Notes under the pieces: model-generated | What the model saw: only the letters and a program-made list of their open reading frames with translations | Database searches by the model: none | Told to the model about the DNA's origin: nothing | Translations under genes and position numbers: made by a program | Shown: one piece after another, positions 1-64,000 of the stretch | How positions within the stretch are numbered: position 1 is the first letter of the stretch | Layout: every line of letters starts with the position of its first letter | Assembly: GCA_039583875.1 (NCBI GenBank) | Contig: CM077152.1 | Coordinates: forward strand, 15,797,059 to 15,861,058 | Reading direction: 5' to 3' | DNA length: 64,000 nucleotides | From: Platanthera guangdongensis | Taxonomy: Eukaryota; Streptophyta; Magnoliopsida; Asparagales; Orchidaceae

Positions 1-68
1 AAACATTCTTCAATTAAACTAAACAAATAGTCAGTGCATTTCCAAAACAACAGATGCTAGCAGCTAGT

Positions 69-360
69 GCATTCATTCTTCGCTACAGCTACTGCATTCC
101 TCCATAACGCCTGAAAATATTAAAAGCAGGCATTAATACATATTTTTCTTTAGTTGATTTGTATACGAAATGTAATAAAATTTTATAAACAAATAAATTC
201 TTACCTTCAATTTTTGGATTTCTGGGACATATTGATCGATTGTGTCTCAATTCCTTACAAATACCACATCTTCTATTACTGTGATGAATTTGCTCGTTCA
301 TTGTATTATGATGTCTACGAGATTGAGCGCTTCCAGTCTTTCGTATTAAACATCATATAT
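69..360 (-). pseudogene. MULE-type transposase C-terminal fragment (zinc knuckle)
   Basis: On the minus strand this stretch encodes a CX2CX4HX4C zinc knuckle (core RCGICKELRHNRSIC) followed by PRNP. That is the typical C-terminal knuckle of plant Mutator-like (MULE/FAR1-type) transposases. A plausible intron (donor GAAG|GTAAGAA at 205-204, acceptor TTTTCAG|G at 111-110) leads to a short last exon that stops near position 69. The matching N-terminal domain lies on the same strand at 6096-6371, so both are probably ends of one gene split by the Gypsy element between them. The catalytic DDE core was not found in the window. Assignment to MULE rests on the knuckle context and the N-terminal partner. 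Confidence 0.5.
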
Positions 361-427
361 TGTGCATGGGTTATACATGCAAATTGTATTTAGATACCGA
401 AGTGAAATTTTATAAGATTCAGACCAA

Positions 428-448
428 CCCCCCCCCCCCCCCCCCCCC
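428..448. repeat. Poly-C run, 21 bases
   Basis: Uninterrupted run of 21 C. It is one of seven long G/C homopolymers in the window; see the separate finding. Confidence 0.95.
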
Positions 449-899
449 AAACATATTTTTTTGTTTTCCGTCTTGCGTCCCATGTTTTTTATAGTTCGTC
501 ATGATATTAAATTTTACATTTATCTGACCTCTTATCTCGCTCTGTTTAATGCATATTTGTGTCTGAAGTACAGGAGTAATAAATCTTACAATAAATCGTA
601 CAGTGCGTTGTCTGTGATCATTTTGTATGCTCGCATTTGTACATATATGCGAGCCAGAAATTTTTGAAATCAACCAAACACCTTCGTGTTTTTTGTAAAC
701 AATAGCTCTTAGTTTTCATGGACATGATCGACTAGAATGCATGTTCTGTAAGCATACTAGGACTAATCTGCACTGATTAGACTGAAATGTTTTAAATTGT
801 ATGTAATTCTGAATAGACCAAGCACTAATAGTGCATAGCATCTCTCAATTTGTTCTAAAAACAGTTCCAACTTGTAAATCGTGAGGTATTAGAAAGTCC
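449..899. other. AT-rich spacer, nothing recognised
   Basis: Low-GC DNA without a convincing coding frame. Short open frames here lack any recognisable domain. It probably belongs to the MULE remnant that flanks the Gypsy insertion. Confidence 0.5.
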
Positions 900-1324
900 G
901 TGATTAGGTTATCTTGTGATGAGGCTCCATTTAAATGCTTGGGTGTGCATTTAACCACTTCCCCCATGATTTTTCATATGATAGAGATCATGGGTTTGAC
1001 CGGTCAACCCACTCCCCGTGATCTTCTCCACAATAGGAGAAATCATGTGTGCCTCACATTACACAACTTCTGCCACCGCCCGGTTGCCGGTCGCCGTCGC
1101 CGCCCGGCCGCCACCGGCCGCCGCCACCTACCCCCACCGTCTGCAGCTGGCCGGCCGCCACTGCCGGCCGCCGACTGCTGCCGCCAACCACTGCCACCGC
1201 TGCCACTGCTTGTAGGTCGGCCACCGTCCGATCATTACAGAGCGTCCATCGCCGTTCGATTTACAGGTAACCACTCACTAACCACTAAGTTAGTGGGGGA
1301 GCCCGCCATAACCACCTCCTGAAG

Positions 1325-1334
1325 GCTATAAAAG
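1325..1334 (+). promoter_or_regulatory. LTR TATA box of Tat-1
   Basis: CTATAAAAGG lies in an LTR-like region, followed by a CT-rich leader and then the gag frame about 230 bases downstream. The arrangement fits a U3-R boundary; the transcription start is inferred. Confidence 0.5.
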
Positions 1335-1565
1335 GAGTCTCAGGTCTACTCAATTCTCATTTTTTTGCTCCTGGAGTCTTCTTCTTCCTTAAGTCAAAGC
1401 TCTGTCGAACTCCTCCCTCGGGTCATCTTCAAGCCGCCTGCGAGCCAGAGAAACGCTCAAGTCCCCAAGTGTGCGGAGAAAGTAAGAAAATGACCACCAC
1501 CAGCGCTCAAGCACATCAGCCACCAAGTTAGCATCCAGTACTCACTCGGCGAAGCCTATTGCCCG

Positions 1566-2632
1566 TTGCGAGTCAGAAATTATCTCTCACCTCTAAGTTG
1601 TAACGAGGAGCGGTCTATCGCCCTCAATTCTCCGAACATATTGTCAAAAAGAGCCACCCTCACTACTGAAGAACCAGTCCCCGAGGAACGCATTAAGTCG
1701 GCCATTAGGAAGTTTGAGGACCTAATGGCAAAGCACGTCGCGCAAACAAACGAGCTCCAGGTCATGATATTTGCTATCAGTCGAGAAGTAAAGCAGTCCT
1801 CCACAGCGCCATTCAAGCAAGTTGATTCACCGCCATCAGGAGAACTTTTCACCTCAACTAGACATTGCTTGCACAAGGAGTACGACATAGAGAAGGACTT
1901 TTCAATTACAAGTAGCTCCCACATGCCCGCAGCATTACTCCACGAGATGCATGATCGTCACCTCGCCAATCTTCATTATGAAGAAAACTTTGGAAACATG
2001 ATGGGTCCTAATGCGTCAGCCACGAAGAAGGGGCTAAGTGAACATCTACCCAACTACAACTCACCTGACTCCTGGGCAGGCCCGGGTCCAGAAGATGGCT
2101 TTGAAATCCACAGTTTTAGCGGAACCGGCAACCCGCTGGCACACGTGAAGTGTTTCGAAGCTATCATACACGCTCGCAACGCTTTAGATCAACTCATAGT
2201 CCAAGCATTTCTGACAACACTAAAAGGGAAAGCTCGAGCTTGATTTCATTCTCTGCAAGAAGAGAGGATAAACAACTACATTGAACTCGCAGCTCTCTTT
2301 ATCAAAAGTTCATGACGGTCAGAAAGTCCACACCTGAAAGTCCAAGCTCGTATAAAGTCTAGAAAAGGAAACTAAAGAACAGTGTGTTCCCCGAGCATAA
2401 GAGAAAATGCGATCAACGCACAAGTACATACCAAGAGCGAGAGTTGCGTCAGTTTGCGGTGCTCAACGCCCCCCAAGGCAATATCTTTGAAGCAATTCGT
2501 AACCACCCGGCCTTGTGCAGGCCCAGGGCGCTCGCTCCTGGCCGAGGAGATTTGTCAAAGTATTGCGAGTATCACCGGGATCATGGTCACAACACCGACG
2601 GGTGCAATCGGCTAAAGGAAGAGATCCAGTGA
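1566..2632 (+). pseudogene. Tat/Retand-type gag, frameshifted
   Basis: The first block (to 2243) ends with a capsid-like segment FSGTGNPLAHVKCFEAI followed by a region ending LKGKARA, the usual lead-in to the conserved W-F/H-S-L block of Tat gag. The frame is then lost to stops, and a second block (about 2384-2632) carries KYCEYHRDHGHNTDGCNRL, the degenerate zinc-finger-like motif seen in Tat-lineage Gag C termini. No credible ATG opens the first block: an ATG at 1490 meets a stop after 13 codons. Gag would form the retrotransposon's cytoplasmic particle. This copy cannot encode it intact. Confidence 0.7.
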
Positions 2633-2735
2633 CCGACCAGTCTGGGGGTGGTTGATCAACTCCTATCAAGGAAGAGGCAGACTCCTAGTCAGAGCATGAG
2701 ATGTACAATCATCAGAATTGGTAGTCATCCACTAA

Positions 2736-3023
2736 GTGGACGGAGGGATTACCGTTACTGTGTTGTTTTTATCAACACTATTTCAACTCAAACTAACCAC
2801 TGACAACCTCGGGCTAACATCTGTCAGTGCACGTGTTTCGGGGAACGCCCCAGTACCAGTCATAGGCATCATTACTCTTCCGGCCACTCTTGAAGAAGCA
2901 TCGAGGCAAGCAACCTATGACGTACAGTTCGTTGTCATCCAAGTTGATTCTGACTACACCGCAATACTCCAACAATCACTCCTAGATATTTTCCAATCTC
3001 GCTCCTGCCACTTCCATCCTTGA
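2736..3023 (+). pseudogene. Tat-lineage protease remnant
   Basis: The frame contains VSGNAPVPVIGIITLP, then ATYDVQFVVIQVDSDYTAIL, matching the flap and C-terminal half of Tat/Ogre aspartic proteases (the family normally reads ...V-G-I-L-P...FLV-V...YNAILG-RP). The catalytic D-S/T-G is not present upstream. The frame stops before any reverse transcriptase, and tandem repeats begin about 200 bases later, so the rest of pol has been deleted. Confidence 0.55.
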
Positions 3024-3229
3024 GTCGTTTCCTTTTTCGGTCATTTATTTATTTGCTATTGTAAAAACCGCAAACATGAGCTTGCAAAAGTATCTTTTTG
3101 CTATTTTAATCCCTAATTGAGAAATTGTTTAGCCAGGTTAAGGTGCAAAACTGGATTGAGTACCTACATTCTCCGGCAGTCGGATTTAGTACTTACATTC
3201 TCAGTCGTTACTGCAAGCCGACACTCTGT

Positions 3230-3785
3230 CATCGCAAGGGATTGCCCCCCTTTCGCAACAAAGCCGCGGACTAGAACCGTGCAAACTAAGCCGTGAGCCT
3301 GACTCGTGCAAATCTGGCAAGGGTTTGTCCCCCTTTCACCACAAAGCCGCGGACTAGAGCCGTGCAAATTAAGCAGCGAGCCTGGCTCGTGCAAACCTTG
3401 CAAGTGTCTGTCCCCCTTTTGTGACAAAGCCGCGGACTAGAGCTGTGCAAACTAAGCCGCGAGCCTGACTCGTGCAAACCTCGCAAGGGTCTGCCCCCCT
3501 TTCGCGACAAAGCCGCGGACTAGAGTCGTGCAAACTAAGTCGCGAGCCTAACTTGTGCAAACCTCGCAAGGGTCTGTCCCCCTTTCATGACAAAGTCGCG
3601 GACTAGAGCCGTGCAAACTATGCCTCGAGCCTGACTCATGCAAACTCCCCGTGGGGGCCTACCCCCCTCACGGCCAAGCCGCGATTACAACCCGCGCAAA
3701 CTAAGCCGCGAGCCCGACTCGTACAAACTCCTCGTGGGGGCATGCCCCCCTCACGGCAAAGCCGCGATTACAACCCGCGCAAACT
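3230..3785 (+). repeat. Tandem array, about seven units of ~82 bp
   Basis: Units begin near 3234, 3317, 3399, 3482, 3566, 3648 and 3730. Each carries a run of C followed by AAGCCGCG and GTGCAAACTAAG. The last two units are more diverged and contain GATTACAACC. This is the 3' untranslated tandem repeat region of the Tat-1 element. Confidence 0.85.
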
Positions 3786-4035
3786 AAGCCGCGGGCTAAA
3801 ACCGTGCAAACTAAGCCACGGCCTGGAACCGTGCAAACTAAGCCGCGGCCTGGAACCATGCAAACTAAGCCGCGGGCTAGAACCGTGCAAACTAAGTTGC
3901 AGGCTAGATCCGTGCAAACTAAGTCGCGGGCGAGATCCATGCAAACTAAGCCGCGGACTGGAACCGTGCAAGCTAAGCCGCGGGCTAGAACCATGCAAAC
4001 TAAGCCGCGGGATGAAACTGTGCAAACAAAGTTGC
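3785..4035 (+). repeat. Tandem array, nine or ten units of ~27 bp
   Basis: Consecutive units share AAGCCGCGGGCTAGAACCG then TGCAAACT. The unit is a sub-segment of the preceding ~82-bp repeat, so the long unit seems to contain the short one and to have been amplified secondarily. Open frames through this array on both strands are repeat artefacts. Confidence 0.85.
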
Positions 4036-4266
4036 GAACTCAGTTCACGTAAAATACTTTGTCCACACTCTCCTGCAAGTCAAACTCGCAAAAACAGTTC
4101 TCAAAGGAGAAAAAGGGAAAAAACGAAACAGCTAAGTGACATAAAAATAACGATGTCATACAGATCTGCGCACAAGAGCGCCCACTACAACTGCTAAGCA
4201 AAAAAAACACACGACACAAACAGCTGAAGGAAGAGTACAAAAACGTACAAATACAGAAACGTGAGG

Positions 4267-5850
4267 TCACTACTCATCAGCAGCACCGACATCAGAACGC
4301 TCATCCTCGGAAACGTCATCAAAGTTAAACTCAGAGGTGTCGTATCCTAGGTGCCGGCCGGCAAAACGAAAGGGCTTCGCCACTCCACGCCTGAGGGCTA
4401 ACTCACGGGCATCTTCCACTTGAGGCTTCACCTTCTTGGACCAGATCTCGTCGTGCACCTCATCCGCAATCAGGCAACGGTCCCGCATGTAGTCCAACGA
4501 CTCCAAGTACTTAGCGAGTCCAGCGGCCTTCAGCTTCGATATACAGCTGTCAGAAGATAGCATCTCCACTTGGGCCCTTGCCTCCCGAAGCTGAGTATCT
4601 AAGCTGGTGGTTTCCTCCTGGGAATGCTTCAGCACCTGGGTGGTCCTCTCCACCAGTGTCTTCTCTACCTCCAATGTCATGCGTGCATCCTCCAACTCGT
4701 ACTTTAGCTTGGGCCCCATCCGACGGAATCGTGAAACATCACGGTCATGTTCCTCCCTCAAGGAGGCGAGTGAACTCGTCGTCAATCTGAGCTTCTCCTG
4801 AAGGGTCAAATACCCGTCTTTCAGGCTCACATAGTGGACATTCCAAGTAACGGCAATCTGGCATGAGTCTCAATCTGCACAAAGGAAAATGAAAATTAGC
4901 ATCACAGGACGAAAAATGAAAATCTCACACAAACAAGAGTACTTACCACTTCATTCACCGCCTTCAAAGAAGAAGATAGTCTCGGAGTCGCGGCCTCCGC
5001 AGGGAAAGACTGGGGGGCAGACGAACTAAGCACCTGCACCTCGGGAGGCGAACCGACACGGCTACCGGAAGGAGAATCACCACTCGAAGAAGACGAACAG
5101 GGCACCGCGCTCCCGCCACCTTGAGAAACTACAACGGCCTTCCATTTCCGACTACCACCCAAAGACGTCTCAACGGTCCGCCCAGAAATGGAAGAAATGT
5201 CGCATTGCAGCAAGGGCTTCTCCTCTACAAATAAAAAGATGTTGAATAGGCGATTAGTCAATTCACGGGGCTCTGAAAATCCCAGCACTGGGGAAAATTC
5301 TCACTCCTTCCCCTTCTGGCGGTAACAACGATCGGGGAGCAAACTCCACACCTCCGGTAAGCCCCAAGGGTTCTTGATGTATCCGGAAAGGGTGTTCGCG
5401 TGACGATGGTCTATCCAGGCCTCGAAATCGAGCCAACTCTTATTGTTGTGAATCTTCACACGGTCCCCACCATCGGAGCGGACATCGCACAACTCTCGGA
5501 AGCACTCGAAAGAAAGTCTCCTGTCATGCTCACGGAAGAAAACAACCATGCCCATAAGGCGCACTACTCCCAACGAGGTAAACTGGGAGATCGGAACCCC
5601 GCAAAATTTCAAGATCTCGGTCACTTCCTCACAAGGCGGGAATCAGAAGTCAAACCATAAAGTGCTTTAGCAGACTGTCAGACAGCCTCGGGGGGGGGGG
5701 GGGGGATTATGCGCTCTCTGCTCGACATGCGGAATTCTCACTTCTAAATCAGCAGGTAGCCTGAACTTCTTCCTCCAAATGACGATTTGGTCCTTGGTAA
5801 GAGAAGAGCGTAGACGCAGTGGTCTCGTGGTACGCTTCGAGCCCTGTCAC
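4267..5850 (-). pseudogene. Antisense extra ORF (aORF) of Tat-1, spliced and frameshifted
   Basis: Three minus-strand blocks read as one gene. Block 1 (about 5850-5308) contains LTKDQIVIWRKKFRLPADLE and later FTSLGVVRLMGMVVFFREHD, the helical N-terminal type seen in antisense ORFs of Tat/Retand elements. Block 2 (about 5227-4948) is Ser/Pro-rich. Block 3 (about 4869-4270) is a charged coiled coil ending in an acidic tail. Consistent introns are visible: GTGAGAAT...TTTGTAG near 5307-5228, and GTAAGTAC...GCCAG near 4947-4870, the latter joining the blocks in phase 0. A poly-G run at 5690-5705 and a nearby frame break disable block 1. The function of aORF proteins is not known to me. Confidence 0.5.
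5690..5705. repeat. Poly-G run, 16 bases
   Basis: Homopolymer inside the antisense ORF of Tat-1, close to the point where its reading frame breaks. Confidence 0.95.
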
Positions 5851-6056
5851 CAGAAAGGAAAAATCAGATACAGTGTGAAAAGCACAACTCACAACGGTAA
5901 AATTAAAGGGTAGGCCCCCTTGAAGCGGGCCAAGGGGCGCCTCCGAGCAGATCTTCATTAGCACACGCACGCGCGCGGCCCAATGCACACGCACGCATCC
6001 AGGCACGAAACCTGTGTGTGAAACCTGTGCTTATTTCCAAAGCACGTATTGTACAT

Positions 6057-6142
6057 GCATTTTAGGAAAAGTGTTCAACACGAAAGTTGTAGATCTCATC
6101 GAGATATACAACTTTCGTGATGAATATTTTTCCTAAAAATGC
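6057..6142. repeat. Hairpin with ~35-bp arms
   Basis: Arms begin GCATTTTAGGAAAA and are centred on CGAAAGTTGTAGATCTC facing ACAACTTTCG; they match with a few mismatches over about 35 bp. It is adjacent to, and reads into, the MULE N-terminal frame. The CGAAAGTTGTAGATCTCGTC-type hairpin is a frequent motif in plant transposon-rich DNA. Confidence 0.75.
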
Positions 6143-6371
6143 AAGCTCTATCACAACCCAATAGAACCCTCGGTTTAGGCCGGCTTGTAAGCTTATCGGC
6201 ACTTTGAATAGTTACAACAAATCTCAATCCCTTTGCAACTATTTGGGCCCACAATATTAACTCCTCCTTTGATTCAAAACACAATTTTGTGACAAAGTGT
6301 GCTCCAACATCAACTTGTGTGGTTTGCGACGATTCAACGCATGTCAACAATTTAATATTTTCCAAACTCAT
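6096..6371 (-). pseudogene. MULE-type transposase N-terminal domain
   Basis: The 91-residue frame contains CFESKEELILWAQIVAKGLR, then FVVTIQ, then RPKPRVLLGCDRACIFRK. This pattern (F-S/E-K-E-E-L...W...G-F-V-V-I...R-P-K-V-L-L-G-C-R-G-Y-R) is the N-terminal DNA-binding module of plant MULE/FAR1-like proteins. The reading frame runs out in the adjacent hairpin. The zinc-knuckle fragment at 69-360 on the same strand is the likely C terminus. Their separation by a complete retroelement suggests the MULE was already present when Tat-1 landed in it. Confidence 0.5.
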
Positions 6372-6865
6372 TTCAACAAACTATAACAAATTGACCAAAC
6401 TCGGATTTTTTGCACCTAATATAACAACACAATCAGAAATATTATGAAGCAAACTAACTTCAATTCTAACTCATTTAGACATTCACAAATTCACAGTGGG
6501 ACTGAATACCTCAAACAAATGTAGGAATCGGTGCAATTTGAAAGCGGTGAGTGAGAAGGAATACCATTAAACTACATTCAAAATGAAAACATCATTTAAA
6601 TCAAACAATAACAGAGCTACCAAATACAATGTGCATCTTTTATAACTGAACTCAGACTAATGCAATAACATAAATATTTGTTACACATATATAGTATCAG
6701 CAATGCCAAAAAAAAGGAAGCCTAACATGACCCTGCAAATCAAAATCAGCAAGCTTAACAAGAATCAACGCCAAAATCTGCACTCTTTGACACCATCTCA
6801 ATGAATGACTCTTTGCTCATGCAAATGCAAATACACTGACAGTAGATTGCTAGATAATTATACTA
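6372..6865. other. AT-rich non-coding DNA upstream of the MULE frame
   Basis: No domain-bearing frame. Because it lies upstream (in minus orientation) of the MULE N-terminal block, it may be the leader or first intron of that gene. Confidence 0.4.
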
Positions 6866-7263
6866 CTAAATTGATTGGACAGAAACTAATATGGGAAATA
6901 AAAACAGCTTACCGATCTTCACCAAAAGACTCACACATTCAATGAATACCTGGAAGAGGAGCACAAATTCACAATGTGTGAAGCAAAAAAATGAAACCCA
7001 GGTGAAGCAAAAATGAAACTGAGATGCAAAACCTCTTACAAAAAATGGCATCACTTGAATTGCAGAAAAACTGAAATGAGAGAGGGCATAGTGAGGACTC
7101 ACTCTGGAAATGAAGGAGAGAGTGAAATGAAGAAGTTTGGACGGGGAGCTGCTGAAAATGCCGGCTAGGGCTCGACGAAGTGATCGGAAGTTGGACGGGG
7201 CGTTGCGAGAGGTAACCAGTGGCAATAGGGAACAAACGACAGGACGTTGCTGCAAATGTCGGT

Positions 7264-7390
7264 TAGGCGCTGCGTGCGGAAGGATGGAGGAGGCGCTGCG
7301 GTCGGAGGTTGGAGGCGATGTGGGCGGAGGTTGGAGGAGGCGTTGCGGGCGGAGGTTGGAAGCGTAGCGGGCAGAGGTTGGAGGCACGAT
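7264..7390 (+). repeat. G-rich minisatellite
   Basis: Imperfect repeats of GGAGGCGTTGCGGGCGGAG/GTTGGA-type units, about five copies of ~25 bp. The open frame across them on the minus strand (6866-7387) is low-complexity and unrelated to a known domain. Confidence 0.65.
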
Positions 7391-8149
7391 GAGAGCGAAC
7401 CAGCGGGCGGCTAGGGCACGGGAAAGATAAGGGATTTGGTTTGCCCCTATCCGGTTATAAAATGATTTTTATTTATGCGTTATTATTTTTTATTTAATAT
7501 CTTGATCTGCACATAGCCAATTTAGAATTGAACGTAACATTCGCCAAAAAAAACTCCCGTTTATTTTTCAACTCTCATGTTCTCTCCCATTTGTTAATAA
7601 TTTTACTGTCGCGGCTCGCTCGCCGTTTTCTGAAACGAAGGCGAAGTTCTCCAGGTGATTTATACTTCATTCTTTGATTGTTGTTCGTGGTGTTCTTATT
7701 TCGCCTTACGAGTGTGGTGTCATCTGCTTCATTCGTTGATCCCCCAATTAATCGTGATTCCTTAAATCTTCTAGGTTAGTTTTCTAATTACTAATTATCG
7801 CCCTCCTTTGAATTTCTTCGACTCCTTGATCCCTATGTTCGACGAGAGCTCTATTGCACGAATTTTCCGACGGGTTTGTAATTAGAGATTCTTTATCACC
7901 CGATGTTCTACTGGGATTTCGTTATACGTGATTTATTGCTATATTTCTAGGCCCAATCTTGTACAGGCGCGGGATCTGCTGGCACTTGTTAAGCAGCAGC
8001 AGAAGAAGAAAAATAAGATACAGTGGATTGCTGTGTTTCTGTTTAATAACTGAAACACATAGTAGGTATTTACGGTGCTAGTAAAAAAAAAATAATTTTG
8101 AACTTCATTCCTTCAAAGTAATCTTTCAAATCATGCAAAAACCAGTCAA
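7391..8149 (+). other. Possible leader exon and first intron of GHR copy 1
   Basis: Around 7605-7655 there is a leader-like sequence ending TCTCCAG|GTGATTTA, a good splice donor, followed by T-rich intron-like DNA. This position upstream of the first coding exon of GHR copy 1 would fit an untranslated exon. The acceptor AAAACAG just before the ATG at 9801 could serve it. Transposon remnants fill the space between. The evidence is weak: no homologous leader could be confirmed in copy 2. Confidence 0.25.
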
Positions 8150-9180
8150 TTGTATGCACTTGGTTGCAAGGTCCATGTTGCGGTCTGCTCGAGGCTCTTG
8201 GTAGACCGGGCTTACTGGACCGTCTTAGCCCGTCGAGCGCGCAATCAGTTAAGAAATCACAGAACAGTGAGAGAGAGTCTTTTTAACGTGAAAAACCACT
8301 TGGTCGATTTGGCTGTCTATCAAAATTCCACTAGATAGCGTTGTATTACCGGGCTTTAAGGAAGAAGGTGAGGGCGATAGGCCGCTCCTTGTTATAACTT
8401 AGAGGTAAGAGAGTGGAGAGGTTCTAAGCGAGACAAGGCTCCGTTCTCGAATCGGTGGTCTAGCTCCTTCTCACGATGGGTGAGTGCACGGACTTGTGAG
8501 CGTTTGCAGGATCCTCCTTAACTTTGAACGCAGTGACTGCGAAGGCTTGCAATGCGGGTCAAAGGATCAAGTGAAGTTCCGGCGGTGAACGTGCAAGGAA
8601 GGGTGAGAGAAAAAGTAAGGGCGTAGGGGGAATTTCGGAGAAGGAAAAAGATAAAAATGAAGAGGATCCGGGGTCTATTTATAGATTTTTGAAAGGGCAA
8701 CCCAGTAATTTTACCTGATAACTACCTGGCGGACATATGGGTAAGCCTGAATTTGAGCACGCGGATCACCCTTTTTAGAGAAATGACGACCCTACCTACA
8801 GGCCGAGAAAAAGCTCGCCCTGAAAAATGGGCGGCCTGACGAACCAGGCGGTCGTCCCCAACCGCCCACACGATGGGCGGCCAGCCAAGCCCCCGGCTGC
8901 CCGAGCATTGGGCGGACATGGGGGGGGGGGGGGGGGGGGGCCTTAGATGCCGGCCAAGTCCCCGGCGTCGGGCGGCCCTGGCCGCTCAATCGTCGTTCGG
9001 CCAAGTGGGGTGGGGGTGGAGGCCCTTGGGGGCCTTCCAAGCCACCGGCCTCCCGAGCGCTAGGCAGCCAAGGCCCCAGCCGCCCGAGCGTCGGGAGGCA
9101 ATATATCGGTGTGCAGATTGCGCGCGCAGCGGTTTTGTCCGTAACTCCCCACTTTGTTAGGGGGGGACATGGGAATTCTG
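8150..9180 (-). repeat. LTR-like repeat remnant (minus orientation)
   Basis: On the minus strand a TATA box CTATAAATAGAC (8684-8673) is followed by a CT-rich leader. Several phrases recur in the related stretch at 33600-34560, for example GATAGGC..CCGCTC and a CGCGCAA..CAGT block. GC-rich GGGCGGCC/CCCCGGC words repeat at 8870-9105. This looks like a solo or truncated LTR of a high-copy family; ends were not found. Confidence 0.4.
8920..8940. repeat. Poly-G run, 21 bases
   Basis: Homopolymer of 21 G inside GC-rich repeat DNA; one of seven such runs. Confidence 0.95.
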
Positions 9181-9299
9181 GCTATGTGCACCTAGGAATT
9201 CCTATAAATTCGGGACGACCCCATCAATCCTCTTTTTATTTCAATCATTTCAAAATCATCCTAATATCGCATTTTCTTGTATAAAGAAGCATGTTATTA

Positions 9300-9780
9300 T
9301 TTAAACTATGTTGGTGTAGAAATACCATGTGATTTGTTCTTCCCTGTGAGATTAAGCTTTGGGGTTGAATATGAGTTTGACCGCTTATGTTGTCTCCTTT
9401 GGTTCCCGCTCTCTAACAAGTAATATTAGAGCTGGTGGTTTGGCCGAGATGGAATGCGTTCATGCTTTTCATGTCTTCTTTGGGTCTTGGTGTTTGCAAT
9501 CATAGTTGAGCAAGATTCAAGTGTGAGTGACTCGGAGTGAAGACCAGTTTGGAGAGCTTCTCACATGTGAGGGAGATTGCTAAGGTCCTAAAGAGTGATA
9601 ATGTATTGGCTTACTCCGGCATTTGATAGGTGGAAAATTTGTCAGTGTAGAAATATCATGTGGAAGTCCTCACCAATATACTTATACTTTTTTGATTAGA
9701 TGTGGTTTGGTACCCCATGATTCGTACTCCATAACTTATAATCCTCATTCATCCTTTGTTCTAATTCAAAAGTTATTAAA
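9300..9780 (+). repeat. LTR retrotransposon remnant just upstream of GHR copy 1
   Basis: GTGTAGAAATACCATGTG near 9313 is echoed by GTGTAGAAATATCATGTG near 9645. Between them lies TAATATTAGAGCTGGTGG, resembling a decayed initiator-Met primer-binding site, and GTGAGGGAGATTG, resembling a polypurine tract. The pattern suggests a collapsed pair of LTR fragments. It ends about 20 bases before the GHR start codon, so it may now supply the promoter or leader. Confidence 0.35.
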
Positions 9781-9800
9781 AGCTTTAGAAAACAGCTTTA

Positions 9801-10015
9801 ATGGCTCGGCATGCGCTGGATGAAGTGACAGAAGCTGGAGCTTTCAGCCCCTCGCCATCAAGTTTTCGCAATTTTGTTTCAAAAGATCAGAGCTCTCAGT
9901 TCCCTGCAGAGTTCGGAAGATACCATCTTTACGTATCATATGCATGCCCCTTTGCCTGTAGATGTCTCACATACTTAAAACTCAAGGGACTTGAAAAAGC
10001 CATCACTTACACAGT

Positions 10016-10060
<45 letters not shown>

Positions 10061-10972
10061 CCTTTTCTATCATTTACGTACTGTAGTCCTGAAGTTAATG
10101 GTATTCACCTTTTAGGCTGTGAAACCAAAATGGGAAAGGACTAAAGAAACTGATGACTATTTCGGATGGGTCTTTCCTGTTTCTAGCACAGAAGAACCTG
10201 GCGCCGATCCTGATCCACTCAATGGAGCTAAGAGCGTCAGAGAACTTTATGAGCTTGCAAGCCCAAATTATGTTGGAAAATATACTGTTCCTGTATGTGT
10301 AAAAATTCTTGTTTTATTATTCATCCGATTTCCTTTTAGCAAAACTTTCTTCTCTTATTTGGCACAAGACAAGCAATATGATTTCTTGAGCATCATATTT
10401 AACAGGTCCTTTGGGATAAGAAACTCAAAACAATAGTAAACAACGAGAGTTCGGAAATTATCCGCATGTTGAACACGGAGTTCAATGAAGTGGCTGAAAA
10501 TGCTGATTTGAACTTGTACCCCTCTGACCTGAAATCACAGATTGATGATGTCAATGAATGGGTTTATGAGAGGATAAGTATTGGTGTATACAAGTGTGGT
10601 TTTGCCAAGAAGCAAGTGCCTTATGACGAGGTAATAGATTTCTTATGGTTTTAAACACCTTTGAATGAAGAAATTTATTCATCTTTACTGACTCCGATGG
10701 TTCACCTTTCATTTAGGCTGTAATACAGTTATATGAAGCCTTAGACAGATGTGAGGAGATACTAAACAAGCAGCGCTATATTTGTGGGAATCACTTGACT
10801 GAAGCTGATATTCGTCTTTTTGTGACTTTGATAAGGTTTGATGAGGTAGGGTTCTTTAATTTATATTATAATATAATCGGAGTAATTACGAAAAGCTGTT
10901 TGCGTCTAAATTTACATTGTTAATGTATATGTACAAATTTAATTTTAAATGTATGTTAACAATGTAAACTAA

Positions 10973-11010
<38 letters not shown>

Positions 11011-14000
11011 GGTAGTTTTGAAAGTTCGAGGGAAAGTTCCTGTAATTAGTGGTGTAAATTAAGCACAAGTTTGTAAAATAAGCTTGGCTACTCAGTTTAA
11101 GTTATACCCCAGTAAGGCCTTGACCTAGGCGTAGGTGTCCTTAACATGCCCCAATATCTAAGTGCAGCGTTGCCTACTGCCCGGACAAGCCCATTACTGG
11201 GCTTGACAGCTGGGCCACCTGCCCAGAAGCTAGAAGCTAGGCATGCACCCATTATTAAATGTTGATCAGTTCCTAGCAGGCTGGCCGGCCTGGTCCGAAT
11301 TGAAATGCTTAGGTAGTCCCCCTTTCTGAGGGGGCCTTGTAAAAGCTGGACCTAGGCTGTCGGACTATTAAGCACACCCAACTATAATTATGCAAAGTGG
11401 GACGGGAGATCCCAATAATGACGCAATATAATTATTCATGTTTCGTTTACTCAAGTGACCAAAATTGGAGTTTGCTAGGTGTAGAACTGTAAAATAGTAT
11501 ATTATAACTTGAATAATAATAGCCCTCTATATATATAGAGGGTTATTAAGAGGAGAAATGAACAAAAATATTTAAATTGTTCTAACACTAGTTTTGCTAT
11601 TTCATCCACTGAATGTTGTGTGATTCCTTGCATTTCTGAATTGGAAGTTTTTAGTTTCTTTGTCATTTAACTCGTAACTTCCATTGAGAGCTTTATTAAG
11701 CACAACTTGTTAGTGTCATTTTGAGATCAGTAAGAACTCTATGCTTTTTTGTCCAACTTCTTTGTCCATGTATGGTTGGTAACTGATTTCTGATTAAATG
11801 AATTAGCAACAATAGAACTATTTCACCAGTCCTGAATGCAATTGTCTGCTTGTTAGAGATTTCAAAAGAACTCTATGATTAGAATTAGATTGTAGAATAT
11901 TTGACATATTTGAGGAGTAAGTTCAAAATTAAGCATAGATATTTTGATTATCTACCATGATTAAAAAGAAACAACAACTGCAAAACAATTCTTACTTGGT
12001 GGACCTATATGCTAGTTGTAATTCTATAACTTATAGGTTTGCAACCTTCGTTTTCTTCATATAGATTGTTTTGAAGTTTGAATCTTAGAATTTATATTGA
12101 TTATTTACCAGTTTGTTTGCATGGTTCTTAAGTTTGATTCTACTGAAAATATCACAATTCTCGAATTCAAATTCCATCTTGAATGCTCATAGTATGACAT
12201 TCCTTTAGTCTTTAGGATTTAAAGCATGTGACTATAATTTCTCCCCTGATTTTAAAGCTCAGCAAGCATCTCAATAAGGCTAAACTTTTGACATTCTATG
12301 CATCTGGTTCAACCATAATTTCATTGCAAGATTGCTTTTTGATGGATTTAATAGGATTTATACATTCCTGAGATCAATATCTGTGTTTTTGTCTGAAAGA
12401 ACCTCTCACTTGAGATGTTAATGTTACGGGTCTTACGATGTTGATTATTTAGTATTAGAGTTTTTTTTATGTTGAGACGTATTGTGACGAGTCTTTTTGT
12501 ATCGAGTCTTGTTGTATCGAGCCTTGTTGTATTGAGTCAAGTGTATTTGGTGTTTCAATATCGTAGGCGTCAAGTAAGTTATGTGCTTTGTAGTATTTTA
12601 TGTGTTTCAATATTTTGCATATTTTTTTTTGTATCGGGTATTTACGCCCATGCCATTAGGGCCTTATATAAGGAGCCTTTGTCATGTAATGAAATCAAGC
12701 AATGAAATATCATGCTCTTTTATCTCACTAAAATTCCTCTCTCTCCCTCTTTAATCTCGCTGCCTTCCCCTAGGGTTTCCTCTCATTCTCTTTACCAGGC
12801 TTCTTCTTCTCTTTTGTACCTTCATTCTAGGGCTTTTCCTTGCATCCTCACCTTCATCGATCGCCACCCAAACAAGCTAATAACATATTTGGTCTTAGTT
12901 TTATGAAATTATGTGCTTTTTGGATAAAATATATGACTATATAAGAACAGTTGGTATAAACTCGCAGCTGACAATGTGTCTGTTACGAAATCCGGCAAGG
13001 TTGTCGGCAGGGAAACGACATGGGGCCGGAGGGGGGGGAGAGACGAACGCGTTATGGGGAGAGAGACAGAAAAGCTAGGAGAGAAAATAGATTTTATTCA
13101 TCAATAATTCAAATTACAAATTACATAGTTATTTATAGTGATTGGGCCAACTGTCAAAAGGAAATCAATATTGCAACGGTCACAAGGAAGCACATGAAAA
13201 CGCCTACTCATTGTAACCGGATATCTCCTCATGTATCCTTTTTATGCAGCCTTCTATGTAGCCAGCTAATTGTGATCCTGATGGTACAGCTGGCTATATC
13301 CCAGCCCTTCCCGAAAAAAGAACATGTGACTTCCTTTGTCTTATATATAACAATCCTGAGTTCGATGTTGGAGACGAAAAAAAACCCTAACTTGGTGGAG
13401 TGAGCGCTACTCCTGTGGATCGAAGCTGCCGGCGGTGCCATTGCGATGATCTTGGATGTCAGTTTAAAGACGGTAAACCTTGAAGCCGCTGGGTGAGAGA
13501 TGAAGATATACGCATGGATCTGCGCGGCTGGAACGTCGTTGTTGCAGTGGTAGTGGATGGTACTTGTTGCTGCCACTCCGAAGGTATGGAACCTTTGGCT
13601 TCCTTGTTGACTGAAAGTTTAGGCGTGAAGTGTATTGTAGGATCGGCTTCTTTGTCTGGTAGATTTTAAAGTGGTTGTTGTGGATCTGGGTGCTGATCTG
13701 ATATCTCAGAGATTTTAGCCGTCTTTCCTGTAGCAGGGAAATTTTTTTTTATTAGAAATATTATTTTCATGTAAAGCTTGGATGACATCAGTTTGTGAGT
13801 TTGCGTTAACATCCCTATTTGAATGTGTTGTTATAGCTTTTGTTGGGAGCATGTCTCTGTTTTTTGTGGCGCAAGCTGTTGTTTCCTTGGGTAGATCTGA
13901 CATATCAATCAATGAATTGGTATTAGGAATGGTATTATGTGAAAGTGGGGGGATGACATGAGAAGGGTTAAGCTCTGTATCACCCCTGTCTGAAGGCAAC

Positions 14001-17000
14001 TCGGGAATGACCTGAGATGTGTTTTCGGGATCCATTCTTGAGTCAAAAAGAAGCGATTGTTGTTAGTATTTTTTGTGTGAGTAATTGAGGGGATGACATT
14101 ACTAGGAGTGGCAAGAACATCCCTGGGTTGGCGAAGGCCCCATGTTGTAGCAAGATGTTGACTGTTTCTGGATCCAGTTGAGACAAATTGGTCCAGGTCG
14201 CCTCCTCTGGCAGTAAGCCCTCCCACTGTACCATGGCTTGGTCCCCATTATCAGTGGTTGAGTATCGTAAGTCTAAAATTGCAATGGGTTGTAATACTTG
14301 TTGTCCCCTAGTTTTGTTTGTTGGAATTGAATGCACAACTGTTTCTACAGAAGCAAAACAATGTTTAAGCAGTGAAACGTGGAATACCGGATGGATCTTA
14401 CAGTCGTCTGGGAGATCCAAACGATAGGGCACTTCACTGATTCGTTCTAAAACTGTGAATGGACCATAATAATGAAGGTTGAATCGTTTATATTTTTGTG
14501 GGTGCAGGGATGCATGCCGATACAGATGAAGGCGAAGCAGAACTAAATCGCCAACAACAAAAACCTCCTCCCGTCGTGTGCGATCCGCCAACTTTTTCAT
14601 TTTGCCTATGCTCGTTTTAAATTGTGTTGTAATCGTAGGAGTAGGGTAGTTTTGTGCTAACTGTCTGGGATGATGTCTGTGCTTGGCCCGCCGGCTGCAT
14701 ACGGTACAAAGCACGGCGGCGGGTGGCCGAAGATTGCCTCAAATGGATTCATCCCGGCAGAAGCATGAAAAGTTGTGTTGTAGTAATATTCGGCCCAGCT
14801 CAATAACTAGGCCCAATGCCTTAGATGTTGAAATGCGAAAATACGTAAGTATTGGTTGATGCACCGATTTACGCGTTCAGTCTATCTGTCGGATTGTGGA
14901 TGGTATGCTGAACTGAAGCGCAATTTGATGTCATTTTGACAAAAAAATGTCAACCAAAACTTACTTTAAAAATTGAATCACAGACGGACACCATCGTCTC
15001 TGATAGACCATGTAGCTTTCCACAATATTCCTAATAAACCTGGGCTACCAGTGGTGCCATATAGTGGCCCGACAAAGGTGCAAAATGTGCGCCTTTTTAA
15101 AATCTGTCGACCATTACTAGTACAATAGTATTCGATTTTGATGCGGGCAGATGTGTAATAAAATCGATGGATATATCTGCCCAAATCTTTGTGGGATTGG
15201 TAGTGGTTGTAGTAGCCCAACAGGAAAAGTATTGCGGCCCTTTGCCTTTTGGCATAAGTCGCAACGCTTTATATATTCTGTAACGTCCTGCAGTAATCTC
15301 AGCCAGTAAAAATACTGAGAAATATGTTTCCACGTAGCTATAATACCAGAATGACCTGCAATCTTAGTATCATGGGCTTCAAATATTAATATGTGTCGAA
15401 TGGGTGATTCTGGTATAAGCCGTTTTTGCTTATAATACAGGCGTTGGCCGATTTTAGACCAATCTGCAACCTCAAGAGGTTTATAGTTCAGTAGTTGTAT
15501 AATTTCTAATGTCTTGGGGTCCTTAGAATATAAGTTTTCTAAATCGTCAAAAAGATTCGAATAGGTAAAAAAAATATTTTGTAAACTGTTTAGATGTCCT
15601 TCCTTGGATTGCTCGTGAATCCTGGAAAGAGCATCCGCAGCACTATTATCCTTACCCGGTTTATACTTTATAGTGTAGTTAAATCTCAAAAGTTTTGACA
15701 AAAATCGTTGTTGTTCGGGCATTGTAAGAGTTTGTGTGGTTAATGTGTGTAAAGTCTTATAGTCTGTCAAGATTGTGAACGACGTCCTAATAAGTACTGC
15801 CGCCACTTGCTGACAGTCGTAGTGACTGCAAGCATTTCCCGAAAGTACATTGATTTAGCATGTTCTTTAAGTGTTAATTTCTTACTAAAAACGCTATTGG
15901 ATGGGCATTCTGAGATAATACAACCCCAATGCCTACTCTCGACGTATCACACTTGATCGTGAAGGATTGAGAAAAATCTGGAAGGGACAATACGGGTGGT
16001 GAAACTAATAAACTTAAGGTGATTGAAAGTATTAGTACAAAGTGGTGTCCAAATGAAATGATCCTTGGCAAGCAAATCAGTCAATGGTGTTGTAATGGTG
16101 GCGTATTACTTGATAAAACGTCGGTAATACCCTGTTAGCCCAAGAAATGCCCTAAGTTGTCTAACGTTTCTGGGCTCCGTCCATTGCTGAATGGCCTCTA
16201 TCTTACTTGGCGTTGGGCCCACTCCTGAGACTGAGATAACATGTCCCAGGAACTCGATCGACTTAGTATTAAAGACGCATTTAGACGATTTCAATGCCAA
16301 CTGATTTGAACTTAATACTGCAAATACTTGTTGTAGGTGATCTATGTGGAGTTCTTTGGATTTACTGTATATTAGTAAGTCGTCAAAAAATGACAACAAT
16401 TTTTCGTAGGAAATGGCAAAATATAGTATTCATTAAGGCTTGAAACGTGACTGGAGCGTTAGTAAGCCCAAATGGCTTCACTAAAAACTCATACAGCCCT
16501 TGATGGGTTCATAATGCGGTTTTATGCACGTCTTCAGGCCTCATCCTAATTTGGTGGTACCTTGAATGTAAATCTAATTTAGAAAAGACGTTGCACCATG
16601 TAATTCATCGAGTAACAAGTCAATCGTGGGCATGGGAAAACTGTCTTTTATTGTGATTGAATTTAACGCACAATAATCTACACAAAACCTCCGGCTTCCA
16701 TTGTTACCGAACTGCAGGACGGCGAGCCGCCGTGGAGGGTGTACGCACGACGACCACGCACGCAGGTGGGAGGTGATGGCGCAGCGGTGGAACCGGGCGA
16801 TGTTGATCTCATTGCCGCCCGCGATAACACACTCGTAGGAGACCCAGCAGCAGGATAAGAGAGGAGCTTAAGAGTGTTTTGGGTCTAAGGGCTTTCTAGT
16901 CTTTTTGTTTGGTTGTGCCTCATTATATAAGAGGACTATTGTAACCCTAATGTTTTATCTTTGGATCATCTAACAAGAAAAGGGGGATGCTCCCTCTCCT

Positions 17001-20000
17001 CTCTCTAGCTCTCATCTCTCTCTCTCTCTCTCTAACCGGCACCCCTCTACCGCCGGCCTCACTATCTCTTTCTCTAGCGGTAACATTTGGTCCGACCTGC
17101 CGATCCGCCCGCCGCCGTGCCGCCGGATATTCTCATCATGTCGGTCTCCACTCGGAACTCGACCACTGCCGCCTCCTCCTCCGACAACCCGGACGATCTC
17201 CGCGCCCGGGCCGACGCCCACGAAGCCGACCTCACCGATCTGCGGACCTCCGTGTCCGCCCTCCAAGCCACGACCCTTACCACCTCCAACACCACCGCCG
17301 CCATTCTCGCCCGCCTGGAGCTTCTCCTACCCGTGCCTCACACGCCGGCAGCCAACTCGTCCACCTCCCTTCTCGGCCAGCCCCCCGTTCCGCCGCTCGT
17401 GGCGGCCGAGCCGCGCCCAACGGTGGTGCGACACCCCGTGGGCCGACCCGCGCCCAACGGTGGTGCTACACCCCGTGGGCCGACCCCCCCCCCCCTCGCA
17501 CTGGAGTTGTCATCATTCTCGGGCGTCGATCCAATGGGGTGGATTGCACGTGCCGAACAATTCTTCGATCTCCACTTCACCGCCGACGAGGATAAGGTGA
17601 GCACCGTCGTAGTCGGCCTCTCCGGCTCCGCCTTGCATTGGGCGCGTTGGCTACGCCAGATTCAGCCCCAAATTTGTTGGCCGGATTTGAAGAACGAAAT
17701 GATTCAACGCTATGACGTGCGGTACTCCGGCTCCGCCATTGAGCGTCTCTGCAGCGTTTGCCAGTCGGCCGACCTTGATAGCTATATCGACGAATTCGTG
17801 GCATTGGTTTCCCACGTGCCCGGACTACCTCAAGATCACTATTTGGGATTCTTCCTCCAGGGTCTACGGCCATCCATTCGCTCCGCCTCCGCACGCATCA
17901 ACCCCACACCGTCTTGGCCGCCATTGACCTCGCACGCGCCGTGGAGGCGGATTTGGGCATCCGGTCTACTTCATCGGCCACCTCTGTTCCTCCGGCCCAC
18001 TATATCCCGCCACGGCCGACCGCACCGCGAGAGGGAGGCCCTCACACTCCTCACCCAGGGGGGCCTCACCAGGGGCCCAGACTGCCGCACCGTTTCTCGG
18101 ACGCGGAATACAACGACCTCCGCAAGCGGAGTTTGTGCTTTCATTGTCGCCAACCGTACTCGCCCAACCATGTTTGCTCGGTGAAAGAATTTCACGCCTT
18201 GTTCGGCGACGAATATCTCGAGGAAACGACAACGGAGGTCGATGACACGACCACTTTATCGGCCACTGATCCTCCACTGCCTGGAGCTCCCGCCACTTTT
18301 CCGGAGGGGGACGACCTCCACTGCTTGGAGCTCTCGTACTTTTCGGTTGGCGGCATCACGGGCCCGCGCACGATGAAGCTCCGCGGCCGCCTCCAGAACC
18401 GCGACCTCATTCTCATGATAGACAGCGGCGCCAGCCATAACTTCATTTCGGAAGATCTAGCGCGCGAGTTGGCGCTTCCCTTCCAACCGTCCCCGTCTTT
18501 CACAGTGTGTTTGGGTGACGGCCGTCGCCGCCCGACGCAAGGGCTCTGTCAGGCGATGACGATTGATCTCGGTACCTGCGCCGTGACGGCCGACTTCTAC
18601 ATCTTTGGGTTGGGCGGCCTTGACGCCATTTTAGGAGTATCTTGGCTCCAAACACTTGGCGACGTCCGGGTCAATTGGGCCACAATGACTATGCATTTCC
18701 AACATGGGCTCACGTCCCACTGTCTTATGGGCGACTCGACCCTCCTCCGGACGCCGGTATCGTTCCGCTCTCTTCAGCGTACCTCGGAGGTGGATTTCTC
18801 TGTGTGGCTTTGGCCGCTTCAGGGCACCGAGGCCGAACCTCCCACACCTCCCGAGGATTTCCGCCACCTCCTACATGAGTTCCACGATCTATTCGAGGTC
18901 CCGACCGGTTTACCCCCGGTCCGCCACACCGACCACGCCATAGTTCTCCGACCGGAGACGTCCGCGGTGTCCGTTCAGCCCTACCGCTATGGGCATGTTC
19001 AGAAGGACGAGATTGAACGGCTCGTACGGGAAATGCTATCGGGAGGCATTATTCGGCCAAGTGCAAGCCCTTTTTCCAGCCTGGTCCTTCTCGTACGCAA
19101 GAAGGACGGTAGTTGGCGTTTATGCGTCGACTATCGGGAACTCAACAAAGCAACCGTGCCGACAAGTACCTGATCCCCGTCATTCAAGAGCTTTTGGACG
19201 AACTCCACGGCGCCACCTTCTTCACTAAGCTGGACCTTCGGGCCGGCTATCATCAGATTCGGGTCCGGCCAGAAGACGTGCCCAAAACAGCTTTTCGGAC
19301 TCATGACGGCCACTTCGAGTTTTTGGTGATGTCGTTCGGGCTGACTAACGCCCCGGCCACCTTTCAGGCTACCATGAACAACATCTTCCGGCCGGTACTC
19401 CGTAAACATGTTCTTGTTTTTTTTATGATATCTTGGTATACAGTTCTACTTGGGAAGCGCACCTCCAACACGTTCGGGCCACCCTCCTCACTCTTCGCCA
19501 CCACCGCCTAGTTCTGAACAACAAAAAATGCACCTTCGACTCCACGAAGGTTAGCTACTTGGGTCATACTATTGCGGCCCATGGGGTGGCCATGGACGAA
19601 GACAAAATTAGGGCGGTGCTCCACTGGCCGACGCCTACTTCGGTCCGTGAGGTGCGGGCCTTCTTGGGCCTCACCGGCTATTATCGGCGGTTCATTCAGG
19701 GATACGGCACTTTGGCCCGTCCGCTTACGCAGCTGCTGAAATCCTCGGAGGAGGGTCCCTTCGGATGGTCCGCCGCAGCCTTGGCCGCTTTTACAGCCCT
19801 GAAGTCGGCTCTTGTGCATGGGCCGGTTCTGGCCATGCCCGATTTTCACCAACTGTTCATAGTGGAGTGCGATGCCTCTGGCAGTGGGGTCGGCGCGGTC
19901 CTCATGCAAGCCGGCCGCCCCATCGCTTACTACAGCCGCGGGTTCTCGACCTCCATTCGAAGCCGCTCGGCGTACGAAAACGAACTCATGGCTCTCGTCC

Positions 20001-23000
20001 TCGCCGTCCAGCATTGGCGCCCGTATCTCTTGGGTCGGCCGTTCGTAGTCCGGACAGACCATCATAGTCTCCGCTACCTCCTCCAGCAGAAAATTGCCAC
20101 ACCCGCACAACAACTGTGGGTCGCCAAACTTCTGGGTTACGACTTCTCGATTGAGTTCCGCTCCGGCAAGACTAATCGGGCGGTCGACGCTCTCTCCCGC
20201 CACCCGCACGCACCGGAGCTCGTGGCCCTTACTCGGCCAGTGTGGGAAGAGGGCGTGGCTATCCAGGAAGGAGTCGAACGGGATCCCATGCTTGGCCCCA
20301 TTCGTACAACTCTCATCGCCGACCCGGCCACACAGCCGCCATACTCGCTCATCGGTGGACGATTGTTCTACCGCGGCCAGCCTCGTTCTCTCCTCCAGTT
20401 CCCGGTTGTATTCCACCGACACAACGTNNNNNNNNNNNNNNNNNNNNNNNNNNNNNNNNNNNNNNNNNNNNNNNNNNNNNNNNNNNNNNNNNNNNNNNNN
20501 NNNNNNNNNNNNNNNNNNNNNNNNNNNNNNNNNNNNNNNNNNNNNNNNNNNNNNNNNNNNNNNNNNNNNNNNNNNNNNNNNNNNNNNNNNNNNNNNNNNN
20601 NNNNNNNNNNNNNNNNNNNNNNNNNNNNNNNNNNNNNNNNNNNNNNNNNNNNNNNNNNNNNNNNNNNNNNNNNNNNNNNNNNNNNNNNNNNNNNNNNNNN
20701 NNNNNNNNNNNNNNNNNNNNNNNNNNNNNNNNNNNNNNNNNNNNNNNNNNNNNNNNNNNNNNNNNNNNNNNNNNNNNNNNNNNNNNNNNNNNNNNNNNNN
20801 NNNNNNNNNNNNNNNNNNNNNNNNNNNNNNNNNNNNNNNNNNNNNNNNNNNNNNNNNNNNNNNNNNNNNNNNNNNNNNNNNNNNNNNNNNNNNNNNNNNN
20901 NNNNNNNNNNNNNNNNNNNNNNNNNNNAAGGAGGTAGACCAGTCCCGCTCAACGATCGCCAGCCGCCGCTCCATCGTCTCGTGATCCTCCTCCACCGCTG
21001 CGGAGTTAGCCCGTTGCTGCTGCGCTGAGATTCGACAGGACTCCAGCAATCCTCTGCCTCCGCGCCTTGCCGCTTCCGAAGGCCCGAGTAAGTCCTCCAT
21101 CTCGCCGGCGGAGGGGAGGGGCGAGTCTTCCCCTTCTTCTTCTTCTTCATCTTTGTCTCCTTCCCCTTCCGCTTCTTGCTCCTTCGGCTCTGGAGGACGG
21201 ATTTTGGTCAGAATAGGAGAGGAGCGAAAGAAAAGCTGGGAGATTCTCGCATACCTGAGGAGCGATGGATACCCTCCCCCGATGGTTGGCGAGAAGGGTC
21301 GGGCTGGCCCTCTTAACCCTTTCTGAAAAGCAGATGAAGCGGCTTGCCCCGGCCCAGACGAAATGTCCTACGCTCCGGGGTCTCGGTCTCTCCCAGGGGG
21401 GAACAGAGATGCCCTCTCTCGCCGGAAGCTGTGATCCCGGCGCGGGAGCGGATGTCTTAGAGATAACCCCTCCGGCAGGGATGGCGAGATCGGGCGCCGG
21501 ATCGGCGCGATCGGTCGGGGAATTGGGCGTGGCAGCCCCCGTGATTGGCGATGCAGCCCCCGAAGCGGACGATGGACCCTCATTGTGAAGGCGGGTGGCC
21601 TCTGTGTCCGCCGGTAGAAAGTCGACGACATCTCTTGGTACCGTCCCCTGCAAGAAGAGTGGTACTTCAATACGCAACCACGTTCAAGCTTTTTAACATT
21701 TCGCGCTAACAGGAAGGGAGAAAGGCGAGAGGGGTACCTCCGGCAGAGAAGAAGGGATCTCATCGCGGTTGGGAGTGGGGGTGAGTGAGGCCCGGTTCTC
21801 CTTAGACAGGTCTCGCCTGACTGACTTGACCTTCTTCTTCTTCTTCTTTGGGCAGGAGCTCTCGCCGGCTGGCTTCTCGTCGGTTGGCTTCTCGCCGGCT
21901 GGCTTCTCGCCGGCGGATTTCTCCCCTACTACCTTCTCGTCAGCGGGCCTCTTGCCCAACAGCCAAGGAGCAACCTTGGCGCAATTGGCGCGAGCCCGCG
22001 CCTGGGCCGCAGCGAGGCGGGCCTGGAGCTCTTCCGAGAGCGGCTTCTCAATGTTTTTGGCACGCATTTTCATGGCGCGGCAGAGGCTCAAGCAGGGAGT
22101 AATTACGACAGAGATGGCCTGAGAGACAAACTCAACTGTGTATTTATAGGACAAAGGTGGGGTCTGCAGAAAGATTCTCTGCCAGGTCAGCATGTACTCA
22201 TCGAATATTTGGGGTTGGACGTGTCTTTCCGAGCGCAAGAGTAGCTCGCAAAGAGCGGAGATTGTGTACAACCTCATATTCACTGGGTAGGACCAAGATC
22301 CTCCAAGGATCAGGATTGGGCTAGATTTGGACTTATAATTGGATCAAGCAAGAAAGCGTGCGGGAGGGCTCTCGCCGAATGCCAGTTCGTCAAGCTCAGT
22401 TTGTCGAGCTGGAAGCGTAATTTGTCGAACGCCAGTTCGTCGAGCTCAACTCGTCGAACTGGGCTTTCGACTTAAGGTCATGTTCGTCGAACACAGATTT
22501 TAGGCTCAGGCCATGACGGAACCAGGGCGGGCGGGAAGGCTCCCGCCCTGGGCAGGTGCAGGGGCTCGCGCCTTGGGATGGCGGAGGTTTATCGGCCTTT
22601 GACATTGAGTGATGTTTCTCCACTCAACGCTCCCGCCAGCCCTTGGCGTTGAGTGATGCTTCTCCACTCGATGCTCTCACCAGCCTTTGGCGTTGAGTGA
22701 TGCTTCTTCGCTCGACGCTCTCGCCGGCCTTTGGCGTTGAATGTTGCTTCTCCACTCAACGCTCCCGCCAGCACTTGTCGTTGAGTGATGCTTCTCCACT
22801 CAACGCTCTCCCTCAACCCAGACCTGAAATTACCTAAATACCCTTGGTCTGCATCTAGCTCCTCAGAACAGCGGAGTTTGGCTATTGGCAAACTATCCCA
22901 GGGGCATTTTAGTAATTTTAGGGCAGCAAAAATATGTTTTTTGCAGACCAGATTTTGAAAATCTATAAATAGACCCACAGGATACCTCAGAAGGCAGATT

Positions 23001-26000
23001 TCCTTATACTCTCATTTTGTCTCCTAGAGCTTTCTGAGGTACTCCTAGCCCAGCAATTGGCTTTGGAGGGGAATCACTCAGAGAACTTCCTGGTTAGTGG
23101 AGGGACCTCTCAGCTGATGTTTAGGGTCAGTTTCCAGTTCTTTGTGGCTAGTCTTGTGTCGAGGTTTGGGAGAAGTAGGTGTCGGCCACACCCCAAGGTC
23201 CGAACTCTCGTCGAGACCAGTTTTTGGCTTCAACAAGAATGACCTGCAATCTTAGTATCATGGGCTTCAAATATTAATGTGTCGAATGAGTGATTCTGGT
23301 ATAAACCGTTTTTGCTTATAATACAGGCGTTGGCCGATTTTAGACCAATCTGCAACCTCAAGAGGTTTATCATTCAGTAGTTGTAGAATTTCTAATGCCT
23401 TGGGGTCCTTAGAATATAAGTTTTCTAAATCGTCAAAAAGATTCGAATAGGTAAAAAAATATTTTGTAAACTGCTTAGATGTCCTTCCTTAGATTGCTCG
23501 TGAATCCTGGAAAGAGCATCCGCAGCATTATTATCCTTACCCGGTTTATACTTTATAGTGTAGTTAGATCCCAAAAAAGTTTTGATAAAAATCGTTGTTG
23601 TTCGGGCATTGTAAGAGTTTGTGTGGTTAATGTGTGTAAAGTCTCATAGTCTGTCAAGATTGTGAACAACGTCCTAATTAAGTACTGCCGCCACTTGCTG
23701 ACAGTCGTAGTGACTGCAAGCATTTCCCGAAAGTACATTGATTTAGCATGTTCTTTAGGTGTTAATTTCTTACTACAAACGCTATTGGATGGGCATTCTG
23801 AGGTAATACAGCCCCAATGCCTACTCTCGACGTATCACACTCGATCGTGAAGGATTGAGAAAAATCTGGAAGGGACAATACGGGTGGTGAAACTAATAAA
23901 CTTAAGGTGATTGAAAGTATTATTACAAAGTGGTGTCCAAATGAAATGATCCTTGGCAAGCAAATCAGTCAATGGTGTTGTAATGGTGGCGTATTGCTTG
24001 ATAAAACGTCGGTAATACCCTGTTAGCCCAAGAAATGCCCTAAGTTGTCTAACGTTTCTGGGCTCCGTCCATTGCTGAATGGCCTCTATCTTACTTGGCA
24101 TTGGGCCCACTCCTGAGACTGAGATAACATGTCCCAGGAACTCGATAGACTTAGTATTAAAGACGCATTTAGACGATTTCAACGCCAAATGATTTGAACT
24201 TAATACTGCAAATACTTGTTGTAGGTGATCTATGTGGAGTTCTTCGGATTTACTGTATAGTAGTAAGTCGTCAAAAAAATGACAACGAATTTTCGTATGA
24301 AAGGGCTAAATATAGTATTCATTAAGGCTTGAAACGTGGCTGTAGCGTTAGTAAGCCCAAATGGCTTCACTAAAAACTCGTACAACCCTAGATGGGTTCA
24401 GAATGCAGTTTTATGCACGTCGCCTCATCCTAATTTCGTGGTGCCCTGAATGTAAATCTAATTTAGAAAATAAGTTGCACCATGTAATTCATCGAGAAAC
24501 AAGTCAATCGTGGGCATGAGAAAACTGTCTTTTACTGTGATTGAATTTTACGCACGATAATCTACACAAAACCTCTAGCTTCCATCTTTATTTTTGATTA
24601 AAATGATGGGTGAACTAAATGATGAATGATTGGGCTGAATTATTCCGGCATCCAGCATTTCTGATATTAGTCTTTTGATTTCATTTTTATGAAAATAGGG
24701 GTATCTATAGGGCTTAACTTTTGCAGTAGCAGAGTTATCAATTAAGGGTATTTGATGGTCTAATGACCTTTGTGGGGGAAAACCATTAGGAATTTTAAAA
24801 ATGGCAGCATATTGATCATGCAATTGTTGTACTGGAGCAATTGTTGTATTGGAGCAATTGTTTGTGGAAGCTGTCCATTCTGTATTTGTAAGTCCGGAGT
24901 TGCTTTGGTATGAAAACAAAGTAACATGGCATCAATTGAGTGTTGGGCCAAAAGTTTATCGAGTTGGGAGAGAGAAACATGATCCGAATTAAGGGAAGTG
25001 GCACATTGAATATGTCTCGGAATGTCATGATAAACAAAAAATAATGAAAAAGTTTTATAATTTGTAGTGACATCTCCTAAAGTTTCTAACCAATGGAATC
25101 CTAAGATGATATCGGCCCCATGTAAATCTATTAGGAATAAATCTAAAGTGAAAAGGATATCCTGTATGGTTAGGGAGGCGTTACTACACTTTTCATGACA
25201 AACCATGACATTCCCGTTTCCAACAAAAATTTTAAATTGTAAAATTGCCATCCTAGGGAGATTATTATATATAGCAGAACGTCTAGTCATAAAATTGTGG
25301 GAACTTTCATTGTCGATAAAAATGTTCACTGGTGTCTGACCTATGATACCTGTTCGCGTAATGACTTCGAAGAGTATGTGCCCATAAGTGCGTCACAACT
25401 AATTTCTGAATTGACATTAGTTTCAGGGTTCACATCACAATATTCATTTTATAATGTGTCTGCGTGCTAAAAAAATATATTGTTGGGCGATTCTTACATT
25501 TGTGGACTTGCACATACTTTTCATCACACGTGAAACATAAGCCCCGCTCCATTCTTTGTTGAATTTTTGTTGGTGTTAGATGTTTAAAAGGCTTGGGACT
25601 TTTATTATTTAAAGTATTCGGGACACTATTTTGCCATGGTTTACGAATCCTATTGTCTTCCGGATACTGATCCTCGAAAATGCGAGCTAGTTTATATGTA
25701 GCAAATAATGTAGGGGGATTATGAGTAATAATAGCCCTTTTGGTATGTGGTTTAAGTCCGGAGATAATTTTTTTTTTGTAATTATCTTGGGAAAGATCAT
25801 CAAATTGGCAAGATAAATCTTCAAATTTTTTTTGATATATAGCAACATTATAAGTTTGAACGAGTTTGGTAAACTTACCGAAGGGGTCTTTGATACGGGC
25901 TAGGCACCCCCCCTATTATCCTGGGCATGGGGACCCAGCGGGGGACCCACCCGCAAAGTTATCAGGGCCGCGACCCGCGCACTCCAACCCATCTTATTGA

Positions 26001-29000
26001 CCAGTTTAATCGGGATGTTGTCACCGCGATTTGAAAACGGGCCTTGATGAGGCTTCAACCACAGCCCTCACCGCGGGCCCCGATCAGTTGGTGAAGGGCT
26101 GTGTTGAAAGCCCTTATCATTGACCGGGTTCAATACGGGATGTTGTCACCGCGATTGAACCCGGGACCTAAGAGGCTTTCAACACAGCCCTCATCACCAA
26201 CTGAGTCGCGGCTCAGTTGGTGATGAGGGCTGTGTTGAAAGCCTCTTATCAAGGTCCCGGGTTCAAATCGCGGTGACAACATCCCGTATTGATTAAACTG
26301 GTCAATAAGATGGGTTGGAGTGCGCGGGTCGCGGCCCTGATAACGTTGCGGGTGGGTCCCCCGCTGGGTCCCCATGCCCAGGATAATAGGGGGGGTGCCT
26401 AGCCCGTATCAGTCTTCATATTCTGTGGGTCCAAATCTATCATAAATAGCCTCTTTGAATGTGCTCCAATCTTGGCATTGGTCGTCCCGCATTAAGCCTT
26501 GGAACCATCTTGCGGCTGGGTGATCTAAATGCATAGATGCGATAAAAGGAAAATTCATTGGTTTTATATTGTTATACCTGAAATACATTTTCGTCTTGTA
26601 TAGCCAATCGGTAGGATCACCTGACGAAAATTTGGGGCATAGCAACTTGACGGGAGCTTGACCATAACCATCTGGTCCAACGTCAGCGAATTCTTATTTT
26701 GATATTGGCGGCATAAGGAATTCCGAATTCTGCAAAGAATTTGCACTTGTGGCAGGAAAGGCTTGGGTTGACTGTTGCACTTGCGGTTGATGGGTAAGCG
26801 CATCTAGAAGGCTGGGAGATGATGTGCTGGCGTCTCCGATATCTATAACTTGGACCCATGATCTGGAATGGCCTTCAATTCCACCCAATGATGCATTGAG
26901 GGTGTGTGAAGGAAGGGATTTTGGAGTCTGTCGGCTCTTTTCAAGCGGTTCATCGCTTTGCTGATCCTATAGCCGTAAACCGAATGGCCCTTGTCCCGGC
27001 ACCGTTATCTTGTGCATAAAATCCCGCAATTCAGGACAGAATTTCTTAAATTCTTGATAAAATTGTTGATGTGATGCCTGCAGATGATCATGTTGTTGTT
27101 GAGATGTTGCCAGGTTCGCCTGCAGCTGTGTGATATCGTCCGCGAACTGATATTTAGTAGCATGTATTGAATCTGAAAACACAGTTTGCTGATCAAGATA
27201 AATGCGATCTCGTTGATCCAAACCTTGCCAAGTGACCGTTTTAAAAGATGGTGGCACGTCCATAAAGTGCAAATCAACGAGATCACCAAGTTGTTACGAA
27301 ATCCAGCGAGTTTACCGGCAGGGAAACGGCATGGAGCCGGAGGGGGGAGAGACAGAACGGATTATGGGGGGAGAGACAGAAAAGTTAGGATAGAAAACAG
27401 ATTTTATTTATCAATAATTCAAATTACAAATTACATAGTTATTTATAGTGATTGGACCAACGGCCAAAAGAAAATCAATATTGCAATGCTCACAAGGCAC
27501 AGGAAAACGCTTCATTGTAACCGGATATCTCCTCATGTATCCTTTTATGTAGCCTTCTATGTAGCCAGCTAATTGTGATCCTGATGGTACAGCTGGCTAC
27601 AGTGTCATGCACTACTTAATAACCTTATTTTGTGTTACTATGCTATCAATGCTACTAAATTCTGTCAAGGCATATGTTCTGAATTTTTTATGCATTTTCT
27701 GGGGCATATAAGTATATTTTCCAATATATTGTTATGACCTGTCTAGGAGAAGAAGAGGAAGTAGGAAGAAGACTAGAGGATTAGGGTTTAGGAGAGGAAG
27801 AAGAGAAAGGATACCTGGAATAATCTTCTTGTCCCACCAAGGAGGAGGGGTTGGGTATTTATGCTCCCACCCAACCCCTAGGGCCGGTCGGCCCCATTGG
27901 GGTTGAACCCATGTGGTTCAGCCCCTATTCTGCTTTATTGTTGGATTCGGGCTGAACCGGATGGTTCAGCCCGGTTTTCATTCTCCATCTCCTTCGGCCT
28001 TCGCGCGTATTTAAATCCACGGAAACGTAGATCGTCCGGGGGCATAACATTCCCCTCCCCATCAAGAAGCACCATGTCCTCAAGGTGAAAATCAGGATCG
28101 CGCTCCCGGAACTCCAAGAGGTCAACTCACGAATTGTGCGTCTCTGGCATCTGCTTCCATTTGACGAGGATCGTTGGCCGGTACTCAGTGCCATGTTTTT
28201 TCCACTTGGTCATGAGAACGTCTTCAGGTAAGGGCCTCAATTCGCCGCTGCTGGTGGCATCGGGTAAGATAGGAGTGACGAAAACAGCGTTCCTCAGCTT
28301 CTTTTTGAGTACTGATACATGAAAAGTAGGGTGAATGCGGGACCCCTCCGGAAGCGCCAAAGTATAGGCTACGGGTCCTACCCGCCGAATGATCCTGTAC
28401 GGCCCGTAGTAGCGTGGGGCCAGTTTTTGATTGGCCCGACGGGCGACTGATAGCTGACGATATGGCTGGAGCTTAAGAAACACCTCATCGCCTCCCGCAA
28501 ATTCCCTTTCCGTACGGTGCTTGTCAGCTTGGACCTTCATGCGGTCTTGGGCCGCACGTAAATTGTCGCGGAGAATAGCCAAGGTCCGATCCCGATCTCG
28601 GAGAGCCCGATCTACCGCCGGGAGGGCACTGCCGGCCGGTTCATAGGAGCACAATGTGGGTGGCGGACGCCCATACACCGCCTCGAACGAAATGAGCCTG
28701 CTGGCCGTGTGATAGGAGATGTTGTAGCAATACTCGGCCCAATGTAGCCACCTGGTCCACGTGCGGGGTTCATCCATGACAAAGCGCCGTAAGTATGTCT
28801 CTACCCCTCTGTTTAGCACCTCTGTCTGCCCGTCGGTCTGGGGGTGGTTGGTCGTGCTCATGCGTAGTGTGGTACCCTGAAGCCGAAAAAGCTCCGTCCA
28901 AAAATGGCTGACAAAAACTGGGTCCCTATCAGAGATGATGGACCGAGGAACCTCGTAGAGTCGAACTATCTCTTTGGCGAAGAGTTCAGCCACTGTTTCC

Positions 29001-32000
29001 CCGGAATATGAGTGGCTCAAAGCAAGGAAGTGGCTGTACTTGGACAGTTTATCGACCACTACTAGAATGACCGACTTGCCCTGTGATTTGGGAAGGCCCT
29101 CGATGAAGTCCATGGAGACGGTGTCCCAAATCTGGTGTGGGATCTCTAACGGAGTAAGAAGACCCGCTGGGGAGATCGTCTCATACTTTTGCCGCTGGCA
29201 GACATCGCATTCCCTCACGAACTGCTGAACGTCCCGCTGCATCCCCTTCCAAAAGACGTTGGCCTTGACCTGCTGTAAGGTTCGATGGATGCCGGCATGA
29301 CCACCGGTCGGTGAAGCGTGAAACTCCCAAATCATAGTAGTACGCCAAGGGGACGTGGCCGGTAGAACGAGCCGACCCTGGTAGTAGAGCTGCGTGCCAA
29401 GTAAGTGATAGCCATCCTCTGTGCCTCGGCCCTGCTGCAGTGCTTCAACAATGACGCGGAGAACTGGGTCCTGGAGAACCTCCGCCTGTATGTCGTCTAA
29501 GGAGGCAATCACCGGCCCAGAGATGTGAGTAAGGGAGCTTTCTGGTATCCGAGACAACGCATCGGCCGCCATATTCTCCTTCCCATTCTTGTAGACAATC
29601 TCATAATCATACCCCAGAAGCTTCGTCAGCCACTTCTGCTGCAGCGGGGATGCCAACCGTTGCTCAAGGAAATGCTTCAAACTCTGGTGGTCTGTACAAA
29701 CCTGGAAATGTCGCCCCAGAAGATAGGGCCGCCATAAAGCGACCGTGTGAAGGATGGCGAGCATCTCCTTCTCGTACGTAGAGAGCCCCAAGGTCCTGGG
29801 GGCGAGAGCTTTGCTGAAATAAACAAGTGGCCGACCCTCCTGCATGAGGACCGTGCCGATGCCGACGCCAGATGCGTCAGTCTCCACCACAAAGTCCTTG
29901 AAGAAATTCGGAAGTGCTAGCACTGGGGTGGTAGTCATGGCCCTTTTGAGGCCATCGAATGCTTCATCGGCCTCCGCATGCCATCGGAAGGAATCCTTCT
30001 GCAGCAACTGGGTGAGTGGCCGTGCTATTTTCTCGTAGTCCTTCACGAACCGGCGATAGTAGCCGGTCAGCCCAAGAAAGCCTCGTAAGGCCGGATCGTC
30101 GTGGGCTGCGGCCAAGTTACCATGCTTTCAATCTTCCTCGGGTCTGCCCGTACCCCTTGAGTGGAGACCAAATGTCCCAAGTATACGACCTCCGCCTGCC
30201 CAAAAGAGCATTTGGATCGCTTGGCATACAGCTGGTGCTCCCGCAAAATGTGAAATACATGTCGAACGTGCTCCCGATGCTCATCCCAACTCCTGCTATA
30301 GATCAAACTATCATCAAAGAAAACTAGCACGTACCGACGAAGCAGTGGTCGAAAAATCTCGTTCATGACGGCTTGGAAGGTAGATGGGGCGTTGGTAAAT
30401 CCTAACGGCATCACCAGAAACTCATAGTGACCGTCGTGAGTACGGAACGCCGTCTTGTGGATGTCCTCGTCCCACATGCGTATCTGATGGTAGCCGGATC
30501 GGAGATCCAGCTTGGTGAAGAGGCTTGCCCCATGCAGCTCGTTTAGCAGCTCCTCGATCATCGGAATGGAAAACTTTTCTTTGATGGTCGAGTGATTCAG
30601 TCCACTGTAATCGACACAAAACCGCCAGGATCCATCCTTCTTCTTGACCAAGATGATCGGAGAGGAGAACGCGCTGTTGCTGGGTCGGATGATGTCGGCG
30701 GCCATCATCTCACGTACGCTGCGTTCTATCTCCGTCTTCTGAATGTGGGGGTACCGGTATGGACGATATTCGTCGGGTCTGCTCCGGCCTTCAGCTGAAT
30801 CTGATGATCTCTGAACCGTGCGGGTGGTAAAGAACGTGGTGCCTGGAAGATGTCATCAAACTGGACCAATAAATCCTGCAGTTGCTCTGGTGCTGACGTT
30901 GACCCAAGAGCCTCTATCCCCCACACCCGGGCCATCATACTACCCTCTTCCTCCATCTTTTGCAGGCTCGTGAGGGATATCTCCTTGAGCGGAGACGACT
31001 GTATCCCCTGTAGGCAATGCTCTGTCCCCCGGTGCGAGAACTCCAACGTCATCTTCTCCCAATCAGTGGTTACCCGCTTAAGCTGGCGGAGCCACTGCAC
31101 GCCCAACACCATGCCCGACCCCCGAATCGGTAGCAGGTAGACATCCGTCCGGCACACATATCCCTGTAGTCGCAGCTCCACCCCTTTCAGGACCCATTTG
31201 CACCTCAACTTGTTGTCGTCAGCCACCATAACCTGGAAAGAAGCCCCCTTGTCGACTGCATGTCCCGCCTTCTGTGCTGCTGCGGGGGTGATAAAATTAT
31301 GGGTACTCCCGCTATCTATCAAAATAGTCACTCGCTCATGCCCCAACTTCCCAGCAATCCGTAACGTAAGAGGGGTTGAACACCCTTCCATGGCCTGGAT
31401 GGACACCCCAAACTCCGCAAGGTCCAAACCATCCACCTCATCACAGGTAATGAGCTCCTCCTCATCATCCTCCTCCCTCAATATGAATACTTGCACCTTT
31501 TGGCACCGGTGTCCCGGTGTGTACTTTTCGTCGCAGTTGAAGCATAGCCCTTTGTCCTTCCTGGCCTGCAGCTCAGGCCACGTCAGGCGTGTCACTGTCG
31601 GCCGTCCTGCCTGCGGCTGCTCACGCCGCCCTGCTACTGGTGTTGCTGGTGCTGCGGGAGCGCGTGCTCCCCCTCGATTTCGCTGGCGGTTGAACCGCTC
31701 CTCCTGTATCCTGGCTAGACTGATGGCGTGGCTCAGACTGTTCGGCATGTAGGCATGGACCTCATCTCTCAGGTGATCCTTCAGCCCTGAAACGAAACAA
31801 CTGAGGAGGGTCTTTTCCCCCCCCAATTGACCCGATTTGCCAGCCGCTCGAACTTTGTGCGATATTCCGTCACTGTCCCCTTCTGTCGAAGTTTCTGCAA
31901 GGTGGCCTCCACGTCCTCGTATTCCAAGGGCCCGAAGCGGGCCGTAAATCCCTCTACAAAGTGCGCCCACGGCGTGTACCCATAGCTTCGAACGAACCAT

Positions 32001-34856
32001 TGTGCCCACTGGTATGCGTCGCCCTCCAAGTGAAACGACGCCAACTGCACTCATTGCTCATTAGGGATCTCTTGGTATGTGAAGAACAACTCGGCCTTTT
32101 GTACCCATTCCAGCGCGTCACTACCCCGGAATGTCGGAAAATTCATCCGCGTTCGTTTTGGTTGCATAACGGCCCGCTGGTTCGCTCCTCCATTCCTGCC
32201 ATACCCTGGATCTAGCCCTGCTGGCCTGATTGGTTCCGCCACTAGATTCGGCCGACCATAGTAGTCTTGATAATGTTCCCCGCCGTATCCCCCTCCCATA
32301 GGAGGGCCCTCCTCGCCATCAAAAACGTGTCTGGGAGGATATCCCTGCCATTGTTCGCCTTGCCCCATCCTCGCCGGAGCCCCTAGTGCCGGCGGCCTGG
32401 GGAGGATCCCATTTCCAGCGCCATTTGGACCCCCCATGTGCGGCGGCGGCCTCCAACTCTGCTCCTGATGTCCAAAAGGGCGGCCGGCAGCCACCCCGGC
32501 GACTCCACCGCCGGCGGCCACCCCTCCCGGGCCGGTCCACCCCCCGGCGACCTGCTGGTGGGGGTTTGGTCCCAGTCCGATCCACGGTCTGGCGGCAGGG
32601 ACGCCCGCACCTGGGCTCCGCGGAAATTGCGCCGTCGGCCCTGTAGGGCTCGGCTGCGCCGACGGGTCACTGTGGCCGGCCGGCCAGCCTGATTCCGGGT
32701 TGGGGCCGCTGTAGGGCATCATTCCCGAACCTCCTGTGGTGCCTCCGGTGGGTGATGGTGCCGCATGTGACGATTCCCCCTGTTCCGCCGTTTTCCCCCT
32801 TAGGGTTTGCGTTAACTGCGCCTTCAGCTCATCCATGCGTCCTTCCATGCGTTCTTCCAGATTTTTCGTGGAGGTTTTGACTTGTTCTTCGATCCCGGAC
32901 ACTGAATCCGCCAAGGCGACGTAGTTTTCTTCGATGGTGGCTAAGCGTGTCATTTCCGCCTCCGTGTGTGTCACCATTGTCGCAGGAACGATGCTTTGAT
33001 ACCAAATGTTATGACCTGTCTAGGAGATGAAGAGGAAGTAGGAAGAAGGCTAGAGGATTAGGGTTTAGGAGAGGAAGAAGACAAAGGATATCTGGAATAA
33101 TCTTCTTGTCCCACCAAGGAGGAGGGGTTGGGTATTTATGCTCCCACCCAACCCCTAGGGCCGGCCGGCCCCATTGGGGCTGAAACCATGTGGTTCAGCC
33201 CTCATTCTGCTTTATTGTTGGGTTCGGGCTGAGCCGGATGGTTCAGCCCGGTTTTCATTCTCCATCTCTTCGGCCTTCACGCGTATTTAAATCCACGGAA
33301 ACGTAGATCGTCCGGGGGCATAACATATATCAACATGCATCTATTGCTCTTGAGGCTTATTTGGTGGCTTGAAGTTCGAAAACATGGTTATAAAACCGAG
33401 TTTGCTCGGCTTCTTCATTTGTTTGAGTTTCCATTAATTTTTCACGTTGAAATGAAATCCCAATTTTTGAGAAATTTTGTAAAAGTTTGTTCTGTTTGAA
33501 TTCAATGTTATTGTCACACTAAGTCTAACCAAATAACAAATTCAACCTCTTACATATAGCTTATTTTCAAATTCCAAGCAACCAAATGAGGCATGATTTA
33601 TAGTTTTGTTGCATGTCATCCGGTTTTCCTCCGGTCTAGGGAATCAGACCGCCTTAACTTAGAGTCGGATCGGGCGCGCAAACAGTCAATGAAAATCTAG
33701 CAGCAATGACAAGAGGCTTTTTTTATCTTGGAAAATCTGGAAAGGAGGATGAAAAATCACGTGGCCGAATCGGTGTCGGGACAAAATTCATTATTTATCT
33801 TTGAGTTTACAAGTATTGGGAGTTTCCTCGGATGGTGATAGGCTACCGCTCTGTTACAAGCTCTGAGTACAGAAAAATCAGAAAATAAACTAAATTCACG
33901 TAGCTTGCATGAGTGTGTCTACGAGAGTGTTCCTATGCAGGAGCTACGAGCGTTTTCCAATGCCTTTTCTTGAGCTCACCGAAACGTCCAAGTGAGCGTC
34001 GGGGATTGTGCAAGATAGAGAGAGGGCGGACGAATTCCAAGCAGAGAAACAATCTAAGTCTCACGTTCTCTCCGGAAAACCTCAGAGTTCTCTCCAATCT
34101 CTGGAGTTGCTTGTCTTCAAATGAAGGTATGGGGGCCTTTTTATATTTTACTAGAGAACGTGCTGGTAATTGCGTCGGACTGGATCCTGAGTTGGTGAAT
34201 GACGTCGCTCCGTTTCGGTCACCTGGATCACCAATTTTTGTAAAATGACAAAGATGCCCCCCGGACGGCACGGACAAGTTGCCCGACGGCGGCCGCCGGT
34301 GCGCCCGCGCTCAAGGGCCGCGCGCTGCGCTCGTGCCCTCGTGCGGTGCATGTGCTCACGCGTTGCGGAGGCGCGGGCACGTTCCGCGAGAGCGGGGGTT
34401 GGTGGTGTGTGTGGGGAGGGGGGCGTGGGTTGCGCGTGCGCGTTGGGGCCGGTCGCGCTTGTGTGTGTTTCTTGCACGATTGTTTGGCTTCCTTGGCTTG
34501 GTTTGCGAAAACTCAGGGGGAATCCATCAAGTTTGAAATTATTATGCATCATAAACTTGGGCACATTCTCTTAAAATGATGTTCTGGTGATTAAATTACA
34601 AACCTGTTCTTCATTCGTGCAGGTTTACGTTATTCATTTCAAATGCAACAAGAAGCTCATACGTGAATATCCAAATCTGTTCAATTACACCAAAGACATG
34701 TACCAAATCCCTGGCATAAGTAGCACCGTTAACATGGAACACATAAAGAAGAGCTACTACGGAAGCCATCCTACTCTGGATCCATACGGAGTTATTCCAG
34801 TTGGATCCAACACAGATTATTCTGCTCCTCATGATAGAGAAAGGTTCAGCAAGTAG
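9801..34856 (+). CDS. Glutathionyl-hydroquinone reductase, Xi-class GST (copy 1, five exons)
   Basis: Exons 9801-10013, 10116-10292, 10406-10630, 10717-10845 and 34623-34856 join in phase 0 at every GT-AG junction to give 325 residues, the usual family length. The family reduces glutathionyl-hydroquinones to hydroquinones using a single catalytic Cys in a thioredoxin fold. Visible here: active-site motif CPFACR with Cys49 (family consensus CPWAxR, so Trp to Phe is unusual), YTVPVLWDK with cis-Pro130, the glutathione-contacting ESSEIIRM (144-151), and the helical C-terminal domain from about 155, with ICGN and [17 protein letters not shown]. The start ATG matches the N terminus of copy 2. Intron 4 is about 23.8 kb, includes a 500-N gap and holds several retrotransposons. 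The frame is intact, but correct splicing across such an intron is unproven. A neighbouring paralogue lies at 38692-40376. Confidence 0.85.
10018..10057 (+). repeat. (CT)n microsatellite in GHR copy 1 intron 1
   Basis: About 20 uninterrupted CT dinucleotides immediately after the splice donor of intron 1. Confidence 0.95.
10975..11007. repeat. Poly-G run, 33 bases
   Basis: The longest homopolymer in the window, about 130 bases into intron 4 of GHR copy 1. Just before it, 10910-10970 is a small inverted repeat (TTTACATTGTTAA facing TTAACAATGTAAA). Confidence 0.95.
11008..12415. other. Intron 4 DNA of GHR copy 1, mostly unremarkable
   Basis: AT-rich, without coding signal. A perfect 20-base palindrome (CCCTCTATAT and its mirror) lies at 11523-11542, and 11090-11400 is GC-richer and may be an old repeat. 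Confidence 0.5.
12416..12885 (+). repeat. Candidate solo LTR
   Basis: Begins TGTTAATG and ends AATAACA, giving the inverted TGTTA/TAACA ends usual for LTRs. It contains a TATA-like CTTATATAAGGAG, followed by a CT-rich R/U5-like stretch. No matching 5-bp target duplication was found (TGAGA versus TATTT), so the borders remain uncertain. Confidence 0.45.
12981..13298 (-). repeat. 3' LTR of Gy-A
   Basis: 318 bp, the partner of 27292-27601. The left flank is target duplication GTGTC. A polypurine tract is next to it on the inside (minus-strand GGGAAGGGCTGGGA). Confidence 0.9.
14043..14714 (-). pseudogene. Gy-A integrase C terminus and chromodomain
   Basis: The frame contains the [19 protein letters not shown] block of Gypsy integrase C termini (GPY/F module), then [11 protein letters not shown]. 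After a linker comes a chromodomain ([22 protein letters not shown]). The chromodomain places the element among plant chromoviruses and would direct integration to particular chromatin. Residues after about 14100 have no domain. The integrase core between here and 15117 is frameshifted. Confidence 0.75.
15117..16701 (-). pseudogene. Gy-A RT C terminus, RNase H and integrase zinc finger (left copy)
   Basis: From right to left: RT thumb/connection with [20 protein letters not shown] and [16 protein letters not shown] (16106-16399), an RNase H start with [16 protein letters not shown] (15874-16071), its end with [19 protein letters not shown], then an H-H-C-C integrase zinc finger ending [10 protein letters not shown] (15117-15806). 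Frameshifts separate the blocks. The segment ends exactly where Gy-E inserted at 16702. Confidence 0.8.
16702..17085 (+). repeat. 5' LTR of Gy-E
   Basis: 384 bp with TGTTACCG...CGGTAACA ends, a TATA-like CATTATATAAGAGG near 16920 and a (CT)n stretch at 17010-17033. The tRNA used for priming is unclear: the adjacent TTTGGTCCGACC only partly resembles an initiator-Met site. Confidence 0.8.
17138..18180 (+). pseudogene. Gy-E gag, one frameshift
   Basis: Opens at the ATG of MSVSTRNS. A capsid segment ([19 protein letters not shown] and later [18 protein letters not shown]) precedes a frameshift near 17900. In the shifted frame follows the zinc finger [15 protein letters not shown], a CX2CX7HX2C variant shared with Gy-A and Gy-C. 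In-frame continuation into protease indicates a single gag-pol reading frame before decay. Confidence 0.75.
18180..20427 (+). pseudogene. Gy-E protease, reverse transcriptase and RNase H
   Basis: Protease active site [11 protein letters not shown] is intact, followed by [19 protein letters not shown] begins [18 protein letters not shown] and continues [20 protein letters not shown] frameshift near 19160 moves to [19 protein letters not shown]; a second near 19425 falls on the catalytic motif, where the expected F-F-D-D reads F-Y-D. RNase H ([31 protein letters not shown]) is open. Integrase is lost in the N gap. The element cannot be autonomous as sequenced. Confidence 0.85.
20428..20927. other. 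Assembly gap, exactly 500 N
   Basis: A run of exactly 500 N is the conventional placeholder for a scaffold join of unknown size. The left edge is in Gy-E RNase H/integrase linker and the right edge in the antisense ORF of Gy-X, so at least parts of both elements are missing. Confidence 0.97.
20928..22283 (-). pseudogene. Antisense extra ORF of Gy-X (spliced, 3' end in gap)
   Basis: The first exon (22283 to about 21737) begins [20 protein letters not shown], continues with a helical block ([19 protein letters not shown]) and an Ala/Lys-rich region with GEKPAGEKP repeats and a KKKKKK basic patch. Consistent introns: GAG|GTACCC...TTGCAG|GGGACG (about 21736-21660) and CAG|GTATGCG...CAGAG|CCG near 21253-21190. 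The last exon is acidic then coiled-coil-like until the gap. It resembles, in layout, the aORF of Tat-1: helical start, low-complexity middle, charged coiled coil. I do not know its function. Confidence 0.45.
22610..22815 (+). repeat. Minisatellite in the Gy-X LTR, ~43-bp units
   Basis: Four to five copies of GTTGAGTGATGCTTCTCCAC followed by TCAACGCTC-C-GCCAGC. Spacing is about 43 bp. The open frame on the minus strand over it is a repeat artefact. Confidence 0.8.
22963..22974 (+). promoter_or_regulatory. TATA box of the Gy-X LTR
   Basis: CTATAAATAGAC, with a T/C-rich leader downstream, about 270 bases before the LTR end. Confidence 0.5.
23236..24590 (-). pseudogene. Gy-A RT C terminus and RNase H (right copy)
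   Basis: A second version of the segment at 15348-16701, about 4% diverged, with the same blocks ([36 protein letters not shown]) and its own small indels. It starts with the Gy-X target AGAAT and, unlike the left copy, runs on through the Gy-E insertion point into the rest of RT. Confidence 0.85.
24575..25329 (-). pseudogene. Gy-A protease and RT N terminus
   Basis: The protease frame starts [12 protein letters not shown], so the catalytic D-S-G has become D-N-E, a loss of the active-site triad. It continues [17 protein letters not shown]. The RT start reads [19 protein letters not shown] and [12 protein letters not shown]. Two frames overlap because of an internal shift and a short duplication near 24830-24860 (GGAGCAATTGTT repeated). 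Confidence 0.8.
25480..27272 (-). pseudogene. Gy-A gag, interrupted by PAL-1
   Basis: From right to left: a coiled-coil-like N terminus (26967-27272), the capsid block (26409-26645: [39 protein letters not shown]) and, beyond PAL-1, the continuation and a zinc finger [16 protein letters not shown] near 25530. The capsid reading frame continues exactly across PAL-1 once the element and one 5-bp target copy are ignored, so PAL-1 inserted cleanly. Confidence 0.75.
25891..26411. mobile_element. PAL-1: palindromic tRNA-like element with 5-bp TSD
   Basis: 521 bp with ends TGATACGGGC...GCCCGTATCA and target duplication GTCTT on each side (25886-25890, 26412-26416). The outer ~120-bp arms match with a single mismatch. 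The middle holds four tRNA-like modules in alternating orientation. The clearest, at 26205-26275, has an A-box-like CGGCTCAGTTGG (26209-26220) and a B-box-like GGTTCAAATC (26260-26269), 51 bases apart, with CTCTTATCAAGGTC between, as in tRNA-Lys-like genes. TG...CA ends and a 5-bp target duplication suggest insertion by a retroviral-type integrase. Confidence 0.75.
27292..27601 (-). repeat. 5' LTR of Gy-A
   Basis: 310 bp, bordered outside by target duplication GTGTC (27602-27606). The inside neighbour in minus orientation is ACTTGGTGATCTCG, which does not match an initiator-Met primer site well. Confidence 0.9.
27730..28049 (-). repeat. 3' LTR of Gy-C
   Basis: 320 bp. The adjacent inside sequence on the minus strand is GATGGGGAGGGGA, a polypurine tract. 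Confidence 0.92.
28050..30115 (-). pseudogene. Gy-C RNase H, integrase and chromodomain
   Basis: A long open block (662 codons, 30115-28127) holds the end of RT ([18 protein letters not shown]), RNase H ([37 protein letters not shown]), an H-H-C-C integrase zinc finger ending CDVCQRQK, and an integrase core with the D-D-E residues visible ([26 protein letters not shown]). Then come [14 protein letters not shown] and a chromodomain-like [14 protein letters not shown], where an in-frame stop falls; the chromodomain continues after it ([16 protein letters not shown]). The catalytic residues are intact, so decay is limited. Confidence 0.9.
30067..30800 (-). pseudogene. Gy-C reverse transcriptase
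   Basis: Contains [39 protein letters not shown] and the catalytic FFDD motif (followed by S rather than the usual I). Frameshifts near 30115 and 30720 detach it from RNase H and protease. Confidence 0.85.
30726..32977 (-). pseudogene. Gy-C gag and protease
   Basis: Starts [20 protein letters not shown] with a coiled coil, then a long Gly/Pro-rich linker, then the capsid ([20 protein letters not shown]). A TGA stop interrupts at about 32050, and a frameshift follows near 31800. The zinc finger is [16 protein letters not shown] (CX2CX7HX2C). The protease active site [12 protein letters not shown] is intact, followed by [17 protein letters not shown]. One stop and two frameshifts disable the otherwise complete polyprotein. 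Confidence 0.85.
32989..33006 (-). promoter_or_regulatory. Gy-C primer-binding site
   Basis: On the minus strand TTTGGTATCAAAGCATCG follows the 5' LTR directly. It matches the initiator tRNA-Met complement (TGGTATCAGAGC) with one difference. Confidence 0.85.
33007..33325 (-). repeat. 5' LTR of Gy-C
   Basis: 319 bp partner of 27730-28049, bordered by target duplication TATAT. Confidence 0.92.
33600..34560. repeat. LTR-like/GC-rich repeat remnant near GHR exon 5
   Basis: Shares scattered phrases with 8150-9180 (ACCG.CTTA...CGCGCAA.CAGT; GATAGGC..CCGCTC; a promoter-like AT stretch then a GC-rich block). It ends about 60 bases before the exon 5 acceptor. Long open frames in 34245-34574 are in GC-rich low-complexity sequence with no domain. 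33326-33599 is plain AT-rich intron. Confidence 0.35.
34623..34856 (+). CDS. Terminal exon of GHR copy 1
   Basis: After the acceptor TTCGTGCAG the exon opens [12 protein letters not shown] and continues with [35 protein letters not shown] and SAPHDRERF, the conserved C-terminal helices and tail of plant GHRs. It has the same 234-base length and phase as the last exons of copies 2 and 3. Assignment to copy 1 rests on order, strand, phase and the fact that exons 1-4 lack only this part. Confidence 0.85.
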   Translation, partial: VYVIHFKCNKKLIREYPNLFNYTKDMYQIPGISSTVNMEHIKKSYYGSHPTLDPYGVIPVGSNTDYSAPHDRERFSK

Positions 34857-36779
34857 AGATCTGTGGCCTGCTTTTTTACGCATGTACAGTTTCATTGTGG
34901 TAAACATATTTATGGTGTTCAATTGTTGTTTCTGTGTATATATTATGGGGTTATTTCGTTGTGGTAACATTTGTTTGTGCACAAATATATTATGGATTTT
35001 TTATGCCATTATGGATTTGTTACATGCAAACATTGTTGGCCATCGAAGGAAAGAGCCTTCTCTTCGTCCTAAATACTTGTGATGTTCTTGTCATCTTCTT
35101 CCTCCTGATTTTTGCATCCATTTTGTTCTCGTTTCACTTGTTTAGTTTGTTTTGTGTAGTTTATTACCAGAAACAGTTTCTAAGAGTCGATTTGACAAGC
35201 CCGTTGACATGATGCTCAACGAAGCTTGCCTTTGGATCCATGAATTTCCGCAAGAGGATGGGTCAGGATTGATAATAAGCATCCATGCATTCTTACATTT
35301 GTATGTTGGAAGGGTTAATGATGAGGAGAGGGTGAAAGGGGATAAGAGAGCTGAGAGTAGAACCAGTGGGAAAGAACTTTCTGAAAGGAGGGACATATTC
35401 TTTGAGATAGTTGGCTTTAATGGTCATTCTTATGTTGACCCAAAACTATCTGTTGCCCATGCACCCACGAGAGAATGCCCAAGGGGACTAGTGATAATGG
35501 GAATAAAGTTTTAGCCTTCATTTATGGATGAGAAGATTTTACTAAATTATGCTCTGTTTGGGAAAGTGTTGACGGTTTTGCACGCAATTATGGAAAACAA
35601 AGGTATCATTCGAGTAGAAAGTTCAGAAATTTGAAGAAACTCTCAATTAAGTATTATGTTTCCTTAGCTTGGAATCATACTAAAATGTTTTTGTTGGTTT
35701 GTGGTGATGGCTTCCTTTGAAGTCAATCTATTTCTAATGTTGGTACTAGCCTACAATATAATTCATGGGTGACTTTGTTCAAGGAGACCTTATAATGCTC
35801 GAGAAAAATTTTATGCAAGGCCAATTTCTCGGCAAAGTCTGGCTTATGGAGGATTTATTTCCCTATCGACAGTCCGCAAGGATTGAGCTCATAAACTTAT
35901 CATTAGGATGAAGTTCATTTAGGGTTCATGTCAACCCAAAAAAACACTCAATTGTTATGCTCATATATATTCATACTTTAAAGTATACATAATTCACATA
36001 TATGCTCACCTATTTTCATTACGATTGTTTTAAAGTTCTAAGGATTATGGTATGAACACTTCTGCCGGAATACTCTCTTTTAGTACGCTCAAAATTACCT
36101 TTCCTGTGCTCATACGTGCTTATTATGATCAAATGTGCTTGCTAGTTATGCTCAATAATATGTTTAACTCCCGGCGAGTTTTATCTACATTTAGCTCACC
36201 ACGCCTCAAATTTATAGGTGTGACGAAAAGGCGCAAAAGTTAGCAATGAGTACTCAATGCGCATAACAATCTAAAACACACAAGAATTTCTAGCATATTT
36301 CATGTCTTTGGAACATGCAGCAGATTTCAAGCTTATATTTAAGTTTACCAGTAGCGGGGTACATACTTGCCCATGCTGATGCGATAGTCGATAGTATATA
36401 TGGCTTTCTCAACTAATAAAAGGCTGCCCTGTGCATAAAGCCATCCCGTGTAGGCGTGCAAATAAAGCCCACTGGGCTCAGGCTAGCTTCGGGTCCCCTG
36501 GGCCAAGGCTATTTTGTTGCTAGGCCTAGGACTTTTAATGATGTAGTCATCCATGCTTAATATTTCTAATATAATGATATTTGTACATTTATTGCTCAAA
36601 AAAAACTTAAAATTTAACAATGTAAGGGTTGCGATGGCGGTGCTAGATCCACTTTTATGTTCAAAACTTTTCTTTCTTTGGCGGGGGTCATGATCGAATG
36701 TATATTCAACAAATATATATTCTACAGTGGCATTTTTTTTCAAAACTTATCAAAGCAAAAAATGCCGCACCAAATAGAT
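34857..36779. other. Region between GHR copies; one unrecognised ORF
   Basis: After the GHR copy 1 stop there is AT-rich DNA. A plus-strand frame of 120 codons (35152-35514, with LNEACLWIHEFPQEDGSG and a Lys/Arg/Glu-rich middle) has no domain I recognise; its composition is protein-like, but splicing or homology cannot be judged here. The rest shows no coding signal or repeat structure. Confidence 0.3.
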
Positions 36780-36782
36780 TTA

Positions 36783-36913
36783 GATTCCGTTTGGGGGGAC
36801 TTATTTTCACCGGTCAAGCGGTTACGACCGCACGAAGCGGACCATAATTTATGATCTGGTTCGTGCGGTTGTAACCGCTTGACCGGTGAGAATAAGTCCC
36901 GCCAAACGGAGCC
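36783..36913. mobile_element. Tourist/Harbinger-like MITE 1
   Basis: 131-bp foldback with ends GATTCCGTTTGG/CCAAACGGAGCC and 3-bp target duplication TTA (36780-36782, 36914-36916). The whole element is a near-palindrome around TATGATC. End sequence and TTA duplication fit PIF/Harbinger (Tourist-like) MITEs. Confidence 0.8.
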
Positions 36914-37160
36914 TTAGACTTCATTTGACACAATAGTGGCGGTCGCAAACATATGAGTTAAATCGTCATTCGTTAAGCATCTCCTAACAAACTTCATTTA
37001 TTTAAACATAGAAGTGGATGAAGTTCCTTAGGTGTGTGTTAATGAATGACAGTTTAACCCTCATGTTCACGACCCCCACTACCGTGCCAACTGCCAAACA
37101 GAGCCTTAAAAGCCTGCGGTGTCTCTTCCAGTTTTGGAGGGCTTTCTTTCGTGCTTTCAT

Positions 37161-37314
37161 TTTGTGAAAAATACCACCATCTCTAATGTTATGTTTGTTT
37201 TCTCTGCCAGTGAGAAAAGTGGCTCATTCAAAATTAATTGTTTCGTCATTCTAAAAAGTTACCGGCAGAAGAAAAAACAAACGTAACATTAGGGACGATA
37301 GCGTTTTTCAAAAA
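37161..37314. mobile_element. Foldback element (MITE-like)
   Basis: Arms TTTGTGAAAAATACC...TCTCTGCCAG facing CCGGCAGAAG...GCGTTTTTCAAAA with several mismatches over about 50 bp. No clear target duplication. It is probably an older MITE of a different family from its neighbours. Confidence 0.5.
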
Positions 37315-37449
37315 ATAAAAAGGAGGAAAAAAATCCCCCTCAAAGAGTCTTAGGTTCTATGGGGGGGGGCATGAACCAAACCTTGGTATTTTCACGGGCT
37401 CTGTTTGCGGTCGAAACTGTTTGAGATCGTAACCGCTTGATTGGTGAAA

Positions 37450-37537
37450 ATAAAATTCCGTTTGGAGGGACTTATTTTTACCGGCTAAGTGATTACGATA
37501 GCATGAATCGGATCAAAGAAGTCCCCCAAACGGAGCC
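37450..37537. mobile_element. Tourist-like MITE, partial copy
   Basis: Ends ATTCCGTTTGG and CCAAACGGAGCC as in MITE 1, but the interior is diverged. It abuts the TAA that serves as target duplication of the next copy. Confidence 0.6.
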
Positions 37538-37540
37538 TAA

Positions 37541-37662
37541 GGCTCCGTTTGGCGGGACTTATTTTCACCGGTTACGACCGCATGAACCGGACCATAATTA
37601 AGGCCCGATTCATGCGGTTGTAACCGTTTGACCGGTGAAAATAAGTCATTCCAAACGGAGCC
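37541..37662. mobile_element. Tourist/Harbinger-like MITE 2
   Basis: 122-bp foldback GGCTCCGTTTGG...CCAAACGGAGCC with target duplication TAA (37538-37540, 37663-37665). Same family as MITE 1. It lies about 220 bases before the possible first exon of GHR copy 2. Confidence 0.85.
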
Positions 37663-37877
37663 TAAATCCTCTTGGAGGCTAGTACTTCAGTATTCGCGGC
37701 CCAGCCATATGACAAGGCGACCTGCCGAATACCAGCTGGTCAGCAATTTGGTACCGCGGTAGCGGCCTCCACTTGTGGGGCCGCCCTTTTTTAATCCTAA
37801 TACAATAATAATGACGTTTAAAATTGTTTTTTTCTCTGGCTTCTTCAACGAGATGCTTTTTATAGTTTAATTAATTA

Positions 37878-37949
37878 ATGGTGGCCTCTGCAGCCATCCG
37901 CAATCTGTCCTTCGTCTCTTTCATCGGCGTTCTCCCCACTTTCGCCAAG
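37878..37949 (+). CDS. Possible N-terminal extension exon of GHR copy 2
   Basis: ATG opens 24 codons (MVASAAIRNLSFVSFIGVLP...), then AAG|GTGAATAAC, a splice donor in phase 0. The acceptor TTTCTTCAG at 38679 continues CAA ACA CTT TCA and then the known start ATG at 38692 in the same frame, with no stop. The extension is hydrophobic and Ser/Ala-rich with no acidic residues, as in organelle-targeting or signal sequences. It may equally be a 5' untranslated exon; no counterpart could be aligned in copy 1. Confidence 0.35.
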
Positions 37950-38691
37950 GTGAATAACAGCTTCCTCAGCTTGATTCCTCCTCCTCCTCCAGCTGCGATT
38001 TACTGCTCTTCCGCTCTTATTTTTCGTTTTACTTTTTTTTTTAATTCTGTTTTAGCTGCTAAATTAGACAGATTTTTATCTAGAACTTTGACATCCGCAT
38101 GGTCAACGATGAATGGTTTGGGTTCATCTTAAATATTTTAGATCATGATTTTGGATTTAGGATGGGTTGCCATTTTTTAGGGTTTCTTTGAAGCAATGAA
38201 TAAGAAAAGATCCAAAGGCAATTAGTTATAGGCCATGTCTGCCAATTTTCTGTCAAAGAGTTGGATTGACTGTTGATTTCTACTTGAATTGTCATCCACA
38301 GAAGCAAATTCTGCAGAAAATTTTATGTATTCTTGTAAAGGAAGTAAATTGGGTATTTAGCATCTATTGATACAAATTTTGTCTTCTGTTCAGAAGTAGG
38401 ATTAGCTGCAATTGTTCTGTTTTGGGGATTTCTTTCTTGTGGTGAATATACAGAGCTTAGGATCTGTTTTCTGGCCATTTATTTTCTTGAACTTAGAAAA
38501 CATTGTTTCAAAAACTCTTGACTTTTAGAATCAATAAACTGAAATTCTACAAGCTGAATTGCAAGCAAACGATGTCATGCTGGCATCTTAGAAGAATCAT
38601 TTAACCACTTCAGTACTTTCTTGTCTTTGAGCATCAATCATCTGCTCTTGGGCTGATTTTCAAGTAATGGTTTCTTCAGCAAACACTTTCA

Positions 38692-40376
38692 ATGTCTAGA
38701 ACTGCACTCGACGACGTCGTGTCGCAGACCGGGGCTTTTGTCCGCAAACCTTCGAGTTTTCGTGACTTTATTTCCAAAGATCAGTCATCCCAATTCCCAG
38801 CCGAATCCGGAAGATATCATCTTTATGTGTCCTATGCGTGCCCGTGGGCATCAAGATGTCTGGCATATCTGAAACTTAAAGGCCTTGAGAAGGCCATCAG
38901 TTACACGGTCACTTTTCCTCTCTCCTACACAAAGTTGCTTTTTTAATTTCTCTATGGTTAAATATGTAAGCCTTAAGTTATGTAATTCTATCATTCAGGC
39001 AGTGAAACCAATATGGGAAAGGACTAAAGAGAATGATGACCATTTCGGTTGGGTTTTCCCTGATTCTAGCACAGAAGAATCTGGAGCTGATCCTGATTCT
39101 TTAAATGGAGCTAGGAGTATCAGGGAACTGTATGATCGCGCAAACGCAGATTATTCGGGCAGATATTCCGTCCCCGTGTGTACACGGCATTTTAATTTCT
39201 TCAAAGTTCGTTTCTTCATCATGACGATCGAATTTTTAAAGAAAATTATGTAACAGGTCCTTTGGGATAAGAAGCTCAAAACATTGTAAGCAATGAAAGC
39301 TCTGAAATAATCCGCATGCTCAACAAGGAGTTCGATGAGATAGCGGAAAATGCTGATTGGGACTTGTATCCTCCTCATCTTCAATCCGTAATTGATGAGG
39401 TCAACGAATGGGTTTATGATACCATAAACAATGGCGTATATAAGTGTGGGTTCGCGAAGAAACAAGGGCCTTATGATGAGGTAATGAGTTTCTATGTGCA
39501 TTTGAATGAAATTTGGTTTCTTCGTGACTTTTTATGGGTCACTTCCATCCAGGCTGTGGTCAAGTTATTTGATGCCTTGGACAAATGTGAGGAGATACTA
39601 AGCAAGCAACGCTATATCTGTGGGAATGAGCTGACAGAAGCTGATATTCGTCTTTTCGTAACCCTGATTAGGTTTGATGAGGTAAGTATCTTAAATAGGA
39701 ACTAAGCGCAAGTTTTCATTGCTGTGTGTAGAGTGAACACTATTTTTTTGGTTATGTAAGGGCTGAGTTTGCCATGATGTCAAGAACTTTAAGATGGAAT
39801 TGGGTCTTCTACTAATTTCTAAGGCATGTTCGATGTTCCCCGTGCGCAGCATGCGGTGGCAACATTATCCGATCATCCCTCGTCCTTCGTGCATTTAGCT
39901 TCTGTTGCACATTATCGAGTTCGCATCAAGAACCGACATTGAATTCATGTTTTTTTTCATGACTATGAAGATGTTTACACAAAATATCTACAACAAGATA
40001 TCTTGGTGCATATTTTGATTTTTTAGGGTATATTTCAACAAAACAAACTTTACTCTTGGGATTGAAATCTTGACAGCAAAAGGATTTTCCTTAGATTCAT
40101 CTGAGTTTCTAACTTTTCTTTGTTCTGGTGCAACAACAATAGGTTTACACAGTCCATTTCAAATGCAACAAGAAACTGATCCGCGAATATCCAAATCTGT
40201 TCAACTACACTAAAGATGTATACCAAATCCCTGGCATCAGCAGCACAGTCAACATGGAGCACATAAAGAAGCACTACTATGGAAGCCATCCCTTCATCAA
40301 TCCCTCCGGAGTAGTTCCAATTGGTTCCAATATAGATTACTCCGCTCCTCATGACAGGGATAGATTTCATAATTAG
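38692..40376 (+). pseudogene. Glutathionyl-hydroquinone reductase copy 2, frameshifted in exon 3
   Basis: Exons 38692-38907, 38999-39175, 39257-39480, 39553-39681 and 40143-40376 mirror copy 1. The active site is the canonical CPWASR (Cys50). Exon 3 is 224 bases instead of 225: after DKKLKT one base is missing near 39284, giving TTG TAA and a stop at residue 142. The downstream reading ([50 protein letters not shown]) is otherwise intact to HDRDRF and the stop. No nearby alternative acceptor restores the frame. It is either a recently broken gene or a base-calling error; the rest is too well preserved to tell. An AATAAA lies 99 bases after the stop. Confidence 0.85.
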
Positions 40377-40474
40377 CTGCCTTTGATCTTCCATTTTCAG
40401 AGGAGAGATGCCAAATCATCCAAATTTGAAAAACTCCTGTTGTAATCAGGTGAAGGTAAAATCATTTTGAATGC

Positions 40475-40480
40475 AATAAA
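40475..40480 (+). terminator. Poly(A) signal of GHR copy 2
   Basis: AATAAA about 100 bases downstream of the copy 2 stop codon, followed by a GT-rich stretch (GCTTTGTTGTGG). Confidence 0.55.
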
Positions 40481-40499
40481 GCTTTGTTGTGGGCGCATG

Positions 40500-41742
40500 G
40501 ACAGCAGCTTATGTTACAATGTATTAGTTGGCTTTTTTAATCTTTTGCTTTTTGGGCTTAGTTGGCTTATTTGGTTTGATGAGTGTACTTCTGATATGAT
40601 GGGACTACTTTGATTGAAAATAAGCTTTATTTAGGCTCTCTTTTGTGCAATGGCACGACACCTCTGAACAAGGCTTAATATGGTGTTCTGGATTAAATTT
40701 GTGCGCAATGCGTGGAACGCGGCCGCGCAAACTATCTTCCGACGAAAGTCACTAACGTAGCCGTAGTAAGAGGGTTGTGCAAAACAGAGTCTTAAGTTCT
40801 GTTTGTGATAATTGTGGTGTTTGAGTGGTGCCATTTCACTTATGTTTGAAAATTTTTGTGACCAGGTTTTTTCGGGCATAAGTTTCACTTTCTAATGCAT
40901 GATTGTGGTGATATATATACCTATTAAACCCACGCCTTCTTTCTCTGTAGCTGCCTTTACAAATTTCACTGCTCTCCCAAATACTGTTTTGGTCTTCTAG
41001 TCATAACATTTTACTTTTCCTGAAGTTTTATTTGTTTCAGCAATTGCTTGAATCAAACAAAGCACTGTAAGCCAAAACTTGACAGTTCAGTGGATTCTGT
41101 TTATCTCAACTTGTCATAAGCACGTCTCAGTGAAAGCTGGAGCTATTACTTTTATTTTAATTTTAAAATGACTGCAAGTAAATGTATTACCGAATACCAA
41201 TATATATCAAATCTAAAAATCAATTAATTTTTCAACAATAAATTTATACGATTCCTCTAAATAATAATATTTATAAAAAGGAATATAGGCATGATGGATA
41301 TTGGGATTTGGGATTTAGGAGGGTCGTATATAAAGCAAATTTCACACATAAAATAATATTTTATATTTAAAAAAAACGAGATAAATTGTAATATTTACTT
41401 TTGTCCCATCTAAAACGTGTGTTATGCAGATATCATTAACTAAAGCAGTATTAATTTACAAGATAACACAGGCCAGCTAGTTGAATTCAGTAGGTGTCAT
41501 AGTTGTGTGCTAGTGACTATTGAATAGAAGACAATGTTAAGCCTCAGACATTCAAATCACGGATTCAATAATCAACTTTCTCATTTCCGATCCCTTATCC
41601 TCGTATGTTTTGTCAAGGGCTTTCGTTTCGTTTCGTTTCGAGATTCTCCGATGCTTAATTATATCCGATATTCTGATGTTGATTGGGTAGGTGCTTTGGT
41701 CATCTCTTTTCTTTTTCATGGTACTGAAAAAAAAGTTGACGT
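40500..41742. other. Intergenic DNA, nothing firmly recognised
   Basis: AT-rich. A short frame near 41650 reads IRYSDVDWVGA, reminiscent of the Copia RNase H motif Y-S-D-A-D-W-A-G, but only a dozen residues match. 40660-40800 includes GC-rich words that may be a transposon end. Confidence 0.35.
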
Positions 41743-41995
41743 AATTATAGGTTGCACTCCTCTTTTGAAATTACAAAAACCTCTCCAGAAAATTACATTT
41801 CATAACATCATGCACAAAAACATCCTCTCAGAGTAAATTTTTAGGGAGGCATTTTTGTGCATGAATATTATGAAATGTAATCTTATATATAGGGGTTTTT
41901 TTTTATAATTCAAATGTAAGGGGAGGTTTTTGTAATTTCAGAAGGAAGGGGAGGTTTTTGTAATTTCAAAAGTAAGAGGGATGCAACCTATAATT
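41743..41995. mobile_element. Foldback MITE-like element
   Basis: Ends AATTATAGGTTGCA and TGCAACCTATAATT are perfect inverted repeats. The arms continue with mismatches (GAAATTACAAAAACCTC facing GAGGTTTTTGTAATTTC). A direct repeat of the GGGGAGGTTTTTGTAATTTC unit sits in the right arm. No target duplication could be fixed. Confidence 0.65.
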
Positions 41996-42803
41996 TAGCA
42001 AATTTAGAAGGAAGGTCCCGGTAAATGGCTAGGAAAAAATATATAAAACTTTTTAGCATTTCGTCTGACTCGGACGGCCGGCTTTATAAATAATCATTTT
42101 TCATCTGTTCTTGTTGAAAGCTGTTTATTGTCTAAGGTTAACATCAACAAGTTTCATCTTACATTCAGCCTCCTACCTAATCGTCCAACACTAACTCTAT
42201 TTACGCATCTAATTTCTGTATTTCCTAACACCTCTCAGCGTGCGTGCCCAAATAAACAAAATCTATTTTTCATCATCTTTCTTCTTCATGCATGTCACTC
42301 TCCTGCTTGCTCTAATATAATCATTCATTAATAGATAAACTTCTGTACAAAACAAGAACAAGCAAGTTTATGTAAAACTATGACAGGGCATACAAAATGC
42401 AAACTTAAAGAAGAGGTTTGAAGAATTAAACAATGAAATAGATCAACCATTAGAGTGAATCAAAGCACGGCAAGCCAGGCAAGTTTTCACAAAGTTTGTG
42501 CAAAATTTAACATCATATGCAATAACTAAAACTATAAGAGGAATATGACATTTGATTAAGAATGCAGTGTTTACAACAAACATTGAACATCATAAACATG
42601 GGCTCCCATCAACATAAACATAATATTGTTGTTCATTCACCCACAACAAAGCTTATTTCTGCATCCACGCAGGTTAACTGTTACTTAATTACAACAAAGA
42701 GCGAGAACTTAACTGAAACTGGGCTATTTCATGAGAGAAATGGGGCATTTTCAAATTTGGACGGTTTGGCGTCTCTCTTAAGAAAATGGAAGATCCAAGG
42801 CAG

Positions 42804-43037
42804 CTAATTATGAAATCTATCCCTGTCGTGAGGAGCGGAGTAATCAATATTGGAGCCAATTGGAACGACTCCGGAGGGATTGATGCCGGGATGGCTTCCA
42901 TAGTAGTGCTTCTTTATGTGCTCCATGTTGACGGTGCTGCTGATGCCAGAGATCTGGTATACATCTTTGGTGTAGTTGAACAGATTTGGATATTCACGGA
43001 GGAGTCTCTTGTTGCATTTGAAATGGACTGTGTAAAC
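42804..43037 (-). pseudogene. Glutathionyl-hydroquinone reductase copy 3, inverted terminal exon only
   Basis: A minus-strand exon of exactly 234 bases, preceded by a splice acceptor (ACAACACTAG). It encodes VYTVHFKCNKRLLREYPNLF, then a conserved [19 protein letters not shown] and HDRDRFHN before the stop, closest to copy 2. Similarity continues into the 3' untranslated sequence (to about 42740) and into the preceding intron (to about 43190), where the hAT element begins. No exons 1-4 follow on the far side of the hAT element. It is the 3' end of a third, inverted gene copy whose open exon alone cannot make an enzyme. Confidence 0.85.
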
Positions 43038-43199
43038 CTAGTGTTGTTGTTACACCAGAACAAAGAAATGTCAGAAACATCATGTCTACACATCAAACAT
43101 AATCATTGGGGCATCAAACCCAAGGAAAATCCCATTATTGTCAAGGTTTTAATCCCACAATTCGGGGTTTGAAAGAGAAGGAGCTTAAGTAGTAGAGCA

Positions 43200-45032
43200 C
43201 AGGGGCGGATCCAAGGGGGGGCCCATGGGGGCCCGGGCCCCCCAAAATTTTTTAAAATAACTAAATATTTTTAATCTCATTTTTAAAATATTTTTAATGA
43301 CTGACTATAGTTTTATTCATGGTGTTTGTCCCTCTCACATGAGAGCCCGGGCCCCCCCAAACATCATGACGGTGGTTTTTTTTAATTATATTATATATTT
43401 ATTATATCTTATTAATTAATGCCAGTCATTTCATTTCTCCTCAGTCAGTCAGTCCTCTCCCGCTGGCCGCTGCAAGCCTGCACGCTGCCCTCATCTTTCC
43501 TCTCCCGCCGCATGCTAAAGCTTGTCTGCTTGGCCTTCTTTCTCCTCCCCCGCACGCTACCCTCACCTCCTCTACACGACTACACAGCCCCGGCCCCCGC
43601 GGCCCCGCCTAAACTCTTCTCCACTTCGGCCTTCGCGACTGCCGACAGAGCTCCTCCTTCTAGCTCACGCGGTTCACGACAGAGCTCCTCCTTCTAGCTC
43701 ACGACAGAGTTCCTCTTCATATATTCAGCGTCCGGCGTCCCTTCTCCACGGCGAAGGTATGAGCTCGACGCCTCGACACCGTCATATTCTCCATTCCTGC
43801 TTTTTTAAGCTTTGTTCTGACTTCTGATTTCAGCTTTCTAAGCTTTGTTCATGTTTACAGGGCTCACGACACAGTTGTTTCCTGGTTGTTTCCTGTCTTG
43901 GGCTTCACTTCTCCACGGCAGAGGTATGACCAAAACACCTTCACATTCTCCATTCCTGCTTTGTTCAAATGCTTTCTCCTCCCGTTTTGTTCTGATTTCA
44001 GCTTAGTTTTTTTTAAAGCTTTGTTCAAATGCTTTCTCCTCCCGTTTTGTTCTTTTAATTTTCCCTGTCTGTTCTTTTGTGCACTGAACTTGATAGAACA
44101 TGTACACCCAGCTCCGGTTCAACAGGCCAGATCAACTGATCAGAGTATCCATATTCTGTGAGAACATGTACACCCAGCTCCGATTATTTTTTAGAGTGAT
44201 CCATATTCTGTGAGAAAAATGAAGTTAAAGTTCCTGACATGAATGCTCAATATAGTGATTGTCGGTTTCGAAGTCCGCGTGATATCATTACAGTGAAACA
44301 TCATTTTCAAGTAGATATTTTCAATGCCTCAATAGATTGTGTGTTGCAGGAGCTAAATTCTAGATTCAGTGAAAATTCTATGGAACTCCTTCGTCTAAGT
44401 GTGGCTTTAGATCCAAGTGATGAATACAAATCTTTCAAGATTGATGATATATGTGCCCTTGCAAAGAATTTCTACCCTCAAGATTTCAGTGAACAAGAAA
44501 TTCATGTGTTAAATACTCAATTGCAGCATTATCAACTCGATGTTCCTTCTCATAAGGACTTCAAAAATTTATCTACAATTTCCAAGTTGTATGAGAAATT
44601 GGTGGAAACGAAAAAATCGAAGACCTACTATCTTATTGACAAATTGATTCGTCTCATTTTGACTCTTCCGGTCTCAACAGCAACCACAGAAAGGTCATTC
44701 TCTGCTATGAAACTTGTTAAAACGAGACTTCGTAACAAGATGGAAGATGAATTTCTTGCAAATTGCATGACTTTATATATTGAGCGAGAAATAGCGGAGA
44801 AAATTGACAAAGATTGTATCATATATGAATTTTATGAGGTGAAAATTCGCCGTGCACAATTGAAGTGATATGTATATGGTTGTTTGTATCTTTTTTGGCT
44901 TATTGAAATATATGTTATGTTTTGTCAAAAAACTGTCTATATATTTTTTACATTAAAAAATTTATTTTAAAATTTATTTGGCTTCGCTTGGTGACTGGGC
45001 CCCCCTAGCTAAAATTCCTGGATCCGCCCCTG
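43200..45032 (+). mobile_element. hAT transposon with 8-bp TSD
   Basis: Terminal inverted repeats CAGGGGCGGATCCA/TGGATCCGCCCCTG (14 bp, perfect) and 8-bp target duplication GTAGAGCA (43192-43199, 45033-45040). Interior: a GC-rich 5' part (43200-43760), intron-like T-rich DNA, and the C-terminal transposase block. At 1.83 kb it is shorter than autonomous hATs, so it is internally deleted. Confidence 0.92.
44239..44868 (+). pseudogene. hAT transposase C-terminal fragment (dimerisation domain)
   Basis: A 209-codon frame. The C-terminal part holds KLIRLILTLPVSTATTERSF, then SAMKLVKTRLRNKM and LANCMTLYIEREI, the classic hAT dimerisation region (TTF/zinc-finger MYM type 1-like branch). The BED or TTF zinc finger and the acidic catalytic residues upstream are missing. 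The open state over 630 bases suggests recent deletion. Confidence 0.85.
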
Positions 45033-45049
45033 GTAGAGCAAAGACTCTA

Positions 45050-45262
45050 TTAAACGGGGGCTGGCCCACTCATGTGAGTATCCCGGGCCGCCCCCATGTG
45101 GACTACAATCCACCAGTCCCAACCCATCTCCACATGCCGCGTTGGGCCCAAGCCCAACACAAGGTGACCTACCTTAAACTAGTCATGTGGCGGGTTGTTG
45201 AGGTCACCAAGGCATTGTCACCCGGCCTTGATCCCGTGACCTCCTTTATGAGAAGACTAACA
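45050..45262. repeat. PAL-5: partial arm of a tRNA-like palindromic repeat
   Basis: ACTACAATCC...CCCAACCCATCTCCACA matches the outer arm of PAL-4, and GGCGGGTTGTTGAGG matches its inner arm. On the minus strand GGATCAAGGCC resembles a B-box with one mismatch. The opposite arm is absent. Confidence 0.45.
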
Positions 45263-45770
45263 CCACAATGTTTTACAGACTCCGCCCATGATATTTAATT
45301 TTAGTGGTTGGAAAGATATTATAGCTGAATATGGATGGAAAGATAGTATTGCTGAATATGTATGGAAGTCAAGTGGCGTCCAAGTATGAGAGGTCTTAAA
45401 TCTTTTAGAAGAAAAATGAGGGCATAGATGAGGATATAACTAAACTTATTTATGATTAAAATAAGGATTTCCGCCGAGGATCATATCACAAAATAATATT
45501 TTGAAGACTTGAGGAAAATGGTCATGCGAATGTAATTAAACCTATTTATATTAATCTTTGAATTGTGTAATATAGAAGTTAATGGTAGTTGAGTAGTATT
45601 GTGCAGAAATAATAACTGTTATGCTGGATTTGAGGCAAAACTTTGAGAAAAAGTCATATAAAACTATAATTAAACCTATGTTGCATTGTGCAATAACAAA
45701 TTTTCAGACAGACAAGACGAGTGCAACACAAATAAAATTGCTATAATGACTAAAGTGGGAAATATAGCAT
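45263..45770. other. AT-rich spacer, nothing recognised
   Basis: No coding frame or inverted structure beyond short AT repeats (GGAAAGATA.TAT.GCTGAATATG.ATGGA occurs twice near 45310-45370). Confidence 0.5.
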
Positions 45771-46438
45771 CATCATCAATGGTTATACCTAACAGCTTGG
45801 AATTGATTTTACGAATTCTCAGTCATCATTGATGTTAAACCAACTGTGTGTATACCATATTAGGTCCTTTCTAATTGCATGTCATGGGGCGTGATGACTC
45901 AGTGTGTAGAATCGTGATACCTAGCAATCAATAAGATATTCTAGAAAGATCATCCACCGAGAAGGCATCCTTTCAGGGAGAGGCTTAGTCATGAAGTCCT
46001 TCTAACAGATTCCCTCCCAAAAGATTCTATGTGGGCAACCTCTCCTGAAGATCCTCATCCCAGGAAAGCACGCCGGGAAGGATCATCTTGACCAACACCT
46101 GTTCTTCGACAATCATGAGGGAGGTTATGTAACATCATCATCAATTGTTATACCTAACTGCTTGGAATTGATTTTACGAATTCTCAGTCATCATTGTGTT
46201 AAACCACTGGTATACAATAGGTCCTCTCAAATTGCATCTCTCTGAAGATCCAAGCAATCAATAAGATCTAGAAAGATCCAGAGAAGGCCTCCTTTCAGCA
46301 CGCCTTCTAACAGATTCCCTCCCAAAGATTCTATGTGGGCAAGTCTCCTGAAGATCCTCGTCCCAGGAAAGCACGCCGGGAAGGATCATCTAGACCAACA
46401 CCCGTTCTTCGACAATCATAAGGGAGGTTATGTAGAAG
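45771..46438 (+). repeat. Tandem duplication of a ~330-bp unit
   Basis: Unit 1 (45771-46131) and unit 2 (46132-46438) both begin ATCATCATCAAT.GTTATACC and end GACAATCAT.AGGGAGGTTATGTA. Unit 2 is shorter through several small deletions, e.g. around CTTTCAG..CACGCCTTCTAAC. This is a single direct duplication followed by drift. Confidence 0.85.
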
Positions 46439-47094
46439 CTATTGCAAACCGCGGTTTCAGTGAGTGCATTAGGACTGGATAATGGACAGAAGTCTGGGTG
46501 AGGCCTCACATAACCCCAAGGTCTCACTTGGCATAAGGCATTTCTAGTTTTCTTTAAAACTGGTCCGCCAACCAACCCGTCTAGCCTGGTCCTTGGTTTT
46601 CCGGAGGGGGGGTTACTATATTGGGTTAGCGGCGGGAACTTCGTTCTGTAATCCTTTCGCCCAGTAATGAAAGAATCTTTCCTGCTATCACACCTGCGGG
46701 ACTCTTCTCCCTTCCTTCTGTCATTTCGGTGTAGTAGTTGTGGATATCCACATCTAAACAAATCCCCAGATTGCACAGATCGTAGATCATGGTCTCAGTA
46801 CATACAGTTCTCAAAGGGAACCCCCCTCCTCCTTAACAAGTGCACACCACACTTGGCACCCCTTGCCCAGAGAAGGGCGATGGCCTCTCCAGTCAGGTCC
46901 TCTACAGATCCTATAAGATCATATCAAACTCTTGATGAAAAGAATAACTTCAGAAGTTTAAAAGTAACTGTTAGAACACCATCACCTGGGGCTTCCAGGA
47001 GGGGGAAATGAACCTCCTCAACAATGATAGCAGGAGGTATCAAAGCTGAAAGTCTTTAAAAGCCTCAACTGCTCCCCACATCCGAACAGCTTGG
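46439..47094. other. Unassigned DNA, organelle-like composition
   Basis: Balanced base composition and texture unlike the flanks, without open reading frames of note. It may be an old organellar insertion, but I recognise no organellar gene, so this is only a guess. Confidence 0.2.
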
Positions 47095-47369
47095 GTGACA
47101 ACGTTACAGGGCTGCAGCCCAATACACCCCAAGCTCTCCCGCCTTTTTCGCAAGGCGCGTTGTTGGCGCTAGGTATCAACCCGAACCCTTGAAACACTCT
47201 CTTCCAACAGCTCATCACAAACTGAGCTGCAGCTCAGTTGGTGATGAGCTCTGTTGGAAGAGAGTGTTATCAAGGGTTGCGGGTTCGATACCTAGCGCCA
47301 ACAACGCGCCTTGCTGAAAACAGGCGGGAGAGGCGTTGGGGTGTATTGGGCTGCATGTAACGTTGTCAC
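47095..47369. repeat. PAL-2: tRNA-like palindrome
   Basis: Arms GTGACAACGTTACA...facing...GTAACGTTGTCAC, ~135 bp each with mismatches, centred on TGAGCTGCAGCTCA. The forward module has A-box-like CAGCTCAGTTGG (47230-47241) and a perfect B-box match GGTTCGATACC (47282-47292), 52 bases apart. A further partial copy, CTAGGTATCGAACCCGCAA, lies at 47441-47459. No target duplication found. Confidence 0.7.
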
Positions 47370-47479
47370 GGCAAGCATATCTGAGTCCTAACATAAAAGT
47401 GCCCCACCCGTGACATTACAGGAGCCAATTCTTGTGGCGCTAGGTATCGAACCCGCAACCCTTGATAACCTTCTAACAG

Positions 47480-47801
47480 AGATCACCACTGACTGCAAGT
47501 GTGATGTCAAGGGTGGACTTAAAGGCAAAGGACAGAATCAAGAAAGCAGGAGGTCTGAAGCTCTTGTATTGTCAAAGCTATTTATTGTCAAAACATAAGA
47601 AACTCGGGATTCAAATAACATAACCTGACATAGTTCAATTACAAATGAGGGGAATAATAACTGGTGTGTCTTCATTCACCTACATAGGGGGATATTTATA
47701 ACTATTAATTAGGGCAAAGATAATATTATTTAATAAAGGGGTCCCTTATATATAGGGGAAAATACATTGTAATCAAATATAAAGCGAAATACAGTCTAAC
47801 A
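47480..47801 (-). repeat. 3' LTR of Co-1
   Basis: Starts TGTTAGACTG on the minus strand right after a polypurine tract (ACTCGAGGGGGAG). It has a TATATATAAGGG-like promoter element. The far end is not fixed because no partner LTR exists. Confidence 0.55.
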
Positions 47802-47879
47802 CTCCCCCTCGAGTTGGGTATGTTATATTTTTCATACCCAATTTGTCAATACAAGCATAAAAAAGATTTTCCCCAAGAC

Positions 47880-49985
47880 TCTTAGTTAGGATATCAGCTA
47901 ATTGTCCCTCCGAGGGAACAAACAGTATGCAGATAATTTTCTTTTTTATTTTCTCCTAAATGAAATGTTTGTCCACCTAGATATGCTTGGTGCGGTCATG
48001 CTGGACGGGGTTTTTGGCAATGCTGATTGCAGCCTTGTTGTCATAGGAACCTTCAAGGATAGGACTAGACTCATTCAAACACATGTCACACATCAAAGAG
48101 CGTATCTATAATCTTTCACATATGTCATGTGTCATTGCTCTAAACTCAGCTTCAGCGCTAGACCTTGAGACGACATATTGTTTTTTTACTTCTCCAAGTG
48201 ACTAAATTTCCACCAACAAATAAGCAATACACTGATGTAGATCGTCTGTCTTCGACGGACCTAGCCTAGTCAGCATCTAACTTCAATCTTTAAGTCAGTA
48301 TTGGGAGTGAACAGGATCCCCTTCCTGGTGAAGATTTCAAATACCTCAAGATTCGATGAACAACATTCAGATGTCTCGTCTTTAGGGCATGCATATATTG
48401 ACTAACGACTCCAACTGCATAAGCTATGTCGCGACAAGTGTGTGAGAGGTAGATTAATCTTCCAACAAGGCGTTGATTGTCAGCCACGTATTCAATAGGA
48501 TCACCATCATCTCTTCCAAAATTACGATTCACCGTCCATAGGTGTATTAGCAGGTCTACAACCACTCATACCAGATTGTTTCAGTAAATCAAGGGTGTAT
48601 TTTCTCTGGGAGATGAAGATATCTCGTTGAGATCGTGCTACCTCAATTTCCAAGAAATACTTCAATCTTTCCAGATCTTTTACTTCAAACTTCCTTGCCA
48701 AATTCACCTTCAAAGCTTTTACTTATTCAATATAATCTTCTGTTGTGGTGATTTCATCAACATAGACAATGAGAGCAGTTATTAGATTTGTTCTTCGTTT
48801 AATAAGAAAAGTATGATCAACATGACTTTGTTTGTATCCAAGTGAAATTATGACTTCGTGGAATTGACCAACCCAAGCCCTCGGAGATTGCTTCAAACCG
48901 TAAAGTGCCTTTTTAAACGGCACACTTTCCCTTCAGATCCGGAAGGGGAAAACCTAGAGGTATAGACATATATACCTCTTCATCTAAATTTCCATGAGGG
49001 GAAAGAATTCTTCACGTCCAATTGGTTAAGTTCTCAACCCTTGCACGCGACACATGATAGCAAAACTCGTATGTAATTCATTTTTGCGATGGGGGCAAAC
49101 ATGTCTTGATAATCAATTCCAAAAGTTTGAGTATACCCCCTTGCAACCAACTTTACTTTAAATCGTTCAACCAAACCTTCCTAGTTCTGTTTTACGGTAA
49201 ATACTCACTTACAACCGACGACCTTCTTTCTAGGTAGAAGATGAGTTAGGTACTAGGTACAATTCTTTTCCAAAGCGTTCATTTCCTCAATCATAGACTC
49301 TTTCCATTGTTGATACCCAAGAGCCTCCTGCCATGTGGATGGGATGCAAACAGAAGCGAGGGAGGAGACGAAAGTTTTGTAGGAAAAAGTTAGAGCCTCA
49401 TGGGAAACATAACGAGATAGTAGATGTTGGGTGCAAGATCTGGTACCTTTTCGAAGGGCGATGGGAAGTTCATAAGGATCCGTTGACGGAGTTGGCATTG
49501 GTGTTAGTGGCATAGGATGAGTCTGTGTGTTACTCTACTCCATCTGGTGTACACCTATAACTACTTTTCTTTATAAGGAGGCTCCCCCTAATTTGGAGTC
49601 TCAGCAGTAGGTAAAGAATGTGAAGGAGCAATCGGCAAGGGTAAAACAGGTGAGCTTACTTCACCCGTATACGTGTGCTTCCCCCGAAATGAGGCCACAT
49701 AATAAGGTTCAGATTCACGAAATGAGATATCCATCGTGACAAAAATCCTTTTAGTCGGGAGATGATAACATTTATATCCCTTCTAAGTGGGAGAATAGTC
49801 AATGAACACACATTTAAGAGCCCGAGGGTCAAGCTTGGACCTGCCCGGAGAGTGTATATGAGAGAAGAAGACACGACCAAAAGTTTTAGGTGGTAGAGAG
49901 GTCGGAGTCACCCCTAAGGTAGTAAGAGGGGTTTGATGTCCCAGTATTGAAGAGGGCGTGTGATTTATGAGATAGGCAGTCGTGA
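47880..49985 (-). pseudogene. Co-1 integrase C terminus, RT and RNase H remnants
   Basis: Right to left: integrase tail (LKCVFIDYSPT, KRIFVTMDISF) around 49650-49900, the RT start (STWQEALGYQQWKESMIEEM, 49253-49513), FKKALYGLKQSPRAWV and LIVYVDE (48723-48923, so the catalytic Y-V-D-D reads Y-V-D-E), LKYFLEIEVARS, YTLDLLKQSGMSGCRPANTP and the RNase H end around 47900-48290. Frameshifts and stops are everywhere. Confidence 0.8.
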
Positions 49986-50470
49986 GAGGTCTATTGTGGG
50001 TGCACTACAGGTAAGCAAAATCAGTGACCCCAACCCATCTCCACAGATCTGATTGGCCGCAACCGCTAATTCCAATGGCATATTGTTGCACTTTTTATGT
50101 AACGGCCCGGTCTACTATGGGTGTGTTATAGAACTACAAACTAGTGACTTTAACCCATCTCCACGGATCTGATAGGCCGCAGCCACTAATTTCAATGGCG
50201 GGTTGTTGAGGCAAGAGCTTGAACCTAAGAACACCTGGATAAGGGAGCTCTAAACTGGCCTTCATCACCAACTTGGAGCTTGAACCCCAGACCTCCTAGA
50301 TCTGATGAGGACTAGTTTAGGGCTCCCTTATCTAGGAGGTTTGGGGTTCAAGCCCCAGCCTCGACAATCCGCCATTGGAATTAGGGTTGTGGCAAATCAT
50401 ATTCATGTAGATGGGTCGGGGTCATTGGTCTGCAGTCCTGTAGCACACCTACAGTAGACCGGGCATTACA
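49985..50470. repeat. PAL-4: palindromic tRNA-like repeat plus a partial arm
   Basis: 50098-50470 begins TGTAACGGCCCGGTCTAC and ends GTAGACCGGGCATTACA. The arms of ~150 bp match imperfectly (GTGGGT..TAC..AACCCATCTCCAC; TTCAATGGCGGGTTGTTGAGG). The centre carries a perfect B-box match GGTTCAAGCCC (50345-50355) and its inverted partner; the A-box is degenerate. The stretch 49985-50085 is an extra copy of the left arm. No target duplication found (TTTTA versus TGACC). Confidence 0.65.
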
Positions 50471-51142
50471 TGACCACTATATCTATTTGTAAATTCTAAG
50501 AAAGATGTGAACTTTTTGACACCGATCTTTCTCTTCTCATAACCCTAGTGTGAAAACTTATGTTCGCATATGAGTCTTCACACTCACGGGTCAGTGCAGG
50601 GTCGACATCCCTTGATTTGTCTTGCCTCAATTAGCTAAGTAATATTCAACAAATATGTCCAAGTCAAATCGGGGTCAAACACTACGCAAATCACCTTGGA
50701 AAACTACCACCCCTGTTAATCTGGGTCTTTCTCTTCTCAACATTACCATTAGCTAAGTAATATTTGTCTAATATGTCCAAGACAGATCGAGGCCAAACAC
50801 TATGCAAATCACCTTGGACAACTACCATCCATGTCAACTTGGGTCTTTCTCTTCTCAATATTCACTACTCATTTAATTTGTAAATTTTCTAACTTATCTT
50901 ACATGCACAAACCACACAAGTTAATTTATGTTATTCTGTCGAGGATATATCTCATTCACTCTTTCTTTAATATAAACATTTTTCAAGTTTCGCCGCACAT
51001 CAATGTTAGCATTGATGTTGCCCTCAACTTCTAATCTTCCATACTAAAGACTTTTCCAATACCCTTTCAAATGCCCAACACTCAAATTTATAACATTATC
51101 TACCTAATTGTAGTTTTATTATATTTACATTTAAGTATCAAT
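50471..51142. other. AT-rich spacer with a ~117-bp direct duplication
   Basis: 50632-50749 and 50750-50864 are tandem copies (both contain TAGCTAAGTAATATT and GGTCTTTCTCTTCTCAA). No coding signal. Confidence 0.7.
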
Positions 51143-51147
51143 GATAT

Positions 51148-51587
51148 TGATGCGGGGACAGGAGTCCACCTTTGGCATCACCACAAGCCCACCTGGAGTC
51201 AGCACCAGTTTATCTACAGCACGGCATCAGCACAGGTTGTTGATCTCGATCTCGCACCCCCTAGATAAGAGGCCCTCAAGCAACCTCTCATAACCAACTG
51301 ATCCGCGGATCAGTTGGTTATGAGAGGTTGCTTGCCCTCAAGCAACCTTCATAACAACTGAGCCGCGGATCAGTTGATGAGAGCTCCTGAAAGCTCTTAT
51401 CATCAGGATCGAGACCTGGCCTCATACCGTGCGCCTGTGGTTGGGCCCAGAGATGGGTTGGGTGTATGCTCGCGGGCCTGATGGGACGCCATGGTGTGAC
51501 GCCTTGGTGGGCCCGGCAGTGGGCCGCCAGTCTGGCTAAGGTGCGAGGCTGGTCGACAGAGCGGGTCGGCTCTGGGTCACTGCATCA
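51148..51587. mobile_element. PAL-3: TG...CA element with tRNA-like inverted modules, 5-bp TSD
   Basis: 440 bp from TGATGCGGGGAC to GTCACTGCATCA, with target duplication GATAT (51143-51147, 51588-51592). The ends share only short inverted TGATGC, as in LTRs. Inside, two perfect palindromic centres (CTGATCCGCGGATCAG and a second GCGGATCAGTTG) flank tRNA-like modules. The right-hand one has A-box-like CGGATCAGTTGA (51366-51377) and B-box-like GGATCGAGACC (51406-51416). The right half is GC-rich unique sequence. Confidence 0.7.
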
Positions 51588-51845
51588 GATATCCTCTTAT
51601 CTCAAAGTACTCCTATGACACATCTTAATTTTAAGAAGTTGTCCTTAACAATAAAGGCTACATGACGGCGCGTCATGGCCGACACGAGTATATTCCCGCA
51701 GGCGGCGGTGATCTGTTGTCTCGATGGACGATCAAAGCTGTGGTTGCGTCCAAATGATCGATCCGAGTAAAAATCATATATGACTTTTTATATTTTGAGA
51801 TGTATTTAGTCCCTGATCGGTCCAGACATTTTGAGTAGTTAGATT

Positions 51846-52138
51846 TGTAGTAACAATATGAGCATAAGTTTTTACTGGGAAAAGTCTTACGTTTTATTCA
51901 TGCATAACAAAAAGGGGTACATGACAGCCTTTTATAATAGTGCTGATATAAATTTTACAGGTGTCAGTTGGGCATATATTAAAGTGCTACATTTAATAAC
52001 TCTTGTTTCCAAAGTCTCTTTGATCAGCTTGCATTTGGGGCTTCTATTTGCTGGCGGCGTGGAGTGCTTCGTCTTCTTCAGCGGGTGCTTTGTCTTCTTC
52101 AGCGCGTGGAGAATTGGTGCAGGTTTTATTCTCCAATA
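51846..52138 (-). repeat. 3' LTR of Co-2
   Basis: 293 bp. The pol frame runs into it: its stop codon is at 52044-52046, so about 31 codons of pol are encoded by the LTR. Confidence 0.95.
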
Positions 52139-53903
52139 CCCCCTCTAAAACTGCGCCGTCTCTCACGCCGAGGTGATCTCTGAGTTTGTTGAAGCGATTT
52201 CGGTGTAAGGGCTTTGTGAGTATATCGGCGGTTTGTTCTTCGCTAGGGCAGTGACTGAGCTCGATCTGCTTCTTCTCGACCGCTTCCCTGATGAAGTGAA
52301 AACGGATCTCTGTGTGCTTGCTCCTCGCATGAAAAATTGGATTTTTGGCTAGGGCTAGGGCTGAAGAGCTGTCACATAATATCTTGACTCCTGCTTCTTC
52401 TCCTTCTCCTTCATCTCTGTAGACTTCTCTAACTAATTTCTGCAACCAGATGGCTTCTCGGGCGGCATCATTGAGTGCCATGAACTCTGCTTCGGTGGTG
52501 GATAAGGCTATGGTACGCTGCTTCCGGGAACTCCAGGACACTGGACTGGACCCCAGGAAAAAAACGTACCCACTGGTACTCTTCTGATCATCCAAACTCC
52601 CTGCCCAGTCTGAGTCTGTGTAGCCGATTAATTTTGCGTCTGCTTCGTGCTTGAAGAGTATGACGTAGGTCTTCGTTCCCTGCAAATAACGGAGTATTTT
52701 TTTTGCTGCCCCAAAGTGGGCTTTGGATGGGTTGCTTACGAACCTTGCGAGAACGTGAATTGCGTTTTCGATGTCGGGTCTGGAGTTGGTGAGGTACATG
52801 AGGGAGCCAATCAGGCTTCTGTATTCTTCCTCCTCTGCTCTTTCTTCATCTTCTGCTCTGCCTCTTATTTTCTCATTGCTGGACATTGGTGTATGGCATG
52901 GATTGCAGTCTTGCATCTGAAACTTCTTGAGTAAGTTGGTGGTGTACAATTCCTACGATAGAAAAATTCCGTGTAGACTGTATTTGATCTGGAAACCCAA
53001 GAAGAACTTAAGTGTTCCCAAATCGGTCATGTCGTATGCGTTCTTCATCTTCTCTCTGAATTCTTCAACTAATCCTGCATTGCTTCCAGTTATAATTAGA
53101 TCATCAACGTATAAGTTTACAATGATTTTACCCCACTCAGTGTTTTTGATGTATAAGGTTGGCTCAAATGGACTGCGGGTGAATCCTTCAGATAAGAAAA
53201 AACTGTCAATGTTATGGTTCCAGGCACGAGCTGACTGCTTCAGACCGTAGAGAGCTCTGAGGATTTTGTATACTTTGTCTTTACTGCTTTCAATTTCAAA
53301 TCCCGGTGGCTGAACTACATATATTTCTTCTGTGAGGTAACCGTTCAGGTATGCTGATTTCACATCAAGGTGGATGATAGGGAAATTGTTTTGCGCAGCC
53401 CAGGTAAGTATAATACGAATTGTGGTCAAATGGGCCACCGGAGCAAACGTCTCATCGTAATCTGTTCCGGGCATTTGGGTGAAGCCCCTGGCCACAAGCC
53501 GTGCCTTCCTTTTCAAAACTGTGCCATCTTCATTTTGTTTTGTTTTGAATACCCACTTTAGGCCTATTATGTTTCTATCTGGGGGTTTATCTACTAGCAT
53601 CCATGTTCCATTCTTCTCTATAGCTGCCAATTCTTCTCTCATAGACTCTTTCCAACCCTCTTCTAACATGGCTTCATGATGATTTGTTGGTGTGGAGATG
53701 AGTAGGGCCGTTTCAGTTGCTTGGTAAATGTCCTGTATTGATCTGGTTTTGATGGGCGGTGAGGAATCTGCATCACTATCGACTGATCCTTCATTGCAAG
53801 GGATGGGGCATGGGGTTATCTCATGCTCAACAGGCAGTGAGGGAGGTGTAGGAGGTGAATTTTTTGATGCCCAGTCATGGAACACGTCTTCATGGAATAC
53901 CAC
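52044..53903 (-). pseudogene. Co-2 reverse transcriptase and RNase H
   Basis: RT opens MLEEGWKESMREELAAIEKN and continues with KARLVARGFTQMPGTDYDET, HLDVKSAYLNGYLTEEIYV, ILRALYGLKQSARAW and the intact catalytic NLYVDDLIITGS. One in-frame stop near 52950 separates it from YTTNLLKKFQMQDCNPCHTP. RNase H (GYTDSDWAGSLDDQKSTSG; STTEAEFMAL; KNPIFHARSKHTEIRFHFIR) is open and ends in an acidic tail with two PAEEDEA-like repeats read from the LTR. Apart from the single stop this half is intact. Confidence 0.92.
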
Positions 53904-54061
53904 ATTTCTACTGATAATGATCTTGATGTTATCTAGTTGGAGTAGTCTGTAGGCCTTGCTTTCGAGACTATATCCAAGTAATATGCACTTCTTACTTCTA
54001 CTTTCTAACTTGTCTATTTCCCCTTTATTTAAATGTGTGAAAGCAATGCATCCAAAAGTCC

Positions 54062-54760
54062 TCAGATGCAGGACTGATGGTTTGCGGTTATAAAAGTCTC
54101 AAATGGTGTGGATTTTTTTAGAGCTTTAGTTGGTAGTCTGTTTAGGGTATAAACAGCAGCTGTTGTGGCCTCTCCCCAGAATTTTTTTGGGCAATTGGAA
54201 TGTACAATCATTGATCTGGCCATTTCTAGAATCGTCCTATTGCGCCTCTCCACAACCCCATTCTGTTGGGGTGAATAAGGGGATGTGAGTTCTCTCTTGA
54301 TTCCACATTGTTTAAACAAGGTGTTGAATTGATTGGATAGGAACTCCCCTCCCATGTCTGTCCTTACTGATTTTATCCTCTTGTCTAACTGGTTTTCATT
54401 CAATGTTTTGAAACTTAAGAAAAAACCATAAGCTTCAGATTTGTTTGAGAGGTGGGAGATCCATTGGTAGCGGCTGAAATCATCTACAATCAGGAGATAA
54501 TATAGTTTTTCTCCAATGGAGGGGACAGGTGCAGGGCCCCACAGATCCATATAGAGTAGTTCTAGAGGGGAGGTGGCTCTTCTTGAAGCTGTAGTAGGGT
54601 AGGGTAATTGATGGGATTTGGCCTTGTCGCAACTGTCACAATTATGGGGAAAAATTTGGAAATCTGGCATCCCCTCAACAAGATTTTTCTTTATTATGTG
54701 GCTCATGACTGGGTGGCTGATGTGGCCCAGTCGGTTGTGCCATAGTTGGGTCTTAGACGG
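54062..54760 (-). pseudogene. Co-2 integrase
   Basis: Zinc finger with CDSCDKAKSHQLP, then a catalytic core with YMDLWGPAPV, VRTDMGGEFLSNQFN and QQNGVVERRNRTILEMARSM, showing all three acidic residues. A stop codon (TAG, near 54763) separates it from the protease frame, and a frame break near 54065 separates it from the C-terminal part. Confidence 0.9.
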
Positions 54761-56154
54761 CTATTTTTCTTGTTCTTGTGTTGTGACCAAAACTGTGGAT
54801 GAAGTTGGCTTTAGGGTGATGGTGAAAATGTTGTTTTGGTTTATGTGGGCAATGACTATTACCCTTTGTCTTGTGGGTTCTACAATCTCACAAATTCTTT
54901 GTTTAAAAACAACCTTGAGCCCCTTAGCTAGCAGTTGTCCTACACTTATCAGGTTCTGGGTGAGTGTAGGGACGTATTGAACATTTGAGATATACTTGGT
55001 AAAACCTTCAGGTGTTATGACTGAGATGGTTCCTCTGCCTTCTATTTTCTCCTTAGTCCCATCTCCTAAGGTCACCTCAGATTTCCAATTAGTGTCTATG
55101 GTGGTAAAGAAAATGATATTGTTGGTCATATGATTTGAGCATCCACTATCGACATACCAAGTGGATGTGTCTTCAACATTTTTGGTTTGGCTGCAGGTGA
55201 ATAGGTATTGATCTGTTTCTGTTTCAGTGATTTTGACTTCTTCCTTGGGCTTGTACCAGCATTTGTCAAAGGAATGGTTTGGGACTTTGCAGTTTTTACA
55301 CCTAAAATAACAGTTCTTCGGTTGGTGGTTGGTTTTCTTGCAAATAATGCATTTTGGGGCATCAATATGGCTAGGATAGTTGTTTGTTTTGTGCTGTTTT
55401 GGGGGTCCTTGAAACTTAACTTTGTTTTCTTCTCCTTACGGTTTTTTAAATCTGTTGTCTGTACTATTTTTATAAGTTTGCACTTTGGTTTGGAAAGCCT
55501 TCTCAAGTTCTGGCTCTTCTTTGTTGCTGGAGAGGTCTTGGTGGGTTTGTAAAGAGGCCATAAGGTCTACTACAGTGAGGGTTTCTAAATCATGGGCCTC
55601 AAGGATGGCAGCAAGGATATGTTTGTGTGAACTCGGTAGTGATCTCAACATCTTTTCTACTATTTGTTGTTCTTCTATTACCCCCCCCCCCCCCCAAACT
55701 TCTGATTTGATTTACAATGCTTATGATCTTTGCAAAAAACCTCTTGTATGCCTTCATTCTCATTCATGGTAATGGAATCAAAATTGCGTCGTAAAGAGTA
55801 GAGTTTCATTTTGATTACCTTTTTAGATCCCTTATACTCATTTGCTAGCCTCTCCCAAGCTTCTGTAGCAGTTTTCGACCCCATTATCCTTGGATAAATG
55901 GTGGCAGAAATTCCTTGCTGTATCAAATGCAAAGCAAGGGCATCCTTCTTCATTTCCTCCTTTGTAAACTTTGGTGGCTCTCCTTGTATTGATTTTTCTG
56001 TAGCTTGGAGGCCGTTGGAAACAATATCCCATAAGTCCTGGGATCTAAGGAAGGTCTCCATCTTGTCACTCCAAAATTCGTAAAGCTCTTCGGTGAAAAC
56101 AGGAATGGTGGAATAGGTATAAAGAGGGGCATGGAAGGTAGATGATGAGGCCAT
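54761..56154 (-). pseudogene. Co-2 gag and protease
   Basis: Gag begins MASSSTFHAPLYTYSTIPVF and has the usual Copia capsid features (FWSDKMETFLRSQDLWDIV; TATEAWERLANEY). It breaks near 55740 and again at a 15-base C run (G run on the coding strand). After it come EEQQIVEKMLRSLPSSHKHI, two CX2CX4HX4C knuckles (CIICKKTNHQPKNC; CKNCKVPNHSFDKC) and the protease active site WYVDSGCSNHMT. The break at the homopolymer is suspicious given the near-identical LTRs. Confidence 0.88.
55681..55695. repeat. Poly-C run, 15 bases
   Basis: Inside Co-2 gag, exactly where its frame is lost. Confidence 0.95.
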
Positions 56155-56192
56155 GGAAAAACAGGTCGGAGAACTTCGTGCTTTGATACCAC

Positions 56193-56485
56193 TGTAGTAA
56201 CAATATGAGCTTAAGTTTTTACTGGGAAAAGTCTTACGTTTTATTCATGCATAACAAAAAGGGGTACATGACAGCCTTTTATAATAGTGCTGATATAAAT
56301 TTTACAGGTGTCAGTTGGGCATATATTAAAGTGCTACATTTAATAACTCTTGTTTCCAAAGTCTCTTTGATCAGCTTGCATTTGGGGCTTCTATTTGCTG
56401 GCGGCGTGGAGTGCTTCGTCTTCTTCAGCGGGTGCTTTGTCTTCTTCAGCGCGTGGAGAATTGGTGCAGGTTTTATTCTCCAATA
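56193..56485 (-). repeat. 5' LTR of Co-2
   Basis: 293 bp, one base different from the 3' LTR. Primer-binding site adjacent on the inside. Confidence 0.95.
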
Positions 56486-56490
56486 AGATT

Positions 56491-57489
56491 CGGGTGGTTT
56501 GATATCAATTTTTTATTTGGCTATCAGCGGTTTCTTTTTTTGGGGGTTATAAATTGCGGCTGACGATTTGGAGAGGGGTTATCGAAGGTTTTGGAGTTTT
56601 TTCCTGGAACCGTTGGTCTCTAATCGGTGCGACACCGGGAGGCCCTCTCTGCCTCCCTCTTCCTCGCCAGTAAGCCCTCCCCTGCCTATGCCCCTCGCTG
56701 CCTCCCTCTTCTAGCCCGTCATCATGTTCCCGACGTTGTCCCAGGCCGCAACCGATGGAAGTTCCTACACCGCCGGAAATACTCCCACCTTCCCCCTCCT
56801 CTGTGAAATTCCTGTTTCCCCACTGTCACTGTCAGCCCCCCTTTCCCCTTCCCACCGTCGGAAGCTACTCCCCAGCACCACCTCCGCCGCCGCCGGATCA
56901 CCTGAAGTCGTTTTCCCCCTCCTGCGGCCCCCTAACATTACTCTGCTCCTCTCAGCCCTCAAAATTCCCCTCCTGGTTCCATTACTGAAGTCCATCACCG
57001 CCGCCAGCCTCAATCCCCATTCCAAAATTCTAGTAGTCCTCCTTTTTCTTCTTCTACCTACCTACTCATAGCCCATCCAGACCACCAACAGTCCTGATCT
57101 CTACCCGGACACTTTCCCCGCTCGCTTCGATATTGGATGCCCTCCCACACCCTCTTCTGCAGCCGCCTACGTGTGTGTAATGTGGTAAATCTTTTCCTTT
57201 ATTGTTGCTTATTTTTGGCAAACTCATATTGTGGTGGTTTTCTATTTTATTGTGATATTAGTTCACTTGTATCCCTTTCGGGATTTATTTTGTGCAAGCT
57301 TATTTAATTGCGCTTCGTTTAGTTTATTAAAACAAAGTTTGGAAAGGCTCGTGCATTTGTTAAATCTTTTATAATAATTAATTACCTGCTGAAATTTTGG
57401 TGTGTCACTTGTGCACTTACATTTCACTACATTGCATTTAGGGCTGCATTTAGAGGGTCCACCCCATATCGACCTTACCATTGCATCTA
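56491..57489 (+). repeat. 5' LTR of Gy-D, right portion
   Basis: Continuation of the LTR begun at 51663-51845. It contains an open frame (56724-57071) whose counterpart is also open in the 3' LTR. Confidence 0.85.
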
Positions 57490-57490
57490 A

Positions 57491-57508
57491 TTGGTATCAG
57501 AGCTCTAA
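57491..57508 (+). promoter_or_regulatory. Gy-D primer-binding site
   Basis: TTGGTATCAGAGCTCTAA, a perfect start to the initiator tRNA-Met complement, one base after the LTR. Confidence 0.9.
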
Positions 57509-57589
57509 GTTAGGGTTATTTGCATGTTACGTAGTGGTAGGGTGTATCGTCAGTCCATGTCAAGTCACAATCACACCGACGATAGGACC

Positions 57590-58200
57590 GCTAGTTCACA
57601 GACCGACATGACACCCGTTGAGTTTCAACGGTAGGTTCTCGACCGATTTGATCGGATGGGAGCCCAATTCGAAACTCATAGGGGTGATCTTGCGAGGGTT
57701 ACCGCAAGGGTTGATCAGTAGAGACGCCTAGAGGTTGAGTGAATCCTTCCCCAGAGGGCCAGATGAGGAGCCCCATGAGGGCCCAAGAGACGCTACACCT
57801 CCTCCTGAGAGGCGTGGTAGAGACATCACTCGCCGAGATCCCCCCCCCCCCCCCCCGCCCTTGCGAGAGGGAATTATCATCGTGAATACGAGTATATGCG
57901 AGATCCAAGGAGGGATCACCGACCTCCTGATGAGCCTCGTCCTCCCCCACCTCATCGTAGAGATCGAGCGCGATACGATTATGATTATGAGGATGATTAT
58001 GGTGATTACCGCGATCCACGCCATGGGATGACTCAAGAGGAGGATGACATTACCTTGCGCATTCGCATTGATGCGACTTCCTTCAACGGTCACCTAGACC
58101 CGAAGGCATTTAGTGATTGACTCGCGAACATAGATCACTATTTTGACTGGTTTGAGATGAGCGGCGAGAGGCGAGTGCGATGTCGCCTTACCGACGACAT
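57590..58200 (+). pseudogene. Gy-D gag remnant
   Basis: Arg/Asp/Pro-rich leader (YDYDYEDDYGDYRDPRH), then the start of the capsid (IRIDATSFNGHLDPKAF, then a stop, then LANIDHYFDWFEMSGERRV). A 17-base C run at 57840-57856 interrupts the leader. Everything from mid-capsid to RNase H is deleted. Confidence 0.75.
57840..57856. repeat. Poly-C run, 17 bases
   Basis: Inside the gag leader of Gy-D. Confidence 0.95.
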
Positions 58201-58730
58201 TATCTCATGCACAAGGAGTTTATTTTATATTCAGACTATCAGACATTGAGATATCTCAACTTACAGAAGAAATGGGTGGAGTATATGCAAGAGTTTCATT
58301 ACGTCTCAAGCATCGAGAAGGTGTTGAGAACAAACCGACAGACGCCTTGAGTCGCCGAGTCAGTATTCTTCACACCATGAGCACTCGAGTTGTGGGATTT
58401 GAGTTGTTAGTCCACACCTATCCTAAGTCCCAAATTTTGGGGACATTTATGTGGCACTGTCGAGGGACCCGTCAGATCTTCGTGAGGGTTATTCGATTTC
58501 TGATGGGTATTTATTTCTGGGCTCTCATCTTTGTATTCCCCAGTCGTCTCTCTGTGATTTTCTTATCTGGGAGCTACATGTAGGCGGGGCCGCGGGACAC
58601 TTTGGTAGAGATAAGACGATTGCGCTGGTTAAGGATTGCTTCTTCTGGCCTGGCCTGAAGAAAGACGTCACTAGGATTGTTAAACATTGTCGAGTCTGCC
58701 AAACTGCGAAGGGGTCTCGTCAGCCCACGG

Positions 58731-59345
58731 CGGGGTGCAAGCGGTTCGGTTTGGGTCGGTTTAGACCCAAATCGAAACCAAACCGATGTTTATAGGTTCG
58801 GTTCGGTTTTTTGGTCGGTTTACTCGGTTCGGTTTTCGGTTTTTCAATTATACTATTTAAAATAAATGGGTACTTAAATATCTCAGTAAAATTTTAAAAA
58901 GGATATGATAATTAAAATTTTAATATCATCAAGTTATATTTACATATGATATATTACATGTAATAGCTCATATTACATAAAAAAATTATCATTAAATATT
59001 TTTATTGCGAAATCGAGTAATAAATATAAAAAGAAATAAATAAATCAGTTAAATAAAATATTTAACTCTTCTTGATGCATAAAATATGCATTACAAAAAT
59101 TTATTTATGTTCAAATAATATTAAAATTATTAAGTTGATATAATTTGTGTACATTATTTAGTTAATAAAAATAGTTTAAAGAGCATTATTGGTAATATTT
59201 TTACATGTATTATTAGACGGTGCGGTTTGGTTTTTCAGAGAGAAAAATCGAAACTGAACCAAGTCGTTCGGTTCGGTGTAAAATCGGTTCGGTTTGGGCG
59301 GTTCGGGGCGGTTTGGTCGATTTTTGGTTTTTAATGCACACCCCT
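58731..59345. mobile_element. hAT-like MITE in Gy-D integrase
   Basis: Begins CGGGGTGCAAGCGGTTCGGT and ends TGCACACCCCT, i.e. degenerate TAGGGGTGTGCA ends. Target duplication GCCCACGG (58723-58730) versus ACCCACGG (59346-59353), 7 of 8 identical. Both ends are rich in CGGTTCGGTTT words in opposite orientation; the centre is AT-rich. The integrase frame resumes on the far side. Confidence 0.75.
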
Positions 59346-60339
59346 ACCCACGGGGCTCTATCCTCCATTACCCGTCCCGGAGAGACCTTGGACTAATGTT
59401 AGCATGGATTTTATCCCCGGGCTTCCTCGCACGCTGAGAAAGTTTGACTCAATATTTGTGGTCGTGGATCGTTTTTCTAAGATAGCACATTTCATCCCAT
59501 GCCACAAGATTGTCGACGCCTTTCACGTAGTGGAACTATTCTTTAGAGAAGTGTTTAAGTATCATGATCTCCCCACTTCCATAATCTTTGATCGTGACAT
59601 GTGTTTCATGAGCTATTTCTGGAAGACCTTATGGAAGAAGACCGACACAACTCTGAAGTTCTCCTCCGCCTACCACCCGCATACGAATGGATAAACCAAG
59701 GCGGTTAACCGTAGTCTTGGAACACTTCTTCGTTGTCTAGTTGGAGATAGTCTGGCTACCTGGGATTTTGTCCTCCCTATAGCCGAATTTGCGTACAATA
59801 GTTCTATCAATAGGACCACGAGATTGAGTCTGTTTCATATTATGTTAGGATACGAGCCTAGGAAACCTATTGACTTGGTGGATATCCCCATAGGAGCTAG
59901 GCCTAGTGGGTCAGCATAGTCTTTCATACAACATGTGCATGCACTACACGAGTTGGTTCAAAAACAAATTGCAGCTAGTAATGATTATTATAAAGATTAA
60001 GCAGACAAGCATAAGCGGGAACAAAACTTTGAGACAGGAGAACAAGTATTGATTCGCATTTGATCTGAGAGAGTCCCGCAAAGACCAGCAAAGAAATTAA
60101 GCGCACGCAGAATAGGCCCCTACACAGTTGTACGGCAGATTGGTACGAACGCATATGAGATAGACATCCCTCATGATATGGGCATCAGCCGAATATTCAA
60201 CATAGAGGATTTGACTCCTTAATACGAGGAGCACGTGTACGTGGACGCCTTTTCTACACCTCTACCCGAGTCATCATCTCTCATATCCCCTTTACCTGAG
60301 CCTTCATCTCATATTGCTTCCACCAATACCTCTTTGTTG

Positions 60340-60353
60340 CCCCCCCCCCCCCC
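60340..60353. repeat. Poly-C run, 14 bases
   Basis: In the linker before the Gy-D chromodomain. Confidence 0.95.
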
Positions 60354-60407
60354 GGAGTCGCACCCTCAGGATCGCATTGCACCATCGACGGTTCCTCCAA
60401 CACAGCA

Positions 60408-60492
60408 GTCAGACGGAGATACATCATTGTCAGACGGAGATACATTACTGTCATACGGAGATACATTATGTTCAGACAAAGATACGTTGTAG
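60408..60492 (+). repeat. Four tandem 21-bp repeats
   Basis: CAGACGGAGATACATTA-type units, kept in frame (SDGDT-like repeats) within the linker before the chromodomain. Confidence 0.8.
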
Positions 60493-60718
60493 CCAGAGCC
60501 ACCTACTTCTACAGACGGCGTACTTCAGATCATCAGCCACAACTTCTACACCGTGGACGGGCGAGATATTATGCACTATTTTGTTTGTTGGAGCGGTCGG
60601 CCTTTGCACGATGCTACTTGGATATCTTCAAAGGAGCTCGAGAGACTCGCCCCACGGCGACGCGGCGAGTACAACCATCTTCACTCACCGGAGATGAGTG
60701 CTTTCAAGCCGGGGGGGT

Positions 60719-61930
60719 TGACGACGCGCCACGACCGACATGTGTATATTCCCGCAGGCGGAGGTGATCCGTTGTCTGGATGGACGATCAGAGTCCGTGG
60801 TTGCGTTCAGATGGTCAATCTGATTCAGATTCATGCAAGACTTTTTATATTTTGAGATGTATTTAGCCCCCGATTGGTCCAGACATTTTGAGTTGTTCGA
60901 TTCGGGTGGTTTGATTTCAATTTTTTATTTGGCTATCAGCGGTTTCTTTTTTAGGATTATAAATTGTGGCTGGCAGTTTGGGGAGGGGTTATCGAAGGTT
61001 TTTGAGTTTTTTCCTGGAACCGTCGGTCTCTAATCGGTTCGACGCCGGGAAGCCTTCTCCGCCTCCCTCTTCCTCGCCGGTAAGCCCTCCCCCGCCTATG
61101 CCCCTCGCTGTCTCCCTCTTCCAGCCCGTCATCTTGTTCCCGTCGTTGTCCAAGACTGCAACCGACGGAAGTTCCTACACCGCCGGAAATACTCCCGCCT
61201 TCCTCCTCCTCCTTTGTGAAATTCCCGTTTCCCCACTGTCACTGTCATCCCCCTTTTCCCCTTCCCTCCGCCGGAAGCTACTCCCCACCACCACCTCTGC
61301 CACCGCCGGACCACCTGAAGCCATTTTCCCCCTCCTGCGGCCCCCTAACATTACTCTACTCCTCTCAGCCCTCAACATTCCCCTCCCGGTTCCATTCCTG
61401 AAGTCCATCACCGCCGCCAGCCTCAATCCCCTTTCCAAAATTCCAACGGTCCTCCTTTTTCTTCTTCTACCTGCCTACTCATAGCCCGTCCAGACCGCAA
61501 ACAGTCTTGATCTCTACCCTGACACTGTCCAAGCTCACTTTGATCTTGGATGCCCTCCCACACCCGCTTCTGTCGTCGCCTACGTGTGTGTATTGTACTA
61601 TTGTGGTAAATCTTTTCCTTTATTGTTGCTCTTTTTTGGCAAACTCATATTGTGGTGGTTTTTCATTTTATTGTGCTATTAGTTCACTTGTTGTACCCCT
61701 TGCGGGATTTATTCTGTGCGAGCTCATTTAATTGTGGCTCGTTTAGTTTGTGACCATTACTTGTTTATTAAATCAAAGTTTGGCAACGCTCGAGCATCTG
61801 TTAAATCTTTTATAATAATTAATTACCTGTTGCAATTTCGGTGGACCACTTGAGCGCTTACATTTCACTACATTGCATTTAGAGCTGCATTTAGAGGGTC
61901 CACCCCGTGCCGGCCTTAACCATTGCATCA
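60719..61930 (+). repeat. 3' LTR of Gy-D
   Basis: 1,212 bp, complete, TGACGACGCG...CATTGCATCA. Target duplication CTACA follows at 61931. Confidence 0.88.
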
Positions 61931-61935
61931 CTACA

Positions 61936-62244
61936 TATGATCATTCTTTCAACTAATCGATCTAAGATACTAAAAGTTATCACACTTAAGTATCGCCTTA
62001 TCTTCTACTAAGATATATTGATAATTGTTAATATCACCTCCACTAAATTTACATATCATTTAGTGATTTTACTCTACGGACTAAAAATCCACAATTTTCT
62101 AAATATATAATAAATAATTTTATTTGAAAAAACGGTCAATGTACCACCATTTGAATAACAAAGGATGTAAATGAATCAATAAGATATACAAACAAAAGTA
62201 ATATAAATGTATAAAAGCAATAAAAAATGATAGACAAAAGATAA
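61936..62244. other. AT-rich spacer, nothing recognised
   Basis: Short AT-rich DNA between Gy-D and Co-3; no coding or repeat structure. Confidence 0.6.
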
Positions 62245-62417
62245 TGTAGAAATAGGCTCAAAACCTTGTATATATTCATTCAAGTAATAGTTACAAGTAT
62301 ACACACACTTATATAGGAGAAGAAGGAAGGGAGAAATCCTAATACATGATGTGGGACTAATACAAGAAGAGAGAAAAAGAAGAAACAACATGGGCCCTTA
62401 AATGGGCTTTTCTAACA
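62245..62417 (-). repeat. 3' LTR of Co-3
   Basis: 173 bp. The pol frame overlaps its start by a few codons, ending LEKPI then stop at 62398. Confidence 0.75.
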
Positions 62418-64000
62418 CTCCCCCGCAAGCTGGAGCGTACAAGTCATAGGCGCCAAGCTTGGATAAGAACTGATAGTATAGCGGCCTGGAGAGAGCTTTC
62501 GTCAGGATGTCCGCAACTTGGTCGGTAGCAGGAACATGCTCCAAATCTATCTTCTTTGACTGTACCTTTTCCCGGATAAAGTGACAGTCAACTTCGATAT
62601 GCTTTGTTCGTTCGTGAAAAACCGGATTCTTGGCAATATGAATTGCTGCCTGACTGTCGCAAAACAAGGTTGTCGGAGATGAGAGACGAACACCTAAGTC
62701 TCCCAGAAGGCCTTCAAGCCAGGTTAGCTCAGAGACAACAGCAACCATAGCCCGGTACTCGGCTTCGGCAGAGGAACGCGCAACCACATTCTGTTTCTTG
62801 CTACGCCAAGTTATGAGGTGTCCACCAAAGTAAGTACAGAATCCAGTTGTGGAGCGTCTATCATCAATAGATCTTGCGTAGTCAGCGTCAGAATACGCGA
62901 CAAGAGATAGAGATGTGGATGGCTTGTACACGAGTCCTTGTCCGGGGGCGATCTTGAGATATTGAAGGATGCGCTCGACAGCTTGAAGATGAGATGTCCG
63001 AGGAGCGTCCATGAAACGGCTTACAACTCCCACAACAAATAAGATGTCTGGTCAAGTCACCGTAAGGTAGATCAGCTTCTCAACCAAGCGTCTGTAATAT
63101 TCCGGATTTGTAAGTAGCTTGTCAGAGTCAGAGCTATGGGCCGAGAGCTTGTGATTTGCGTCCATAGGAGTCTCCGCAGGTTTGCACCCCGAATAACCTG
63201 CATCACGAAGGAGGTCCATACAGTACTTCCTTTGAGATAACACAAGACCATCCGGGCGTCGGGCGACCTCGAGCCCAAGAAAGTACCGAAGGTTGCCCAG
63301 ATCTTTGGTTTGAAAGGCAGAATTCAACTGTGCCTTGATCTGTTGTATTCCTGCCGTGTCGTCGCCAGTAATCAGGATATCATCAACGTAGACCAGAAGA
63401 ATCACAGTCCCGGTTGACCGATGTCGGGTGAAGAGAGAAAAATCAGCCGAGCTCCGAGTGAAGCCACTAGCACAGACCACCTTACTGAACTTTTCAAACC
63501 ACGCACGCGGGGACTGTTTGAGACCATAAATGGATTTCCGAAGATGACATACCAAAGACTCCCCCGTGGTCTCAAACCCGTGAGGCTGCTGCATATAAAC
63601 TGTCTCCTGTAGATCGCCGTTGAGGAAGGCATTCTTGATATCCAGCTGATAAAGTGGCCAGTGACGATGAACAGCCAAGGAGAGAAGAACACGGACCGTG
63701 TTCAATTTAGCCACGGGAGAGAAGGTTTCCTCGTAATCAAGGTCATGTTGCTGAGTAAACCCCCGTGCCACAAGACGGGCCTTCAGACGGTCGATAGTGT
63801 CATCCGCCGCATGTTTAATGACAAAAACCCATTTGCAGCTAACAGGGGTGTGGCCAGCAGGAAGAGGAACCAGATCCCAGGTCTGGTTAGCCCAGAGAGC
63901 CTGCATTTCATTGTGCATAGCAGCCCGCCATCCTGGGTGGTGAAGCGCCTCTTGCACATTGTTAGGAAGAGAAATAGAGGAAAGGGAGGTGGCAAATGCG
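62398..64000 (-). pseudogene. Co-3 reverse transcriptase and RNase H, one stop
   Basis: RT (63957-63052) opens MQEALHHPGWRAAMHNEMQA and shows KARLVARGFTQQHDLDYEET, QLDIKNAFLNGDLQETVYMQ, SIYGLKQSPRAW and the intact LVYVDDILITGD. A TGA stop at about 63046, where the family has Arg (LIYLT.TRPDI), is consistent with a C-to-T change in a CGA codon. RNase H (YSDADYARSIDDRRSTTGF; SSAEAEYRAM; KNPVFHERTKHIEVDCHFIR) is open to its end. Without that stop the visible part would be intact. Confidence 0.92.

Follow-up and report, generated by a model that had tools for sequence, protein, structure and literature searches.

The window analysed here, a 64,000-nucleotide stretch of contig CM077152.1 from Platanthera guangdongensis, carries a 521 bp element at positions 25891–26411 with the termini TGATACGGG..CCCGTATCA, i.e., TG..CA. 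Its left arm (25891–26011, minus strand) is an inverted copy of its right arm (26291–26411, plus strand), the two 121 nt arms being 99% complementary with a single mismatch. The predicted RNA fold of the element lies 40 standard deviations below those of 100 shuffled sequences. An exact 5 bp repeat, GTCTT, borders the element at 25886–25890 and 26412–26416. A gag frame on the minus strand continues past the insertion: with the two flanks read separately, it runs ..FGPTEYED before the site and DPFGKFTKL.. after it, and the D at the insertion site is a codon from the target duplication. The preliminary description of the locus had claimed near-perfect arms of about 120 bp, TG..CA ends with an exact GTCTT duplication, and a gag frame on both sides, all of which the window sequence confirmed.

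The interior contains four modules arranged as two inverted head pairs, one of which is degraded. Read from left to right, the motifs are an A-box-like GATCAGTTGG in the degraded first core (26082–26091, plus strand), a B-box-like GGTTCAATAC in the first head (26127–26136, plus strand), within which the strand flips at TCAA (26130–26133), and a B-box-like GATTGAACC on the minus strand (26153–26161). A core palindrome with two 40 nt arms follows at 26169–26248, centred between 26208 and 26209; it holds the A box of the minus-strand head, CCAACTGAGTC (26197–26207), and a plus-strand A box, GGCTCAGTTGG (26210–26220). The B box GGTTCAAATC (26260–26269, plus strand) lies 50 nt from the latter, start to start, in agreement with the earlier account of four alternating tRNA-like modules whose boxes lie about 51 bases apart. 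These motifs are what we take to be A and B boxes, going by the box consensus. No tRNA was matched by Rfam in the window stretch or in six loci, nor by ARAGORN in the window; miRNA-precursor matches in Rfam fell below the gathering scores and were dismissed as hairpin look-alikes. Judged by its sequence, the window element is a rearranged, atypical copy of an interspersed family, and its extra length is attributable to an internal flip of strand at a junction where TCAA is shared.

The basic form of this family is a near-perfect palindrome of about 400 bp (copies of ~402 bp), and the relatives of the window copy are such palindromes or arrays of them. In the larger copies, units are joined via a constant 16 bp palindromic linker, TAAAAGTGCACTTTTA, which is the only sequence between linker-joined units; core-centred and linker-centred palindromes alternate. 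Together with its flanking CA/TG, the linker occurs exactly at 636 genomic sites and the core at 547, with no site for the reversed control in either case. Arrays of 2–5 units lie within a single 5 bp duplication with TG..CA at their outer ends, and reach 2,320 bp inside one target duplication. The half-unit measures roughly 220 nt, and the eight sequences that represent 42 half-units clustered at 85% have the core, a mid-block and the end in common. A- and B-box motifs are found in eight family representatives, and of 44 half-units, 37 contain a B-box-like motif; the half-units were gathered by A box and linker. Two diverged relatives are also present in the window: one at 51148–51587 has the ends TGATGCGGGGAC..GTCACTGCATCA and a GATAT duplication, while the other, at 50098–50470 (TGTAACGG..CATTACA), has the linker half GCACTTTTTA directly to its left, and no target duplication was found for it.

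TG..CA ends with a resolved flank repeat were recorded at 32 of 52 loci, and the repeat is exactly 5 bp in 31 of these 32; the single 7 bp repeat is situated in an AT repeat. At a further 16 of the 52 there is no clear duplication, and no gypsy chimera is established. The minimum flank repeat was 4 bp in some locus sets and 5 bp or more in others, and the count leaves out the ATATA repeat of L048, the flank repeats at non-canonical ends of L037 (ATAGA), L071 (GCCCA) and L070 (TAAA), and several more of that kind (L053, L060, L061, L064). The 12 bp repeat GGCCCGCGGGCC, which heads the candidate flank repeats or is among them for L068, L069 and L081, was rejected because it is situated inside the arrays.

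tRNA-derived SINEs have A and B boxes, a LINE-type tail and duplications of variable length. The present family resembles them in its boxes and in the length of its half-unit, and differs in its TG..CA ends and 5 bp duplications; a LINE-type tail and variable duplications were not seen, and no A- or T-rich tail was seen next to the duplication at the loci examined. That the family could be an ordinary SINE of this kind, mobilised by a LINE and dimerised head to head by chance, is scarcely credible: boxes and half-unit length would suit it, but exact 5 bp duplications, TG..CA at both ends, tail-less copies and chimeras with gypsy elements would not, and the duplication table contradicts it. Variable duplications with A-rich tails, the pattern that the preliminary description had associated with a plain SINE, are not what the 52 loci display.

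At four loci besides the 32 resolved ones, the element and a Ty3/gypsy element are joined within one common 5 bp duplication. One of these (L045+L083) consists of a palindrome, a partial linker and a full 5.6 kb gypsy element between two copies of CGTAC. The other three chimeras have the common duplications TGTCG (L034+L084), CATGA (L058+L086) and ACGAC (L051+L087), and in these three of the four the sequence of the far flank had been predicted in advance. For the L033 chimera, the predicted far end was absent from the stretch examined (L085). The window itself contains a Ty3/gypsy element on the minus strand (27730–33326) that is 92.6% identical to the L083 gypsy over 5608 aligned positions, and which belongs to the same lineage as the gypsy co-integrating with the palindrome family at other loci. 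Since one duplication spans both partners, the element had already been linked to gypsy DNA when integration took place, and the element end served as an integrase end, replacing the LTR end. The four co-insertions point to a Ty3/gypsy integrase. Three element ends, TGTTACG, TGATACG and TGTTAGGG, are each present at a gypsy LTR end in the loci read; TGATGCG ends had no counterpart among the gypsy LTR ends read. Beyond the ends, the only sequence sharing between element and gypsy consisted of 11–12 nt matches (E of 0.07 or more).

Junctions with gypsy sit at the core, at the linker and also inside the half-unit; those of L034 and L033 lie at most 7 nt from the palindrome centre. In L075 and L060, a gypsy LTR end plus TT is joined to the core at GG(A/C)TCAG, the additional TT being presumably that of the unprocessed end expected there. 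The junction pattern CATTN{0,2}GGMTCAGTTGGTGATG occurs at 12 sites (control 0), four of which were read: two are the LTR joins of L075 and L060, a third (L088), read upstream, looks like a switch between elements rather than an LTR, and the partner sequence of the fourth (L049) has no gypsy match. The pattern was not counted as gypsy evidence. L044, made ambiguous as a chimera by a GACGC flank repeat, was not counted, and L036 was rejected, as it has a gypsy LTR nearby yet a target duplication of its own.

Long inverted repeats are also what a foldback or MITE-type DNA element would have, in which case an unknown transposase would produce the 5 bp duplications and the gypsy joins would be accidental. 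This is highly improbable given four joins with one 5 bp duplication across both partners, element ends that take the place of LTR ends, and three element end types matching gypsy LTR ends; moreover, the MITE superfamilies named in the preliminary description make duplications of 2, 3, 8 or 9 bp, unlike the 5 bp observed. The same description had proposed that the element may be LTR-like, integrase-mobilised and carrying an internal tRNA-type promoter in inverted dimers. That proposal is supported by the TG..CA ends with 5 bp duplications at 31 of the 32 resolved loci and by the four co-insertions; pol III use stays a suggestion from motifs.

We consider it probable that a putatively non-coding, SINE-like element spreads by parasitising the particle, reverse transcriptase and integrase of Ty3/gypsy. 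More tentatively, and with our own judgement leaning slightly towards doubt, the family may represent a class of retroelement copied by self-primed rolling-hairpin synthesis in the Ty3/gypsy particle: a pol III transcript hairpinned at both ends, without LTR, tRNA primer site or polypurine tract, the alternating palindrome centres being footprints of the 5′ and 3′ RNA ends and the DNA termini mimicking LTR ends for the gypsy integrase. RNA polymerase III, whose use we infer from the motifs, would transcribe a half-unit (roughly 220 nt), starting at the core with its A and B boxes, running outward and terminating at the linker's TTTT. First-strand synthesis would then be primed by the AAAAGTGCACTTTT hairpin, and snap-back at CCGCGG the second strand. 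Such self-priming would yield palindromic DNA, to be trimmed to gypsy-LTR-like TG..CA ends and inserted, and strand switching or end joining among the molecules of a particle would give rise to arrays and gypsy chimeras. Before the linker, TTTT occurs in none of 44 half-units (13.5% expected), a weak test, since the half-units are related to one another and runs of A4 are likewise rare (3 in 44 half-units, with 28% of half-units expected to have one); the lack of TTTT may be compositional.

Arm comparisons were made in 19 arrays. In four (L038, L062, L067 and L068), arms of the same core are 0.99–1.00 identical in eight of nine units and 0.98 identical in the ninth, and arms belonging to the array's other unit types diverge by 6–16%. 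In L055 an asymmetric unit is repeated directly and exactly (core-mates 0.79–0.82, same-side arms 1.00), a structure that LTR-like copying or copying from a circle explains better. Core-mates are 0.84 identical in unit 1 of L036 and are less alike than other arm pairs in L059 and L069; L063 and L065 are mixed, and in the remaining arrays the comparison does not discriminate or there is no simple core. The arms of genomic palindromes can undergo homogenisation, and this, together with the varied array structures, would be in keeping with arrays and identical arms having formed after insertion, through chromosomal recombination or palindrome correction. Such an origin is very unlikely, given arrays of 2–5 units inside a single 5 bp duplication with TG..CA outer ends and an identical linker between units of different families (partly collected by linker).

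Among described groups, Helenus comes closest: these are TRIMs whose LTR is tRNA-like (TRIMp3; Kojima, 2024, PMC10886601). According to the main text of that paper, they are short and non-coding, have a tRNA-like pol III promoter, two direct LTRs, a tRNA PBS and a PPT, and make 5 bp duplications in plants and fungi; mobilisation by LTR retrotransposons is proposed, with LTRs not common to the partner. The palindrome family could itself be a Helenus-type TRIM whose LTR is the 400 bp palindrome with a tRNA-type promoter, the ~402 bp copies being solo LTRs and the arrays LTR-linker-LTR structures with a 16 bp internal region. Its TG..CA ends, 5 bp duplications, copies made of two units and a single linker, and direct-repeat array L055 would accord with this, as would the features of Helenus. 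We nevertheless regard it as unlikely: the linker lacks TGG, and therefore a tRNA 3′-end PBS, and has no polypurine tract; unit types differ by 6–16% in the four arrays above, whereas LTR pairs start identical; and gypsy junctions are not confined to the interior of the half-unit but also occur at core and linker. The two-LTR version with PBS and PPT that the preliminary description proposed to look for did not turn up in the loci read, where the repeat is the palindrome plus the 16 bp linker. The family is like Helenus in its tRNA-like promoter motifs, 5 bp duplications, proposed mobilisation by LTR retrotransposons and LTRs not common to the partner, and unlike it in its palindromic unit, its 16 bp palindromic linker, its direct joining to gypsy in co-integrates, and in that neither PBS nor PPT was seen; the terms palindrom, inverted, hairpin and self-prim do not occur in the main text of PMC10886601. 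Cassandra TRIMs, as described in the portion of PMC7215508 drawn on here, have a 5S-type promoter, arrays of LTR-internal domain-LTR and the PBS TGGTATCAGAGC. They share with the present family a pol III promoter (here motifs only), an LTR-retrotransposon-type element and tandem arrays, but their tandem units are direct, in contrast to alternating inverted repeats. For Cassandra, PMC10886601 states that nothing indicates which autonomous family is responsible. The linker sequence had no match in literature text and none in viral contigs.

Two other systems offer partial likenesses. Parvovirus-type rolling-hairpin replication relies on palindromic, self-priming ends, and retrozymes are short, non-coding and dependent on LTR machinery. 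The palindrome family has palindromic ends that could self-prime, as in the former, and is a short, putatively non-coding element relying on LTR machinery, as are the latter. It differs from parvoviruses in its putative lack of coding capacity, and from retrozymes in that Rfam listed no ribozyme family for the window stretch or the six loci.

The usual view is that SINEs require LINEs, and that hitchhikers on LTR retrotransposons cannot do without LTRs, a primer site and a polypurine tract. The palindrome family appears to need no LINE, LTRs, primer site or polypurine tract, and yet uses a gypsy integrase. Its co-insertions with gypsy name the partner directly, in contrast to what PMC10886601 states for Cassandra. 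The family would also preserve a natural record of how strands switch and ends are joined in retrotransposon particles.

The features that the preliminary description had read from the sequence of the palindromic element at window positions 25891–26411 (521 bp) are confirmed, and Ty3/gypsy and copia reading frames abound in the window, from which the source is taken to be a plant. A search of the 4.25-Gb genome returned 792 candidates, 40 of which were scored; loci were chosen among the matches listed, from which 39 further loci were retrieved with approximately 1 kb of flank each. A search with the pattern of the linker, the constant 16-bp palindrome that joins units in arrays, yielded 15 loci; these are the first sites on contig C1 and hence not a random sample. 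Three of these were already in the set (L076 and L077 are L062, and L078 is L055), giving 52 distinct loci together with the window copy.

Insertion of the palindromic element is of the integrase type. The TG..CA ends and 5-bp duplication first seen at the window copy recur: when TG..CA is taken to mark the element boundaries, 32 of the 52 loci carry an exact direct repeat in their flanks, which in 31 of them is exactly 5 bp long. The sole 7-bp repeat (L040) is TATATAT and lies within an AT repeat. Entire arrays can be enclosed by a single duplication, as in L038 (2,320 bp), L063 (2,162 bp) and L059 (1,574 bp). A further four loci are gypsy chimeras, and 16 have no clear duplication or proven chimera (L033, L037, L044, L048, L049, L053, L054, L060, L061, L064, L070–L073, L075 and L079).

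In its basic form the element is a ~402–412-bp palindrome, with two half-units mirrored about a core, typically CTGANCCGCGGNTCAG. The A box starts adjoining the palindrome centre, and a B-box-like motif follows 51–56 nt beyond it in most half-units. Bigger copies take the form of arrays, where palindromes centred on the core alternate with ones centred on the linker. In L063, cores are centred at 774, 1201 and 2525 and linkers at 988, 1414, 1840 and 2185; not every core there is intact, some having changed or disappeared. Exact genomic sites number 636 for the linker TAAAAGTGCACTTTTA including its CA and TG, and 547 for the 34-nt core pattern; neither pattern occurs when reversed. Core, B-box region, mid-block and linker are common to families whose arms are very unlike one another (TGTTACGGG, TGATACGACCC and TGATGCGGGG ends). 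Half-units for alignment were gathered via the A-box motif and linker (of 44 such half-units, 42 had a suitable length, and these formed eight clusters), so the conservation of these two features in the alignment is a product of sampling; palindrome centre, B box and mid-block are independent of the collection criteria. The mid-block, GGTTGGGGTGTAYGG..CCGCGG..CCTG, is found in all eight representatives roughly 105–150 nt from the A box and is possibly a packaging or recognition signal. One half-unit is predicted to fold with a 9-bp 5′ hairpin.

Three diverged relatives are found in the window: one at 51148–51587 whose ends are of the TGATGCGGGG type and which has a GATAT duplication, one at 50087–50470 that retains a linker half (GCACTTTTTA) just outside its left TG end, and one at 47105–47400 whose core reads CAAACTGAGCTGCAGCTCAGTTGG and which has what remains of a linker, CTAACATAAAAGTGC, close to 47388. 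The window also contains two tandem arrays at 3232–4089 (periods of 83 bp and 27 bp) and a run of N at about 20349–20937.

Locus L045 holds the palindrome, then TAAAAGTGCA, one A and a complete gypsy element; CGTAC bounds the composite on both sides, and no duplication flanks the gypsy element by itself. This element shares 92.6% identity over 5,608 aligned positions with the window gypsy at 27730–33326, part of which encodes integrase, RNase H and SH3_Tf2-1 domains. Nine of the 52 loci contain some match to the L045 gypsy (L033, L034, L036, L044, L045, L051, L058, L060 and L075). For L034, L058 and L051, the 5 bp following the palindromic element were predicted to precede the far LTR, and were found there in all three (TGTCG, CATGA and ACGAC, respectively; the composite middles were read in part). 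The predicted far end of L033 is absent from the stretch retrieved for it (L085); that stretch instead matches a portion of the window that is copia-like. In L060 and L075, a gypsy LTR end plus TT is joined to the core, as read at the join. Element and gypsy DNA were joined before integration. All proven composites end in gypsy sequence on one side and in the palindromic element on the other, so the end of the latter works as an integrase end. In L049, near position 1480, a core tip is joined to sequence without a gypsy match, possibly another captured RNA.

The palindromic element is probably transcribed by pol III. Its palindrome centres coincide with what we take, from promoter rules, to be the 5′-end position of a tRNA-type promoter and the 3′-end position set by TTTT. 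The absence of TTTT from all 44 half-units is weak support, because AAAA is scarce as well. At several gypsy joins the element starts close to the core centre (about −6 nt in L034, −1 in L033, and +2 in L060 and L075), as would be expected if these were ends of run-off cDNA or the tip of a hairpin that had opened. Elsewhere it starts roughly 17 nt in (L058), near the B box (L051) or at the linker (L045).

Snap-back copying at the core would produce near-identical arms around one core (core-mates). Such a route could account for four of the 19 arrays compared (L038, L062, L067 and L068), where core-mates agree at 0.98–1.00 and other unit types within the same array differ by 6–16%. Core-mates are at 0.84 in unit 1 of L036, pairs closer than core-mates exist in L059 and L069, a mixed picture comes from L063 and L065, and the remaining arrays do not discriminate. 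Palindromes and arrays may also have arisen by end joining or circle copying. The pattern is reversed in L055 (core-mates 0.79–0.82, same-side arms 1.00), where the 481-bp unit is asymmetric, combining two distinct arm families, and is repeated directly and exactly at 1001–1978. This direct repeat would be better explained by LTR-like or circle copying than by hairpin copying. Hairpin copying is the favoured route, though not the sole candidate.

The nearest known kind, as far as the available text of the source describes it, is Helenus, a group of TRIMs whose LTR is tRNA-like, with a PBS, a PPT and, in both fungi and plants, duplications of 5 bp; its only plant family there comes from Selaginella (PMC10886601). 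Helenus has a PBS and PPT, whereas the PBS/PPT test is negative for the palindromic element, which for this reason is not filed as a Helenus member. Cassandra arrays, in the portion of their description available, are direct LTR-internal-LTR structures (PMC7215508), in contrast to the alternating core and linker palindromes reported here. No description of a palindromic, PBS-less, gypsy-joined element was found among the open PMC titles and abstract beginnings listed. We file the palindromic element outside Helenus, among the elements of pol III type that LTR retrotransposons mobilise.
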